Source: Xanthostigma xanthostigma (taxonomy: Eukaryota; Arthropoda; Insecta; Raphidioptera; Raphidiidae). From it: a stretch of 64,000 nucleotides of DNA. This document shows, one piece after another, positions 1-64,000 of the stretch. Under the pieces are notes generated by a model. It was not told where the DNA came from. It worked only from the letters and a program-made list of their open reading frames with translations, and did no database searches. A program made the translations under genes and the position numbers. The stretch is taken from contig OY754472.1 in the NCBI GenBank assembly GCA_963575645.1, positions 29,265,401 to 29,329,400 on the forward strand, read 5' to 3'. Position 1 is the first letter of the stretch, and every line of letters begins with the position of its first letter.

Positions 1-286
1 GCGTCTGTAATCGGGCTACTATACACTCTATCTTAGTTCCAAATTTCAAATAGTTCGAGACAAAATTGCCTGTGACAGACGGATGAACACCGAAGTGATT
101 CCAAAAAGTGTTCCGTTTTACACGGAACACTAAAAGTCACGTCTAAAGACTAAATATGTATGATCACAATATACAGACAAGGTTCGTCTGTAAGTCATTA
201 AATTAAATTTCTTCGTTTGGATCTTGTCAAGAAGCAATGTGTTTGTCTTATCTAAGTTAAACCAGTTCATAAACAATCAAACATAC

Positions 287-4533
<4,247 letters not shown>

Positions 4534-4599
4534 TTTTACATAATATTTATTAATTATTCATTTTAAAAATAGTAAATACAGAGTTATATTCCTCCATAT

Positions 4600-5590
4600 T
4601 TGATAGGTTGTTTACTACGAACATGTACAGATTCGGGTGCGATCACATACCTACACGGACAAACGCCAGAAGACTGCCAGATTGTATTTTTTTATAATGG
4701 TGGAAGGCCCGACTCTTGTCTTTTGTCGATCCATGGAGTTACTCCCGTAGGTGCTACCCATATTGATATGAATCATTGCCTATCTACTCAATGTGCGGTG
4801 AGTAAACGCAACAAAGCGTATCGAAAATATATCTGCGTCTCTTTCTTCGATGTAATTCCATGATTTCTCCGATGATAGGATTGGATGATGTACTTGCATT
4901 CAAACTGAATAAAGTATCTCTGTTTCAAAAACTTTGTCTTTTTCGACGTGTACATTGGCATACCCAGCTTTTGGCCCAGAAGGGAGCAAATAAGAAATTT
5001 CTTAAGCCGGGTCCCCCGTGCTTGTTTTGCCCTCCTGGACACGCCAGTGCTTACGGCGTAAAAAAAGACAGAAGTTAGAAGTATATTATGTTTGCACCCT
5101 GTTGGTTCGATTGCGATTTTATTCCTATACACTGTACTCGTGTAGAATAAAAGTATATGGTGCAAAGATATATTTCTGTCTTTTTTTAAGCCGTAAGCAT
5201 TGGCGTATCCAGGGCAGTAAAACAAGTACGAGGGACCCGGCTTAAGAAATTTCTAATTTGCTCCCTCCTGGGCCCAAAGCTGGGTACGCCCATGTTAACG
5301 TCATAGAAAAAGACAAAGTATGCAAGTACATCAACCAATCCTATCATCGGAGAAATCAGGGAATTATATCGAAGAAAGAAACGCAGATATATTTTCGATA
5401 CGCTTTGCTGCGTTCACTCACCGCACATTTAGTAGATCATAGATATATCTATGGAGTAGATAGACAATGGTTATTATATGGGTTAACGGGAGTAGCTCCA
5501 TTGATCAACAAAAGACTAGTCGGGCTTACCACCTTTATAAAAAAGACAATTTGGCAAGTTTCTGGCGTTTGTCCGTGTATGTGTTAGTAG
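4600..5590. repeat. fold-back element family A, copy 1 (long palindrome)
   Basis: Long arms centred near 5140 are inverted copies of each other. Paired landmarks include a CCGTAGG/GGGAGTAG region near 4745 and 5490, TCAATGTGCGGTGAGT at about 4787 against the complement near 5415, and CGTAAGCACTGGCGTA-type sequence close to the centre. Open frames across it are by-products of the palindrome. Other copies are at 35697-36075 (half), 40372-41119 (both arms) and 44345-44815 (half). Confidence 0.8.
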
Positions 5591-6364
5591 CAGGTAGTAT
5601 TTGGTGCGTGATATTTTGTGTTGGTAACATGGTCGAGTTGGAGGATGGACAAAATTACAAATATTCAAATAAGCTGATAGAAATACAAACCCACCGGCAC
5701 CAGATAGAAAAGCCTTCTTTTGGATCCCCTAGTTACCCAAAGAGTAAAGACCCAACCTAGGCCGTTCTCGTAACAGATCAAGAACTAAAGAAGCCGACAC
5801 ATTCAACGAGCCCCCAAGTCCCAACAAAGAAATAAGTTTTGACTTTAAAAAATTACGTAAGCCAAAATAGCAAAGCTGCAAATTACTTGAAAACAACTGA
5901 AAACAAACAAACTAATGAAGTCCCACAAATGCACAGGAACATGAAAAATCTAAGTTTAGGAGAGCCGCAACTACGTAACAGCGGTTTTGGATCACTGTCT
6001 ATATAATATGAACTTTTTCTTTAAATTGTTTTCTAAAGTTGGTGGGTATCGTTTTTAATCAACCTATTAACAACGACTTTCTTAAGTGGTTTTAATAAAT
6101 TTATCACATTTTTATTGATTTTCATTTTAGCACGCTTCATATGTAGGTAATATAAAAATAATATGTACTTATGTTACTTTGCTGAAAAAAAAACAAAAAT
6201 TATTTAATAAAATAATATAAACACAGATTTTAAGTATAAACATTTATTTCCAATTTATATACAAAAAGAAAAAAAGCAGGATTTCCACAAAAAAATATCC
6301 GACCTCTGTAAACTTAAATATTTTTCTCAATTTTGAACTGACGTAAATACAACCTTCTTCTTTA
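5591..6364. other. gene-free stretch
   Basis: AT-rich sequence with no exon-like frame, no recognised repeat borders and no RNA gene that I can see. Confidence 0.5.
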
Positions 6365-6630
6365 TGTGAAACATCTAATAGCGCGTTTGGGTGGGAGTAA
6401 AAACGTGCAAACTCATGAAGCTGTGATGCCGTGATGGCAAGCGTTATATTTAATTTAGTTACTAGTGTTTTGTTAGATGACAGGGCGTAATGCTTGCTGT
6501 GTGCGTGCGTCCAATTGTAACATAGCTTTTGTTGAAGGCGACATCAGGATGACAGTGTGAAATTTAATTTCTAGAATTTCCCTATTTGTTTCACATCTGC
6601 CAGGCGTCCCACGACGGCTCACATTTTTTT
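6365..6630. repeat. dispersed repeat, copy 1 (partner at 54285-54655)
   Basis: Starts near GTGAAACATCTAATAGCGCG and ends with TTTCACATCTGCCAGGCGTC followed by CGACGGCTCAC. The same start and end sequences bracket a longer, diverged copy at 54285-54655. The ends are partly complementary (GTGAAACATCT against the TTTCACATCT region). Class unknown. Confidence 0.65.
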
Positions 6631-7728
6631 TACATGTAATACAGAACACAACAAACAGAAAATATTAAATAATGGTAATATGTATCCAGCTGTACCCTGC
6701 GTTACATTTTTTTAACAGATATAAATATAATTCAAAACAATATAAAAACACTGCATTCATACCAGTTAAAGTCAACGATATTATTCTGTCACAGCATGTT
6801 TAAAACAAAAATGCATCAAGTATTCAAAAATTCAGAGCATATTTTTAAATTAAAACAATAAGAACATTATTTTTTGAAAACCCTGCTTCCGTACAAGTAG
6901 ACAATTTATTATAAGATATATTATTACAGTTGAAACAATAAGAATATTATTGTACCATTTATACAATAACAATTTATTCTTACTATGTTTCGACTATACA
7001 GATTGTGATAAAAATAAAACGCAATGTGGAAAACCAACACTTATAAAACAACAATTATTGCGAATCACAAAAATTTTCTCATATATTGCCCATCATTACA
7101 AACATTATTATCGTCGATTGAATTATTAAAAAAGCGGCCACAAAGGTTTTTAATTTTATAATTTGACTCCAGATAGCAAAGTATCCAGCCTTCCATTTAT
7201 GTTGAATAATTGGACAGATACAATACAGTGAGAACATTTATGAACTTCATGCCAGAAATTATAATGAAAAAGATTTTAATATCAGGAGTTTCATTATAGC
7301 TTCATCGATGAAAAAAAATCACAAAGAAATCAGCAATACTGATCTTCAATGCATTTCAAGGCAACTACCAAGAATTTTGCAGTAAATATTGAAGTTTTGC
7401 CTAGAGGCGGAGCACATTTGAAAATGAATATTCAATGTGGTCGTCCTATTTGATGTTTCATTTAAAATATATATTTCCGAGCAAGAAATTTGTTGTGGGG
7501 ATGTTACTAATCTTTCAAAACGTAGTTATTTCGAAGGGAAAAAGTCTCGAGTGCTGGTCACATCGTAAAATACGGCTTAATCATTAATGCAAGCTGTAGT
7601 GATAAGGTTAACTTTGTTGCTCTCTGCATGCAAACGTCAAAATTTTTTATGGAATATAAAAAAAATTGTCATTAGTAAAAAAAATAATTTAAGTTAATTC
7701 GGGATTCGAACCTGAGAGGTTTGACATA

Positions 7729-8063
7729 CAGTAGAACCTCGATTATCCGAGTCAATCTAATGCGAAGTACGCGCGTCTATGATCCGGATTAATCGAGCCA
7801 CTAAAGACCCAATATCCGTATTAATATCTGTATTAACCAAGCTTCTAAAATATAGTATGTAATGTACATATTTCCATTTAAAATCGTCGGGGCGATAAAA
7901 TAATTTATTAATAAAAATATTTATATGGTAAAAATGTTTATAAACCGTTAGTACATTTGTGTTTATTTTTTTAATGAATAAAAAATAAATCCGGATTATC
8001 CGAGTTTTCAGTTATCCGAGTAGGGTGTTCCCCATGTTACCTCGGATAATCGAGGTTCTACTG
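7729..8063. mobile_element. Tigger/pogo-like MITE
   Basis: Inverted ends CAGTAGAACCTCGATTATCC and its complement (right end at 8063), with TA on both sides (7727-7728, 8064-8065). CAGT-starting ends with CCTCGATTATCCG and TA duplication are typical of Tigger/pogo elements. 335 bp, no transposase. Confidence 0.85.
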
Positions 8064-8065
8064 TA

Positions 8066-9953
8066 TCTAATAATTCGTAAACAGGCCTGACGTAATGACC
8101 ACAGTCAACAATATTATCTTTAGCAAACGGTCTTAAAACAGCTATACAAAATGCACCGATCTGAATGTATTGAATATTTATTATCGACGTAATATGTGCG
8201 TGTTTCTTACGTTCCTTTACTTGTCGAAGTTATGATCTGAACACAAATACGGATGTGCGCCTTTGTTTATATTTAAGGAACGTCATCTGCTGTAAACGTG
8301 AGGACAGCCTGTCGTAGTGCTGAAAACTTCCAGTGCTTACAGAAAGCTTGTAGAGACAATTTACTGAACACTCCCCTCAATATATATTTAAAAAATAAAA
8401 TTCACTTATACTACCTATCTATAGGAATGATAAGTTTAATAAAATATTGCACTATTACAGTAGTACAATATTTGGTTTAAATCTATTAAAATTAAATTAT
8501 ACTAGAGTTTATTCGAACCCTTAATGCGCCTGGTGTCCCCAAAGTAATCAGATTATTAATTCGAACGTTTTTGAAAAGAACTTCAAAGAGTGGGAAATTT
8601 GAGTTCTATTAGCAGAAACTGAGAAGCTGGGTGTAAAAAGTCGTAGGTAACAATTTTATTGCAAATGTGTTTAAAAAAGTTTATTATGCTACCAAAACTT
8701 CAGTTCTCCAACATAAAAAAACATCAAACCATCACTAAGCAGGCGCGGTTTTAGAAAATAAATTTTAGTTGGGCTTCTTTTAAAAAACTTCTTATACACA
8801 GTTCCTTAAAATATTGGTTCCGTATATTCATATTAATTTCACACATTTTTTAATAGAATTTTTTAAATAAACTAAACAAATCTATTTTAAATTTTATTTA
8901 CAATAAATAAAAAAAAAATAATAAATTTTACACTTTTCATGGCTCGCCACTATTACAAGCTCTTTATCTATGATTACAGGCCCTCAGGTCTCAGATTCTA
9001 ATTCGAGTCAATTCTACATTTCAGATTTTTTATGACCACAATCAAAAAATAAAAAACTGACGAAAGAAAATAAAACACAACTTGCAAAAATATTTATAAA
9101 ACAACGCACAAAAACGTTATCGTAGTAAAAATACATACCGATATTTAAAACAATTCAAAAAAGAAATTACTAATATAACAGTATTCATAAATTAGAAATT
9201 AAATATTAAATTCATTGCTATTTCCAGATTTTCCAAAAAAATTTCAGGCACGAAACGAGATCAATAAATCAAACAACTTAATTCAGCTTAAAATTAATTC
9301 TTAAATTAACGTACATTTTGGGACAAGAGCTTAACCATAATATTTTTAACTAGGAGTGGGCGCATATTTTTTTGTAAGGGCGAGTTCCAACCTCAACAAC
9401 CAATATTTTAACAATAGATTAGGAAGATACCAAAACATTATTGGGAGGGTACAAATGTACCTGAGCGCCCCCCTAACTAAGGGTCTGTTTTGAGACACCA
9501 ACAGTGTCAATTTTACAGTAGTAATAACCACGTTGAGCTGGGAGATAATTCAGTCAATAATGTTAACATTTTTTTTTTTTTTGAGAATAAATTACCGATT
9601 TTAGGAAACCCAAAACTAACTGACATATCTGAGTAAAACAGTCAGTGGTCTTGTCCAAGGTTAAGAGATTACAGAGGTTGCCTCGTTCCATTAGATAGTA
9701 GTGGAGGATGACGTCTTCCGGTGGACCTGCGTAGCAACGGCCGTTGTTTGTAAACTTCAGATCAAGAGATAGAACATTGAAAATTAATTTTTAAGGTAAG
9801 ATAGTTAAATATGTATAAAGGACATTTTTATATATTATTATAGGTTAATAAAAATATGAACGGTCCATCAGTTTGTGTCATTTCCGCGCTTACATTGATT
9901 GGTCAGCTGAAACGAGGCAAGCTCTGCGTAATCTACTAGCCTTGGCTATTATC
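8066..9953. other. gene-free stretch
   Basis: AT-rich intergenic sequence. Short open frames at 8298-8480 (plus) and 9346-9531 (minus) lack any recognisable motif. No element borders were found. Confidence 0.45.
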
Positions 9954-10413
9954 TAGGGTTGCCATCTGTACAGTCAATAAACTAGGACAAGAAGCTCAAA
10001 AAACACCGGATTTTTGAGCTCAAAACCCAGACATACCTAATTGCCAAGAAAAATTCTTATTTTACTGATGAAATGAAATAATACCTTAAATTTTTGCCAT
10101 CTTTGGTGCAACTTAACGTACAAAATTAAAGTAATCTATGGAATTTTACAAGCTTTCATTTAATTTAAATTAAAGAGCGACGTATAAAAATTAGAAAAAT
10201 CAAACAATAACTCTACTTTCTTTATTCCAATAAGCAAAAATAAGCCTTCTCAAATTAAAGAAGCAAAATTCTACTACATATCGTTTCTTGATAAAAAAAG
10301 ATTTATCAAGTCAAATTAAAATTCGGACTGTAAACAAAACCCCGCACTGACGCTCCCCAAACGCCCTTAAAAAGAGGACAAATCCGGGGAAATCCGGATG
10401 GATGGCAACCCTA
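9954..10413. mobile_element. hAT-like MITE with TAGGGTTGCCATC ends
   Basis: Inverted ends TAGGGTTGCCATC and GATGGCAACCCTA. Flanking octamers CTATTATC and GTCTTATC agree at 6 of 8 positions, a worn 8-bp duplication. The ends resemble the 28956-29327 element (TAGGGTTACCATAT), which has a perfect 8-bp duplication. Confidence 0.7.
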
Positions 10414-10494
10414 GTCTTATCTAATGTTCGATTTCTGGTACAATTTTGAAAAAAAAATATTTTTAAATCTTTGATTAACTTTGAATAGAACTCT

Positions 10495-10812
10495 TCAAAT
10501 AAATAAAATTGTCGACCAATTTTTCTCAGACCAATATATTGACAAAAAATAAAAAAATAACAAATTAATATAACATAAGATGACGTTTCGATCCGGATTT
10601 GGTTCTTCTTCAGAAAAATCTAAAAAATATAAAAATTATTAGTATTAGTTATTTAATATTTAGGTACTAATAATTTTTAGATTTTTTAGATTTTTCTGAA
10701 GAAGATCCAAATCAGGATCGAAACGTCATCTTATGTTATATTGATTTGTTATTTTTTTTTTTTTGGCAATATATTGGTCTGAGAAAAATTGGTCGACAAT
10801 TTTATTTATTTG
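10495..10812. repeat. fold-back family B, copy 1 (near-perfect palindrome)
   Basis: Arms begin AATAAATAAAATTGTCGACC and end with the complement, with an inner block GATCCGGATTTGG / CAAATCAGGATC that mirrors itself around about 10655. Similar palindromes are at 16738-16969 and 61522-61934. Single arms sit at 20837-20932 and 25740-25880. No coding capacity. Confidence 0.85.
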
Positions 10813-11561
10813 AAAAATATTTTTAGCACTGAATTTTATCATGGCTTCTAAATATCTATGATAGATAACTCAGTGCTAGAAGCACTTTAACAGTAGATTT
10901 AGTGTTTAACGTCACACTAGAAATCGAGCATTATCGTTGACAGTGTTATCAGAAACAAAGCATAAAACTATCACATCGTTCATAAACGGGAACAATCTTA
11001 TTTAATTAAAAATGTACACGCAGGCTTAGAGCCTAACTGCCAAAGAGATTAGAGAGGAGGAGAACGAAATACTATGCTTCTAGCATTAGTAGTCTGAGAA
11101 AATATGACGGCATTCCAGGCGGCGCTGAGAGCGTTCCCGCACCCGTGTGCACAGTATGAAATGCGGTACTCTGCGCAGAAACAAATGCATATGACACGCG
11201 CAAAGTTCCCGAAATGATCTTCCGTGCACGTTCGAGTACGCTTACAGTGCTGCCTGGTATACCGCCATATTTTCTCTCAACTTGGAGTTCGGTCTCCTCC
11301 TCTCTATCTCCTTTCTAGCTCTCTATCTAGCATAAAGTATTCTGACGCTGCCGCCGAAGTTATAAACCCATAAACTAAAAAATGTGAACCACATAAATCA
11401 TTGATTTAAAGGTGTCACGTATTGCAAAGTATAATGATTATTGCCGCGAAAACACTAAAAAAATATAATACAAAAATATAATAATTTTAAAAAAGTTTCG
11501 TTAGTATTGTAAACAAAAAATAGTCTAATAAAAATATATAACGATTTTAAATGATCGTAAC

Positions 11562-11917
11562 TAGTGATGAGCCGGATCTTTAAAAATGCATATCCGCGGA
11601 TACGGATCTGAATACGGATTTTTGGTTTTTAGTTTTTTATTAGTAACTTTGAGTTATGTACTATTGATATGGTACTCACTACGATAAATTTTTGCAATAT
11701 AAAGGTGCCAAATACGATTTTAAGAAATAAAAAATAATCTGAATGGAATTTAACAGTTTTTCTTTATTAACTAATCACCTATATATATAAAATTTCATCT
11801 ATGAATTGAAAATTAATAAGGTAAAAGATCCGCCATAAAACTAACGGATACGGATACGGATCTTTCTTCTCCCTCGGATATCCGTGGATACAGATACGGA
11901 TATCCGGCACATCACTA
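11562..11917. mobile_element. hAT-like MITE family C, copy 1
   Basis: Ends TAGTGATGAGCCGGATC and GATATCCGGCACATCACTA with the exact 8-bp duplication ATCGTAAC at 11554-11561 and 11918-11925. The subterminal parts are made of repeated GGATA/CCGCGG motifs. 356 bp; longer copies at 14628, 21170 and 63389 share these ends. Confidence 0.9.
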
Positions 11918-11925
11918 ATCGTAAC

Positions 11926-12695
11926 ATAAAAGTATCCGATACTGCCAAAACCAGTATATCCTGTGAAAATTAATTACATTGTGACAAGTAAATTAAAAAA
12001 AGTTAGGGCCTGCTGCTCTAAACGATGTCCCAGATGAATGCGATAAGTTGATCACTACACAAAATATTGTTCCAAGAATTACTCGATAAATACATTTTTT
12101 TTAGTTTGATAATACTAACTATCACTAATATTTTCTAGTGACATTTTTTTTTCTGGTGAAATAAGATCTTGATAAATCACTAAATTTCACTGAAAGCACT
12201 TATATTTTGTTAACTTTAGTCACTAATTTTTAAAGAGCCTTTATATATACAGTCGTCAAAAATGAATGCCAAAACTCGAATTGACACACCATAAATCCCT
12301 AATGAGTCATGGGTCAGACCCAGAGAAACCTAAAAAAAAAGCACATAATACAATTTCATTGAATTTTGAAGTATTCGGAAATATTTATATTAAATATTTA
12401 ACGCTGACGTAGAGGGAAGATACAGACAAAATGGCAGCCAGGTTGGACGTGTTGAAATAATTAGTTCGCGACGAGTTGTGAAGTTTGCCACAGAAGTCGC
12501 AAACACAAAATTTCTGTCCGAGTTACAAATGGTGCTTTTTGTAATAAGTGCATTGAAAAAAAAACAACGTTAAATACTTACAAAAGCACCATTAAATCAT
12601 GATATTGTAGGTTAGGCTAACTATCAGATAGCCATCACTGCGTATGCCGTAGCCACTTTTGACTCGAAAAGAAACTCTCAAGGGACGAAAACACT
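11926..12695. other. intergenic stretch and ZIP9 3' side
   Basis: No frame or repeat border recognised. On the minus strand an AATAAA hexamer lies at 12696-12701, about 120 bases beyond the ZIP9 stop codon, so the ZIP9 3' UTR probably ends near 12670. Confidence 0.45.
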
Positions 12696-12701
12696 TTTAT
12701 T
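12696..12701 (-). terminator. polyadenylation hexamer of ZIP9
   Basis: AATAAA on the minus strand about 120 bases after the ZIP9 stop codon. It is the first canonical hexamer I see downstream; assignment is by position only. Confidence 0.5.
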
Positions 12702-12821
12702 TTACGTAGTTCGTCCCCGAAAACAAATACGTAATGATGGACTTTCAAGGCGCATATTAAGTACAAAAAATTAAAGATTGCATTAACTCACCCGTTGGTT
12801 AAAAAAAAAATGAGAACACAA

Positions 12822-15800
12822 TCAATGTTGATGTCCCATGGTCAGTAGCAAAGGTGTTAATGTGCCAACGACTAAGATCAACAGTTCGGAATGATTCAGT
12901 CCACTGAATCCTTTGGCATTTGCAGACAATTCTACAGTTGGCAAATGACTGTGAGTTCCGTGAACGTTTTGCGTTAATTCTGGCAGTACATGTACTGTCG
13001 CTACATATAAAAATGTGCCGGCAGAGAACAACATTGCAATTCCTGTAAACATACATAGAATTATTATAATTACCCATACTGATATTATAAAGAGGAAAAG
13101 TTTCTTAGTTTGTCGAGACTAATCTAAAGAACTACTGAATTATTTCACTGTTCAAAAGTCTACTTCTTCCCGAGTGACATATGCCACATATTAGGTGTGT
13201 TTGGTATCGTGCTACAGTTAAAAAAGTGTCGACACTTTTGGCACTTCTGTCTTACGCACTGAAAACAACACAGCGCGGAGAATTGTCAAAATCAAATTTT
13301 GAAACGGCATAACTGGTTTCAATATTACAAAAATTCTTTCGCCATTAATTTTGTAATTTTTTTAACTATAATAAGGAGTAAAAAATATAATAAGAAACTT
13401 CCTAATTAGGTGTCTTTGCGTGGTAAAACCGCGAATAAAAAATAGTAAAACCGTCATACCTGTTGCATTAACGGAACTTAAAGTTTCTTTTCCTTCTTGA
13501 CCAATACCAAAATATGTAACTAAAGTTAGAACAGGAGCTGATAATGAAAATATTATCAAATGTTTACGTATTCTTTGTCTGAAATATAAAATAATACAGA
13601 ATTAAACATAACTTTTTGCATTACGTGTTCTTCTACTAGTAGTGAATAGTTAATCCCTATCCCTATATTATTAAACGAGCTAATCTTGTATCTACCTATG
13701 TCCCTAAATATTTTCTCGAAAACGGCCCTAACGATTTGGATGAAATTTACTGAAAAGGGATTTTGGGGGGCAAAAAATCGTTTTAGCTAGGTCTCATCTC
13801 TCTAAAAAATCGTTTTCTTACAAATTTTATCATTATAAAAATCAATTTTTGACGTATTAAAATACTTAAATATTGTAAGTAGGTTTTGGAATTTTATACA
13901 AACGATGAAACAATTGTTTTCAAAATATTATGACAGTTAATCTTTAATTACTATCCAAGTGAGACTTAAAATAAATACGTATTTGAATATCAGTATTTTA
14001 TTTAACTTTCCGAGCAAAGCTCGGTCACCCAGGTACTTAATTATAGTAATCTACATCTGCAATCGACAATTACTTTTGTTAGTCATACAAAAAAAAATCG
14101 CAGGCCACATGTTTATTCATAACATTGGCAATGACACGTGTCCTATCCTTTACTTGCTATACTATGGAAGTTTTCCCTTGTCCCGTTTCCAGTAGAGCTC
14201 CCTTAATTTGTCAATCGCTGATTGACACTCTTACAATACCTGTCAATTCCTTCATGGAGAAGAAAAGTAACCAGTCCAAACGCTGCTGGTGCTTTGTGCA
14301 GCATTATAGCTAAGAATACAATAATTTCAACGTCCGCATGACTCGTAGTAGCAGCTGCTCCCAACGCCACTCCATCGGCTGCAAAACATTTTCAACAATA
14401 TAAGCAAACAGTGACAATTTGATACGTGACTATCGCTATGTGTATCAAAAAGAGGGACGGATCAAGGGATTATTTTCAGTAGATGCAATGTATGATCGAC
14501 AATTAATATTGCAGTCTGGATAATTTTTCTCTCTCTAAAAAATATTTACTCTGTAATGTCAAAAATCAATATTGGATTTACAATTTCTTATTAAAAAAAA
14601 AAATTAACTTTGGAAGTTGGTAATTTATAGTGATGTGCTGGATATCCGTATCCGTATCCGCGGATATTCAAGGGAAAAGAAAGATCCGTATCTGTTAGTT
14701 TTTGTGCTGATCTTTTACGGATCTTTTACCTTATTAATTTTCAATTCATAGATGAAATTTTATATATATAGGTGATTAGGTAATAATGAAAAACTGTTAA
14801 ATTCCATTCAGATTATTTTTCATTTTTTTTAAATCGTATTTGGCACCTTTATATTGCAAATATTTATCGAAGTGAGTACCATACCAATAGTACATAACTC
14901 AAAGGTACTAAAAAACTATCTTTATAATGAGATACTGCACATCGATCTTTGGAAAGAGATAATCTGTTATGAGAGTTAACTCTTAAAGAGATCAATAACT
15001 TTTTCTCATAACAGATAGTCTCTTTCCAAAGGTTGGTTTGCAATATTTACCACCGCATACTCTAATAAAGTAAAGATCCGTATCCGTATTCGCGGATCTT
15101 GAAACCAAAAATCCGTATTCAGATCCATATCCGCGGATATACATTTTAAACGATCTGGCACATCACTAGTAATTTATTATTATATTAAGTTTGTTCCAAG
15201 CAGCCAGCAAACGGTAACGAAACCGTCACCCGCATGCGCAGTAGCTAAAAGTGTTCTAAAATCGTCACTAACAGCTTCGTTTTCGTTACTGTGCACGCGG
15301 GTGACGGTTTCGTTACCGTTTGCTGGTTGCTTGGAACAAACTTATAATAAACTATTTTGAAGGCAGTCTTCAGTGGCAAGGGATTCAAATGTCATATTTC
15401 CGTGTAGACTCCAAAAGCGTATGGGTCCGTGTTTTCTATGGGTCAAAGAGTTCTCACCTGCAGCATGGACAACCAATCCAATAGTTGCAGTTATATTTCT
15501 CTCTGCAGGGTTCGTCGACTGATTTCTGCTAGCTGAAATCTGATCGACTAGCAACATAAACACAAAACCGAGCACAAGAGAAATGCCTATTACAGCATGC
15601 GGATCGCTGTGTGAAGGCAAACGCTCTACTTTAACGTGAACTGGAGCAGAACTATCGCTGCTTACTTCTGTGTGTTCAATTGAAAGAGACCTTATGCCTT
15701 CTGGAATGATTACAGCCAATGCGGTTCCTACTAACAACCCTGCACCGAATACGGTGACTTTTTTTAGTTTTTCCTGTAAATAAACGAAAACTTCAAATAA

Positions 15801-16179
15801 GTACATTAATTCTAACATTTAGAAATCTGATGAAAAATTTAATAAAATTTACTATTTACGTTTAGGAACTTGTTCTGAGTAAGTATTACAAAATAAGCAT
15901 AAGAAAACCATTTCTAATTAAATTGATAAATCAGCACATTTATGATATGGATATAATTACATTAATATGTGTATTGTAATAACAGCTGGCACTGTTAAAA
16001 CTACCGGTTATTTGTGCCAGGTCTAATTATTCTAACACCAAAAAAAGCTATTTTTGATATAAAGAAATTTAAAATATACATACCTCTGAAAAATTAATAA
16101 TCAACGGGAAAGAACCAGCCAAATAGCTACCTATTAACATAACCAAGACTAACAAAATCAACATAAACGTTTCCTCCAT
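12822..16179 (-). CDS. SLC39A9: zinc transporter ZIP9 (SLC39A9 family), complete
   Basis: Five coding exons on the minus strand: 16179-16084, 15773-15458, 14378-14240, 13578-13460 and 13042-12822. All have GT-AG borders and the phases join without a stop, giving 296 residues (human ZIP9 is 307). The start [10 protein letters not shown] opens membrane segment 1. [18 protein letters not shown] (about 30-47), [38 protein letters not shown] (His135) and [11 protein letters not shown] (His165) follow, and the protein ends in MGHQH. The last two blocks are the metal-binding transmembrane helices of ZIP proteins. ZIP9 moves zinc into the cytosol and in vertebrates sits in the trans-Golgi and at the surface; that localisation is family knowledge. 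The acidic loop (about 60-95) is His-poor compared with vertebrate ZIP9. Intron 2 carries a hAT-like MITE and a small palindrome. Each exon was read and joined by eye. Confidence 0.95.
13650..14035. repeat. retroposon-like fragment in ZIP9 intron 3
   Basis: Contains CTCGAAAACGGCCCTAACGA, then ends with GAGCAAAGCTCGGTCACCCA. Both resemble the terminal parts of dispersed insect retroelements as I remember them. No TSD was located and the class is not settled. Confidence 0.45.
14628..15168. mobile_element. hAT-like MITE family C, copy 2 (long form)
   Basis: Ends TAGTGATGTGCTGG and CTGGCACATCACTA with the exact 8-bp duplication GTAATTTA at 14620-14627 and 15169-15176. It lies in reverse orientation to copy 1. 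It carries an internal inverted repeat around GAGAGTTAACTCTTAAAGAG (about 14975), also present in the 21170 copy and absent from copy 1. Confidence 0.9.
15188..15342. mobile_element. short Tc1/mariner-like MITE
   Basis: Inverted ends AGTTTGTTCCAAGCAGCC and GGTTGCTTGGAACAAACT with TA on both sides. A long inner inverted repeat runs CAAACGGTAACGAAACCGTC. 155 bp. It sits 115 bp downstream of ZIP9 exon 2. Confidence 0.72.
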
Positions 16180-16737
16180 GTTTTATAACTTTTTTAGCAC
16201 TAGTATAAAATAATTTACCATTAATTAAAAGTGTACGGTATTTAAATTTATACAAATACATATGTTTAATTGTTTTACTATTAAAATTACAAACAGCATT
16301 GAGCAATAAAAAAACAAACAATTATTAAGTAGTTGCCTTCCACATTTTATCAATTCTATAAACACAAACGTCACCTACAGAACTTTCTTTCTGTCACTTG
16401 CTGTCGATCTGTCAAGTGTCAAAAGCATTTGAGGAAAGCTGTCAAAAATTGTCACTGTGCCATCTATTAATAAAAATATTAACTGAAAAATAAGCGGGAA
16501 ATATTGCATCAAATTTTAAAGTAAAGCTTATAATTCAGACAATTTGCTATATATTTACATAAATTAACCGATAAGTGACTTTGTGATTATCGGCGGGTGC
16601 TTTCCGTTGTCTTTCTCATGCATCCGTTTTTTTATGTTGATATACAGCCAAGACTCATACAAAATAATTCGATTGTTTTCCTGAATAAATGGAACTTGTC
16701 AATTTTTAAATCACTGAAAAAGTCTTTCAATATTTTC

Positions 16738-16969
16738 AATAAATAAAATTATCGACCAATTTTTCAGACAATATATTAACAAAAAATATTAATAATACAT
16801 TAACGTTTCGATCCGGATTTGGATCTTCTTCAGAACGGATCTAAAAATATAAAAAAAAAATTTAGATCCGTTCTGAAGAAGATCCAAATCCGGATCGAAA
16901 CGTTAATGTATTATTAATATTTTTTGTTAATATATTGTCTGAAAAATTGGTCGATAATTTTATTTATTG
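16738..16969. repeat. fold-back family B, copy 2
   Basis: Palindrome with arms AATAAATAAAATTATCGACC and complement, meeting near 16855 with GAAGAAGATCCAAATCCGGA on one side and its mirror on the other. It lies about 560 bp upstream of the ZIP9 start codon. Confidence 0.88.
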
Positions 16970-18480
16970 AAGAGTTCTAATCAGACGTCAATCAAAGATT
17001 TGCTTTCAATATTTTATTACTTCTAATTTTAAAAAATGTTTTCAGTCATTTCGGATTCTGTAACCGAGCAGTCACCGTAAAAGTGATTTATTGTATCTAC
17101 AGAATAGTCACTTTTTGCACTGCTCCTGCATAAATGTTCATCGTAATTATTTAGTTTTAATCGAGACTTTTTCAAATTTTCTAGATTACCCCTATTAAAA
17201 AAAATCTGAAGGTATAAAATGCTCAGCTCACTGTGTACCGTGGAATAAAATTGTCGGAATTGGATATCATAAGTTGGTGGTTTTAAAAAATCAGTGTTTA
17301 TTATCAAATTTATTTATTTTAAATATTTAAAATACAAATAAACAAAAAGTTACCTAACAAAAACAGTTTCTTATCCACGATGCATATGGTCAACAAAATA
17401 CATATTGTTTATTAAGAAATAATTAAAAAAAAACATACCTACATAGTTTTAAACTAAGTACAAAAATACTATTCACTTCGAAAACAAAATTATTTAAAGA
17501 TATCTATTTCAAAAACATCCATTTTTCTATTAAGTAGTTACACTGAATAATTATGTAATTACATAAATGTAACACCAATAAGTATTTCAGTTTTTACTTG
17601 AAAACAAAAACAAACATTAATACTTCTTTTATCATTATGCTATGCAAATTTACACAAATACAATATCCCTGAACTTTCCACAAATAATCATTTTTAATGG
17701 AAAATATTAATTAATAACAGACTACAAAATAAGTTGCTACACGCAGTGTCACAGAGCCTCGTGGTTAAACGAACTCAAACTTTTTCATTAAATAGTCTCA
17801 TTCGATTCCTTATTCAACACAGACAGCAGCGTCAGCCCTACGGCAGCCACATAGTGAGGAGACTCATTTTGAGATTGATACACTGTTGTCATGACAAATG
17901 AAAAACTTAGGACAAGCACGTTACTCAAAACCGAGCATTCAACGTTCATGTGTGTATGAAAAATTTATATGTGATTCTGTCATGTCAGTTTCACGTTTCT
18001 ATGTAGATATTCTTTTGTTAACGCGCCTTGAAGAATGCGCAAATTTGAACGATGTATGATATGTATGTGAGTCTGTGACAGTCCGAACGTGTGACTCATA
18101 AATGTGTGGTCTATTTAATTTTGTCCAACGAGAACTAATCCTATTTTTGTTTGAGTTTTCATTGTTGAAATTCTATAGCTTTGCTAATCAAATCTATCGA
18201 CAATATACAAAAAGAAAAAAAAAACACTCGGATGTTTCCTAAATAAAATACGAAATGATGAATATTACACAGTTAAATTGCATTATTACTAAACGTATCA
18301 CAATATTGCAACTGTTACTGATACTGAAAGTGAAAACGATGTAAAAAATACTACGCATTTAAAAAATTGAACACAAGTAGTTAAAGTTCAGCTGAGTGTC
18401 TAGCACGGATGTTACGGAGCTCTAATTCTGAATTCACATCTGAATCCGTATCTGAAATAATTACAACTAAACTTTCTTAT
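16970..18480. other. gene-free stretch upstream of ZIP9
   Basis: AT-rich sequence. A 92-residue minus-strand frame at 17029-17307 has no motif I recognise and no splice context, so I do not call it a gene. Nothing else is supported. Confidence 0.45.
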
Positions 18481-18494
18481 CACACAGTCTAGAT

Positions 18495-18719
18495 CAACGA
18501 TTCTTAAAAGGTGGTCCGCGGAACCCTGGGATTCCATGGAAGGGTCACAAGGGTTCCGCGGTCTGTCAAAGAATTAAATAAAACGTTCATGAAAAAACCG
18601 CGACACGCGACACGTTTACAAGGTAAAACACTTTTGTTATCAAATTAGCCAGCTAGGGTTCCGCCAAAAAAAGTATGATCAATTAGGGTTCCATGGCCAA
18701 ATAAAAATGGGAAGCTCTG
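18495..18719. mobile_element. hAT-like MITE family D, copy 1
   Basis: Starts CAACGATTCTTAAAAGGTGG and ends GGGAAGCTCTG with the exact 8-bp duplication GTCTAGAT at 18487-18494 and 18720-18727. Subterminal GGTCCGCGG and GGGTTCC blocks recur in the 21006 and 54794 elements. Confidence 0.88.
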
Positions 18720-18846
18720 GTCTAGATTCTAGAAGCAAGGCCAATTATTAAATTAGCTGTTATATTCAATTTTAAAATAGGTAGTCACTTTCAGTACAAG
18801 CACGATCATGTAGTATGTATAGTAATCTTTGACCGTAGAAAGCATA

Positions 18847-18937
18847 AGCTTCGGGCGCATAACGATCCGAAATCGTCAGCAAACCGACAGCGCATGCGCA
18901 TTTGCTGACGATTTCGGATTGTTGTGCAAACGAAGCT
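18847..18937. repeat. short hairpin element
   Basis: Near-perfect inverted arms AGCTTCGGGCGCATAACGAT and ATTGTTGTGCAAACGAAGCT with a small central spacer containing GCGCATGCGC. Single copy in the window; superfamily not clear. Confidence 0.65.
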
Positions 18938-18959
18938 ACTTATAACATTTAAATAATCA

Positions 18960-20559
18960 AAGATAGTAATGAAATAAATTCACTGTACATATATTTATTC
19001 CACATGCATCACACCTTCTGACTGATGGAGACAATTTATTTACACACAAAGAAATAAATCACTATTATTAATTTTAAAAATCTCGTTTACACGAGTGACT
19101 GATTAGTAATTAGTATATTCTTCAAAATACAGATTCTTCATATTTAAAAAATACACGTAAAACAGAAATTTTATACATTTGGAATCTTACAGATTACGAT
19201 CCCAACTTTAACCATCAAAAACATTAATGCATACTGCAAGGAAAAAAAATAACACATTGACAAAAGTCCCATAGCAAACTTAATTTCATTCTGTAATAGC
19301 TAAACTGAGGAGAAAATAAAGAAATTTATTAACAATTTAATGTTGATTTCTTGTGTCATCGACGTTGTGCACATTTAGGATCTTAAGTTTTTATAAAAAC
19401 AGAATAGCACTTTTTTGCTGTTTTAGATCCGACGTATGCCTAAAATTGGAACTAAACATTGTGAACAAACATATGCAATTTTCAGATGAACTTTTCTAAT
19501 TCAAAATACCCGCTACTCATCGTTTAAGAATTTTTGAAGTTCTTTTGTTTTTGTATGTATTTTGTTTAATTATAAAAAATTATCCAAAAAAATTAATGTA
19601 GCACTCCTATTAGTTCTAAATTACATCATAAATAATTGATAAACTTGGAACACAATTACAAAAAAATACAAACATACGATCACAACTCAGCGATTATATA
19701 TTATTAATTTACTTTTTATGGAAACAACTGCACCCACATTTTTATAAGAGAGTTATTTAAATGTCTTCAGTATAAAGTAATGTTGATCCAATAGAATATT
19801 CAGATGAAGGAAGGTTTTGGTTGAGGATCATAAAATAAGCTTTACCAATGTTTCGCTAGTGAGCAACGTTTCGAAAAATGACAATTTTATAAATTTTTCG
19901 AAACGCTGGCCACTAGCGAAACACTGGTAAGGCTTATTTTATGATCCTGAACAAAAACCTTCCTTCATCAGAGTTATTTAAACCTCAAGTAAACAAAACA
20001 ACACAGTTTGGCAATTGTTTCTTAGCGAATTTAAAGCAGGCTACAAAAGATACTTCTCTGGTTTGAAAATACATAGGTAATTAGTAAAATGTGTTCCAAT
20101 AAACAACAAAATTTACACTTATCAAAACTCAACTTATATTCTCTATTTATTTTTAGTACAAACATTTTTTTACATACAGAAAATATTTAACTTCTTTTAG
20201 CTTGACACAGACACTTCAGTGAATTTTAAAGTATAAATGACAGTTTAATATTACTACAATTTTGAATTTTGAAGTCAAGAGCTAAAAAAATTAAACAGCA
20301 TACAAAAATATATTGTATTAGTGAAATCAACGGTATTTTATGAGCGTTGGCCGTTGCTTACATGATTTGATAAGTTGTACATTTTAGCAGGTCAAAAAGG
20401 AATAAAGTAAATTCTAATCGATTTCACGGAGACTTTGTAAATGCATCTACACTACGAACATTAGCATAATGTATCGGAGAGTCAATGTGTTAAAAATAAA
20501 GATCAAAACTCTTTTCAAAATAAAACAGCAGCATCTTAAGAAATAAAACTTATCAAAAC
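18960..20559. other. intergenic stretch downstream of ERH
   Basis: AT-rich. It holds the palindrome at 19803-19969 and otherwise no exon-like frame. The ERH 3' UTR must occupy its right end. Confidence 0.45.
19803..19969. repeat. palindromic element
   Basis: Arms GATGAAGGAAGGTTTT and AAAACCTTCCTTCATC enclose a second mirrored block (AGGATCATAAAATAAGC / GCTTATTTTATGATCCT) and a CACTAGCGAAAC pair at the centre. No coding capacity. Confidence 0.8.
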
Positions 20560-22896
20560 TTAATCAGGATGGCCAGCCGCTTGGCGAAGCAAAACATAAA
20601 TTTTCTCTTTTATCCAGTCTTTATTGTAGGGCGCATAACTATTCGTAGACTTTTGATATACAAGGCAGCTTAAGTCACACAACTGTAAAAAAAACAAAAA
20701 ATGTTAAAAATCAATACTAATAAAATTACGTATTATGACGCCTTCATACTCAATCGGAAGAGCTTTGATCTAATCCATAAAAATTGTCATTGAATTTCCA
20801 TGGAACATTGTAAAATGAATTAATGATTAGGGATTGACCGATACAATTCCGGACCAAAACGTCATCTATTGAATTATAATTTTTGTTAATATACAGTCTG
20901 AAAAAATTGGTCGATAATTTTATTTATTTGAAAATTAATCAAGTTTTTGGCATAAATTTTTGCTTGTATACTTATTCACGATGACTCACTGATAATACTT
21001 TAAGTCAGCGATTTCTAAAAGGTGGTCCGCGGGGTTCTGTGGAAGGGTTACAAGGGTTCCGCGGTCTGTCCGAGAATTAAATAAAATGTGAAAAAATTTC
21101 ATTCTTCACATTAAATAGTTGCATTCTATTTCTTTGTTACAATAAATGTTTTGCAATACCTATAATAATTAGTGATGTGCCAGATCGTTAAAAATGTATA
21201 TCCGCGGATACGGATCTGAATACGGATTTTTGGTTTCAAGATCCGCGGATACGGATCTTAACTTTCTTAGAGTACGCGGCGGTAAATATTGCACATCGAC
21301 CTTTGGAAAGAGACTATCTGTTATGGGAAAAAGTTATTGACCTCTTTAAGAGTTAACTCTCATAACAGATTGTCTCTTTCCCAAGATCTATGTGCAATTT
21401 CTCATTATAAAGATAGTTGATTTAGTACCTTTGAGTTATGTACCTACTATTAGTATGGTACTCACTACGATAAATGTTTGCAATAGGTATAAAGGTGCCA
21501 AATACAATTTAAAAAAATAAAAAATAATTTGAATGGAATTTAACAGGTTTTCATTATTACCTAATCACCTATATATATAAAATTTCATCTATAAATGAAA
21601 AATTAATAAGGTAAAAGATCCGCCAAAAACTAACGGATACGGATCTTTCTTCTCCCTCGGATATCCGCGGATACGGATATCTGGCACATCACTAATAATA
21701 ATTATTTTTCATTTATAATTTGTTCTTTCTTCGAGTCTAACATGAAAATATTCAAACTACAAGGTAAACACTTTAATAATCAAAATAGGCAGCTAGGGTT
21801 TCGCCAAAAAAAGTATGATCATTTAGGGTTCCCTGGCCAAATAAAATTGGGAACCTCTGCTTTAAGTTATGGAGGTCACCAACTTATCGAGGATCTACTG
21901 TACAAGAAATGGGGACAATTTGACCAGCATCAGACCTAATTTAACATTGTATCAGAAAAGTTCATTATACTGCAGCACTAAAATATACAATCTTCTACCC
22001 AAAGAAATAAAAAATGCTAATAATTGTTTAAGAAAAGACTTAAGGTCTTCTTAGCTGCTACATGTTTTTATAATATAAATGAATTTTTTAAACTTTTGCT
22101 ATGTATTTGACTTCCCTATACAATTTCTTGTCTTTGGAGCAATAAAGAATTATTATTATTATATGATTTAAAAACTACATTAAATTAGCTAAATTAAATT
22201 GCCGAAGAAAAAAGCTTTAATAGTGTTTTATCTCAATCGCTTGCGAAGCCGGGAGTAGCAGCTAGTGATGCTATACAAAAAGTGGAGGATGGTCCTATTC
22301 ATAACATTCACGTGGCACATATATTTACCTGGTCTACAAAATCAAATAATTGTGAAATGTCATATGTTATTGTTGGTGTATTTGGGTTTCGTCTCTTCAA
22401 ATGTTCTTCGTATATTTTACAAACTCCTTCCATACATTCGTTTACCGACTCGTAATCCGAATATGTTCTTGTTTCTGGATTTGTTCCAGGCTGAACTAAC
22501 AAAATTGTATGCGACTGGAAAAGCATTAAAAACAATTAGTATTTTAAATTTTTTAAACGGCTAACTCATTGTTAGTAACTGTTTTTATAAACAAAAGTTA
22601 ATCTAAAGTAGAAGCAGTATCTGATTATGATCTGATCGCATGAGTATGACATGTGAACAGTAACAAAAGGTGGGCATATGTAAATACTAAACCCTTTTAA
22701 TTGACAAAATGTAATAACTATTTAAACCTATTCACCATTGCCTTTAGATTCTTGAACAAAATTTAAAGAATATTTACATTAATTGTGAAAACTCGAGTTG
22801 CAAAAATTAACTTTGGTAATCTTACTTTAGTATTGTATTTTCTATATACATTTTAAAATGGAAGATTACATAAATCAACTCAGAAATACTTACCAT
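20560..22896 (-). CDS. e(r)/ERH: enhancer of rudimentary homolog, complete
   Basis: Three coding exons on the minus strand: 22896-22894 (the ATG alone, followed directly by GTAAGTA), 22514-22329 and 20682-20560. Joined they give 103 residues against 104 in animals generally. Landmarks are SHTILLVQP at the start, [35 protein letters not shown] and the C-terminal [15 protein letters not shown]. This match is essentially complete. ERH is a small nuclear protein that dimerises and takes part in RNA processing and control of meiotic and other transcripts (family knowledge). A start codon isolated on its own exon decides the start: exon 2 opens with Ser2 after a CAG acceptor. Intron 2 (20683-22328) contains a nested pair of hAT-like MITEs. 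The gene is divergent from the kinase starting at 23447. Confidence 0.96.
20837..20932. repeat. fold-back family B, single arm
   Basis: One arm only: CCGGACCAAAACGTCATC followed by ATTGGTCGATAATTTTATTT. It corresponds to the right half of the palindromes at 10495 and 16738. It lies in ERH intron 2. Confidence 0.7.
21006..21859. mobile_element. hAT-like MITE family D, copy 2, interrupted
   Basis: Starts CAGCGATTTCTAAAAGGTGG and ends GGGAACCTCTG with the exact 8-bp duplication CTTTAAGT at 20998-21005 and 21860-21867. A family C element (21170-21694) with its own duplication splits it. Without the insert it is about 320 bp. Confidence 0.9.
21170..21694. mobile_element. hAT-like MITE family C, copy 3, nested
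   Basis: Ends TAGTGATGTGCCAGATCG and GATATCTGGCACATCACTA with the exact 8-bp duplication ATAATAAT at 21162-21169 and 21695-21702. It has the long-form internal inverted repeat around GAGTTAACTCTCATAACAG. Confidence 0.9.
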
Positions 22897-23446
22897 TTCT
22901 GTATATTTTTGTTCTCTTTAATTATCTGTGATTTATCAAACTAAATTACACCGATTTTTCTTAAAAATAGCTTACGGTCGCAAATTACAAACAGGAACCA
23001 TAAGAACACTGATCTCAAATAACCAACTTGAAGCTTGTAATAAATTAAATTTTACCAAAAGCAAAACTGAGCAATATCAAATAACTCTGCGAAATAAATT
23101 TTCTAGCTGTCAAATTTAAATTACTTAAAATTAATTTATATACAATAAACATCTCTTTTCATTTTAAATTTCGTACAAAATAAATCAGACAAAAAAATAT
23201 TTAATTTTCTTTTCAAAAATCGCTACTCAAAAGTCAAGCTAAATCAATGGGACAATTCCGTGTTCTGTTATGTTGGTCACGGCTGTGGTGTGTTGGTAAT
23301 CGCATATAAATTTGACGGTTCTCTCGTGCAAGTTTGAAATTGTTTTTGAATTTTCATTAGTAAATTTCATTTGACAAACTTTCTATTGTCCTTGATTATT
23401 AATTAATCGGTGTATATATAAGTTTTAATAATAATAATTGTGTAAA
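22897..23446. promoter_or_regulatory. shared divergent promoter region of ERH and Aurora kinase
   Basis: The 550 bases between two start codons facing away from each other must hold the 5' UTRs and promoters of both genes. I see no clear TATA box at a convincing distance from either. No repeat is inserted here, unlike most intervals of similar size in the window. Confidence 0.55.
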
Positions 23447-26400
23447 ATGTTTTCTCAAGAAGAAATTGAGAAAATAGGACCTGAAAGTCTTGCCGAGCTT
23501 TCCAAGGTTCCTGAAGAATACAAAAACGATGTTGCTGCAGACATGAAAAAAATGGTAAATCACGTTGCTTATCTCAAAAAGTAAGTTTATTACCATTTAT
23601 TTTATAATTTGAGTAACTCTGTTTCATAAATAAAAACAAAAATGAGATATACAAGTTAGTTTTGGATAGATCCAGACAGCTCCAGGAATCCTGCTGTCAA
23701 AGATGTTTCCTATTTTTCCGTAGAATCATAGAATGCATCTTAATATGTCAATACTCGACATTGGTTTGATGTAATTCGTGAGATCTTTAGGCTACGTTCA
23801 GACGGCGACTATTTGATTCGTTTTTTTCACGTATACGGTTTTACTTTATACGAGACAGTCACAGTTGTTCACACGACGTTATTCGATTTTAACGTTACGT
23901 TAAAATTGAATGAAAAGCAGCCATTGTTTAGTGCGCGCCGATCATGGATCCACGTATTCCACTACTTTTATATTGGTTATATAGACGGAGACGCAAGCAG
24001 CGTCCTAGTAGGTACTGGGTTCATCCTTTTCTTAAAGACTGGTCCCCATCGAGAAAGATGATTCGAAAAATTTTTCCTAAGCCTTAGAAATGAAGAACAT
24101 GTCAATAACTACCTAAGTACCTAATAACCACTAATGCTCGCGCGCGGGTCTCGAATATGAGAGACAAGTTTGTTCGTGTGAACGATACAACATGAACATA
24201 AGCGCCACTGCGTGTCGTATTCGATAAAATCGTTTCGAGGCGCGGCCTTCTTAGTGAAAACTTCGTACGGTGTACGGGGAAAAGTATTTTTCGAACACGA
24301 TATTTTCCCGCATAGACTCCGTGTGAACAATTTAATATATTTTCTACTGCCACTGCTCTATTCGATAAAATCTCGCGTACGGTAAACGGGAAAAATATTG
24401 CCATCTGAACGTAGCCTTAGTAATTCGTTAAATCCAAAAATGGCCACAGTATGAGTGTTCGACGTTCGTTTGTTCCCGACTGAGAGTGCATAATATGTAC
24501 TATATCGAGTGTGTGTATGTTCTTGTACGCTCGGCATTTTAAATTACGAAACATTCCTGTCCATTTAGACCTTAGAACTGCGGAACGAAATCGGTTCGCA
24601 CTCCGTGGACACTCGTAATATTTCTTCAACGCAAAGATGCCAGGTAAAAGGGATTGTTCCTCGGAAATATGTTCTCTCCACAAAGGAAACGTTCCATGTT
24701 CATTCCATCTTTGAAACTGTTTTGTCTATTATCATTCGTCAAAATTATGTCAGATATTTTACGTTTATATCTGGATTTTTTGTTCAAAGGCGTCGAGTAA
24801 TTTAGCGTGTTTTCATTATTTAAAACTAGGTGCTACCTGCCGTTCCGCACGCGATTGAAATTAAACACGGCAGCGACAACAGTAGTGGAGCCTTCGGTTC
24901 CACCGTATTACAGTACCACTTTAAGGAGGTTGAGCCGTTTTACGAAGATAATGAAAAAAATCTGAAATAAAGTTTTTTTAATAGATTTTTTTATGACAAA
25001 ATTTTCTGTAAAAAAATCCAAAATCATTAGGAGATTTATAAAGTTAAAAATTAAAAAAAACTTTTACATGTAGTCTTATGGAAAATATGTCAACCTACCA
25101 TTTTAATTTTTTGCAAATAACCAAATAATGTCAGCAGTTCCGAAAACTAACTATGTAAAGCATCGATGTCTTACGCATATTTTAATATTTTTTCCAAATT
25201 AATTAGGAGACTTTTAATCAATAAAAAAATTGTTAAACCTTAGTATTTTTCGATTATGGACTTTTATTCTTGACAATTTTAACTGAATTTTCAACTTTTT
25301 AATGATTTAATTTTTATTTTTATTACTTCTAATTTCTTTTTTTAATAATTTACTGCAAAAAATATGTAAAATACAGATATTTACATAAATTTATTTTTTC
25401 TAACCTAACTTTGTACAAAAAATTCAAAAGTTAGTCCATTATAGTCCGGGGGCCAGCGACCTATTTAGGTCGTCCATTTCCGCGCGGCTGAAAAACTCGT
25501 AAAATACTCAGACAGTGGTACCATATAGCATAGTGGCCGTCAGCTGCGCCAGTATCGGTGGAATAGCCTCCCACGCACGGTTAAAAAGATAATATTTTTT
25601 ATATCCAAATCTTTGACATACGTCTGTTAGGTACATAGGTATCCATGACTACTTATTAAAAAATTGTTCGTTATTAATTTTTCATTAAAATTCGATAATT
25701 CAAACTCCATTCTATTAGAAAGTAGATATTATACTAATTAATTTTTTAGATTATTTCTAAAGAAGATCCAAATCCGGATCGAAACGTCATCTAGTGAAAT
25801 AATGATTTATAATTTATTATTATTTGTCAATATAGGTATAGTCTGAAAAAAAATGGTCGATAATTTTATTTATTTGAATAATATTTTTTATCATTACCTA
25901 TAGATTGAAAACTTGTCAAAAGATAGTTGTTAATGATCTTTCATAAAAAAAAACGTCAGCTGGCTGTACGATGGTGGATGTTACGTCAGCTGATCATACG
26001 AACTTGACGAAATTAAATATGAATTCAGTCATTTCCTATCACATGAAACTTTGTCAAAAAGTAGTTTCTATAATATTTAAAATAAATAAAATCGTCAGCT
26101 GCTTGTATATTGGAGGAAAGATTGTCAGTTGATACAAAAAAGGGTGTGGTAGAAGAGACAGTTGGGAACGTCGATCGCGCTTTTAAATAGCCTGGCTGAC
26201 GTGTTTTTCCCCAGCAAATTGCCAGCTGATACACATTTTCAAACGTAAAGAAATAACGTATCTGAATTTGTTTGATACCATGCTCTTTGCGCGTACAGCA
26301 TATAAATGTGTGTTCTTGAGTTCCATTTAAAATACGTTAAAATTTGTATAGATATTTAGTTTAAATAAATGAAAACAGACGTAAACGAATGAATAAATTA

Positions 26401-29400
26401 TTATTTCTAATTAGAAATTGTATGGATTTCTGTTTTGAGACAAATTAACTGTAAATTAATAATGTTTGTTTTAATATATTAAGAATTTCTTATATCACGT
26501 GAGGTGACGCGGGTAATGGGATCGTATTCAATATGATATTTGCTATTCGTTGCCATGGTTAGCTACATAATATTATGTTCCACCTCATGTAAAAATTAAT
26601 CAAAGCATGCCGAACTAGTTTATTTCTGACAGATTTATAAAACAAAAGAGCGGCTGATTTCTTTAATTTCAAAATATTTCCGAAGCTATAAAGCTACCTA
26701 TTCCCCCGATAGTGCCGCAGCTGACGGCCACGATGCTACATAGTACAACTGTCTAAAGCTTTTTACGAGTCTTTGAGGCATGCGGAAATTGGTAAGAAAA
26801 ACCTGTTACTGGCCCCCGGACTATTAAGTAAAATACTGAAATAATTATTTAATATTAAAAAAAAATATTTATTTATGCCTTTATGACAATAATTTATTGG
26901 TATCATCGACTTATAACCTTTTGTAAAAATTTATTATGGAAAAGTTCCCATTTTGAATTCGACTTACTTTTGATTGGGACTGTAACGCATCAACCTCCTT
27001 AAAATACATGTGATTTTTTTTGCCAGAAGCCTGTATAATATTGCACGTGAATTTTAAAATCATTCCCAATTTTATCTCCTTAAAGGGGTGATTTTGCAAA
27101 AAACGCTGAAACACGTAATTCTTTATTTCTTACCATAAACCTAAATATGAATTTTCTGTGATGGGTTTCCCATACAAACTTAGATCCCCTATTTCACACC
27201 CTTCAGGTTTTTTTGAGACTAAAGGTAGCCTATGTCTTTACTCAGGATGTAGTCTGTCTCCTTGCCAAATTTTGTCAAAATTTGTTCAGCGGTTTAGGCG
27301 TAAAAAGATAACCGACAGAGTTACTTTCGCATTTGTAATATTATTATGAATTTGATAAAGGCAATGGTATAAATGTTTTGCATCTGTTTTCATTTTAGTT
27401 ACAACTGGTCCCTAAACGATTTCGAGATAGGTACACCGCTTGGCAAAGGCAAATTTGGACGAGTTTATTTAGCTCGAGAGCGTAAAACCCAATATATGGT
27501 CGCCCTGAAGACTCTTTTTAAATCAGAGCTAACAAAAAACAAAGTAGAACGACAAGTTTTACGGGAGATTGAAATCCAAAGCCACTTGGATCATACGAAC
27601 ATTTTAAAGCTTTTGACATGGTTTCACGATAGAAAGCGTATTTACTTAGTGCTGGAATTCGCCGCACAAGGAGAATTGTATAAAATATTGAAGAACTCTC
27701 CGTATGGCCGGTTTAATCCTAAGACTGCAGCTAACTACACAAAACAAGTAGCCAGTGCACTACATTACTGCCATTTGAATAATGTTATCCATCGAGATAT
27801 CAAACCTGAAAACTTATTGCTGACATTAGATGATGTTGTCAAACTGGCTGATTTTGGATGGTCAGTTCATGCTCCGTCAGCAAGGTAAAATTATTATTAA
27901 AAATGTGAATATTTAATACGGTATAGTGCGTACTACTACACTGACCGGCAAAAAAAACGCAACACCTAAAATGATGACCAGTTTCAAATTGCAATAACTG
28001 AGTTTTTTTTTATTTGAAAGGTCTATGCTTTATCAATGTTTCTGTACGTACTCTGCCCATTTTGGCGCTCTTCCATTTCGGCTGTAAAGAATAACGCTAA
28101 TGCGCGTTTTCTTCATACACTTTGAAGCTTGCTGTGGGGTAACTTTGATGTTAAAAGCAATAGAAACATGAATAAAAAAAACCAATGCTCAGAACAGACG
28201 AGGCTACAAGTTCCTTTTGTTTTTAATTAATTTCTTTTGTCGGTGTACCCCACAGCAAGCTTCAAAGTGTATGAAGAAAACGCGTATTAGCGTTATTCTT
28301 TACAGCCGAAATGGAAAAGCGCCAACAGAGTACGTACAGAAACATTGACAAAGCATAGACCTTTCAAATAAAAAAAACTCATTCAAATCGAGTGATACGT
28401 TCAAAAGTTATTACAATTTGAAACTGGTCATCATTTTATGTGTTGCGTTTTTTTTGCCGGTCAGTGTATTTAATAACTTTAAAGAATAGCTTCTGTTGCT
28501 ACTTTGTTAAAACACCCATTGTTACATGTCTATATTAGAAAAATTTCTTTCTCAAACAATGTCACCATCGGGATACGAACCCCGAATCTTTCCACTATCG
28601 CGGTGAACTGAGTTACATTACTCCACAGTGACACAGTAGGAGTAATGTAACTCAGTCCGCCGCGATAGTGGAAAGATTCGGGGTTCCTATCCCGATGATG
28701 ACATTGTTTGAGAAATAAATTTTTCTAATATAGACATGTAACAATGGTTGTTTTAACAATGTAGCAACAGAAGCTATTCTTTAAAATTATTAACAATGTT
28801 TTTTGAATATAATATGTTTTTGGTGTCCTCAAAGTGAATTTTTTCTAATGATATGCCACATGCTAAATAACTGAAAAAAATTTGAATTTTGACTTTATTG
28901 GCTGCAGAGGACATAAACAATTTTTTTAGTAACGCAATCCCGGAATACCCACGAATAGGGTTACCATATGACAGGCGTTTGCCGCATTTGACAGGCATTT
29001 TAAGGTTTAGACAGGCGTGCGGCCGGCATTGGTCTGAGACAGGCATTTTCAAATTTCAAATCTGTAAAAGCCATATTGATTACTCAGGAAAATTACAAAA
29101 CTGTATCTTGTGAAGATTTTTACGTTTATGTATTAGAAAAGAAAGAACTATTGAAAAAAATAATGTCCTCTGATAAATATCAGTAATAAACATCCTTCTT
29201 CATTATTATCTGTTGGCTTTTACTTATTACCTATACAGCGTTTTGCTTTAGACAGGCATTTTTCTGAAAAATCAGGCATTTTAGGTACCATAGACAGGCG
29301 TCCCTCTATTTATATATGGTAACCCTACCCACGAACGAACAGCGGAGTCTCACCATGACTTATAAGGGTTCCGTTTTTACAATTTGGATACGAAACCCTA

Positions 29401-32400
29401 AAAATATATTGTATTATATAACTATTGCGAGATTATTCTCCAACTAATTACCATATTAGCCTGAATATAACGCGATATTTTCGACCATTTATTCAAATTC
29501 GAGGTTTAAGTAATTGAATGTAATATAAACAAGGACATTCTCCTACAGAGTTTGGGACTGAAAGCGTGAATGAAAATACTGGCGATACCGAAGTGACATC
29601 AATGAATTCTCATTCTGAAAGCAGTTCAGGTTCTGAATAAACATTTACGATTTTTGTTGTTCCTTACGTAATATTAATTTTGTTTTACATTACTTAATTA
29701 TATTGACTTTTAGCCCTAGTTTATATGAAAGGCGTTCAACGCGCGTTGGGCCAACGCGCGTTGAACGCTCTTCATGTGTGCTAGGCCTTAATTAATTACC
29801 TAAATAAATGCTTATCTGATTGAATTTTACTTTTTTACTTTGAATTCTTTTTATTTTATTTTTTACTAAATAACTTTCTGAAAATTTCGGAGTCGCGTTA
29901 AATTCAGGGTCGCGTTATATTCGGGCTAATACAGTATATATCAAATAAATGATAAATACTTTTTAGACGTAAAACCATGTGCGGTACTTTGGATTATTTG
30001 CCGCCGGAAATGGTGGAGGGCGCGTCATACGGATCGACTGTGGATAACTGGTGTCTGGGCGTTCTTTGCTATGAATTCTTGGTCGGCAGTCCTCCCTTTG
30101 AATCGAGCACCAGTGAAGAAACGTATAAACGTATTGTCAGTTTGGACATTCGTTACCCTAGTTTTGTTCCGAAAGGAGGGATAGATCTTATTTCAAAGGT
30201 AAGTTACTTATAGACAGTTTTTGTTACCATATACAAGATAATCCGACCAAATTTTACAAATTAAAATATAAATATGCTTTAATAGTTCAGTTAACGAAGA
30301 CCCGAAATTGGCAAATAAATGCAAAAAATTGTGTAATCTGGATTAATATTTTTTATAATAGAGTTGACCCCCAGCTATAACATACCAAAAGTCCCCAGCC
30401 AGGGGTCGCTTGCTTTAGGCGGGGTGGGGGGGGATATGTCCCATATTTTAGTTTTTCCTAAATATTTCAAAAACTATGCGTCGTAGGGAAAAAAAACCTT
30501 AAAACGTAATGAAGCTTATTACATTTCTTACAAAATGATATATTAATTGTATATTTATGACAAATACAAAAGGAAATGCAAGGGATATAAATGTGATTCA
30601 AACTGAAAACAAAGTATTATTGCCTTAGAAAATTAATGTTTATTATTCCGTTGAGCTATAATAATTATACTCGTAGATGAAGATTCATCCTTACATTCAA
30701 TCGAATATACCATTAGTTATCTTTTGGTTCATGTTGAAAATTGAAATTAGGGATGTTACGGAGGTGGTTTTATCGGAACCGAAGTCGGAGTCGGAGTTTT
30801 TAAATTTGGTTTTTCGGAGTCGGAACCGGAGTCGGAGATGGTGGCAGAAGAAAGATGTGTTAAGGGCAGGCAATAAAATAATATAGTACAACACTACAAA
30901 CATTAAGCAGTCAGCCTCTTTAATTTCAATTAAAAAATAGTAAATATAGGTGTCACAAATAAAAATAATCACATTTTTATAACAGTTAGCAAATTAAATC
31001 AAATTAATTGACTCCAGAAGTAGCAAATTATATTTAATAAACAATAGCTTTGCAACTTTTTTTTGACATTTTCACCTCCCGTATCTCCCTTATTAATAAA
31101 TCTAAAAAAAAAAATATACGGCATTTTGTAGAAAATTTAATCAGCTTTATTTTTTATAAAAGGTTCTCTTTTCTAAAACGCATGGTTTTTTAGAGAATCA
31201 CGAAGAACCAAAAAATGGGACCTATTTGCTCCCCTCCCGCCCAAAGCAAGTGCCCCCCCGCTGGGGACTTTTAATATGTTATACCTGGGTATCACCCCTA
31301 TCATTTGAAATAATAACCCAGACTACACAATTTATTGTTTTTATTTTTCCTTCGTTGACTGGATTATAAATAGATTGCGCCTGTTGATAAGTATATTTTG
31401 GTTAATTTTTACATATAAAACCATAATATTAGGTAACTATGCAAGTGGAATTCATAATATTTATTACTAGCCGTTACCCGCGTGACCGTACGCAATAACG
31501 CAAATTTTATTTTATTTGTTGTAATACATCAAATATCAATGTTTTTGAAGTTGGAATGATCCTGTCGCCAAATTGACTCGATTTTTTTAAGATGCTTTAT
31601 ACTGACTAATACTCTAAAGCAGTGATGGCGAACCCATGACCCGCGGGTTAGACACTGGCTCACGCAGGCTTTTTAAATGACCCACGTGTTTATTTCTATA
31701 AACTCATTTTTTATATCATAAAAGAGAACAGGCAATAATACTAAAAAAAAAAGACGAATAAGTGCGAGTAGAACTCGCGCCCTGAGTGTTCTGTACTGTT
31801 ATTCATACTTGCTGTTTACACTGCATTACTAAGAGCTGTTACTGTTTTTCTGTAAGCTTTCTTAATTTAAAAGGTATATTAAAGAATTCGATTTTTGCAA
31901 TTTTTTCAAGGCATACCCCTTTAAAAAAATGCGATTTCTGACGAAAACCGAAATCTTTCGGAACTGTTGTAAAATCCTCATGCTTATAGAAAATAATTCC
32001 AGCCAATTGGGCGACGGGATCATTCCAACAATATTGACGCGGGTAATGGCTAGTATTCAATATGACATTTGCTATTCGTTGCCATAATATGTTCCACGTC
32101 ATATAAAAATTAATCAAAGCATGCTTAACTAGTTTATTTCTGACAGATCTACAAAACAAAAGAACAGATGATTATTTTTTATTTTCAAAATATTTCCGAA
32201 ACTATAAAGTTTAAAAAGAAAATATTTTAACAAAACTGTCTTGAAAAAATAAATAGAATAATAAGCCATTATGAAAAGTACACCACTATTATACAACACC
32301 GTTATAGCATATATCTCTTCTGCGCATGCGCCGATTTTCCCCAAAAACAAAAGGGCTCTTCATATTTGCATACCAAACATCCTTTCAAAATCTGGTTTCA

Positions 32401-33065
32401 ATCCGTTCATCCGTGTGACCTGTATCGTGCTCACAGACTTACAGACGCACAGAGTTTTTCCAAAAATGTGTTTTTTTGAATTCGGGGGACCTCAAAACGA
32501 AAAGATATTGCAAAATTTTTGAAAAGTGATTTTTGACCTAAACTAGTACCATTCCCTACTTGTTGTAGCATGGTTGTAAAACGTCGTGTGTCGTCCAAAA
32601 AAAGTTTCGTACTAGAAAAAAATACTATTTATCCACCCCCCCTCTCCCTTTCCAAGTAACGCCACTGACTTAGTGGTCACCGAGCTAGTACTAAAAAAAA
32701 TAATTAACAAAATTTTACTCACTTCTCAATAAGGGTCGCCATCACTGCTCTAAAATGTGATAATATTTGTATTAAGTTACTTTTAGAGAGGTCCGACAAA
32801 AAAAAGTTGCGTCTACTTTTGAGAAGTATCTTCATTTTCAAATATGATATGAAAAAAGTAGCTAGGATACAAAATATCTTAATATATTCCACAATTCGTC
32901 ATCGGAAGCACCCCTAGATAATAAATTTGTCAATGTGTATTAATTTTTTTTTTATAATTGATTTTATTTGTGCAGTTGCTTGTTAAAGCTGAAAGACGAT
33001 TGCCATTACCAGGAGTAATGATGCATCCTTGGATTTGTGAAAACTTGCGTGCAGTGCAGGAATGA
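23447..33065 (+). CDS. aurB/ial: Aurora B-type mitotic serine/threonine kinase, complete
   Basis: Four coding exons: 23447-23580, 27399-27884, 29967-30198 and 32976-33065. GT-AG borders and phases (2,2,0) agree, giving 313 residues (Drosophila IAL is about 330). The short N-terminus (1-45) is charged and lacks the long tail of Aurora A. Kinase features: glycine loop GKGKFGRV (60-67), catalytic Lys82 in [12 protein letters not shown] (176-183), and the Aurora signature [10 protein letters not shown] (196-205). These are followed by [16 protein letters not shown] with activation-loop Thr210, then GVMMHPWI near the end. Aurora B is the catalytic subunit of the chromosomal passenger complex and phosphorylates histone H3 and kinetochore targets (family knowledge). 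The Aurora family is certain; the B subtype rests on the short N-terminus. Introns of 3.8, 2.1 and 2.8 kb are enlarged by several transposons. An AATAAA lies at 33114-33119, about 50 bases after the stop. Confidence 0.95.
23790..24416. mobile_element. PIF/Harbinger-like element in Aurora kinase intron 1
   Basis: Ends GGCTACGTTCAGACGGC and GCCATCTGAACGTAGCC are flanked by TTA on both sides (23787-23789, 24417-24419). The interior has inverted TATTCGATAAAATC and TTTTCACG stretches. 627 bp. Short open frames on both strands show no transposase motifs. Confidence 0.78.
25740..25880. repeat. fold-back family B, single arm inside 25442-26823
   Basis: Contains GAAGATCCAAATCCGGATCG, AACGTCATC and AATGGTCGATAATTTTATTT, the order seen in the right arms of the complete palindromes. 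Confidence 0.7.
26495..26700 (+). repeat. dispersed repeat E, copy 1
   Basis: Runs from GACGCGGGTAATGG through TGCTATTCGTTGCCAT, AATCAAAGCATGC and TTTATTTCTGACAGAT to AAATATTTCCGAAGCTATAA. The same order recurs at 32030-32210 in the same orientation. Class unknown. Confidence 0.75.
27150..27350 (+). repeat. non-LTR retrotransposon-like 3' fragment
   Basis: The order CCAAATTTTGTCAAAATTTG, TTCAGCGGTTTAGGCGTAAA, then ACTTTCGCATTTGTAATATT is the usual terminal sequence of insect non-LTR elements, as I recognise it. It sits directly before the acceptor of Aurora kinase exon 2. The family is not identified. Confidence 0.55.
27939..28466. mobile_element. Tc1/mariner-like MITE with very long arms, Aurora kinase intron 2
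   Basis: Ends CACTGACCGGCAAAAAAAAC and complement, with TA at 27937-27938 and 28467-28468. The arms stay complementary nearly to the centre, including GACCAGTTTCAAATTG, CTGTACGTACTCTG and CTTTGAAGCTTGCTGTGGGG. 528 bp, no transposase. Confidence 0.85.
28471..28792. repeat. palindrome with a tRNA-like sequence in each arm
   Basis: Arms from TAATAACTTTAAAGAATAGC to the complement near 28792. Each arm holds a tRNA-like region. On the right arm read plus, and on the left arm read minus, a box-B-like GGGGTTC sequence precedes TATCCCGAT, and the start GTCACTGTGG can pair with the GGTGAC end to form an acceptor-like stem. Anticodon-like pairing TTCAC/GTGGA with a 7-base loop is possible. The T33 equivalent is not T, so it is probably a tRNA-derived repeat rather than a working tRNA gene. 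Confidence 0.7.
28956..29327. mobile_element. hAT-like MITE with TAGGGTTACCATAT ends
   Basis: Ends TAGGGTTACCATAT and ATATGGTAACCCTA with the exact 8-bp duplication CCCACGAA at 28948-28955 and 29328-29335. Inside, GACAGGCG/GACAGGCATTT is repeated several times near both ends. 372 bp. Confidence 0.9.
29451..29934. mobile_element. pogo-like element with transposase remnant
   Basis: Ends CCATATTAGCCTGAATATAA and TTATATTCGGGCTAATACAG, which match after two changes near the tip, with TA on both sides (29449-29450, 29935-29936). The interior keeps an open tail ending at 29640 and a small GC-rich hairpin (AACGCGCGTTGGGCC) near 29745. Confidence 0.75.
29549..29640 (+). pseudogene. C-terminal remnant of a transposase-like ORF
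   Basis: An open stretch ending in HSESSSGSE and a stop at 29638-29640, rich in Glu, Ser and Thr. Pogo-family transposases often finish in an acidic Ser-rich tail, and the location inside a TA-flanked element agrees. No catalytic part is present. Confidence 0.45.
30369..31289. mobile_element. TIR element with C-rich ends, Aurora kinase intron 3
   Basis: Ends CCCAGCTATAACATA and TATGTTATACCTGGG, continuing as AAAGTCCCCAGC / GCTGGGGACTTTT and TTGCTTTAGGCGGG / CCCGCCCAAAGCAA. A run of Gs at 30420-30435 mirrors Cs at 31250-31260. A GTCGGAGTC-type repeat at 30748-30840 sits inside. No clear TSD. Confidence 0.7.
31620..32747. mobile_element. hAT-like element, Aurora kinase intron 3
   Basis: Ends CAGTGATGGCGAACCC and GGGTCGCCATCACTG; flanking octamers CTCTAAAG (31612-31619) and CTCTAAAA (32748-32755) agree at 7 of 8. 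Ends starting CAGTG with 8-bp TSDs suit hAT. 1128 bp, including dispersed repeat E copy 2; no intact transposase. Confidence 0.8.
32030..32210 (+). repeat. dispersed repeat E, copy 2
   Basis: Same order of landmarks as 26495-26700, with a deletion between GTTGCCAT and TATGTTCCAC. It lies inside the hAT-like element at 31620-32747. Confidence 0.75.
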
Positions 33066-33113
33066 AGAGGATTTGAAATTGTGTGAAACCGTCGATTTTT
33101 TAAAATAATTTAT

Positions 33114-33119
33114 AATAAA
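33114..33119 (+). terminator. polyadenylation hexamer of the Aurora kinase gene
   Basis: AATAAA about 50 bases after the stop codon at 33063-33065. Confidence 0.6.
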
Positions 33120-33467
33120 AACAAGACTCTTTTTTATTCATTTAATGTTGAAGTATTTTTATATTTAATTGTCTAGGCTCGAATTTATTATTAATTTTGT
33201 TAATGTACAGTGAATCTTCAACTCAATGAGCTCTTGAAGAATGTTAGTCGAATTCTACTTCCAATATTGAGCGCATTCTCTTTGATTGTCCACTATCTAT
33301 AAAGACAAGTTTTAGTATTTTCATTTTGCGTTACCAAGGTTTCGCTTATATTTACATTTCTTATATGTCGCAAAATTTTGTAAATATTGACAAAGATATC
33401 GAATAATAATTATTATAATCATTGTCAAACTTATTGATATTAAAATAAATTGTGAAATTAAAACAGA

Positions 33468-34556
33468 ATGTTTTTTTTATCAGCAAGATTTTTGATCATG
33501 AGAAGTGTTGGAAACAGGGTTCACTTTTTTCGTGGCAATTCCAGAAAAAGTTGTAACACGGTAACATTGATACCTGGGTCTGGAATTGGTCCGGAGTTAA
33601 TGAATAACTTGATAGATATATTTACGTTCGTCAAAGCGCCGATTAATTTTGAAGTTATTAAACTATGTCCCGAAGATTCTGAAGACGATTTGAATAAAGC
33701 ACTTGCATCGATTAGAAAAAATTGTGCCGCCGTGAAAGGTAACTTTACAAGATTAGAGGATGCACCGAATGCAATAAACTTCAATGTTCAAATACGTAAG
33801 GAACTGGATTTGTTTACAAATATTGTTCATTGTTTTTCCTACAAGAACGTACGGTCCCGTTACAAGAATTTAGATGTCGTCGTTGTCAGAGAAAATACAG
33901 AAGGTGAATATAAATTGTTAGAGCATTCAGCCGTGCCGGGAGTAGTTGAATGTTTGAAAATAGCTACTGAAAAAAATTCGAGTCGTATCATAAGATACGC
34001 TTTTATGTATGCGAAAAAATATAATAGAAAAAAAATTACGACTGTCCATAAAGCTAACATCATGAAACTTTCCGATGGATTGTTTTTGAAGACAGCAAAG
34101 AAAATAGCTAAAGAATATCCTGAAATAAAACATAACGATTTAATAGTCGACAATTGTTGTATGCAATTAGTTTCAGATCCATATCAGTTTGACGTTATTG
34201 TCACTGGAAATCTTTATGGAAATATTATTTCAAATGTCTTAGCTGGCTTGTGTGGTGGTCCGGGACTTTTTTCAGGTCAGAATTATAGTGACACATACGG
34301 TGTATTTGAAGACGGATGTCGAAGTATCGGACTTGATATTGTTGGAAAAAACATAGCGAATCCGACTGCAATACTAAATTGCGGTATTGATCTACTTAGA
34401 TATTGGGATCACGATGAATGTGCTGACGTTATTGAAAAAGCTCTAAGAAAGTCATTAGAAGAAGACGGTTTTCATACTCCAGACATTGGGGGTACTTGTA
34501 CGACGAGTCAAGTAATTGACAATATTAAAGCAAACATTGCACAACTTCAGAAATAA
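33468..34556 (+). CDS. IDH3 gamma-like subunit, intronless, intact
   Basis: One uninterrupted frame of 362 residues. Residues 1-30 are Arg-rich and non-acidic, like a mitochondrial presequence; a second Met at 11 could also serve. Then TVTLIPGSGIGPEL (31-44), VVVRENTEGEY (138-148), TVHKANIMKLSDGLFL (192-207), VDNCCMQLVSDP, NLYGNIISN (248-256), NIANPTA and HTPDIGG (336-342) follow the NAD-dependent isocitrate dehydrogenase order, closest to the regulatory gamma subunit. Asn replaces the metal-binding Asp pair of the catalytic alpha subunit (NLYGD.LSD), as in gamma. Oddities are Ser39 in place of the nearly invariant Asp of GDGIGPE, and EDGCRSIG where gamma has ETATRNTG. Single-exon structure in an intron-rich region suggests a retrocopy, possibly with tissue-restricted use; that part is inference. 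An AATAAA overlaps the stop codon (34552-34557). Confidence 0.9.
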   Translation: MFFLSARFLIMRSVGNRVHFFRGNSRKSCNTVTLIPGSGIGPELMNNLIDIFTFVKAPINFEVIKLCPEDSEDDLNKALASIRKNCAAVKGNFTRLEDAPNAINFNVQIRKELDLFTNIVHCFSYKNVRSRYKNLDVVVVRENTEGEYKLLEHSAVPGVVECLKIATEKNSSRIIRYAFMYAKKYNRKKITTVHKANIMKLSDGLFLKTAKKIAKEYPEIKHNDLIVDNCCMQLVSDPYQFDVIVTGNLYGNIISNVLAGLCGGPGLFSGQNYSDTYGVFEDGCRSIGLDIVGKNIANPTAILNCGIDLLRYWDHDECADVIEKALRKSLEEDGFHTPDIGGTCTTSQVIDNIKANIAQLQK

Positions 34557-35400
34557 ACGCAATGATTAATATAACTGGACCCTATTGTTGTTCCGAATAT
34601 TTGTTTGAGCAGATATTTGTAACCATATCCGTCAAATTTAATTTGAATACAGTACGGATTATGAACAGTAATAATAATTATATAATTGGTTGAAAATGTA
34701 CTTAATTCAATATTAAAACACTGTTTAATTAAAACAAAATGGATGCATATACTTATGTATGATATCAACTCATTTGACGTGATTGAAAACTTAATTTTTT
34801 ATTTGCTTGCGAATAAGTGATTGATACAAAATAATAAAAGGAATGGAACGAGATTAACATAAATACAACTATAAGAGGCTACGCGCATGCGCACATCGTC
34901 TCTACCTCTACTCTGGAGGTAACTATTTTCTGCAAGCAACTTCATCCTGTTAATTTTTATGTTACAGTGTGCGCGCGTATCGTAAAAATGCACTCATCAA
35001 AAGAAGTATAATAATAATATAAGCAAATTTATTTACAAAGCCAATTTCTAATAAAATAACTTCAAAAATAGTTTTATTAAAATATTGGGGTCGGTTATGA
35101 ATGTATCTTATAAGATTGCAGAAATTAATACCGAAATCACGAAAAAAGCTAATAACTAGTTGAAAATTTTAGATGTCAGGGTCAATAACGAGAATAAAAA
35201 TCAATTTTTATATCAAATAACTCTTGACTTATGATCTTATACAAACATTTTTCCGTTTTTGGATTCACGCCTATTTACAATCGGTTATTACTACGTTGCA
35301 GTCACTGGGGCACAACGTGCTATTCGATCAGCATTTCCTAAACTGAAGTCCATAAGTATATCCGAAGATATGGTGTAAGTAGGTAAAGCCACCGAGTTGG
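34557..35400. other. intergenic stretch after the IDH3 gamma-like gene
   Basis: AT-rich. No poly(A) tract right after the ORF and no exon-like frames. Nothing else supported. Confidence 0.45.
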
Positions 35401-35402
35401 AA

Positions 35403-36128
35403 ATATGGAGTGCTAATGTACTATTGCGCATATAAATCGACAGGAACAAAGAAAGACTATAAATACAATATATGTATGTCTCCTTCTCGCGTTTTATGTG
35501 CGTTGAGGAACAGAAATGGGACTGTAGGCACTAGTCTGGGCACTAGGCAATCACGAGGTCTAAGTGCTGTCATTTATGGTTACAAATTTTTTAAATTTAT
35601 GTTCATTAAAAAAAATCAAGTTGGTTCCATAGTTACGATTTTATCAGATATTAAACAAAGACGGAATGATTACCGCACATATATAATAATTTACTATATG
35701 AATCATTCTCTATCTACTCAATGTGCGGTGAGTGAAGGCAACAAAGCGTATCGAAAATATATCTGCATCTCTTTCTTCGATGTAATTCCCTGATTTCTCC
35801 GATGATAGGATTGGTTGATGTACTTGCCATTCAATCTGAATAAAGTATCTCTGTTTCAAAAACCTTGTTTTTTTCTATGACGTTAACATGGGCGTACCCA
35901 GCTTTTGGCCCAGGAGGGGGCAAATTAGAAATTTCTTAAACTGGATCCCCCGTGCTTGTTTTGCCCTCCTGTATACGCCAGTGCTTACGGCTTAAAAAAA
36001 AAGACAGAAGTATATGTTTGCACCCTAATGTTTCGATTGCGATTTTATTCCTATACTCAGTATAGAATAAAAGTATATGGGTTACCGCCACTATCGCTAT
36101 CTCTTTTTCTCAGCCAGCACTCCATATC
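35403..36128. mobile_element. probable composite element holding a fold-back family A arm
   Basis: ATATGGAGTGCT at 35403 and AGCACTCCATAT ending near 36128 are inverted. Inside lies a single arm of fold-back family A (35697-36075): TCAATGTGCGGTGAGTGAA, then GATTTCTCCGATGATAGGAT, CAGCTTTTGGCCCAGGA and CGCCAGTGCTTACGGC. The opposite arm is missing. Confidence 0.55.
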
Positions 36129-36179
36129 TACAGCTCACTGTTATACAGTTTGGTGAACGCCGTCCGGTAAATAGTGATA

Positions 36180-38200
36180 TTATGTTTTTATAATATTACA
36201 GAAATGAAAGCAAAATCTACAACTGATGATGGATATTACGTTAGATAAATCAAATTCACTCTACCTCTCGTAAAGGAGATTAACTTTAAAAAAATATTCT
36301 TGATTTATTAGGAGGTTGTCACAATTTTGTTACCTAATCTTAAAAGTTTAAGAAGCGCTGGCCTAAATGATCAGCTTATCATCTCGTAATAAAATATTTA
36401 AAGAACTTGTGACGTCGATTGCACTGGATAAAATATTTGTAGGTCATTCTACTGTCTGTTCTTTGATTCTACTACAGACATGAGTATGATAACAAGAATC
36501 CAACTGTTGAACTTTGATCAAATAACTACGTCATTAGTAATAATCTATCACATGTTAATTGCAAAACAGCGTGTATAGAATTTCATCATTATCACTTTTG
36601 GTGGGGGAATTGTTAGAATTGTTTCCACAATAGCTGTTACCTTGTTCTGGAAAAAACCAGCAAATAAATGATATATCCTTGTTGCTATGTTATGTAGATC
36701 AATGTAAATGGAATTTTAATTTTCCTTGTTGAATTTTCCATAACCATAATCAGTTTTTACACAGGCTAGATAAGTGTTTGAACTCATAATGTGTGTATTT
36801 TGTAAAATAACTTCAATGTTTCGGCTGATGATGGAAAAACTTGTCTCTGTGGAAAAACATGCTTTTTATCCTTTTATACGTTTTAGAATCAGATTTGCCA
36901 CCAGGCACTTTGGTGATTTACCATAGTCCATAAACCTGTGTAATTTTTATGGCAATAATGAATACCGAAAAAATGTATTGAAGTTATTTTTTAGCAGCTC
37001 TGCAAAGCGTTTTTCGTGTTGTCCGCGGCCTAATAAAATTTATGTGAAAGCGGCATAAATTACATAAATAATGAAGCACATTACGCATGGCTTCAGCCTT
37101 CAGGAAGGTCCTAGTTGACATTTTTAAGTGTTCTTTTTGCTTGCGAAGCGCATTTTTTGACGTTTGTTTTCATAAAGGCGTTTCGTTTTAGTTAAGTAAT
37201 ACAAAAAAAATATTTTCAAATACCCTTTTTTCGATACTTAAAAACAAAATGTCTTACTTTAAAATATATGTAATTAATTGCAGAACTACCTTTTTATATT
37301 ATATTCATAAGAGATTTGAAACCGAATTTATTAGATAATTACTGTTATTGCTTAAGGCACCAAAATAAGAAACGCTCTATTTAATTCAAATAACGGATTT
37401 TTTTTCTTATTGATCAGTTAATTAGTTTTATCTGATAAATGATTTTTGTTTGTCAAATACTTCATTTCCTAATGGATTTTTCTCGAAATAAAATTATTTA
37501 CTTTAAAAGATTAATAAAATTACAAGTAAATTAACAATAAAATACTGGAATAAAAATTGCTTGAACTAGTTTTTTTTTATTCCTGTCAATTTGAAAAAAA
37601 AAATGTCTATAACTTGTAATATTATGTCAAATAGTCAGGATTCAGTATAAAAAAAACATCATTGATCTATTTAACATATTTTATTTTAACATGTAGGTTG
37701 TATGCGATTTTTTGAGACAAAAAAATAATAATATACTGTACACAGTACAAGAAAATAATAATATACAATCCAGTATGTTAAAACTTATTCTAAAATTGAA
37801 GAGTTACGTTCCGGGACAATTATAATATACACATTTTTTTAAATTCTGAACACTGTGTTTTACTTATTGTAAATGCACAATGGGAAGTGCAGGTAACCGA
37901 TATTTGAGTATCATTCTCGTTAAAATTACTACGATCCCTTTAACTGTTTTGATTTTCTTCTCGTAACCGATATATATCTTATATAAATAATGCGACATTG
38001 AGATTAATTTTTGTCATGAAATACGGGTCACATCGATGAAGACAATACAATACAAATTCGTCGTATTCGAATGACTCGTTTTATGATTTAAATACAATGA
38101 AATTTACTAAAAATCTGTTTTACCTAAATGATTTAAGACAATAAATAAATTATTAACAATACTTTTAGGACGACCAAAACAGTTAAATCATTTGAACTAA
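36180..38200. other. gene-free stretch downstream of cytochrome c
   Basis: AT-rich sequence with no motif-bearing frame and no clear element ends on either strand. Its right end must include the cytochrome c 3' UTR. Confidence 0.45.
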
Positions 38201-38211
38201 TATGACATTTT

Positions 38212-38610
38212 TTACTTTGTCGCTGATTTAAGATATGCAATAAGGTCAGCTCGGTCATTTGGTTTCTTCAAGCCAGCGAAGACCATTTTTGTACCGGGGA
38301 TGTATTTCTTTGGATTTTCCAAATACTCGAATAGAGTGTCTTCTCCCCACGTAATACCTAAAGAACAGCGAATATTATTTTTTTGCAATATGGTTGTAAA
38401 AATTTAATTTTTAAAAATCGTATTCTCACCTTTGGCTTTATTGGCATCAGTGTATACAAATCCAGCGGCTTGACCAGTTTTTCGGCCGAAAAGGCCACTA
38501 AGATTGGGTCCAACTTTATGTTTGCCACCGGATTCAACGGTGTGGCATTGTGCGCATCTCTGAACGAAAAGCTTTTTGCCTTTTTCTACATCACCAGCTG
38601 GGATACCCAT
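38212..38610 (-). CDS. Cyt-c: cytochrome c, complete
   Basis: Two coding exons on the minus strand, 38610-38430 and 38357-38212, split in the codon for Gly61 (G|GT) by a 72-bp intron. The product is 108 residues, the usual insect length. The haem site is CAQCH (Cys19, Cys22, His23) and the axial Met is Met85 in [59 protein letters not shown] is continuous family sequence, given here in short pieces: [33 protein letters not shown]. It carries electrons from complex III to complex IV in the mitochondrial intermembrane space. SGLFGRK and AGFVYTD are small departures from commoner insect versions. The start is fixed by [11 protein letters not shown]. There is no sign of a processed copy, since the intron is present. 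Confidence 0.98.
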
Positions 38611-39620
38611 TTTTTTTCTTGAAAATTATTTACACAACTGAAATGAATAAATAAAAACATTAATTATCTTTTCAAATAAATTATTAGGTATTTGAAGAGT
38701 TCTATTCAGACGTTAATCAAAGATTCGAATTAATTTTCTTTATTTCGTTATAAGTTAAAATTGACATGGCTAATTATGTCAGAGGATGTAGAGGCCAATA
38801 AACCATAATATATTAAAAAAAAGTTAAAATTACTAAAAAAAAAATAACGATATTAAATAGCTTTTAAAATTAATTATGCAACAGTTAAATTTTTGCATGA
38901 TCTGTAAAATTTTCCTCAAGGGTAATAAAGGTCACAGTGCAAATTTTTCAATCCTTGAATTTTTTTCTAGAAATTTATTATTTTTTCCCGCTATAAAAAC
39001 AGCACTTAGTTACACTAGAATTTAAATTTTAATTGATTTCCATCCAAAAAAATCGGACTACAAACGTTGCTTACTTATTAGTTATAATTATATATCACAT
39101 AAAATTTAAAAAATCGATGGTTTAAAGATATTAATTAAAGGTAAATGAAAAATAATAGCTGGAATTTGTCTTTAAAATGTACTTATCTAGGATTTTTTAG
39201 GTCAATGTGCAATATAAAATTGGCTCATGGCCAAATCAATCGCGCGTAGTTGGTTACATAACAAAACACAATAATTGAACAATAATACCAAAAGGGGTTG
39301 TAAAAAATAGACGATTTTCTGCAAAATTTAAATCACGTGGCTTCACTAAATGCTTACATAAGTCATATAAAATTTCATCACCTTACGTCATGGGAAGTTA
39401 ACTGGACCTATTTACCTTATTCAAAATGAAAAAAATCCCGAAACAAAATTCAACAAACTTCATAAATATTTAACAATGTAAATGAAACAATGAAATGCAA
39501 TTTTCAAAAGTACTTACGTTAAATTTGGCCGGCAAATGCCTTCTTTTAGTGAACGATGGTGCACTTTGACTAGGCGACGTCAAACCTCTCGGAAATTGAT
39601 CGTGTGAGCTCAGAGCTCTG
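38611..39620 (-). promoter_or_regulatory. 5' UTR exon(s) and probable promoter of cytochrome c
   Basis: On the minus strand a CAG acceptor at 38640-38638 is followed by 27 bases leading to the ATG. Upstream, AAC|GTAAGTAC at 39518 is a good donor, so a non-coding first exon probably ends there and an 880-bp intron lies in the 5' UTR. A TATATAG-like motif near 39630 precedes a CAGAGCTCTGAGCTCAC stretch near 39610, and a GACGTC motif lies near 39578. Splice sites are seen; promoter use is inferred. Confidence 0.5.
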
Positions 39621-39639
39621 ACCGATAACTATATATGTA

Positions 39640-40371
39640 TAGATTTCCTTAAAAAAATATTGTTCCTATTTATTCATAGATGTCACGATTTATTAGGTTT
39701 GAACCAACAGTGCAAAATATTATTTTGAAGACAGGCAGCCCATCGAACACGTGTGTGTACGCTCTGCAGAAAACAGTGAAAAGTTTAAAATGTGCTGCTA
39801 GAATACTTTAAACAAAAACGCTTATTTGCGGATATGGATGTACTTACTGAAAGGTATATTTAATTTGGTGCAGATGCTGAATCGATAATAATATGGAAAT
39901 TAAGAAAAAAACATTATTTTAAGAAATACATTATATTTGAAACTGCGACCTGAGTTTTTTTTTAATTATAACATACTAATTAATTCTTCAGATCAACTGA
40001 TGTAGCTCTGTCAATTTTTGACCTAGATTTAAATATTAAAATGAACAATGTTTGATTATTCATTGTAAGTTTATGAATTATAAAAAACAAAAAAAAAAAT
40101 GTCAAAACATGAAATACGCGTAAAATAAGGATATAGCGGTGTGGTTTTGTGTTTTGTCAAACAGGAAACTGTGGGAATGCTATCAGGGATATCGGTGTCT
40201 ATATACAAACTGTTTGAAAAGTGAGTACTGTACACAGTGTACATACCTAATGCAAGTATTTAAAATATTGAACAAGAATTTGAATGGAGTCACATGGATT
40301 CGGAACTCAAATTTGGGGCGGGGGGATCATGGTGCTCCGAAGCCATATATCTATTAATTAACTATATGAAT
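39640..40371. other. gene-free stretch
   Basis: AT-rich, no exon-like frame. A small plus-strand frame at 40139-40357 has no recognised motif and runs toward the palindrome at 40372. Confidence 0.45.
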
Positions 40372-41119
40372 CATTGTCTATCTACTCAATGTGCATTGTG
40401 CGGTGAGTGAATGCAACAAAGCGTATCGAAAATATATCTGCGTCTCTTTCTTCGATGTAATTCCCTGATTTCTCCGATGATAGAATTGGTTGATGTACTT
40501 GCTTACTTTGTCTTTTTCTATGACGTTAACATGGGCGTACCCAGCTTTTGGCCCAGGAAGGGACAAATTAGATTTTTTTAAGCTGGGTCCCCGTGCTTGT
40601 TTTTCCCCCTGGGTACGCCCATGCTTATGGCATAAAAAAGACAGAAATATATCTTTGCACCTTAATGGTTCGATTACGATTTTATTCCTATGCTCGGTAT
40701 AGAATAAAAGTATAGTCTGAACTCTGAATCCATACACTTTTATTCTATAACAAGCATAGGAATAAAATCGCATTCGAACCATTAGAGTGCAAACATATAT
40801 ACTTCTGTCTTTTTTTATGCCGTAAGCACTGGCGTACCCAGGAGGGCAAAACATGCACGGAAAACCCAGCTTAAAAATTTCTAATTTGCCACCTCCTGGG
40901 CTAAAAGCTGGGTACGCCCATGTAAACGTCATAGAAAAGACACAGTTTTTGAAACAGAGATACTTTATTCAGATTGAATGCAAGTAGGTACATCAACCAA
41001 TCCTATCTTCGGAGAAATCGGGGAATTACATCGAAGAAAGAGACGCAGATATATTTTCGATAAACTTTTTGCGTACACTCACCGCACATTGAGTAGGTAG
41101 GCAATGATTCATATAGGTT
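40372..41119. repeat. fold-back family A, copy with both arms
   Basis: Nearly complete palindrome. AATCATTGTCTATCTACTCA at the left pairs with TGAGTAGGTAGGCAATGATT at the right. Inner blocks GATTTCTCCGATGATAGAAT, GGGCGTACCCAGCTTTTGGC and ACTTTTATTCTATA pair around about 40740. The frames it contains are palindrome by-products. Confidence 0.85.
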
Positions 41120-42100
41120 ATTATTAAATATATGTCTGCTCTGAAGCCAACCAGCTAACCTAGCCAAGTACAAGAATTGATTGTTTTCAAACAAACGTGA
41201 CGTCGACTTGATTGGGAAAAGGAAGATTACGACCCCCGTGAATCCTCCCCTGGGTCTACGCGTGAATGTGTTATGAAAATTTCGATTTGCACAAAAATCA
41301 ATGGTACGGTTCACAACTTGTCGATTTTCGTTAATCAGCAAATTTTCCTTTCTGAACTTTTACTCATGAATTGCAAGGTTATTGATGATATTATTAACAT
41401 ATATGATGAAATTATAGTGATCAAAATAATTATCCAGTTTTGAGAAAAAACTTTCGTTCATCATTAATCTTATTTGGAGGAGCAGAGGGGAGTGTTGACC
41501 AGTCTTCTGCTAAGGAAGTGAGACGGACAGACATCGAAAATATATATAGAGACCATGAAACGTCGTAATCTGTCGAAATGTAGAATTAGATTTTGATATG
41601 AAACTTCTTTACGCACGCAAAACCGTTTCATTTTCTCGAATTTGTAAACATTTATAGCGGAAGGGGAAGTGGATCTCCTTCGCCCCACAAAAGTACCTAA
41701 TCTTGCCAAAAGCTTAGGATGTAAGTTTACCCCACTCTCCAACTTGGTTGATAGCCTTTTAATAATTGTTATTGCTCTTATCATTATTCTGCTTTAATAG
41801 AATTTTCCGAACACCTTGTACACATTTTATGAACAGGCATTTGGCTAATTTATGCTTCCGTTCTACGGGTTTCTGTTAGCGATATTTTGTAGTATATTAT
41901 ATATTATTTCATTTTATAGAACACGTTATCAATGCATAAATTATACAGAGAAGCCCAAAATCTAAATTTACGTAATTTGAACAGAAAATAAATTGATTAA
42001 TAGCTAGAAGTTAATACTCTTCTGTAATTGAGGGCATTGAGGCAGACAATAGGGAGCCACAATAATAACTCTGGTATTCCAAGATGATATTGTGACAAAA
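41120..42100. other. gene-free stretch
   Basis: Minus-strand frames at 41003-41341 and 41470-41784 carry no recognisable domain. No element ends found. Confidence 0.4.
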
Positions 42101-42109
42101 ATGCTGTAG

Positions 42110-42728
42110 TCTGTGGCGGAAATTATTTATTTACAATGTTAACTGTTTAACAAACAGTAAAAACACACAAACGAAAGCGTATAATGCTAACAGAAATAAA
42201 ACTAATAGTTCTAAATTATACAATGTAAGACTAAGTAACAGAGAATAAAGAATTATGTACAAAGAAATATTTACAACACACAACGCAGAGTTTATCAGCG
42301 CAATTGTCTATTTCACTATAAGTTATTTATTGTAAAACCACTCACTAGAGTTATATTTATTTTATTAGATTAACGGAATTTATGTTGTAATGCCAGAGCA
42401 AGCACAATTTATGTAACACAGTTATCTGTACGTCCACTCACTGTTAACACGCTGTAACTGACTGTACTGAACTGACTAAACTCAACCAAACCTCTGGCCG
42501 CCTTATATAGATTTTGGTCTATGTTCCAGAACGTTCGAATTGAGATTTCCTGTCCTCTCTACTCGTTCGGGTCTCTACGGCCTGGTGCCGGTTACCTGCA
42601 TTCATTGTTGCTTGTCGTTACATGCGTGGGCGCCTCTAACAGTCGGATGTCCGTTACCTGCGTTCATTGTTTGTCCGTTGACCTTTGAGCGTTTAGTAGA
42701 CTTTTCTAGAAATTCCATAGGCGTAACA
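42110..42728 (-). mobile_element. probable solo LTR of a gypsy-like retrotransposon
   Basis: Read on the minus strand it starts TGTTACGCC at 42728. A TATATAAGGCGGCC core is followed about 25 bases later by an initiator-like AGTCAGTTCAGTACAGTCAG, then a long AT-rich R/U5-like part with AATAAA hexamers. This layout fits an insect LTR. Its 3' border and target duplication are not convincing, and no internal coding region follows. Confidence 0.45.
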
Positions 42729-43433
42729 TTGTGAGGTAAAAATGCGCAACAATATCAATTATTATTATTCGTTGAGACATCAATGGGCTATTTAACTCTT
42801 ATTAGGCGCGACCCAAGCTTTAGCTGGAAGCGCCTATATGTACTCGCTTTTTTTTAAATTGTCTTTGAATATTCATATTGTAGTATTAGTCCACAGGAAT
42901 TTTTATTTCGCTTAAATGTAATCGTTTTATGGGATAAAACAGCACTCAAAATTTGAAATATATAAGAAAACACGAACCGCCACTTTTACCTACTGTGACG
43001 TCATTTTTGTAGTATACAAACAATTAGTGGAAATTAACTCTAGGCTCGTTTAGTGAAACCTCTCTTCTCTATGGCTTAGTGCTAGCTCACTATGCATGTT
43101 AACTACAAATCTGACGTCACATTTCAAACCATCACGGCGGACAGCGTTTTCTGACATGACAAAAAATTGCAATTTTAAAATTGTAGGTAATGATAAATCA
43201 ATATAATGTTTTTATGAGTACAAACCATGTACAAACCGATAGTTTCTTATTTGTAAAATTAGTGTATTCACATAATTTAATCATTTATTTTTTACAGTAT
43301 CAAATACTTTATTTTATTTAAGTAGTTGATGACATAACAAAACAGTGAAATAAATGACCGAGAGTAACATCAGTATAACATGATCTAGCAGAATAAAATT
43401 AGTAATAATATAGGGTATTTGCATAGATTTTTA

Positions 43434-44187
43434 ACTTCCCGCTATAAAAAAAATCAAAAAATGTTTTTTCAAAAAAATCAGGAAGTTATTGTTTTCACCC
43501 CGATTTTCGAAAATCGAGTTATCACCAGGTCTCGACGTTTTGAGGTCCTAGGAAGCTATTCTGACTACTTTGGCGATGATGTCCGTAGAGCTGTGTGTGT
43601 GTGTGTGTGTGATGGTGTGTGTATGTAAACCTTTTATATCTTTTGAATGGAGTTTCCGATTGAAACATGGTTTGCGGCATCTGACGTGATCTTGCTGAAC
43701 TTAGATTTCCTGAAAATTTGGAATGATTCGGCCCGATACATTTTGAGAAATCTCAAAAATACTACTTTTAAAATTTTTTAGAAATTTGTTTTTTGAAATA
43801 TTTTCTAAACTACTAAACCAATTAATCCCAAAATCTAATCAGCTCTTTTCCTTAAAAAACTGCGTCGATTTCCGAAAACCACATCAAAATCGGTTCATCT
43901 GTTCATGAGATGTCGTGAACGAAAAATTCGTAAAAAAGTGTTTTTTTTTAATTACTCGTAAAATTCTTATCAGATCGATTTTTTTGTAATAAGTTACCTA
44001 ATTAGGTTAAAAAAACTGCGCCGATCGTCGCAAACCGCATCAAAATCGGTTCATTTGTTCACGAGATATCGTGAACGAATGAGTCGTAAGAAAGTGTTTT
44101 TTTTTGAGCTCGAAGAGCTAAAAAATTACCTTCTAGCTATATTTTATATATTTTTGATCGTTTTGTACTCGAAAATAGCGGGAAGTT
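43434..44187. mobile_element. TIR element with AACTTCCCGCTAT ends
   Basis: AACTTCCCGCTAT at 43434 and ATAGCGGGAAGTT ending 44187 are inverted. A (TG)n run lies at 43590-43612. The interior twice repeats a module around AAACCACATCAAAATCGGTT, then TTCATGAGAT.TCGTGAACGAA (near 43880 and 44035). No TSD found. Confidence 0.6.
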
Positions 44188-44344
44188 TCAGGGATGATCT
44201 GCAGAGTCAAACTTCTTTTCAAATTTTTTTCATTATATTGACAGAGCAGTAATTTTTAACAAAATCACACTAAAGGCCGCTGCACACGAGACTGGAAACA
44301 CTGCTTGTACTTCTACTGGTCGGCAGGCGGGTACATATATTTAA

Positions 44345-44815
44345 TAATTTACTATATAAATCATTGTCTCTTTACTCAATGTGCGGTGAGTGAAAGCAAC
44401 AAAGCGTATCGAAAATATATCTGCGTCTCTTTCTTCGATGTAATTCCTTGATTTCTCCGATGATAGGATTGGTTGATATACTTGCATTCAATCTGAATAA
44501 AGTAGGCTCTGTTTCAAAAACGTTGTCTTTAGTGTCCGGCCGAAACTAGTTTTTACGGCCGAAACCGAAACCGAATTTCGGCCTCAGTCTGAGTTTCGGT
44601 CGAAATTTCGGTCGGACACTAGTTGTCTTTTTCTATGACGTTAACATGGGCGTACCCAGCTTTTAGCTCAGGAGGGCGCAAATTAGACCGGGTCCCTTGT
44701 GCTTGTTTTGCCCTCCTGAATACGCCAGTGCTTACGGCGTAAAAAAAGACAGAAGTATATGTTTGCACCCTAATGGTTCGTTTGCGATTTTATTCCTATG
44801 CTCAGTATATAGAAA
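44345..44815. repeat. fold-back family A, single arm nested in 44274-45310
   Basis: Same order as the other copies: TCAATGTGCGGTGAGTGAA, TCCGATGATAGGATTGGTTG, GGGCGTACCCAGCTTTTAGC, CGCCAGTGCTTACGGCG. It is interrupted by the 92-bp element at 44530-44621. Confidence 0.8.
44530..44621. mobile_element. 92-bp hAT-like element, innermost of a three-level nest
   Basis: Ends TAGTGTCCGGCCGAAA and TTTCGGTCGGACACTA with the exact 8-bp duplication GTTGTCTT at 44522-44529 and 44622-44629. Related arms elsewhere in the window have the uninterrupted site (TTGTCTTTTTCTATGACG type), an independent check of the insertion. Confidence 0.9.
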
Positions 44816-45433
44816 AAGGCAAAATCAATGTATAAGAATACGCTAGAGATTCGTTGGCATTTAGCACAGAAAAGAATCTCTAACGAGATTCTTCGATTAA
44901 GTATATGGCTGGGTACGAGGCTAGAAATGACGTCACTGCGGACTCACCTGCTAGCTTACAAGCTTAAAATTAGAACAGTGGCTATTTTTCTTGCTATAGA
45001 TCCTCTGCTTGCTCTGAGCAAGAACTTATCAGGAAACATTATCTTGTCACATGGGTGACATGAACAAACGCCCATAAACCAACATGGCGTCATTCTGCTC
45101 AGTCAAACAACACCACGTTTTGCTATGTGTTTTTGAATTGTCACTGCACGCGCACCAGATCTACCACAAAACAAGCTTGAAAAGACGTCTCGTGTGAAGC
45201 GATCACATAAAAGCGATTAAGAAAACCAGCGCTAGAAAACTATATAGTTGTCAAATCTAGAAAGGAATCTAGAGGGGCAGAGGCCAATCCAGCCTCGTGT
45301 GAAGCAGCCTTAAATCACTTCAGTCTGATTTCAAACAAAGTCAAAAGTAAATTTTGAAATATTTATATAACTCCCGCCCATTAAAAAACGTTTTTGCTCG
45401 TATCAAATCGTGACGTCTCTTAATTGTATATAA

Positions 45434-45823
45434 AGGCCCCCATACACCTCGTTCTTTTTTGGCAGTTTTAACCGCACGGGTAAAACTGTACGGGTAAAAC
45501 GGTCGGTGTGTGGCCAAAAACCGTCCTTCTTACCGGCGTTCAAAAATATCTGCTGCTGCTTGATTTAAACCGTCCGTTTTAAACGTGGCGTTCAAGTCGG
45601 CCCGTGTGTGTGACGACACAGTTAAAAAGGACGGGTTTTGTTCGACTCTGTAACGTTGTAGGATCCATCAAAGCAGATCAGATGATGCAACTCATGCAAC
45701 GACTTCAGAAAAACTGAACGAAACAACGCCTAGTGTATGGATATGGTCGTTGTTCGTGTTTACCCGTACAGTTTTGCCCGTGCGGTTAAAACTGCCAAAA
45801 AAGAACGAGGTGTATGGGGGCCT
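45434..45823. mobile_element. young TIR element with about 65-bp near-perfect ends
   Basis: AGGCCCCCATACACCTCGTT at the left and its complement at the right continue as TTTTTTGGCAGTTTTAACCG and CACGGG.AAAACTGTACGGG, with about one difference in 65 bases. Flanking trinucleotides are TAA and TTA, so the duplication is uncertain. Probably PIF/Harbinger-like. No ORF. Confidence 0.75.
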
Positions 45824-45960
45824 TTATTCGGACGTGCGTTTATCTCATTATTTACGAAGTGACTATTCGTACAGTTACTGTACGAATAATATATACTTAT
45901 TCGTACAGCTATTGTATGAATAATATATAATTACAAAGCTATCTTGACATAATCAATTAT

Positions 45961-46021
45961 GGTCTAGTAAGTAGCGTGCCTTGCTGTTACCCAAGAGGCC
46001 CGGGTTCGATTCCCGGTACCG
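45961..46021 (+). repeat. tRNA-like sequence
   Basis: GGTCTAGTAAGTAGCGTGCC resembles a box A/D-arm and CCCGGGTTCGATTCCCGG is a perfect T-arm with a 7-base loop. The 3' side TACCGGAAT has no partner 5' of the D-arm, so no full acceptor stem forms. Probably tRNA-derived, not a working gene. Confidence 0.6.
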
Positions 46022-46109
46022 GAATGAGTTTCGTTTTTACTTTTTATTATTTTTTTCACTTTGAGACCAACTTAAAACTCACATTTTCATGAAGATTGAA
46101 AACCACCGC

Positions 46110-46625
46110 TTTTTTTGATAAAGGGGTATGCAAATTGTCTCGCAGTGAAACGGGAAGGGGCAAATGTGGAGTTTAAAAAAAAAAACAATTCTGGGGTGAA
46201 CGATAAACGGGTATGCGAATTGTAATTCCGGGGTGAACGATAAAGGGGTATGCGAATTGTCTCGCAGTGAAACGGGAAGGGGCAAATGTGGAGTTTTTAA
46301 AAAAACAATTCCGGGGTGAACGATAAACGGGTATGCGAATTGTAATTCCGGGGTGAACGATAAAGGGGTATGCGAATTGTCTCGCGGTGAAACGGGAAGG
46401 GGCAAATGTTGAGTTTAAAAAAAAACAATTCCGGGGTGAACGATAAAGGGGTATGCGAATTGTCTTGCAGTGAAACGGGAAGGGGCAAATGTTGAGTTTA
46501 AAAAAAAAACAATTCCGGGGTGAACGATAAAGGGGTATGCGAATTGTCTCGCAGTGAAACGGGAAGGGGCAAATGTTGAGTTTAAAAAAAAACAATTCCG
46601 GGGTGAACGATAAAGGGGTATGCGA
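46110..46625. repeat. minisatellite array, locus 1
   Basis: Unit of about 83 bases containing AAAGGGGTATGCGAATTGTC, GCAGTGAAACGGGAAGGGGC, a poly-A tract and CAATTCCGGGGTGAACGAT. Two early repeats carry an extra short piece of about 38 bases (CGGGTATGCGAATTGTAATT), making a longer unit. Long minus-strand frames are artefacts of the array. A second locus is at 53185-53450. Confidence 0.85.
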
Positions 46626-46759
46626 ATTAGATAGTTAATTGTTTGAATAGAACTGCGTTTTCTAAAAAATGCATATTTAATTGACAGTCAATTAAATAAA
46701 TATTTTTTAATAGCTGTACGAATAAGTATATATTATTCGTACAGTAACTGTACGAATAG

Positions 46760-47709
46760 ATGCAGCCCATTATTTAATACAATATGACATAATAATTATT
46801 TTGGATCAATCTGTGTTAAGTCGGTTTATTTAGGATATTCCATAAATTAATGACTGCAATATCGCATCCAGTTGAATACAATCCATTGTTTCGTTAAGTG
46901 TACAATCGTTAAATTTAACCACGTGCATTAAAAACCGGCATTTCAGAAATATCTGAAGATTAGTTTCACTGTTGCTTTGCTGTTTCTTATTCATTTCAAT
47001 ATTAACGATATTTGTTTATCTTTTTAAGCGAGAATTTATAAGTAAAAATAATTAATAAATTAGAGTAAAAACATTTTTCAAAAACCACGAAAATGACAAA
47101 ATATTAAACTAATTATTTAAATAATCAGTGTCTTTCTCTGTTAGTAATTGAAGTGCATTTTTCTAAAAAAAGTTTTTAATTTTGCTGCGTTGTATAATTG
47201 TTTAAATAGTCTTTTTTCCTTTTTGTAGATTTTTAGAGTTTTTCACGAAATGAGTGCTTATAAATAGTTTTACACTTTTACCGGAAATCGATAAATAATT
47301 TGTATGCTAATTTCTGTTATTGTTATAAATAAAATAACTTAATATTTGCGAATTACAAAGAACTCGGCTTTTGAAAATAAAAAATGATATAAAAACTATT
47401 AGTCATATACCTATATTTAAAAACATCGTACTTTTATTTTCAAATTTAGTCTTATATCTATAATAATCAATATTAGTTGTACTACGACACAAAATCAAAT
47501 AGCCAAAACTCAATTCCGATTGAATTTGGATTATCGTCGACTTTCTTCTATTTTGATATTAAAACTCAAGTATATCTAGTTCGAAGACAATATTGTTAAA
47601 AAAAAACAACATAGCAAGTGCCGTTCTCTAAATAACTTTCTAAAATAATGGAAAAACTGTATCCGTAAATTTCGTTTCAAATTTGGTTTATTATTTATCT
47701 AAAACATAA
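46760..47709. other. gene-free stretch upstream of the 47710 gene
   Basis: Strongly AT-rich, no element borders. It probably contains the promoter or 5' UTR of the gene starting at 47710; no core element stands out. Confidence 0.4.
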
Positions 47710-50700
47710 ATGACAAAGTTGAGAAAACAACTTGAATTTAATATAAGAAAGAAATACAAGATGGATCCTTCGTCACATAAGCTTCCAATGTCTCCAAACA
47801 AGCGTTTGAATCTGCGATTACGTAAAGTGTTAAGTTTGGGAGCATTACGAGAGAATAAGCCCACCAGCAGCAGTCAGCCCACGAGTCCCGTTGGGACTCA
47901 ATGGTATTCATCTAATCCGTCTTATGAATCTCTGCACTCTCCACGCTCTGTCAAGTAAGTTTATATCATTTTTTCTTCTCTTTGCCTTCAAAGCTTCAAT
48001 AATATAAAAACATACTTATCTATTATACTAGCAGTCCGTCCCGGTTTCATCCGGGTGCGATAGATATATAGTCTAAGAGCTAGTGAACCATCTGAGTAAC
48101 CCGTTTCCCACAAAGCTAGAAAATTTTTAAATGATGTTTTATTATCCGTCATTTAAGAAAATACCGTTCTGGCAGGCATCTCGCGGTTGCGTCATCATCC
48201 CTTAAATTTTTGAAAATGTCAAAAAAAACTTTTTTTTAACCTACTCCCACAAGGCTACAATTTTAATATGTTGTAATTTACATATGTTTAAGTGTAAAAA
48301 AAAAATGACAGACTATTTTGAGGGTTGCAAGTATGTGCCAGACAATAGCAAAGTTGTCATCGGGATAGTAATTCGTAACCTGCTCCCACAAGGCTAAAAT
48401 TTTGAGGGCATGTTCTTTAAATTGTTTAAAAAATATATGTAAAAAGCCAGAACATTCTAGCGGTTGCGGGTGTCTGCCAGACAAGTATATAATCACAATA
48501 TAATAGTCATGACTCTCGATGGGTGCGAGCGCAACAGACTTATACGAGTTCCAATGTTAGAAAGAAAGAATACATCTATTGTACTGCAGACTGGAGAGGG
48601 ATTCCAACGTTATTTTAACGGAAAAAGTGAGCGCGCATGAGGGGCTGAGGCGTATATGTAATAGACTGTATAAAAAAAATCGAGTATTTTTTTTAAATAG
48701 ACCACCGAAATATTATTCTAAATGACGGAAAAAAGGCTCTCGAAGTTTCAGATCTTAATATTAATATTAAGAGTATTCGTCCCTGCAAATACCCCCTGCA
48801 CCCTTCATCTCAAATCTTTTCCCCTCGCCTTAAAACGGTTGGCGCTCTCCCGACGCTATTTTTAAAGCTAGAGGGTTCTGGTAAACGCCAAATGAAAGAC
48901 AAAGAATCAGACTACAGATCCTTCAGGCGAATTTTTTGAAAAACAGTTTCGCCTACGTGTGAAATATTACGTAACTTATTATTTTTTTCAAAAGGTTGTA
49001 AGTTTTTTCAGGAATTTTTTTTTCAAAAAATTCGCCTAAAGGATCTGTAGTCTGATTCTTTGTCTTTCATTTGGCGTTTACCAGAACCCTCTAGCTTTAA
49101 AAATAGCGTCGGGAGAGCGCGAACCGTTTTTAGGCGAGGGGAAAAGATTTGAGATGAATTGTGCAAGGGGTATTTGCAGGGACGAATACTCTTAAGAGGA
49201 GCCTCTCATCGCGATTTTCTATTTCCCATTAAATAACAGAAAAAAAAAATCTTTTTAGCTTTAGTGTTTTATAATATGTCAACGGATAAAACTAATACAA
49301 ATTTTTGTCGGAAATTGAATGCCCTATAAAAACGGGTCTCTTATTATTTTATGATAAATCTACTCTTTCAAAAGTTATTCGCGGTTAAATTTTAATTTCA
49401 TGAATTTTCTATTTTTAAAATTATCGTAAAATTTTGTAGTTTTTTTTTGCAAAAATTGCTATTATTTGGACATGGAAATATCAATTTTTTCCATTGAAAA
49501 TCATTCATAAAGAAAATCATATACCAATCACTTAAAAATTTTAATTATTTATTTAATAGCAATTTTTTCAAAAAAGTTCTACAAAATTTTACGATAATTT
49601 TAAAAGTAGAAAATTCATAAAATTCAATTTTAACCGCGAATAACTTTTGAAAGAGTAAATTTATCATAAAATAATAAGAGACCCTTTTTTATAGAGCATT
49701 CAATTTCCGACAAAAATTTGTAGGTGTTAGTTTTATCGAAAAACCAATCCGTTGACATATTATAAAACTCCAAAGTTAAAAAGATTTGTTTTGTATATGT
49801 AATTTAAAAGGGAAATAGAAAATCGCGAGAAGCACATCTTAAAATTAATATTAAGAGCTGAAACTTCGACAGCCTTTTTTTCCGTCATTTAGAATAATAT
49901 TTTAGTGGTCCATTTAAAAAAAATACTCGATTTTTTTTATACAGTCAGACATATACGCCTCAGCCCCTCATGCGCGCTCACTTTTTCCGTTAAAATAACG
50001 TTGGAATCCCTCTCCAGTCTGCAGTACAATAGATGTATTCTCTCTTTCTAACATTGGAACTCGTATAAGTCTGTTGCGCTTGCACTCCCATCGAGAGTCA
50101 TGACTATTAAATACTTGTCTGGCAGACACCCGCAACCGCTAGAATGTTCTGGATTTTTACATACATTTTTTAAACAATTTAAAGAACATGCCCTCAAAAT
50201 TTTAGCCTTGTGGGAGCAGGTTAAGAATTACTATCCCGATGACAACTTTGCTATTGTCTGGCACATACTTGCAACCCTCAAAATAGTCTGTCATTTTTTT
50301 TTACACTTAAACATATGTAAATTACAACATATTAAAATTGTAGCCTTGTGGGAGTAGGTTAAAATAGTTGGCAAAACCAAAAGTGCACATCCCGCAAGTT
50401 TTCCACTGTATGATAAAAAAATAACAATTAAAAAATATTTTTAATAAATTTAAAAAGATTTAAAAATTTAAAGAAATAAATAATTAAAAATTGAAAAAAT
50501 ATTTTTTTTTAAGTTTGCAAAAATAAAAAAAATTAAGTACTATACATAATATAATATATAATTAATATCAAGTGGAATAAAATAAAACAAAATAAAAAGA
50601 AAAAAAAAGAAAAAAATCAATGATATCGTAAGGAATCGAACCCAGGACCTTGCCCTTGGCGATCCGACGGCATAACCATTACGCCACGGCTGCCTAATAC

Positions 50701-53700
50701 GTATAGTGGTGTTATCACGGTATACAAGTGTAGCACTTGTTTTATGGATTACACTATGTTTAGCCAGCAATTATTATATTGTTTTTAAACTATTAATTAG
50801 CTGTCAAAAATAATAAAAAATAAAAAAAATATATGAGAAATATATTATATATAATATATAAATATTAAGTGGAATTAAGTGGAATAAAATGGAATATAAA
50901 AAAAAAAAAATTCTTATGTCAGCGGGAATCGAACCCGGCACCTTGGGATTACATGACTTACGCTTTAACCGTTCGGCCACACCGATGCCGTACAACGCCT
51001 TTGTTATTATGGTATAGAAGTGTAGCAGTTATTTTACGTATCATACTACATTAATTGAGTATATTTATTATGTTTTTTGTTTTTTTATTTTAATTAGCTG
51101 TCAAAAATAATAAAAAAAAAACTGTTTATAAAAATTAAACTACTGAACACATTTTAGTGAATTTAAATAGGGTTCTGGTCTGATAGTAAACAAAGTGAAT
51201 AAAATATAACCCAAGGGGATCCGACCAAAATTGCGATCTGTAGAGTCGTGACGTACGTACATACGTACGTACGTACGTACGTACGTACGTACATACGTAC
51301 AGACCAACCGACAACTGCTGTTTGTGATTTTCAATTACAATTTTAATAGTATTTATGAACTCGAATTGATTTAAAAATGGTTCTGTTTTATAGATCAGAA
51401 TCTCCTCTTTTCAAAAAGTTTCATTTTGAATGGATTTCGTGTGAAATTAACTTAGATATAACTTCTTATCTGAACGAAAGTCAGCTCTGATGCACAAAGC
51501 GATAATAAAGCACATACCGCTAGTTTAGCGGTATGTGCAAAAAATTTTTTTTTGACATTTTCAAAAATTTAAGGAATGATGACGCAACCGCGAGATGCCT
51601 GCCAGAACGGTATTTTCTTAAATGACGGATAATAAAATATCATTTAAAAATTTTCTAGCTTTGTGGGAAACGGGTTACTCGGATGGTTCACTAGCTCTTC
51701 TACTAATAGTTCTACAAAATATATTTCGTTTGCGGCCCGACGTCTGAACTAATAGCTTTGAGCAAATTCTACCAGATTCAGTGGCGGATTTGCAGTCTTG
51801 GCTGCCCTAGGCCCCAGGCCATGTAGTAAGTATCAGCCGCCCCTTTCTCAGCACCCATCATACAGAATAGACTACCTACATAACGCATTTACTTTATTGC
51901 CAACTTTTATCGAAATCGATTCAGAAATTTAGTTAATTATAATAGCTGCAAGTTTGTCATATTTTCCGAGGTTTCAGGGATGATTGCACATTTAAATAAA
52001 ACATTTAATATCCACTATACATATAATATTATACACTCTCACGAACTAATTTTTGAACTTACACGTTGCGCGCTATCATAAAGCTGACGTAAAAACATCT
52101 TAGAAGACGTTATATGTGAAGTAAACTCAAAGTTATAAAAAAAAATCCTCGAAAATAACTCAAAATTGTTGGTTTTAATAAGTTGTCTGTTTTAAATGCA
52201 TTTAAAAAAAACTCAACTGTCCTAATATTGATCTAAATTAGATATTCCGATCACTTTTTGAGGAAGCTGGAAGATTATTGTTATACGATGGAATGCAGAC
52301 TGCACCGTGCAGTGCAACCCGCCATACGCCATAATGTGTTTTGTCACGATTGGCCGCCCCTAATATCTGGCCGCCCTAGGCCCGGGCCTATACTGAGCCT
52401 TGTAAATCCCCCACTGACCAGATTTGCTCCTGAACTAATAGCTTTGAGCGAATTCTATCAGATGTCGCTTCTTGGTACTAAAGCAGTCTTTTTTTGTTTG
52501 TTTCTGAACTAATAGCTTTGAGTAAATTCTATAAGATATCTATAAAATGGGTACCTACACAATTTTGTTAGACAACCTGTAAGTTATACTATGTTGTGTA
52601 TGGTATACAGTAGTATAAGATGGATTGCCTGCCGCTGGGATAATAGTTGTGTCTAAGAGGATGTAATTGACAGCAGGAATAATGGAACAATCAACGTCCA
52701 CGTTTCGTTTTATTCATTTCGCCTACCAAGTCGTCCATTTTCAAGACAGCTCTTACCTATAGACATAATACAGAATCTTTATACTTTTATCTCATAACCA
52801 CAATGACGTTTCAAAAACGTTCGATAAAGGCAAGGACGTAAAAATATATAAACGAACCTAACACTCTCTATATTTAGTTAAGGGGAATTATAAAACGGTC
52901 GAATAAAAAAAAACTTGGTGACTGATGATGAGAAACTGTTTTAATAATTTGAGCGGTATGAAATAGAGTAAGCGAAAAAATAACTAAACTAGCGACAAAT
53001 ATTGGTTAATAATAAAATCCAGAACGGGCTTACAAACATTGGATTGTGAATAATCCATCTGAGATATTAAAATAATAGTTGGGTGACTAAATTACTAAGT
53101 GAGCGACTTGAATGCCTTCGGTAATTTTGAAGCAGATATCTTCTTTTGTTTTTGTTTTTACTTTTAATTTTTTTTTCACTTTGTGACTACATTTTCATGA
53201 AGATTGAAAACCACCGCTTTTTTTGATAAAGGGGTATGCGAATTGTCTCGCAGTGAAACGCGATGGGGCAAAGGTGGAGTTTTTAAAAAAATAATTCCGG
53301 GGTGAACGATAAACGGGTATGCGAATTGTAATTCCGGGGTGAACGATAAAGGGGTATGCGAATTGTCTCGCAGTGAAATGGGAAGGGGCTAATGTGGAGT
53401 TCTTAAAAAAACAATTCCGGGGTGAACGATAACGGGGTATGCGAATTAAATAGTTAATTGTTTGAATAGAACTGCGTTTTCTAAAAATATAGTTAGATAC
53501 ATTACAAGTTAAATAAAAGCTTTTAAAAAATGTGAGTCCAAAATGCCGCTCAGAATAAATAAATCATTTACCAAATTTTGAAAAAAATGCAGGACGTAAC
53601 GTTGACACTCAAACAAATATTAGGTCGCTCAAATATTATGAAGCTTCCCATTTTGTATTTTAAGTAACTCAAATGGATATTTGTAAGTTGCTGTTCTGTT

Positions 53701-54061
53701 GATTTCTCGTCACGCGCAGTTAGTCGCTCACTTAGTAATACAGTAACCCAAATTGATTATTTTTGTCACCCAAAATTGTAATTTACAGTCACTCGTTTAA
53801 ATACTACCCTTTAGTTAATACAATGTACTAGATGATGACAACATCCACTATGAGATGATGAGTTTAGAATAATTTTAGATGGATACTTTTTACTTTTTAC
53901 TGCGTTGTTGAAAAGTTTAGTTGTAATTATACAGTTTCAGTAACCGTTCAATTTGAGAGCAATAAACCATTTTTATTTTGCAGTAGCGACGAGGGATTTC
54001 AAGGATCGTCAGCTTCATTGGAAACGGAACCACTGTCTCCAACCGTTGCGGCAATAGTCAG
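47710..54061 (+). CDS. unidentified Ser/Pro-rich protein, N-terminal two exons
   Basis: Exon 47710-47954 (81 codons plus two bases, GTAAGT donor) joins exon 53984-54061 (CAG acceptor, GTTAGT donor) in phase 2, and the second exon also ends in phase 2. The 107 residues start MTKLRKQLEFNIRKKYKMDP and are basic to about residue 45 (MSPNKRLNLRLRKVLSLGAL). They then become Ser/Thr/Pro-rich with SP or TP sites (TSPVGTQWYSSNPSYESLHS, HSPRS, EPLSP), consistent with a phosphorylated, disordered N-terminal region. No domain is recognisable, so no function is assigned. The in-frame splice, good sites and coding-like composition support a real gene. Further exons must lie beyond 54061; none was found with confidence in the window. 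The 6.0-kb intron holds the composite palindrome and a hAT-like element. Confidence 0.65.
50530..50825 (-). repeat. tRNA-like repeat unit 1
   Basis: On the minus strand the central part reads GTGGCGTAATGGTTATGCCG (box A-like) and then GGTCCTGGGTTCGATTCC (box B). Flanks GACAGCTAATTAA and CCACTTGATATTAATTATA also occur in unit 2. Acceptor ends do not pair. It is a tRNA-derived repeat. Confidence 0.75.
50826..51123 (-). repeat. tRNA-like repeat unit 2
   Basis: On the minus strand GTGTGGCCGAACGGTTAAAG, then GTGCCGGGTTCGATTCCCGC. It matches unit 1 in layout, length and flanks, with the same orientation. Its tRNA part is more complete, but the acceptor stem still does not close. Confidence 0.75.
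51250..51300. repeat. (ACGT)n microsatellite
   Basis: About twelve tetranucleotide repeats with two ACAT variants. ACGT is self-complementary, so each strand can fold on itself. Confidence 0.95.
51743..52535 (+). repeat. short direct repeats GAACTAATAGCTTTGAGC
   Basis: The module GAACTAATAGCTTTGAG followed by AATTCTA occurs near 51746, 52432 and 52505. The hAT-like element at 51779-52416 landed inside the first module. Confidence 0.7.
51779..52416. mobile_element. hAT-like element in the intron of the 47710 gene
   Basis: Ends CAGTGGCGGATTTGCAG and GTAAATCCCCCACTG, with CTGCCCTAGGCCC mirrored by GGCCGCCCTAGG inside. The exact 8-bp duplication ACCAGATT is at 51771-51778 and 52417-52424. 638 bp, no transposase frame. 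Confidence 0.88.
53185..53500. repeat. minisatellite array, locus 2
   Basis: Same unit as at 46110 (GGGGTATGCGAATTGTCTCG, GCAGTGAAA, ATTCCGGGGTGAACGATAA) in fewer copies. It has the same left flank (CATGAAGATTGAAAACCACC) and right flank (TTGTTTGAATAGAACTGCGT). The 48-base inverted ends and tRNA-like part of locus 1 are absent. Confidence 0.85.
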
Positions 54062-54284
54062 GTTAGTAATGAACATTTCTCCAGGCATTCTATCATTTTG
54101 ACGTAGGTCAATTATCATTGGTAGGTCGGTTTTTATCATTTGATTTACCGTTCAGTTTTTAAAACGCGTTTTATTAACATTCCGCGGTGTGTAATATCAA
54201 CAAATTTTCCTGGCGGTTATCAATATTGAAACATGTACCTATATTAGTATTATGGAATTTAATGAATTTGAACTGATTTTTTAT

Positions 54285-54655
54285 GTGAAACATCTAATGA
54301 CGCGTTTGGTTGGGAGTGAAACCGTACAATTGGTGCAACACTTTTATGGGAGAACGTTACGTTTGTGTGCGTTGGATTAAACATGGCTTTAGATGAAAAC
54401 GACATCTAGATTAAATGACGAAATTTAGTTACTATAGAATTTCCTTAGATGACAGCGCGTAACGTCTGCTTTGTGTATATGCGTTGGATTATAACTTGGC
54501 TTTTGTTGACAACTAGATGACAGGGCAAAATTTATACTTGCAGGCTGAAATTTAGTTACAAGGAATTTGGTTAGTTGATAGGGCGAAATGTAGTTACTAG
54601 AATATCGCTTAAATTTATGTTTCACATCTGCCAAGCGTCCTACGACGGCTCACTT
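54285..54655. repeat. dispersed repeat, copy 2 (partner at 6365-6630)
   Basis: Begins GTGAAACATCTAATGACGCG and ends TTCACATCTGCCAAGCGTCC, then ACGACGGCTCAC. It contains about three internal repeats of a GATGACAG..CG module and a GCGTTGGATTA motif. Confidence 0.65.
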
Positions 54656-54793
54656 TTTTTTAAATTAAAAATCAGAATAATTATATAATTATATTCTATT
54701 TGAACTTTATAACGTTTTTATTATTATATTTTACTAATAATAATTAAACGGTTAACTTTTGAATCATCTGTATTGTTTCACCGCGTTCTAGTC

Positions 54794-55606
54794 CAGTGGT
54801 TCCCAAAAGGTGGTCCGCGGACCCCCAGGGGTTCGCGGACAGTTTGCAAGGGGTCCGCGGCCAGCCGGTAAAAAATAAAATCGTAAAAAAATTTTCAAAA
54901 AACATGCTCAGATACGCTAAAAACGTGCCAATTTAAGTGTAATTTTGCAAATTTTCCTGGGGGAGCCCCCCTGTACTGTTGGATTTTTAAAAGAAGACCG
55001 GTCTATGGAATGTAGTCCTATACCCTTATTGCAGAAGAGCGCACATGTATTTTATATTAGTAAAAGGTAATGATCCTGGAACCGCTTCTATGCAATAAGG
55101 GAGTCCAGTCGACCAAACGGGTCGCAATTGTCGTATTGCGATAATTGTACTATTGCCATAGCTGTACGACTACACAGCGACACTTGCTAACAGTACAAAA
55201 AAAATCATACACCAGACAGTACATAGGTGTGCGTTCACGGACTAAGTTGAGGGGTGTTGTCTGAATATCATCAAAATGGAAAGTAAAAAGGGAAAAACAG
55301 TTAGAAGTGGCGCTAGGGAGCTCATAGCGAATGTAATTAAAATGTGCGAGTTAGAGGCTCAAAATAATGCCTTAAAATTTAAAGCTATACATTGTTTGCA
55401 TGCCTTGCTATGCGCCGCCTATGAATTCCGATAATTTGGGAACACATCAACGACTTCTTGCCCTTTCCCCACCGGTCTTCTTTCGCCGATCGCACAGTAT
55501 GCTGGGGGATATTCCATACCCCCAGACCCCCCGGTATTCGGGGGTCCCCGACTACTTAGCTAGTTCACTTAGGGGTCCACGATTACCTGTTATTTGGGAA
55601 CCACTG
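54794..55606. mobile_element. hAT-like element, longer family D relative
   Basis: Ends CAGTGGTTCCCAAAAGGTGG and TTTGGGAACCACTG; flanking octamers TTCTAGTC and CTCTAGTC agree at 7 of 8. Right half contains CCCCCGGTATTCGGGGG. It shares the AAAAGGTGGTCCGCGG start with the elements at 18495 and 21006. A short coding remnant lies inside. Confidence 0.82.
55276..55425 (+). pseudogene. N-terminal remnant of a transposon-encoded protein
   Basis: Starts MESKKGKTVRSGARELIANV and stays open for about 40 residues, then degenerates. The KTVRSGARELI pattern resembles N-termini of DDE-type insect transposon proteins as I remember them. It sits inside the hAT-like element, so it may be captured or a secondary insertion. 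Confidence 0.5.
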
Positions 55607-55619
55607 CTCTAGTCAACTA

Positions 55620-57180
55620 CATACGTACAAAGAATATTTATTTACATACATAAACCAGACTACTGTTTGAAGTAGTTACTTTTTTACCAGAAAATAAAAA
55701 AAAAACAAATTACATTGTACAAGTCAAACATTCAGTTTAGATATACTTAACGTATTATGTAACGACAACAGATCCGGATTATAGATATTTAAATGTTAAA
55801 AAAATGTTCTTTTCAAAATTACACTATATTAGCTGTTCTTTTCAAAAGATCACTGGTTATATGACAAATTGTGTACATGCCTCGACTGAATAATTCCAAT
55901 GCTCGAGTTGAACTTTATCGCGTTACGGCAATGAACCGAACAAATCAAAAATGGAATATTGAAATGTTTGCGAAATAGCCGCTGTATTGTGATATATTCT
56001 TAAAATCCACTTTCCGATTCCCTTGGCTACTGACATGGTATCAGTCAAGAGATTGAGGTGCTATAACTGATGATTGGTGAACATGCTTTATTCTTAATAC
56101 ACCTGTCTAGCCCTCGATTTACGATACCTACTCGGAATGGAGGTTTTCGGATTAATACGGTCAAAGAAATCCCAACGAAAAAAAAGACCAAATTAAAATG
56201 TTAAAAAAAAACCCACGACGGATGTAAACGTTGTAGGTACCTAACTGAAAAATGCAAGATGCAGATGAATTACAAACCCTTTACAGTTTACAAAAAACCG
56301 CATCTGAATTGATCAAACCGTTTTCGAGATAAACCTTCTCCGTTCCGTCGTGGGTAAAAACATTTCAAGTCTGAAATATAGCCATGCTTTGCGTTGATAT
56401 ACCACTAAAAATGTGATAAAAGGGACCACACTTAGTGCGAAAAAGGTTACTTTATTTACATGAAATGTTTTTGATGGGATTTCAATTATTTTTATAGAAT
56501 ATAGAAGTTTAACTTCGGTTGTTTGTTCGCAATTACTCTTAACAAATAGACCACACTCTTAGGTAGGGGGTTAGATTCATTACAACTAGTAATGGGATAT
56601 TTCGAGTGAAAATTGTCGAACAAGAAATATTTAGAGAGGCTAATCAAAATCATTCGAAGAATTTTTATACCTAAGAGTTAGGATTTTGATAATACAGTCT
56701 CCAGTAATAAATTAATTATTATACCACGCCCCTTTCTTTACTCTTTGAAACACTGCATATAAGTCTCTCTCTCTCATATTCTCATTTTCTGGCATATTCA
56801 ATGATCTCACAGTATTGAATACGATCACTTACGTATTTTATATCTGCGTCTGTTATATGAAGCACGGAATGCAGGTGACTCTCTCAAGACAGACAATCGA
56901 AACCGAGAGCAAATTCATACGAGAGCTGAAATGTTCATTCATTCACCTATTATTATCATATACATCATGCGAAGTGATCATTTCGAATGAATCATTCGAT
57001 TATAAAAATCATTCGAATAGTAACCTTGCGAATTATCACAATCATTCGATGGTTAGAGTAGGACAACTCGATGTGCAAAATATCCACTGGAAATACACAA
57101 TTATTATTTTACATAACATATAACAGTGTTTTTATCCGTTTTAAGTGCGGAAAATTAATTTTTATAAATTATTTTTTTTG
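55620..57180. other. gene-free stretch
   Basis: AT-rich. A 102-residue plus-strand frame at 56815-57123 has low-complexity Asn/His/Ser content and no motif. ATTCG motifs recur between 56950 and 57050. Nothing else supported. Confidence 0.4.
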
Positions 57181-57184
57181 CGCA

Positions 57185-57800
57185 GTGCTCTTTAAAAAAA
57201 CAATTACGGGGTCGTGTCGATGCGATGGCGTTTTTCTTGCGCAGTGAAAAGGAGAGGGCGTTTGGGGGAGTTCTTTAAAAAGGAAGTACGGGGTCGTGTA
57301 TACAAAGTGAGATAGTAATACAGTAATTTTACACCAGTTGCTATGACGTGTATATGTGATTTTTGATTGGTTAGATTCAAGAAATGCAGACAGTGAAAGA
57401 CGAAAAGTAGTTCCATATTTTTTACGTATTTTTGAGGAAATTTGTGAATAATCCGCAAAGTTTTTCTTTTTTGAAACGTAAAAATTTCGTTTTTTCTATG
57501 ATCTAAAAGAAGTCAAATTTTAGGCACATCGAGCTATTGTACTGGACCCTCATTCGATTATTCTCAACACTAATTGTAAACTCAACTGCGCAGTGGAAAG
57601 AGGAGGGCGTTTGGGGGAGTTTTTTAAAAAAACAATTACGGGGTCGTGTATACAAAGTGAGAGAGTAATACATTAATTCTACACCAGTTGCTATGACGTG
57701 TACATGTGATTTCTGATTGATTAGATTTAAAAAATGAGAGTGAAAGGCGAAAAGTAGTCCCATATTTTTTACGTATTTTTGAGGAAATTTGTGAATAAGC
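57185..57800. repeat. tandem duplication of about 355 bases, distant minisatellite relative
   Basis: Two copies (about 57236-57455 and 57590-57800) of GCAGTGAAAAGGAGAGGGCG, GTTTGGGGGAGTT, ACGGGGTCGTGTATACAAAG and CACCAGTTGCTATGACGTG. Order and spacing of GCAGTGAAA, a poly-A run and ACGGGGT parallel the units at 46110 and 53185, though diverged. Confidence 0.65.
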
Positions 57801-57997
57801 GTTTTCTATGATTTAAAAAAAAGTCAAAATTTAAGCACCTCGAGTTATCGTACTGTAGCCTCATTCGATTATTCGCAACACTAATAATAATATTGTATTA
57901 TCAACTGCTCGAAGTCCTACCTACATGTATGCAGAATCGATCAAATTCGAGCATAGACAGGCTTTTCTGTAGAAATGTGGTAATTTTGAATACCTAC

Positions 57998-58213
57998 CTG
58001 TAGTCGTAACATAATATTATTGATACATTCAAAATTATCAATGTGTATTTTCTTTAATGACCCTACCTTATCAACGCGATGCACGATTAGATTGTTGGTC
58101 CGCTCAATAATACGAATTGTGGATTGTTTGTTGATATTACCTCCACCGTCTTTATCGAGCTGTAATGCGCCGACGCCAAAGCCCACGGGTTTGTTTTGGT
58201 AAATAACAAGCGA
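57998..58213 (-). CDS. possible internal coding exon of unknown gene
   Basis: Exactly 216 bases (72 codons) stay open on the minus strand between a CTACAG acceptor ending at 58214 and a CAG|GTAGGT donor at 57998-57992. The frame reads SLVIYQNKPVGFGVGALQLD, then KDGGGNINKQSTIRIIERTN, ending in MLRLQ. It is not low-complexity and looks coding, but I do not recognise it. The acceptor's polypyrimidine tract is weak. An alternative donor lies after VHRVDK. No neighbouring exon was found. It could be a host exon or an old transposon fragment. Confidence 0.3.
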
Positions 58214-58319
58214 CTGTAGCTCTTATGCAAACCTGACGCAAGTGTGCGAACTTACATGTCGTCAGCTGACTTCATATACCATATTGATTTGCGCCAGTTT
58301 TTCAAAGTAAATGCAACCG

Positions 58320-58675
58320 CAGTTAGCTGAGCGTTAGAGACGAATTTCCCGTACTAAACAGAGTATACTAAATTTAGGTCAACTTTATATCTAGTAAGTG
58401 TCTGGTTTGTAGCGAGCGGTCTATCAAAACGGATACATTTAACTATTGTGTTTACACCGACGCGTTGTTGTGATAACAGTTAGTACTAGCTGAACGAGTC
58501 TTTTTGGTTTAAAATTTTTACGCGAATCTTGTTAGTGAGGCTCGAACTACAGACCTCCGAAGTTAGAAGTTGATTGCTTGCAGATTGCTTTTTGAATTTG
58601 ATATTTGATTTTTTGTGTTGTGAATTTTTCACTACAGTGCAGCTTTTGTCGACTTGAATTTTGAAAGTAAGTACA
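58320..58675 (+). other. possible non-coding exon or promoter area
   Basis: A GAAA|GTAAGTAC donor at about 58670 follows a stretch less AT-rich than its surroundings, with no open frame. Such a layout fits a 5' UTR exon of a plus-strand gene. A tRNA-like box B (TAGTTCGAGCC on the minus strand) at about 58545 argues for a repeat instead. Confidence 0.25.
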
Positions 58676-59134
58676 ATTTTTTTAAATTATTTATTAAGAA
58701 ATCTGAAATCAGCTGTTTTTGTTTATTTTTTTTGTTTACATTTTTTAGTAACCTTTTTGAATTGCGTATTTTTATCTAATATAGGTATATGAATTTATAT
58801 TTTTGTATTTATTTGAGCTGCGTACAATATAATTAATTATTATTCGGTAAATAATCGATTTAGTATAAAGTTTTTTTTTTTCAATTTTTTTAAAATCTAA
58901 AGTATACCTCAATGTAATCTTACTTATATCCAAGAATATTAAACATAAAAAACAATACTATTATTAATACTTACTATATATTACAATTATTTTTACGCAA
59001 TTATATCCCTGAGAAGTATTTTATAAATTGCTATATTCTTTGCCATTGTCATGGACCGTTCAACGACCTATTGAAAATGACTGTAATCTGCCATTTTTTG
59101 CATGAAAGTTTATATGCAAAACTCCTTTACATCT

Positions 59135-59375
59135 ATACTGCCCTAAAAAGGCAAAGGGTAGTAAGTGACATTTGTTGAAAAATGAGTTCATACTGAAACC
59201 AACGACAGCAGTAAGTGCTGCAGCAATAATTTTATTGTCTTTAAAAAATGTTTCTCCCATGTTTTGGTTACCATAATCTAAAATTCTGGACGGTCAATAC
59301 ATTTTTAGTAAATCTTGATTTACTCAAATTCATAAGTTGGTCACTTACTGCCTTTTGCCTTTTTACGGCAGTATA
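59135..59375. repeat. short inverted-repeat element
   Basis: TACTGCCCTAAAAAGGCAAA at 59137 and the complement-like TTTTGCCTTTTTACGGCAGT near 59354-59373 are inverted, with GGTAGTAAGTGAC / GTCACTTACTGCC inside. About 240 bp, no ORF. Confidence 0.65.
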
Positions 59376-59379
59376 CATA

Positions 59380-60676
59380 TTAATAATTTCGTCGAAATCT
59401 ATTAAAAATTATTAAACATGAAATTAAAATTAAAGTGTAAAATATCTAAAAAAAAACAACACTCTTTTATAGCAATGTGAACTGAAAAGTAAAAAATTTT
59501 GTTCAACAGCGATAGGAAGTTCCTCTGTATCGAGTTTTATTTTCATACTTTTACTGTGAACAGTGAAAGTGGTAGTGCGACTACGTTTCGCATTTCTTTT
59601 GTTTTATTTTGCGCACTAGTGCGAAATGGGTCATTTTACTATCGCTATGCAAACATGAAAAGCAATTATTTTGTAGGGGGTCGTGCGAAATATTTTTTCA
59701 CACACCTCGCTTTAAAATAACTGTTTTTCATGCCTGTATAGCGAAAGTAATTTGATCCATTTCGCACTAGTGCGTGAAGTGAAATAAACGTTGTCGTCCG
59801 ACCATTTCTATTATAAAAGTTATGTGATTGTTAAAACTCGCTGACGCTCGTTTTTAACATAATGTGACATTGGCCATATTATATCACGCACAAGAAACAT
59901 ATTCCTACTAATTTTTGCATTTTATAATTAATCCACCTGAAAATTGTATGAATTCCATTCAATGAATTGTTATAAATATACGTAAATAAATTATATTTGT
60001 TTTCTGTCAAATCCGTGTCAGGGTAAAATGTATAAATTGTGTCACAAAAAGCAGGTCTATTTAGATATTATCTTTATTTTAGAGACAGTCGCATTTAAAG
60101 AAATATGAATATTATTAAATGTCAGCTTATCCAAAAGTTGGTGACATAATATAAAAAAAAAAAACTCGGGTCGCAGTGCGAAACCCTGCCGACAATATAG
60201 TGTATTTGCTTTTATAGGCAGTGTGGCTTTATTATATGAATTTAACTTTGTTTTTGGACAAAATAAAGAAAATTACCCCTTAATACACCCCTTAAAACAA
60301 CATTTTTTTACTTAATTTCAATACTATATATCAATTCAACATCTGTACCAAATTATATACACCCTTCAGCATGTAAATCCATATCGGTAAACTTGCGTTT
60401 TTATAAAATTTGTAAGTCCGGTACTGTCGGGCCGATTTTTTTAAAATTTTAGCAGTACATTTTAATAATTACTAAAGGGTTAAATTTTAAATTTGAAACT
60501 ATTCTGATAATTTTTTCGGTATTTTTGGGCCCGAAAACTTTTTTCAACCCCTAAATACCACCCTTAACATGGCCCGATTGGGCCCATTTTAAATAGGCTT
60601 CGTGCGGTGATGGATTCCAACGTGTGGACCAAATTTCGTTTAAATCGATTAAGTCTGTCGAGAGTTATCGTGCTAA

Positions 60677-60719
<43 letters not shown>

Positions 60720-61520
60720 TATATATATATACATATATAAACATACTTTTCCAAAAATGGTGCCAAACTTCTTAGAAAGTTATGAAACGTCGAGAAATTT
60801 CGGTCCGACCCCTAGGTCCCGCCATCCGACCGACGCCAATAGTGTAAGTGCCTTATGGCAAATACACTAAAAAGAAACTTCTCAACTTTTATAGATTTTT
60901 ATTTGTTATGAAGCGGAATTCTCTCTTCATATTCCGTGCCGTTAGCAGGATTGAAGTTGTAGCAGGATTTGCAGGAGTTCGAATAGCAGGAATAATATTT
61001 ATTCATACTGTGTAGTAGCATCTCTAAGAATATATAAGCAATCTTGTTTGTTTCTTTCTTCCTACTGTTTTTGTACTGTGAATTGTGATTTTCAAACGGG
61101 TGAAGTAGAGACATGGAATTGTTATGCTTTGTAACCATTTTTATCGGTGGTATGGTCCGATTTAAAAATTTTTTTTATCGTTACTATACATGACGAAAAA
61201 ACCGATAATTTGTCACTTGTTTAAAATATAGGTTAGGTAGTACTAGATACTATCTAAAATTATAGAGAAGGTACTTTACCAGTTATTTAATTACACAGTA
61301 AATTGACTTTTAAATGTCATACTATAATTATCATTGTTTAACGGTTTTGTTTAAAAAATTGATTTTAAATTTACACATTTTACTTGCAACTTTCTTAAAC
61401 TGCTAGTTGCTCAAAGTTTCGACGTCTTATTTAGCACGTTCTTTAGAATTAATTCATGAAAATTAGTTAAAGACAAAATTTAAAAACTCAAATCTTTGAT
61501 TAAGGTCTGATTAGAATTCT
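59380..61520. other. gene-free stretch
   Basis: AT-rich intergenic sequence. It contains mirrored GCACTAGTGCGAAATGG motifs (59600-59780) and an (AT)n run. Small frames at 59499-59720 and 60899-61138 show no recognised motif. Confidence 0.4.
60678..60740. repeat. (AT)n microsatellite
   Basis: About 60 bases of alternating A and T with single interruptions. Confidence 0.95.
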
Positions 61521-61521
61521 T

Positions 61522-61934
61522 CAATAAATAAAATTATCGACCAATGTTTCAGACAAATATATTAACAAAAAATAATAATTAATACTTTAACGTTTCGGTC
61601 CGGATTTGGATTTTCTTCAGAACTGATCTAAAAAATATAAAAATTGATTAATAATTAATTAGTTTCTAATTGGTATTTGAAAAAAATTCATATTATGTTT
61701 TGAATTATCAAAATTGAAAAAATAATAATTGTTATTATTTTTTCAATTTTGATAATTCAAAACTTTAAGCGCTTTTTTTTCAAATACCAATTAGAAACTA
61801 ATTATTAATCAATTTTTATATTTTTTAGATCAGTTCTGAAGAAAATCCAAATCCGGACCGAAACGCTAAAGTATTAATTATTATTTTTTGTTAATATATT
61901 TGTCTGAAAAATTGGTCGATTATTTTCTTTATTG
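61522..61934. repeat. fold-back family B, longest copy
   Basis: Arms from AATAAATAAAATTATCGACC to ATTGGTCGATTATTTTCTTT, with GGTCCGGATTTGGATTTTCT mirrored by GAAAATCCAAATCCGGACCG and an inner ATTAGAAACTAATT-type pair. Centre near 61728. About 100 bases longer than copy 1. Confidence 0.85.
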
Positions 61935-62339
61935 AAAAATTTCAAAACATTTAAATAATAATAATAAGTAATAATGGTAGTGCCACATCATGATAATAAG
62001 GATAAGTTGAAAACATTTCGATATCTTAAAATAACTAAGCTGCTTACTTCAAAGTTTAAGTTTGACAATTCTCCGCGCTATGCCGTTTTAATTAGGTAGT
62101 TATAAAATTAGTTCATTCATACAGCATTTTTAACACAGTAATAATTATGTAATTCTACATAATATACGCCCAAGGGTGTATGCATAATGCACTTGGAAAA
62201 ACTTCTAACGGGTTTGTACTTACAAAACCGATTATGTCCGGAGAAATCCGGATGCTTGGCAACCTTTTAGTATAGTAATATTGTGATTCCAGTTAATTTT
62301 TCATTTCGAGAAAACATTGACTTATAGCATGTAATCTAT

Positions 62340-62515
62340 ATTAATTTTACAAAGAGGTAAAGATTGTAAATTTGGATGTAGGAGGTAATCTCCGAAACTA
62401 CTCATCCGATTTCAAATATGTTTTCATCAGTATTTAGAACGTAAGTCGACGAAAAACGGTGGCAATCTACAAATTCGGGCGAAGCCGAACCGCGCCGCTA
62501 GTGATATATAAATTA
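62340..62515 (+). repeat. retroposon tail-like fragment
   Basis: CGAAACTACTCATCCGATTT and GGGCGAAGCCGAACCGCGCC followed by GCTAGTGAT are wording seen at the ends of dispersed insect elements. Class and borders not determined. Confidence 0.4.
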
Positions 62516-62519
62516 ATTA

Positions 62520-63380
62520 TGTATTATGATCTACATATTTTTATAAATAGACGGATTCTGTAAATTATAGACATAGGTCATTATCGTCTTAGTTTTTTTG
62601 TTTTAAGTATTGTCAATTTGGTGTATTTTCTTTAGTTTAGTAATTATTTCGACGTGCTATTTCAAATGGTAAATATTTTCTAAAAGTATGATAAATTATT
62701 AAATTGTTATTGTCCTTGAAAAAAGACTAATCATGTTTCCGTATTATTGTTATTTAGTTGTTATCAGAGAGAAACTTTTCCAACAAAATTAGAAAAATTA
62801 ATTAATATAGGGAAATGTTATTAATACACATTAACGGCAAATATATTGTAGATTCACATGTTGTAAATTATGTATTTGTTTATATAAATACGTATTTTAC
62901 AGCGTTAATTTATTTTAATAACACTAGTTAAAATAACAACTTTGTAGTTGCGAAACATCAAATTATTAGTTAATTAGTTATGAAATGATATAATATTTTA
63001 TTGTTACAATAATGGGAACGAATAGTCATATAAAAGACTGTTGTATTTGTTGACAATATAAGTACAACAATAATGACATAAATAATTATTAATACATTCT
63101 ATTGCAGATCTTTTATATAACTACATTCGGCCATAATTTTTAACCATTTCAAAAATTACGTTTTGTACAGTAGATATCTATATTTCGTCGAGGGGTATGC
63201 TGAGCTTGATTGAAATCTATCAAAAGTTATTAAGTACCTATAAAAAATATTAAATTCGAATCGACGACATATTATATTTGCAAAATTCGAATAACAAATT
63301 CATATGCACACGCCATGCAGTTGTGTATTTTGGAACACAAATTATTACATTAAACTGTCAAAATAATAGAAAACTTATGT
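62520..63380. other. gene-free stretch
   Basis: Very AT-rich. No frame, RNA gene or element border recognised. Confidence 0.45.
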
Positions 63381-63388
63381 ATATGTAA

Positions 63389-63804
63389 TAGTGATGTGCC
63401 GGATCGTTAAAAATGTCTATCCGCGGATACGGATCTGAATAGGGATATTTGGTTTCAAGTTCCGCGGATACAGATACGGATCTTAACTTTCTTAGAGTAC
63501 GCGGCGGTAAATATTGCTCATCGACCCTTGGAAAGAGATTATCTGTTATGTACTATTGGTATGGTACTCACTACGCTAAATGTTTGCTATATAAAGGTGC
63601 CAAATACGATTTTAAAAAATAAAAAATAATCTGAATGGAATTTAACAGTTTTTCGTTATTACCTAATCACCTATATAAATAAAATTTCATCTATGAATTG
63701 AAAATTAATAAGGTAAAAGATCCGCCAAAAACTAACGGATATACGGATACGGATCTTTCTTCTCCCTCGGATATCTGCGGATACGGATATCCGGCACATC
63801 ACTA
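63389..63804. mobile_element. hAT-like MITE family C, copy 4
   Basis: Ends TAGTGATGTGCCGGATCG and GATATCCGGCACATCACTA; flanking octamers ATATGTAA (63381-63388) and ATACGTAA (63805-63812) differ at one base. It keeps part of the long-form interior (CGACCCTTGGAAAGAGAT) but lacks the hairpin half, so it is intermediate between short and long forms. Confidence 0.88.
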
Positions 63805-64000
63805 ATACGTAATAAAATATGTTGTTACTAAGCTGGGCAAATTTTAATATTTAAAAATTATTTTTTATTTTTTAGTTTCCTTTTCTATAAAAGAGCTTTT
63901 TTTGAGTTTTTTAAAGCTCCCATTTTATTGTTCACAGAACTTGTTTCTCTTTTCGTAAAGGATATAAGTTGAACATAGGTAGTTCTGTAACAGTATGATG

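Follow-up and report, generated by a model that had tools for sequence, protein, structure and literature searches.

Very long, internally repetitive TIRs characterize Galileo (P superfamily) and the classical FB elements of Drosophila. Galileo generates 7-bp duplications, and its transposase is known. In root-knot nematodes, the Mutator/Foldback family Tm1, in which the TIRs of a copy show a mean identity of 93.15%, includes foldback copies that harbour another inverted-repeat element nested inside them (PMC3169594). Long-TIR foldback transposons thus do carry names, contrary to a preliminary description of the locus presented here, which knew of no named family with such a layout. The locus lies in a window of 64,000 nucleotides, the whole stretch of DNA analysed. 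We are highly confident that the structure is one non-autonomous cut-and-paste foldback DNA transposon, hereafter FB, whose long TIRs make up approximately the whole element and which was split by two insertions, A and H.

The entire FB copy including A and H occupies positions 48069–51705 (3637 bp; approx. 2.04 kb without the insertions) and is flanked by a 3-bp target-site duplication, ATA (48066–48068 and 51706–51708). A TCTA duplication, our first guess, was ruled out once other copies fixed the ends. The termini TAGTCTAA and TAGTAGAA are common to other copies. The inverted repeats themselves are beyond chance, as the best self-complementary match scored 824 bits versus a maximum of 49 bits across 100 first-order Markov sequences of equal length. 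In the outer arms, 48234–48772 pairs with 49837–50364 (94%) and 48069–48235 with 51539–51705 (96%); inner inverted repeats were located at 48767–49195 and 49192–49842. When A and H are skipped, the arms, approx. 970 bp long in this copy, align continuously through the junctions drawn previously. The left arm (plus strand) comprises an outer part (48069–48770) and an inner part (49196–49464). It is followed by a centre of 89 nt (49465–49553), where full-length FB copies have an extra palindrome of approx. 1.2 kb, and by the right arm (minus strand) with its inner and middle parts (49554–50364) and outer tip (51540–51705). The repeated module mentioned in the preliminary description is present twice per arm and measures approx. 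109 bp; in the left arm, both units lie in the outer part (48237–48345 and 48376–48484, 70% identity). As is typical of foldback elements, the long TIRs form much of the element and contain internal repeats. Of the two inner repeats formerly considered independent, 48771–49191 is indeed a separate insertion, but 49205–49835 is the inner arm of FB itself, one half of it being the inner part of the left arm. The outer arms and this inverted repeat constitute a single, non-coding FB transposon.

This assignment draws on FB copies within the same 623-Mb genome, of which 29 loci were read, window included. The FB end pattern (21 nt, 19 of them fixed) had 57 exact matches genome-wide compared to 0 for the reversed control. 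Comparing the arms with the assembly, a check proposed at the outset, uncovered a family of interspersed copies with paired ends and duplications. A duplication of at least 3 bp was present in 24 of 25 end-paired copies including the window, i.e. in 22 of 23 from one set (of 3 bp, except for 4 bp at a single T run) and in L064 and L065, both with TAA in their flanks as judged by eye. L061 is end-paired without a duplication, and in four of the 29 loci the second end was absent from the stretch read; both observations count against the FB explanation. Common ends and target duplications at unrelated sites, read from the copies' own flanks, document the mobility of the family. That the palindrome is false and originated during assembly is practically out of the question, because the arms differ through substitutions and indels, each arm contains a different insertion, and members of the family occupy numerous sites, with 24 other end-paired copies read and target duplications in nearly all of them.

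Full-length FB copies (n=5) measure 3.15–3.23 kb and are nearly all palindrome, with arms of approx. 1.6 kb that are 5.2–6.3% different, a tiny apical loop and no long reading frame. At eight sites, the window among them, a 2-kb form lacks the middle approx. 1.2 kb; the gap is identical (alignment columns 1610–2825) and the eight copies form a clade (support 0.957). Outer arms and inner repeat were found in one unit of 1.9–2.05 kb in five copies read whole. L011 differs from the other FB copies by 6.6–9.4%, a further point against the FB explanation. Exact terminal patterns of FB had no match in viral or prokaryote contigs, and comparison of 48000–51800 with phages gave zero matches.

Viewed in the window copy, the locus might also consist of three independent inverted-repeat elements, with a TTAA element, B (49196–49836), having inserted centrally into an outer zero-loop palindrome before the composite spread. 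The inner arms differ at 22 of 254 sites and the outer arms at 17 of 671 (Fisher p 1.4e-4), the GC content of the B arms is 24% versus 35% for the outer arms, and TTAA is present at each border of B. Taken alone, divergence and AT-richness would suggest an older nested element, and on these grounds B was favoured as an independent MITE until the genome copies led to the rejection of this view. The B arms are present in 5/5 full-length and 8/8 2-kb-form copies examined, and in full-length copies the palindrome runs on through B up to the centre of FB. Moreover, the outermost bases of B appear by eye to be among its least conserved, unlike those of a functional TIR. Short copies without a match to B do exist (e.g. 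L051, L053, L055 and L062), but they are also devoid of parts of the outer arms and therefore look like internal deletions. Three independent elements are thus very unlikely, and a separate insertion of B as a recent event is nearly excluded.

Beside its own inner arm, the single FB element carries insertion A (48771–49191) in its left arm, a hairpin MITE with arms of approx. 180 bp that are 95% complementary. It is bordered by TTAA on the left (48767–48770) and right (49192–49195), and in accordance with a TTAA-target MITE the site is found without the second TTAA in seven A-free FB copies. L013 and L014 contain A, partly deleted, at the same site as the window, and this identical position suggests that FB and A probably transposed together as a unit. 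The three A-carrying copies cluster inside the 2-kb-form clade (support 0.919). Divergence of A among them is 2.3–5.2% in global alignment (2.7–2.9% when L013 and L014 are compared with the window in local segments), and that of FB is somewhat lower with 1.6–2.2%. As a single insertion of A should result in equal divergence of A and FB, the higher values of A count against the FB explanation. Exact terminal patterns of A and H had no match in viral contigs.

The interruption of the right arm at 50365–51539 (minus strand), which had been left unexplained, is another inserted element, H, located in an A/T run and HINE-like, i.e. of the non-autonomous Helentron type. None of the 28 FB loci read apart from the window contains H. 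Nevertheless, H has no fewer than 33 further copies with 99–100% identity, which gives the impression of a very recent HINE burst. H contains an (ACGT)n tract and two tandem units of approx. 297 bp that seemed tRNA-like by eye. This identity was rejected, as ARAGORN detected zero tRNAs in the window and Rfam reported no tRNA in the units, only sub-threshold matches including 11–15-nt tmRNA pieces. Palindromic subTIRs and a weak 3′ stem-loop were recognized by eye in the window and 14 other copies; the borders TTGCACA at the 5′ end and CTAT at the 3′ end recur in all 14 of the latter. HINEs insert between T and T and leave the target unduplicated; since H lies in an A/T run, the exact empty site is unreadable for the window copy; uninterrupted sites of A and H are visible in other FB copies. 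HINE and DINE-1 elements share with H a palindromic 5′ subTIR, a matching 3′ subTIR and a small stem-loop at the 3′ end, as well as a T on either border and a microsatellite plus tandem repeats (PMC4067079). The mite HINEs described there have a 3′ subTIR 38–60 bp from the end and a 3′ stem of 5–10 bp, whereas in H the 3′ subTIR is closer to the end and the stem is only approx. 4 bp long (PMC4067079).

A palindrome family of 3.2 kb occupying several sites, eight sites without the middle approx. 1.2 kb, MITE A at the same TTAA in three of these eight gapped copies, and H in the right arm of one of the three, the window copy: this distribution suggests the order deletion, A, H. One deletion would have removed the middle of FB and been followed by further transposition. 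A single insertion of A at TTAA might then have been transposed again, and H would have inserted last, before or after the arrival of FB in its present intron. A transposase supplied in trans would recognize TAGTNNAAGAGCTAGTGAACC ends, and its 3-bp staggered cut would produce the 3-bp duplication. Growth in steps, as surmised before, would have taken the form of nested insertions A and H in FB. An apparently unprecedented composite hairpin is explained by ordinary transposon nesting, the likely course of which can be traced in its copies within this genome.

The FB copy likely resides in a 6.0-kb intron of a host gene. A likely host exon, counted from its ATG (47761–47954, plus strand), ends at a GTAAGT donor. 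The likely next exon (53984–54061, plus strand) is phase-compatible, preceded by the acceptor TTTTGCAG and followed by a GTTAGT donor. Continuity of the joined frame points to one intron around the structure, as the preliminary description had it. A Pfam search with the first host exon gave zero matches. The predicted RNA fold reached −2017 kcal/mol with 81% paired bases, compared to −696 to −776 kcal/mol for five Markov controls. RNA of the likely intron could therefore form long dsRNA, consistent with the potential hairpins noted earlier. A very strong predicted fold in a likely intronic position might indicate a host-beneficial hairpin-RNA locus, in which the folded intron transcript is cut by Dicer-type enzymes into regulatory siRNAs. 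We consider this highly improbable, as the fold is a consequence of transposon anatomy and the sequence is interspersed in the genome and broken by two insertions. Furthermore, 22/22 Rfam matches over 47500–52500 were below gathering scores, and microRNA families were dismissed on these sub-gathering matches.

The position of the transposon FB among the superfamilies was addressed through its duplications and a potential partner. Mutator elements have 8–11-bp and P superfamily elements including Galileo 7–8-bp target duplications, and neither agrees with the 3 bp of FB. CACTA elements combine CACTA termini with a 3-bp duplication; this length fits, but FB termini read TAGT...ACTA. PIF/Harbinger elements produce 3-bp TWA-type duplications and have a DDE transposase as partner; the 3-bp duplications of FB are TTA or TAA in 9/24. 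No autonomous FB copy or transposase was found in the two of 13 candidate stretches (exact end matches) that were read. These two widest pairs of exact end matches correspond to L064 (7 kb), a full-length FB interrupted close to its centre by a retroelement-like insert, and L065 (4 kb), a rearranged FB; by eye, neither has a frame resembling a DNA-transposon transposase.

As a near-perfect palindrome of 3.2 kb that has managed to spread, full-length FB makes a useful natural case. Our literature search found no family recognizable as FB by title or abstract, from which absence from print is not claimed. FB seems to constitute a new family among the foldback transposons, a kind already known. 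It is doubtful, with a small chance in its favour, that FB represents an undescribed cut-and-paste lineage, defined by a nearly wholly palindromic 3.2-kb structure, 3-bp duplications and TAGT termini, that transposes and persists in spite of the instability to be expected of long palindromes with almost no loop, and that carries passengers such as A.

Galileo and the classical Drosophila FB resemble our FB in their very long and internally repetitive TIRs; Galileo differs by its 7-bp duplications and known transposase. Tm1 has composite repeat-bearing TIRs, short asymmetric end motifs, MITE-like members and nested inverted-repeat copies like FB (PMC3169594). In contrast to FB, in which no transposase was found in the copies read, some of its members encode a putative transposase, and it has mostly 9-bp duplications and 13–15-bp repeats instead of 3-bp duplications and approx. 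109-bp modules (PMC3169594). Tetris of Drosophila virilis is likewise an apparently non-autonomous foldback element, in which TIRs reach 1,735 bp and tandem repeats occur internally, and it has a shorter relative, DAIBAM (PMC4079207). Unlike FB, Tetris has 8–10-bp duplications, a middle domain of variable composition and repeats of approx. 220 bp (PMC4079207).

Between positions 48069 and 51705 the window carries long inverted repeats, namely an outer pair (48234-48772 with 49837-50364), its tips (48069-48235 with 51539-51705) and two inner repeats (48767-49195 and 49192-49842). The best self-complementary match reached 824 bits, whereas none of 100 Markov sequences exceeded 49 bits, which excludes a chance origin. 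The coordinates given in the preliminary description are correct, but its parsing is not. When a hairpin MITE (A, 48771-49191) and a HINE-like insertion (H, 50365-51539) are left out, a single inverted repeat remains, extending from the outer tips by way of the inner repeat (49205-49835) to an 89-nt centre. The arms of this fold-back transposon (FB) then measure 970 and 971 bp, and their alignment, some flank and loop included, contains 931 matches, 75 mismatches and 69 gap columns. In the window copy the inner arms differ at 22 of 254 sites and the outer ones at 17 of 671 (p = 1.4e-4); given this higher inner divergence, the window alone is not decisive on an older, separate inner part.

Copies elsewhere in the same genome settle this: outer arms and inner repeat are one element. 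The whole-assembly search proposed in the preliminary description covered 28 contigs totalling 623 Mb, with the window at C9:29265401-29329400. Since 40 of 4812 first-look candidates were scored, its counts are lower bounds. Both parts recurred together, free of A and H, in at least four places (C4:30466141, C1:46718184, C1:43907300 and C9:9127792), and with a partly deleted A at the same position in two (C8:26904013 and C6:18182268). Hence the second of two supposedly independent, adjacent inverted repeats is in fact FB's own inner arms. With the 160-bp FB tip as query, 40 matches were scored among 115 candidates; the FB end pattern had 57 exact matches compared to none for a reversed control.

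Full-length FB (3.15-3.23 kb) is represented by five copies (L044, L045, L047, L048 and L049). Four align to their own reverse complement nearly end to end (about 91% including gaps), L044 in three pieces, and the predicted central hairpin has an 8-nt apical loop preceded by an imperfect final stretch. The two halves differ by 5.2-6.3% in substitutions, compared to 0-1.4% between the five copies, indicating that the arm difference predates their spread. The rest of the copies paired in the 27-locus search described below measure 0.7-2.7 kb, being shortened or rearranged. The window copy represents a form without the middle ~1.2 kb, a gap common to eight such copies. The longest stop-to-stop frame in the five full-length middle domains is 148 aa, and the window copy has no frame of 110 aa or more. 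At C12:16867135-16874242 (L064), a gag-pol-like retroelement frame was recognized by eye near the centre of a full-length FB palindrome.

The end-pair search covered 27 loci, 26 genome stretches plus the window. Both ends are present in 23; the other four have one end only in the stretch. A 3-bp direct duplication accompanies 22 of the 23 end-paired copies (4 bp in one, in a T run), while L061 has an end pair without duplication. By eye, TAA also flanks two additional wide pairs (L064 and L065) on either side, and 9 of 24 duplications read TTA or TAA. The ends show a nearly fixed asymmetry: TAGTCT stands at one of them in 20 of 23 pairs, TAGTAG at its partner in 21, and 18 pairs have both.

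A has arms of about 180 bp that are 95% complementary. TTAA lies on either side where A is present, and the second TTAA is missing in all seven FB copies without A that were inspected at this site. Three A-bearing FB copies cluster (support 0.919) within the clade of the 2-kb form (0.957). A varies somewhat more among them (2.3-5.2%; 2.7-2.9% in local pieces versus the window) than FB does (1.6-2.2%). The simplest reading of the sequences is still that A inserted once and then travelled as a passenger of FB; repeated insertion at one and the same TTAA is a less likely alternative.

H lies on the minus strand in the right arm, within an A/T run that is uninterrupted in other FB copies. None of the 28 further FB loci read contains H. 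At least 33 copies with 99-100% identity exist elsewhere in the genome. Among 14 compared (L004-L008, L015-L023), all share the borders TTGCACA and CTAT, and 11 are identical to the window copy over 1175 bp. H appears to represent a very recent burst of a HINE-type element. Its palindromic 5′ end (GCACATACCGC-TAAACTA-GCGGTATGTGC), matching 3′ part (GCGGGATGTGC) and small TTGG/CCAA stem are HINE features (PMC4067079). H departs from the HINEs described there in two respects: its 3′ subTIR is closer to the end than the 38-60 bp of mite HINEs, and its 3′ stem has only about 4 bp instead of 5-10 bp. H also holds two tandem units of ~297 bp, 70% alike, with stretches on its sense strand that look tRNA-like by eye; neither ARAGORN nor Rfam called a tRNA in these units.

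The copies document units with constant ends and flanking 3-bp duplications in many places, a deletion form common to several of them, and A and H as insertions. A transposase, most likely from a DDE superfamily cutting with a 3-bp stagger, would act on FB in trans, and the deletion would have preceded A, and A in turn H. PIF/Harbinger-like enzymes would agree with FB in duplication length and in the lean towards TWA, but no transposase was seen among the FB copies read. Mutator and P superfamilies are disfavoured as the duplication length does not fit.

FB likely resides in an intron, as initially described, with a length of 6.0 kb judging from the in-frame join of the exon ending at 47954 to the exon at 53984-54061 with standard splice signals. 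Folding of the region, also proposed initially, predicted -2017 kcal/mol. The intron RNA could form hairpins, a potential for which transposon anatomy is explanation enough. Related 37/83/120-bp units (AATTCCGGGGTGAACGATAAA...) form tandem arrays on either side of FB (46117-46628 and 53225-53447). Genes in the window comprise an isocitrate dehydrogenase-like gene, a protein kinase and a weak ZIP transporter match, a set in keeping with an animal, perhaps an insect; an unbroken 364-aa NAD-isocitrate dehydrogenase gamma-like frame (33462-34556) is perhaps an intronless duplicate. Further inverted pairs of ~410-535 bp with 88% identity (14649-15174 with 21164-21679; 35677-36083 with 40727-41135) are probably additional repeat copies.

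By its ends and 3-bp duplication, FB appears to be a new family relative to the published foldback transposons considered. Its layout, for which the preliminary description knew no named family, has precedents: Tetris (PMC4079207) and Tm1 (PMC3169594) are foldback transposons with long repetitive TIRs, and some Tm1 copies hold a nested inverted-repeat insertion.
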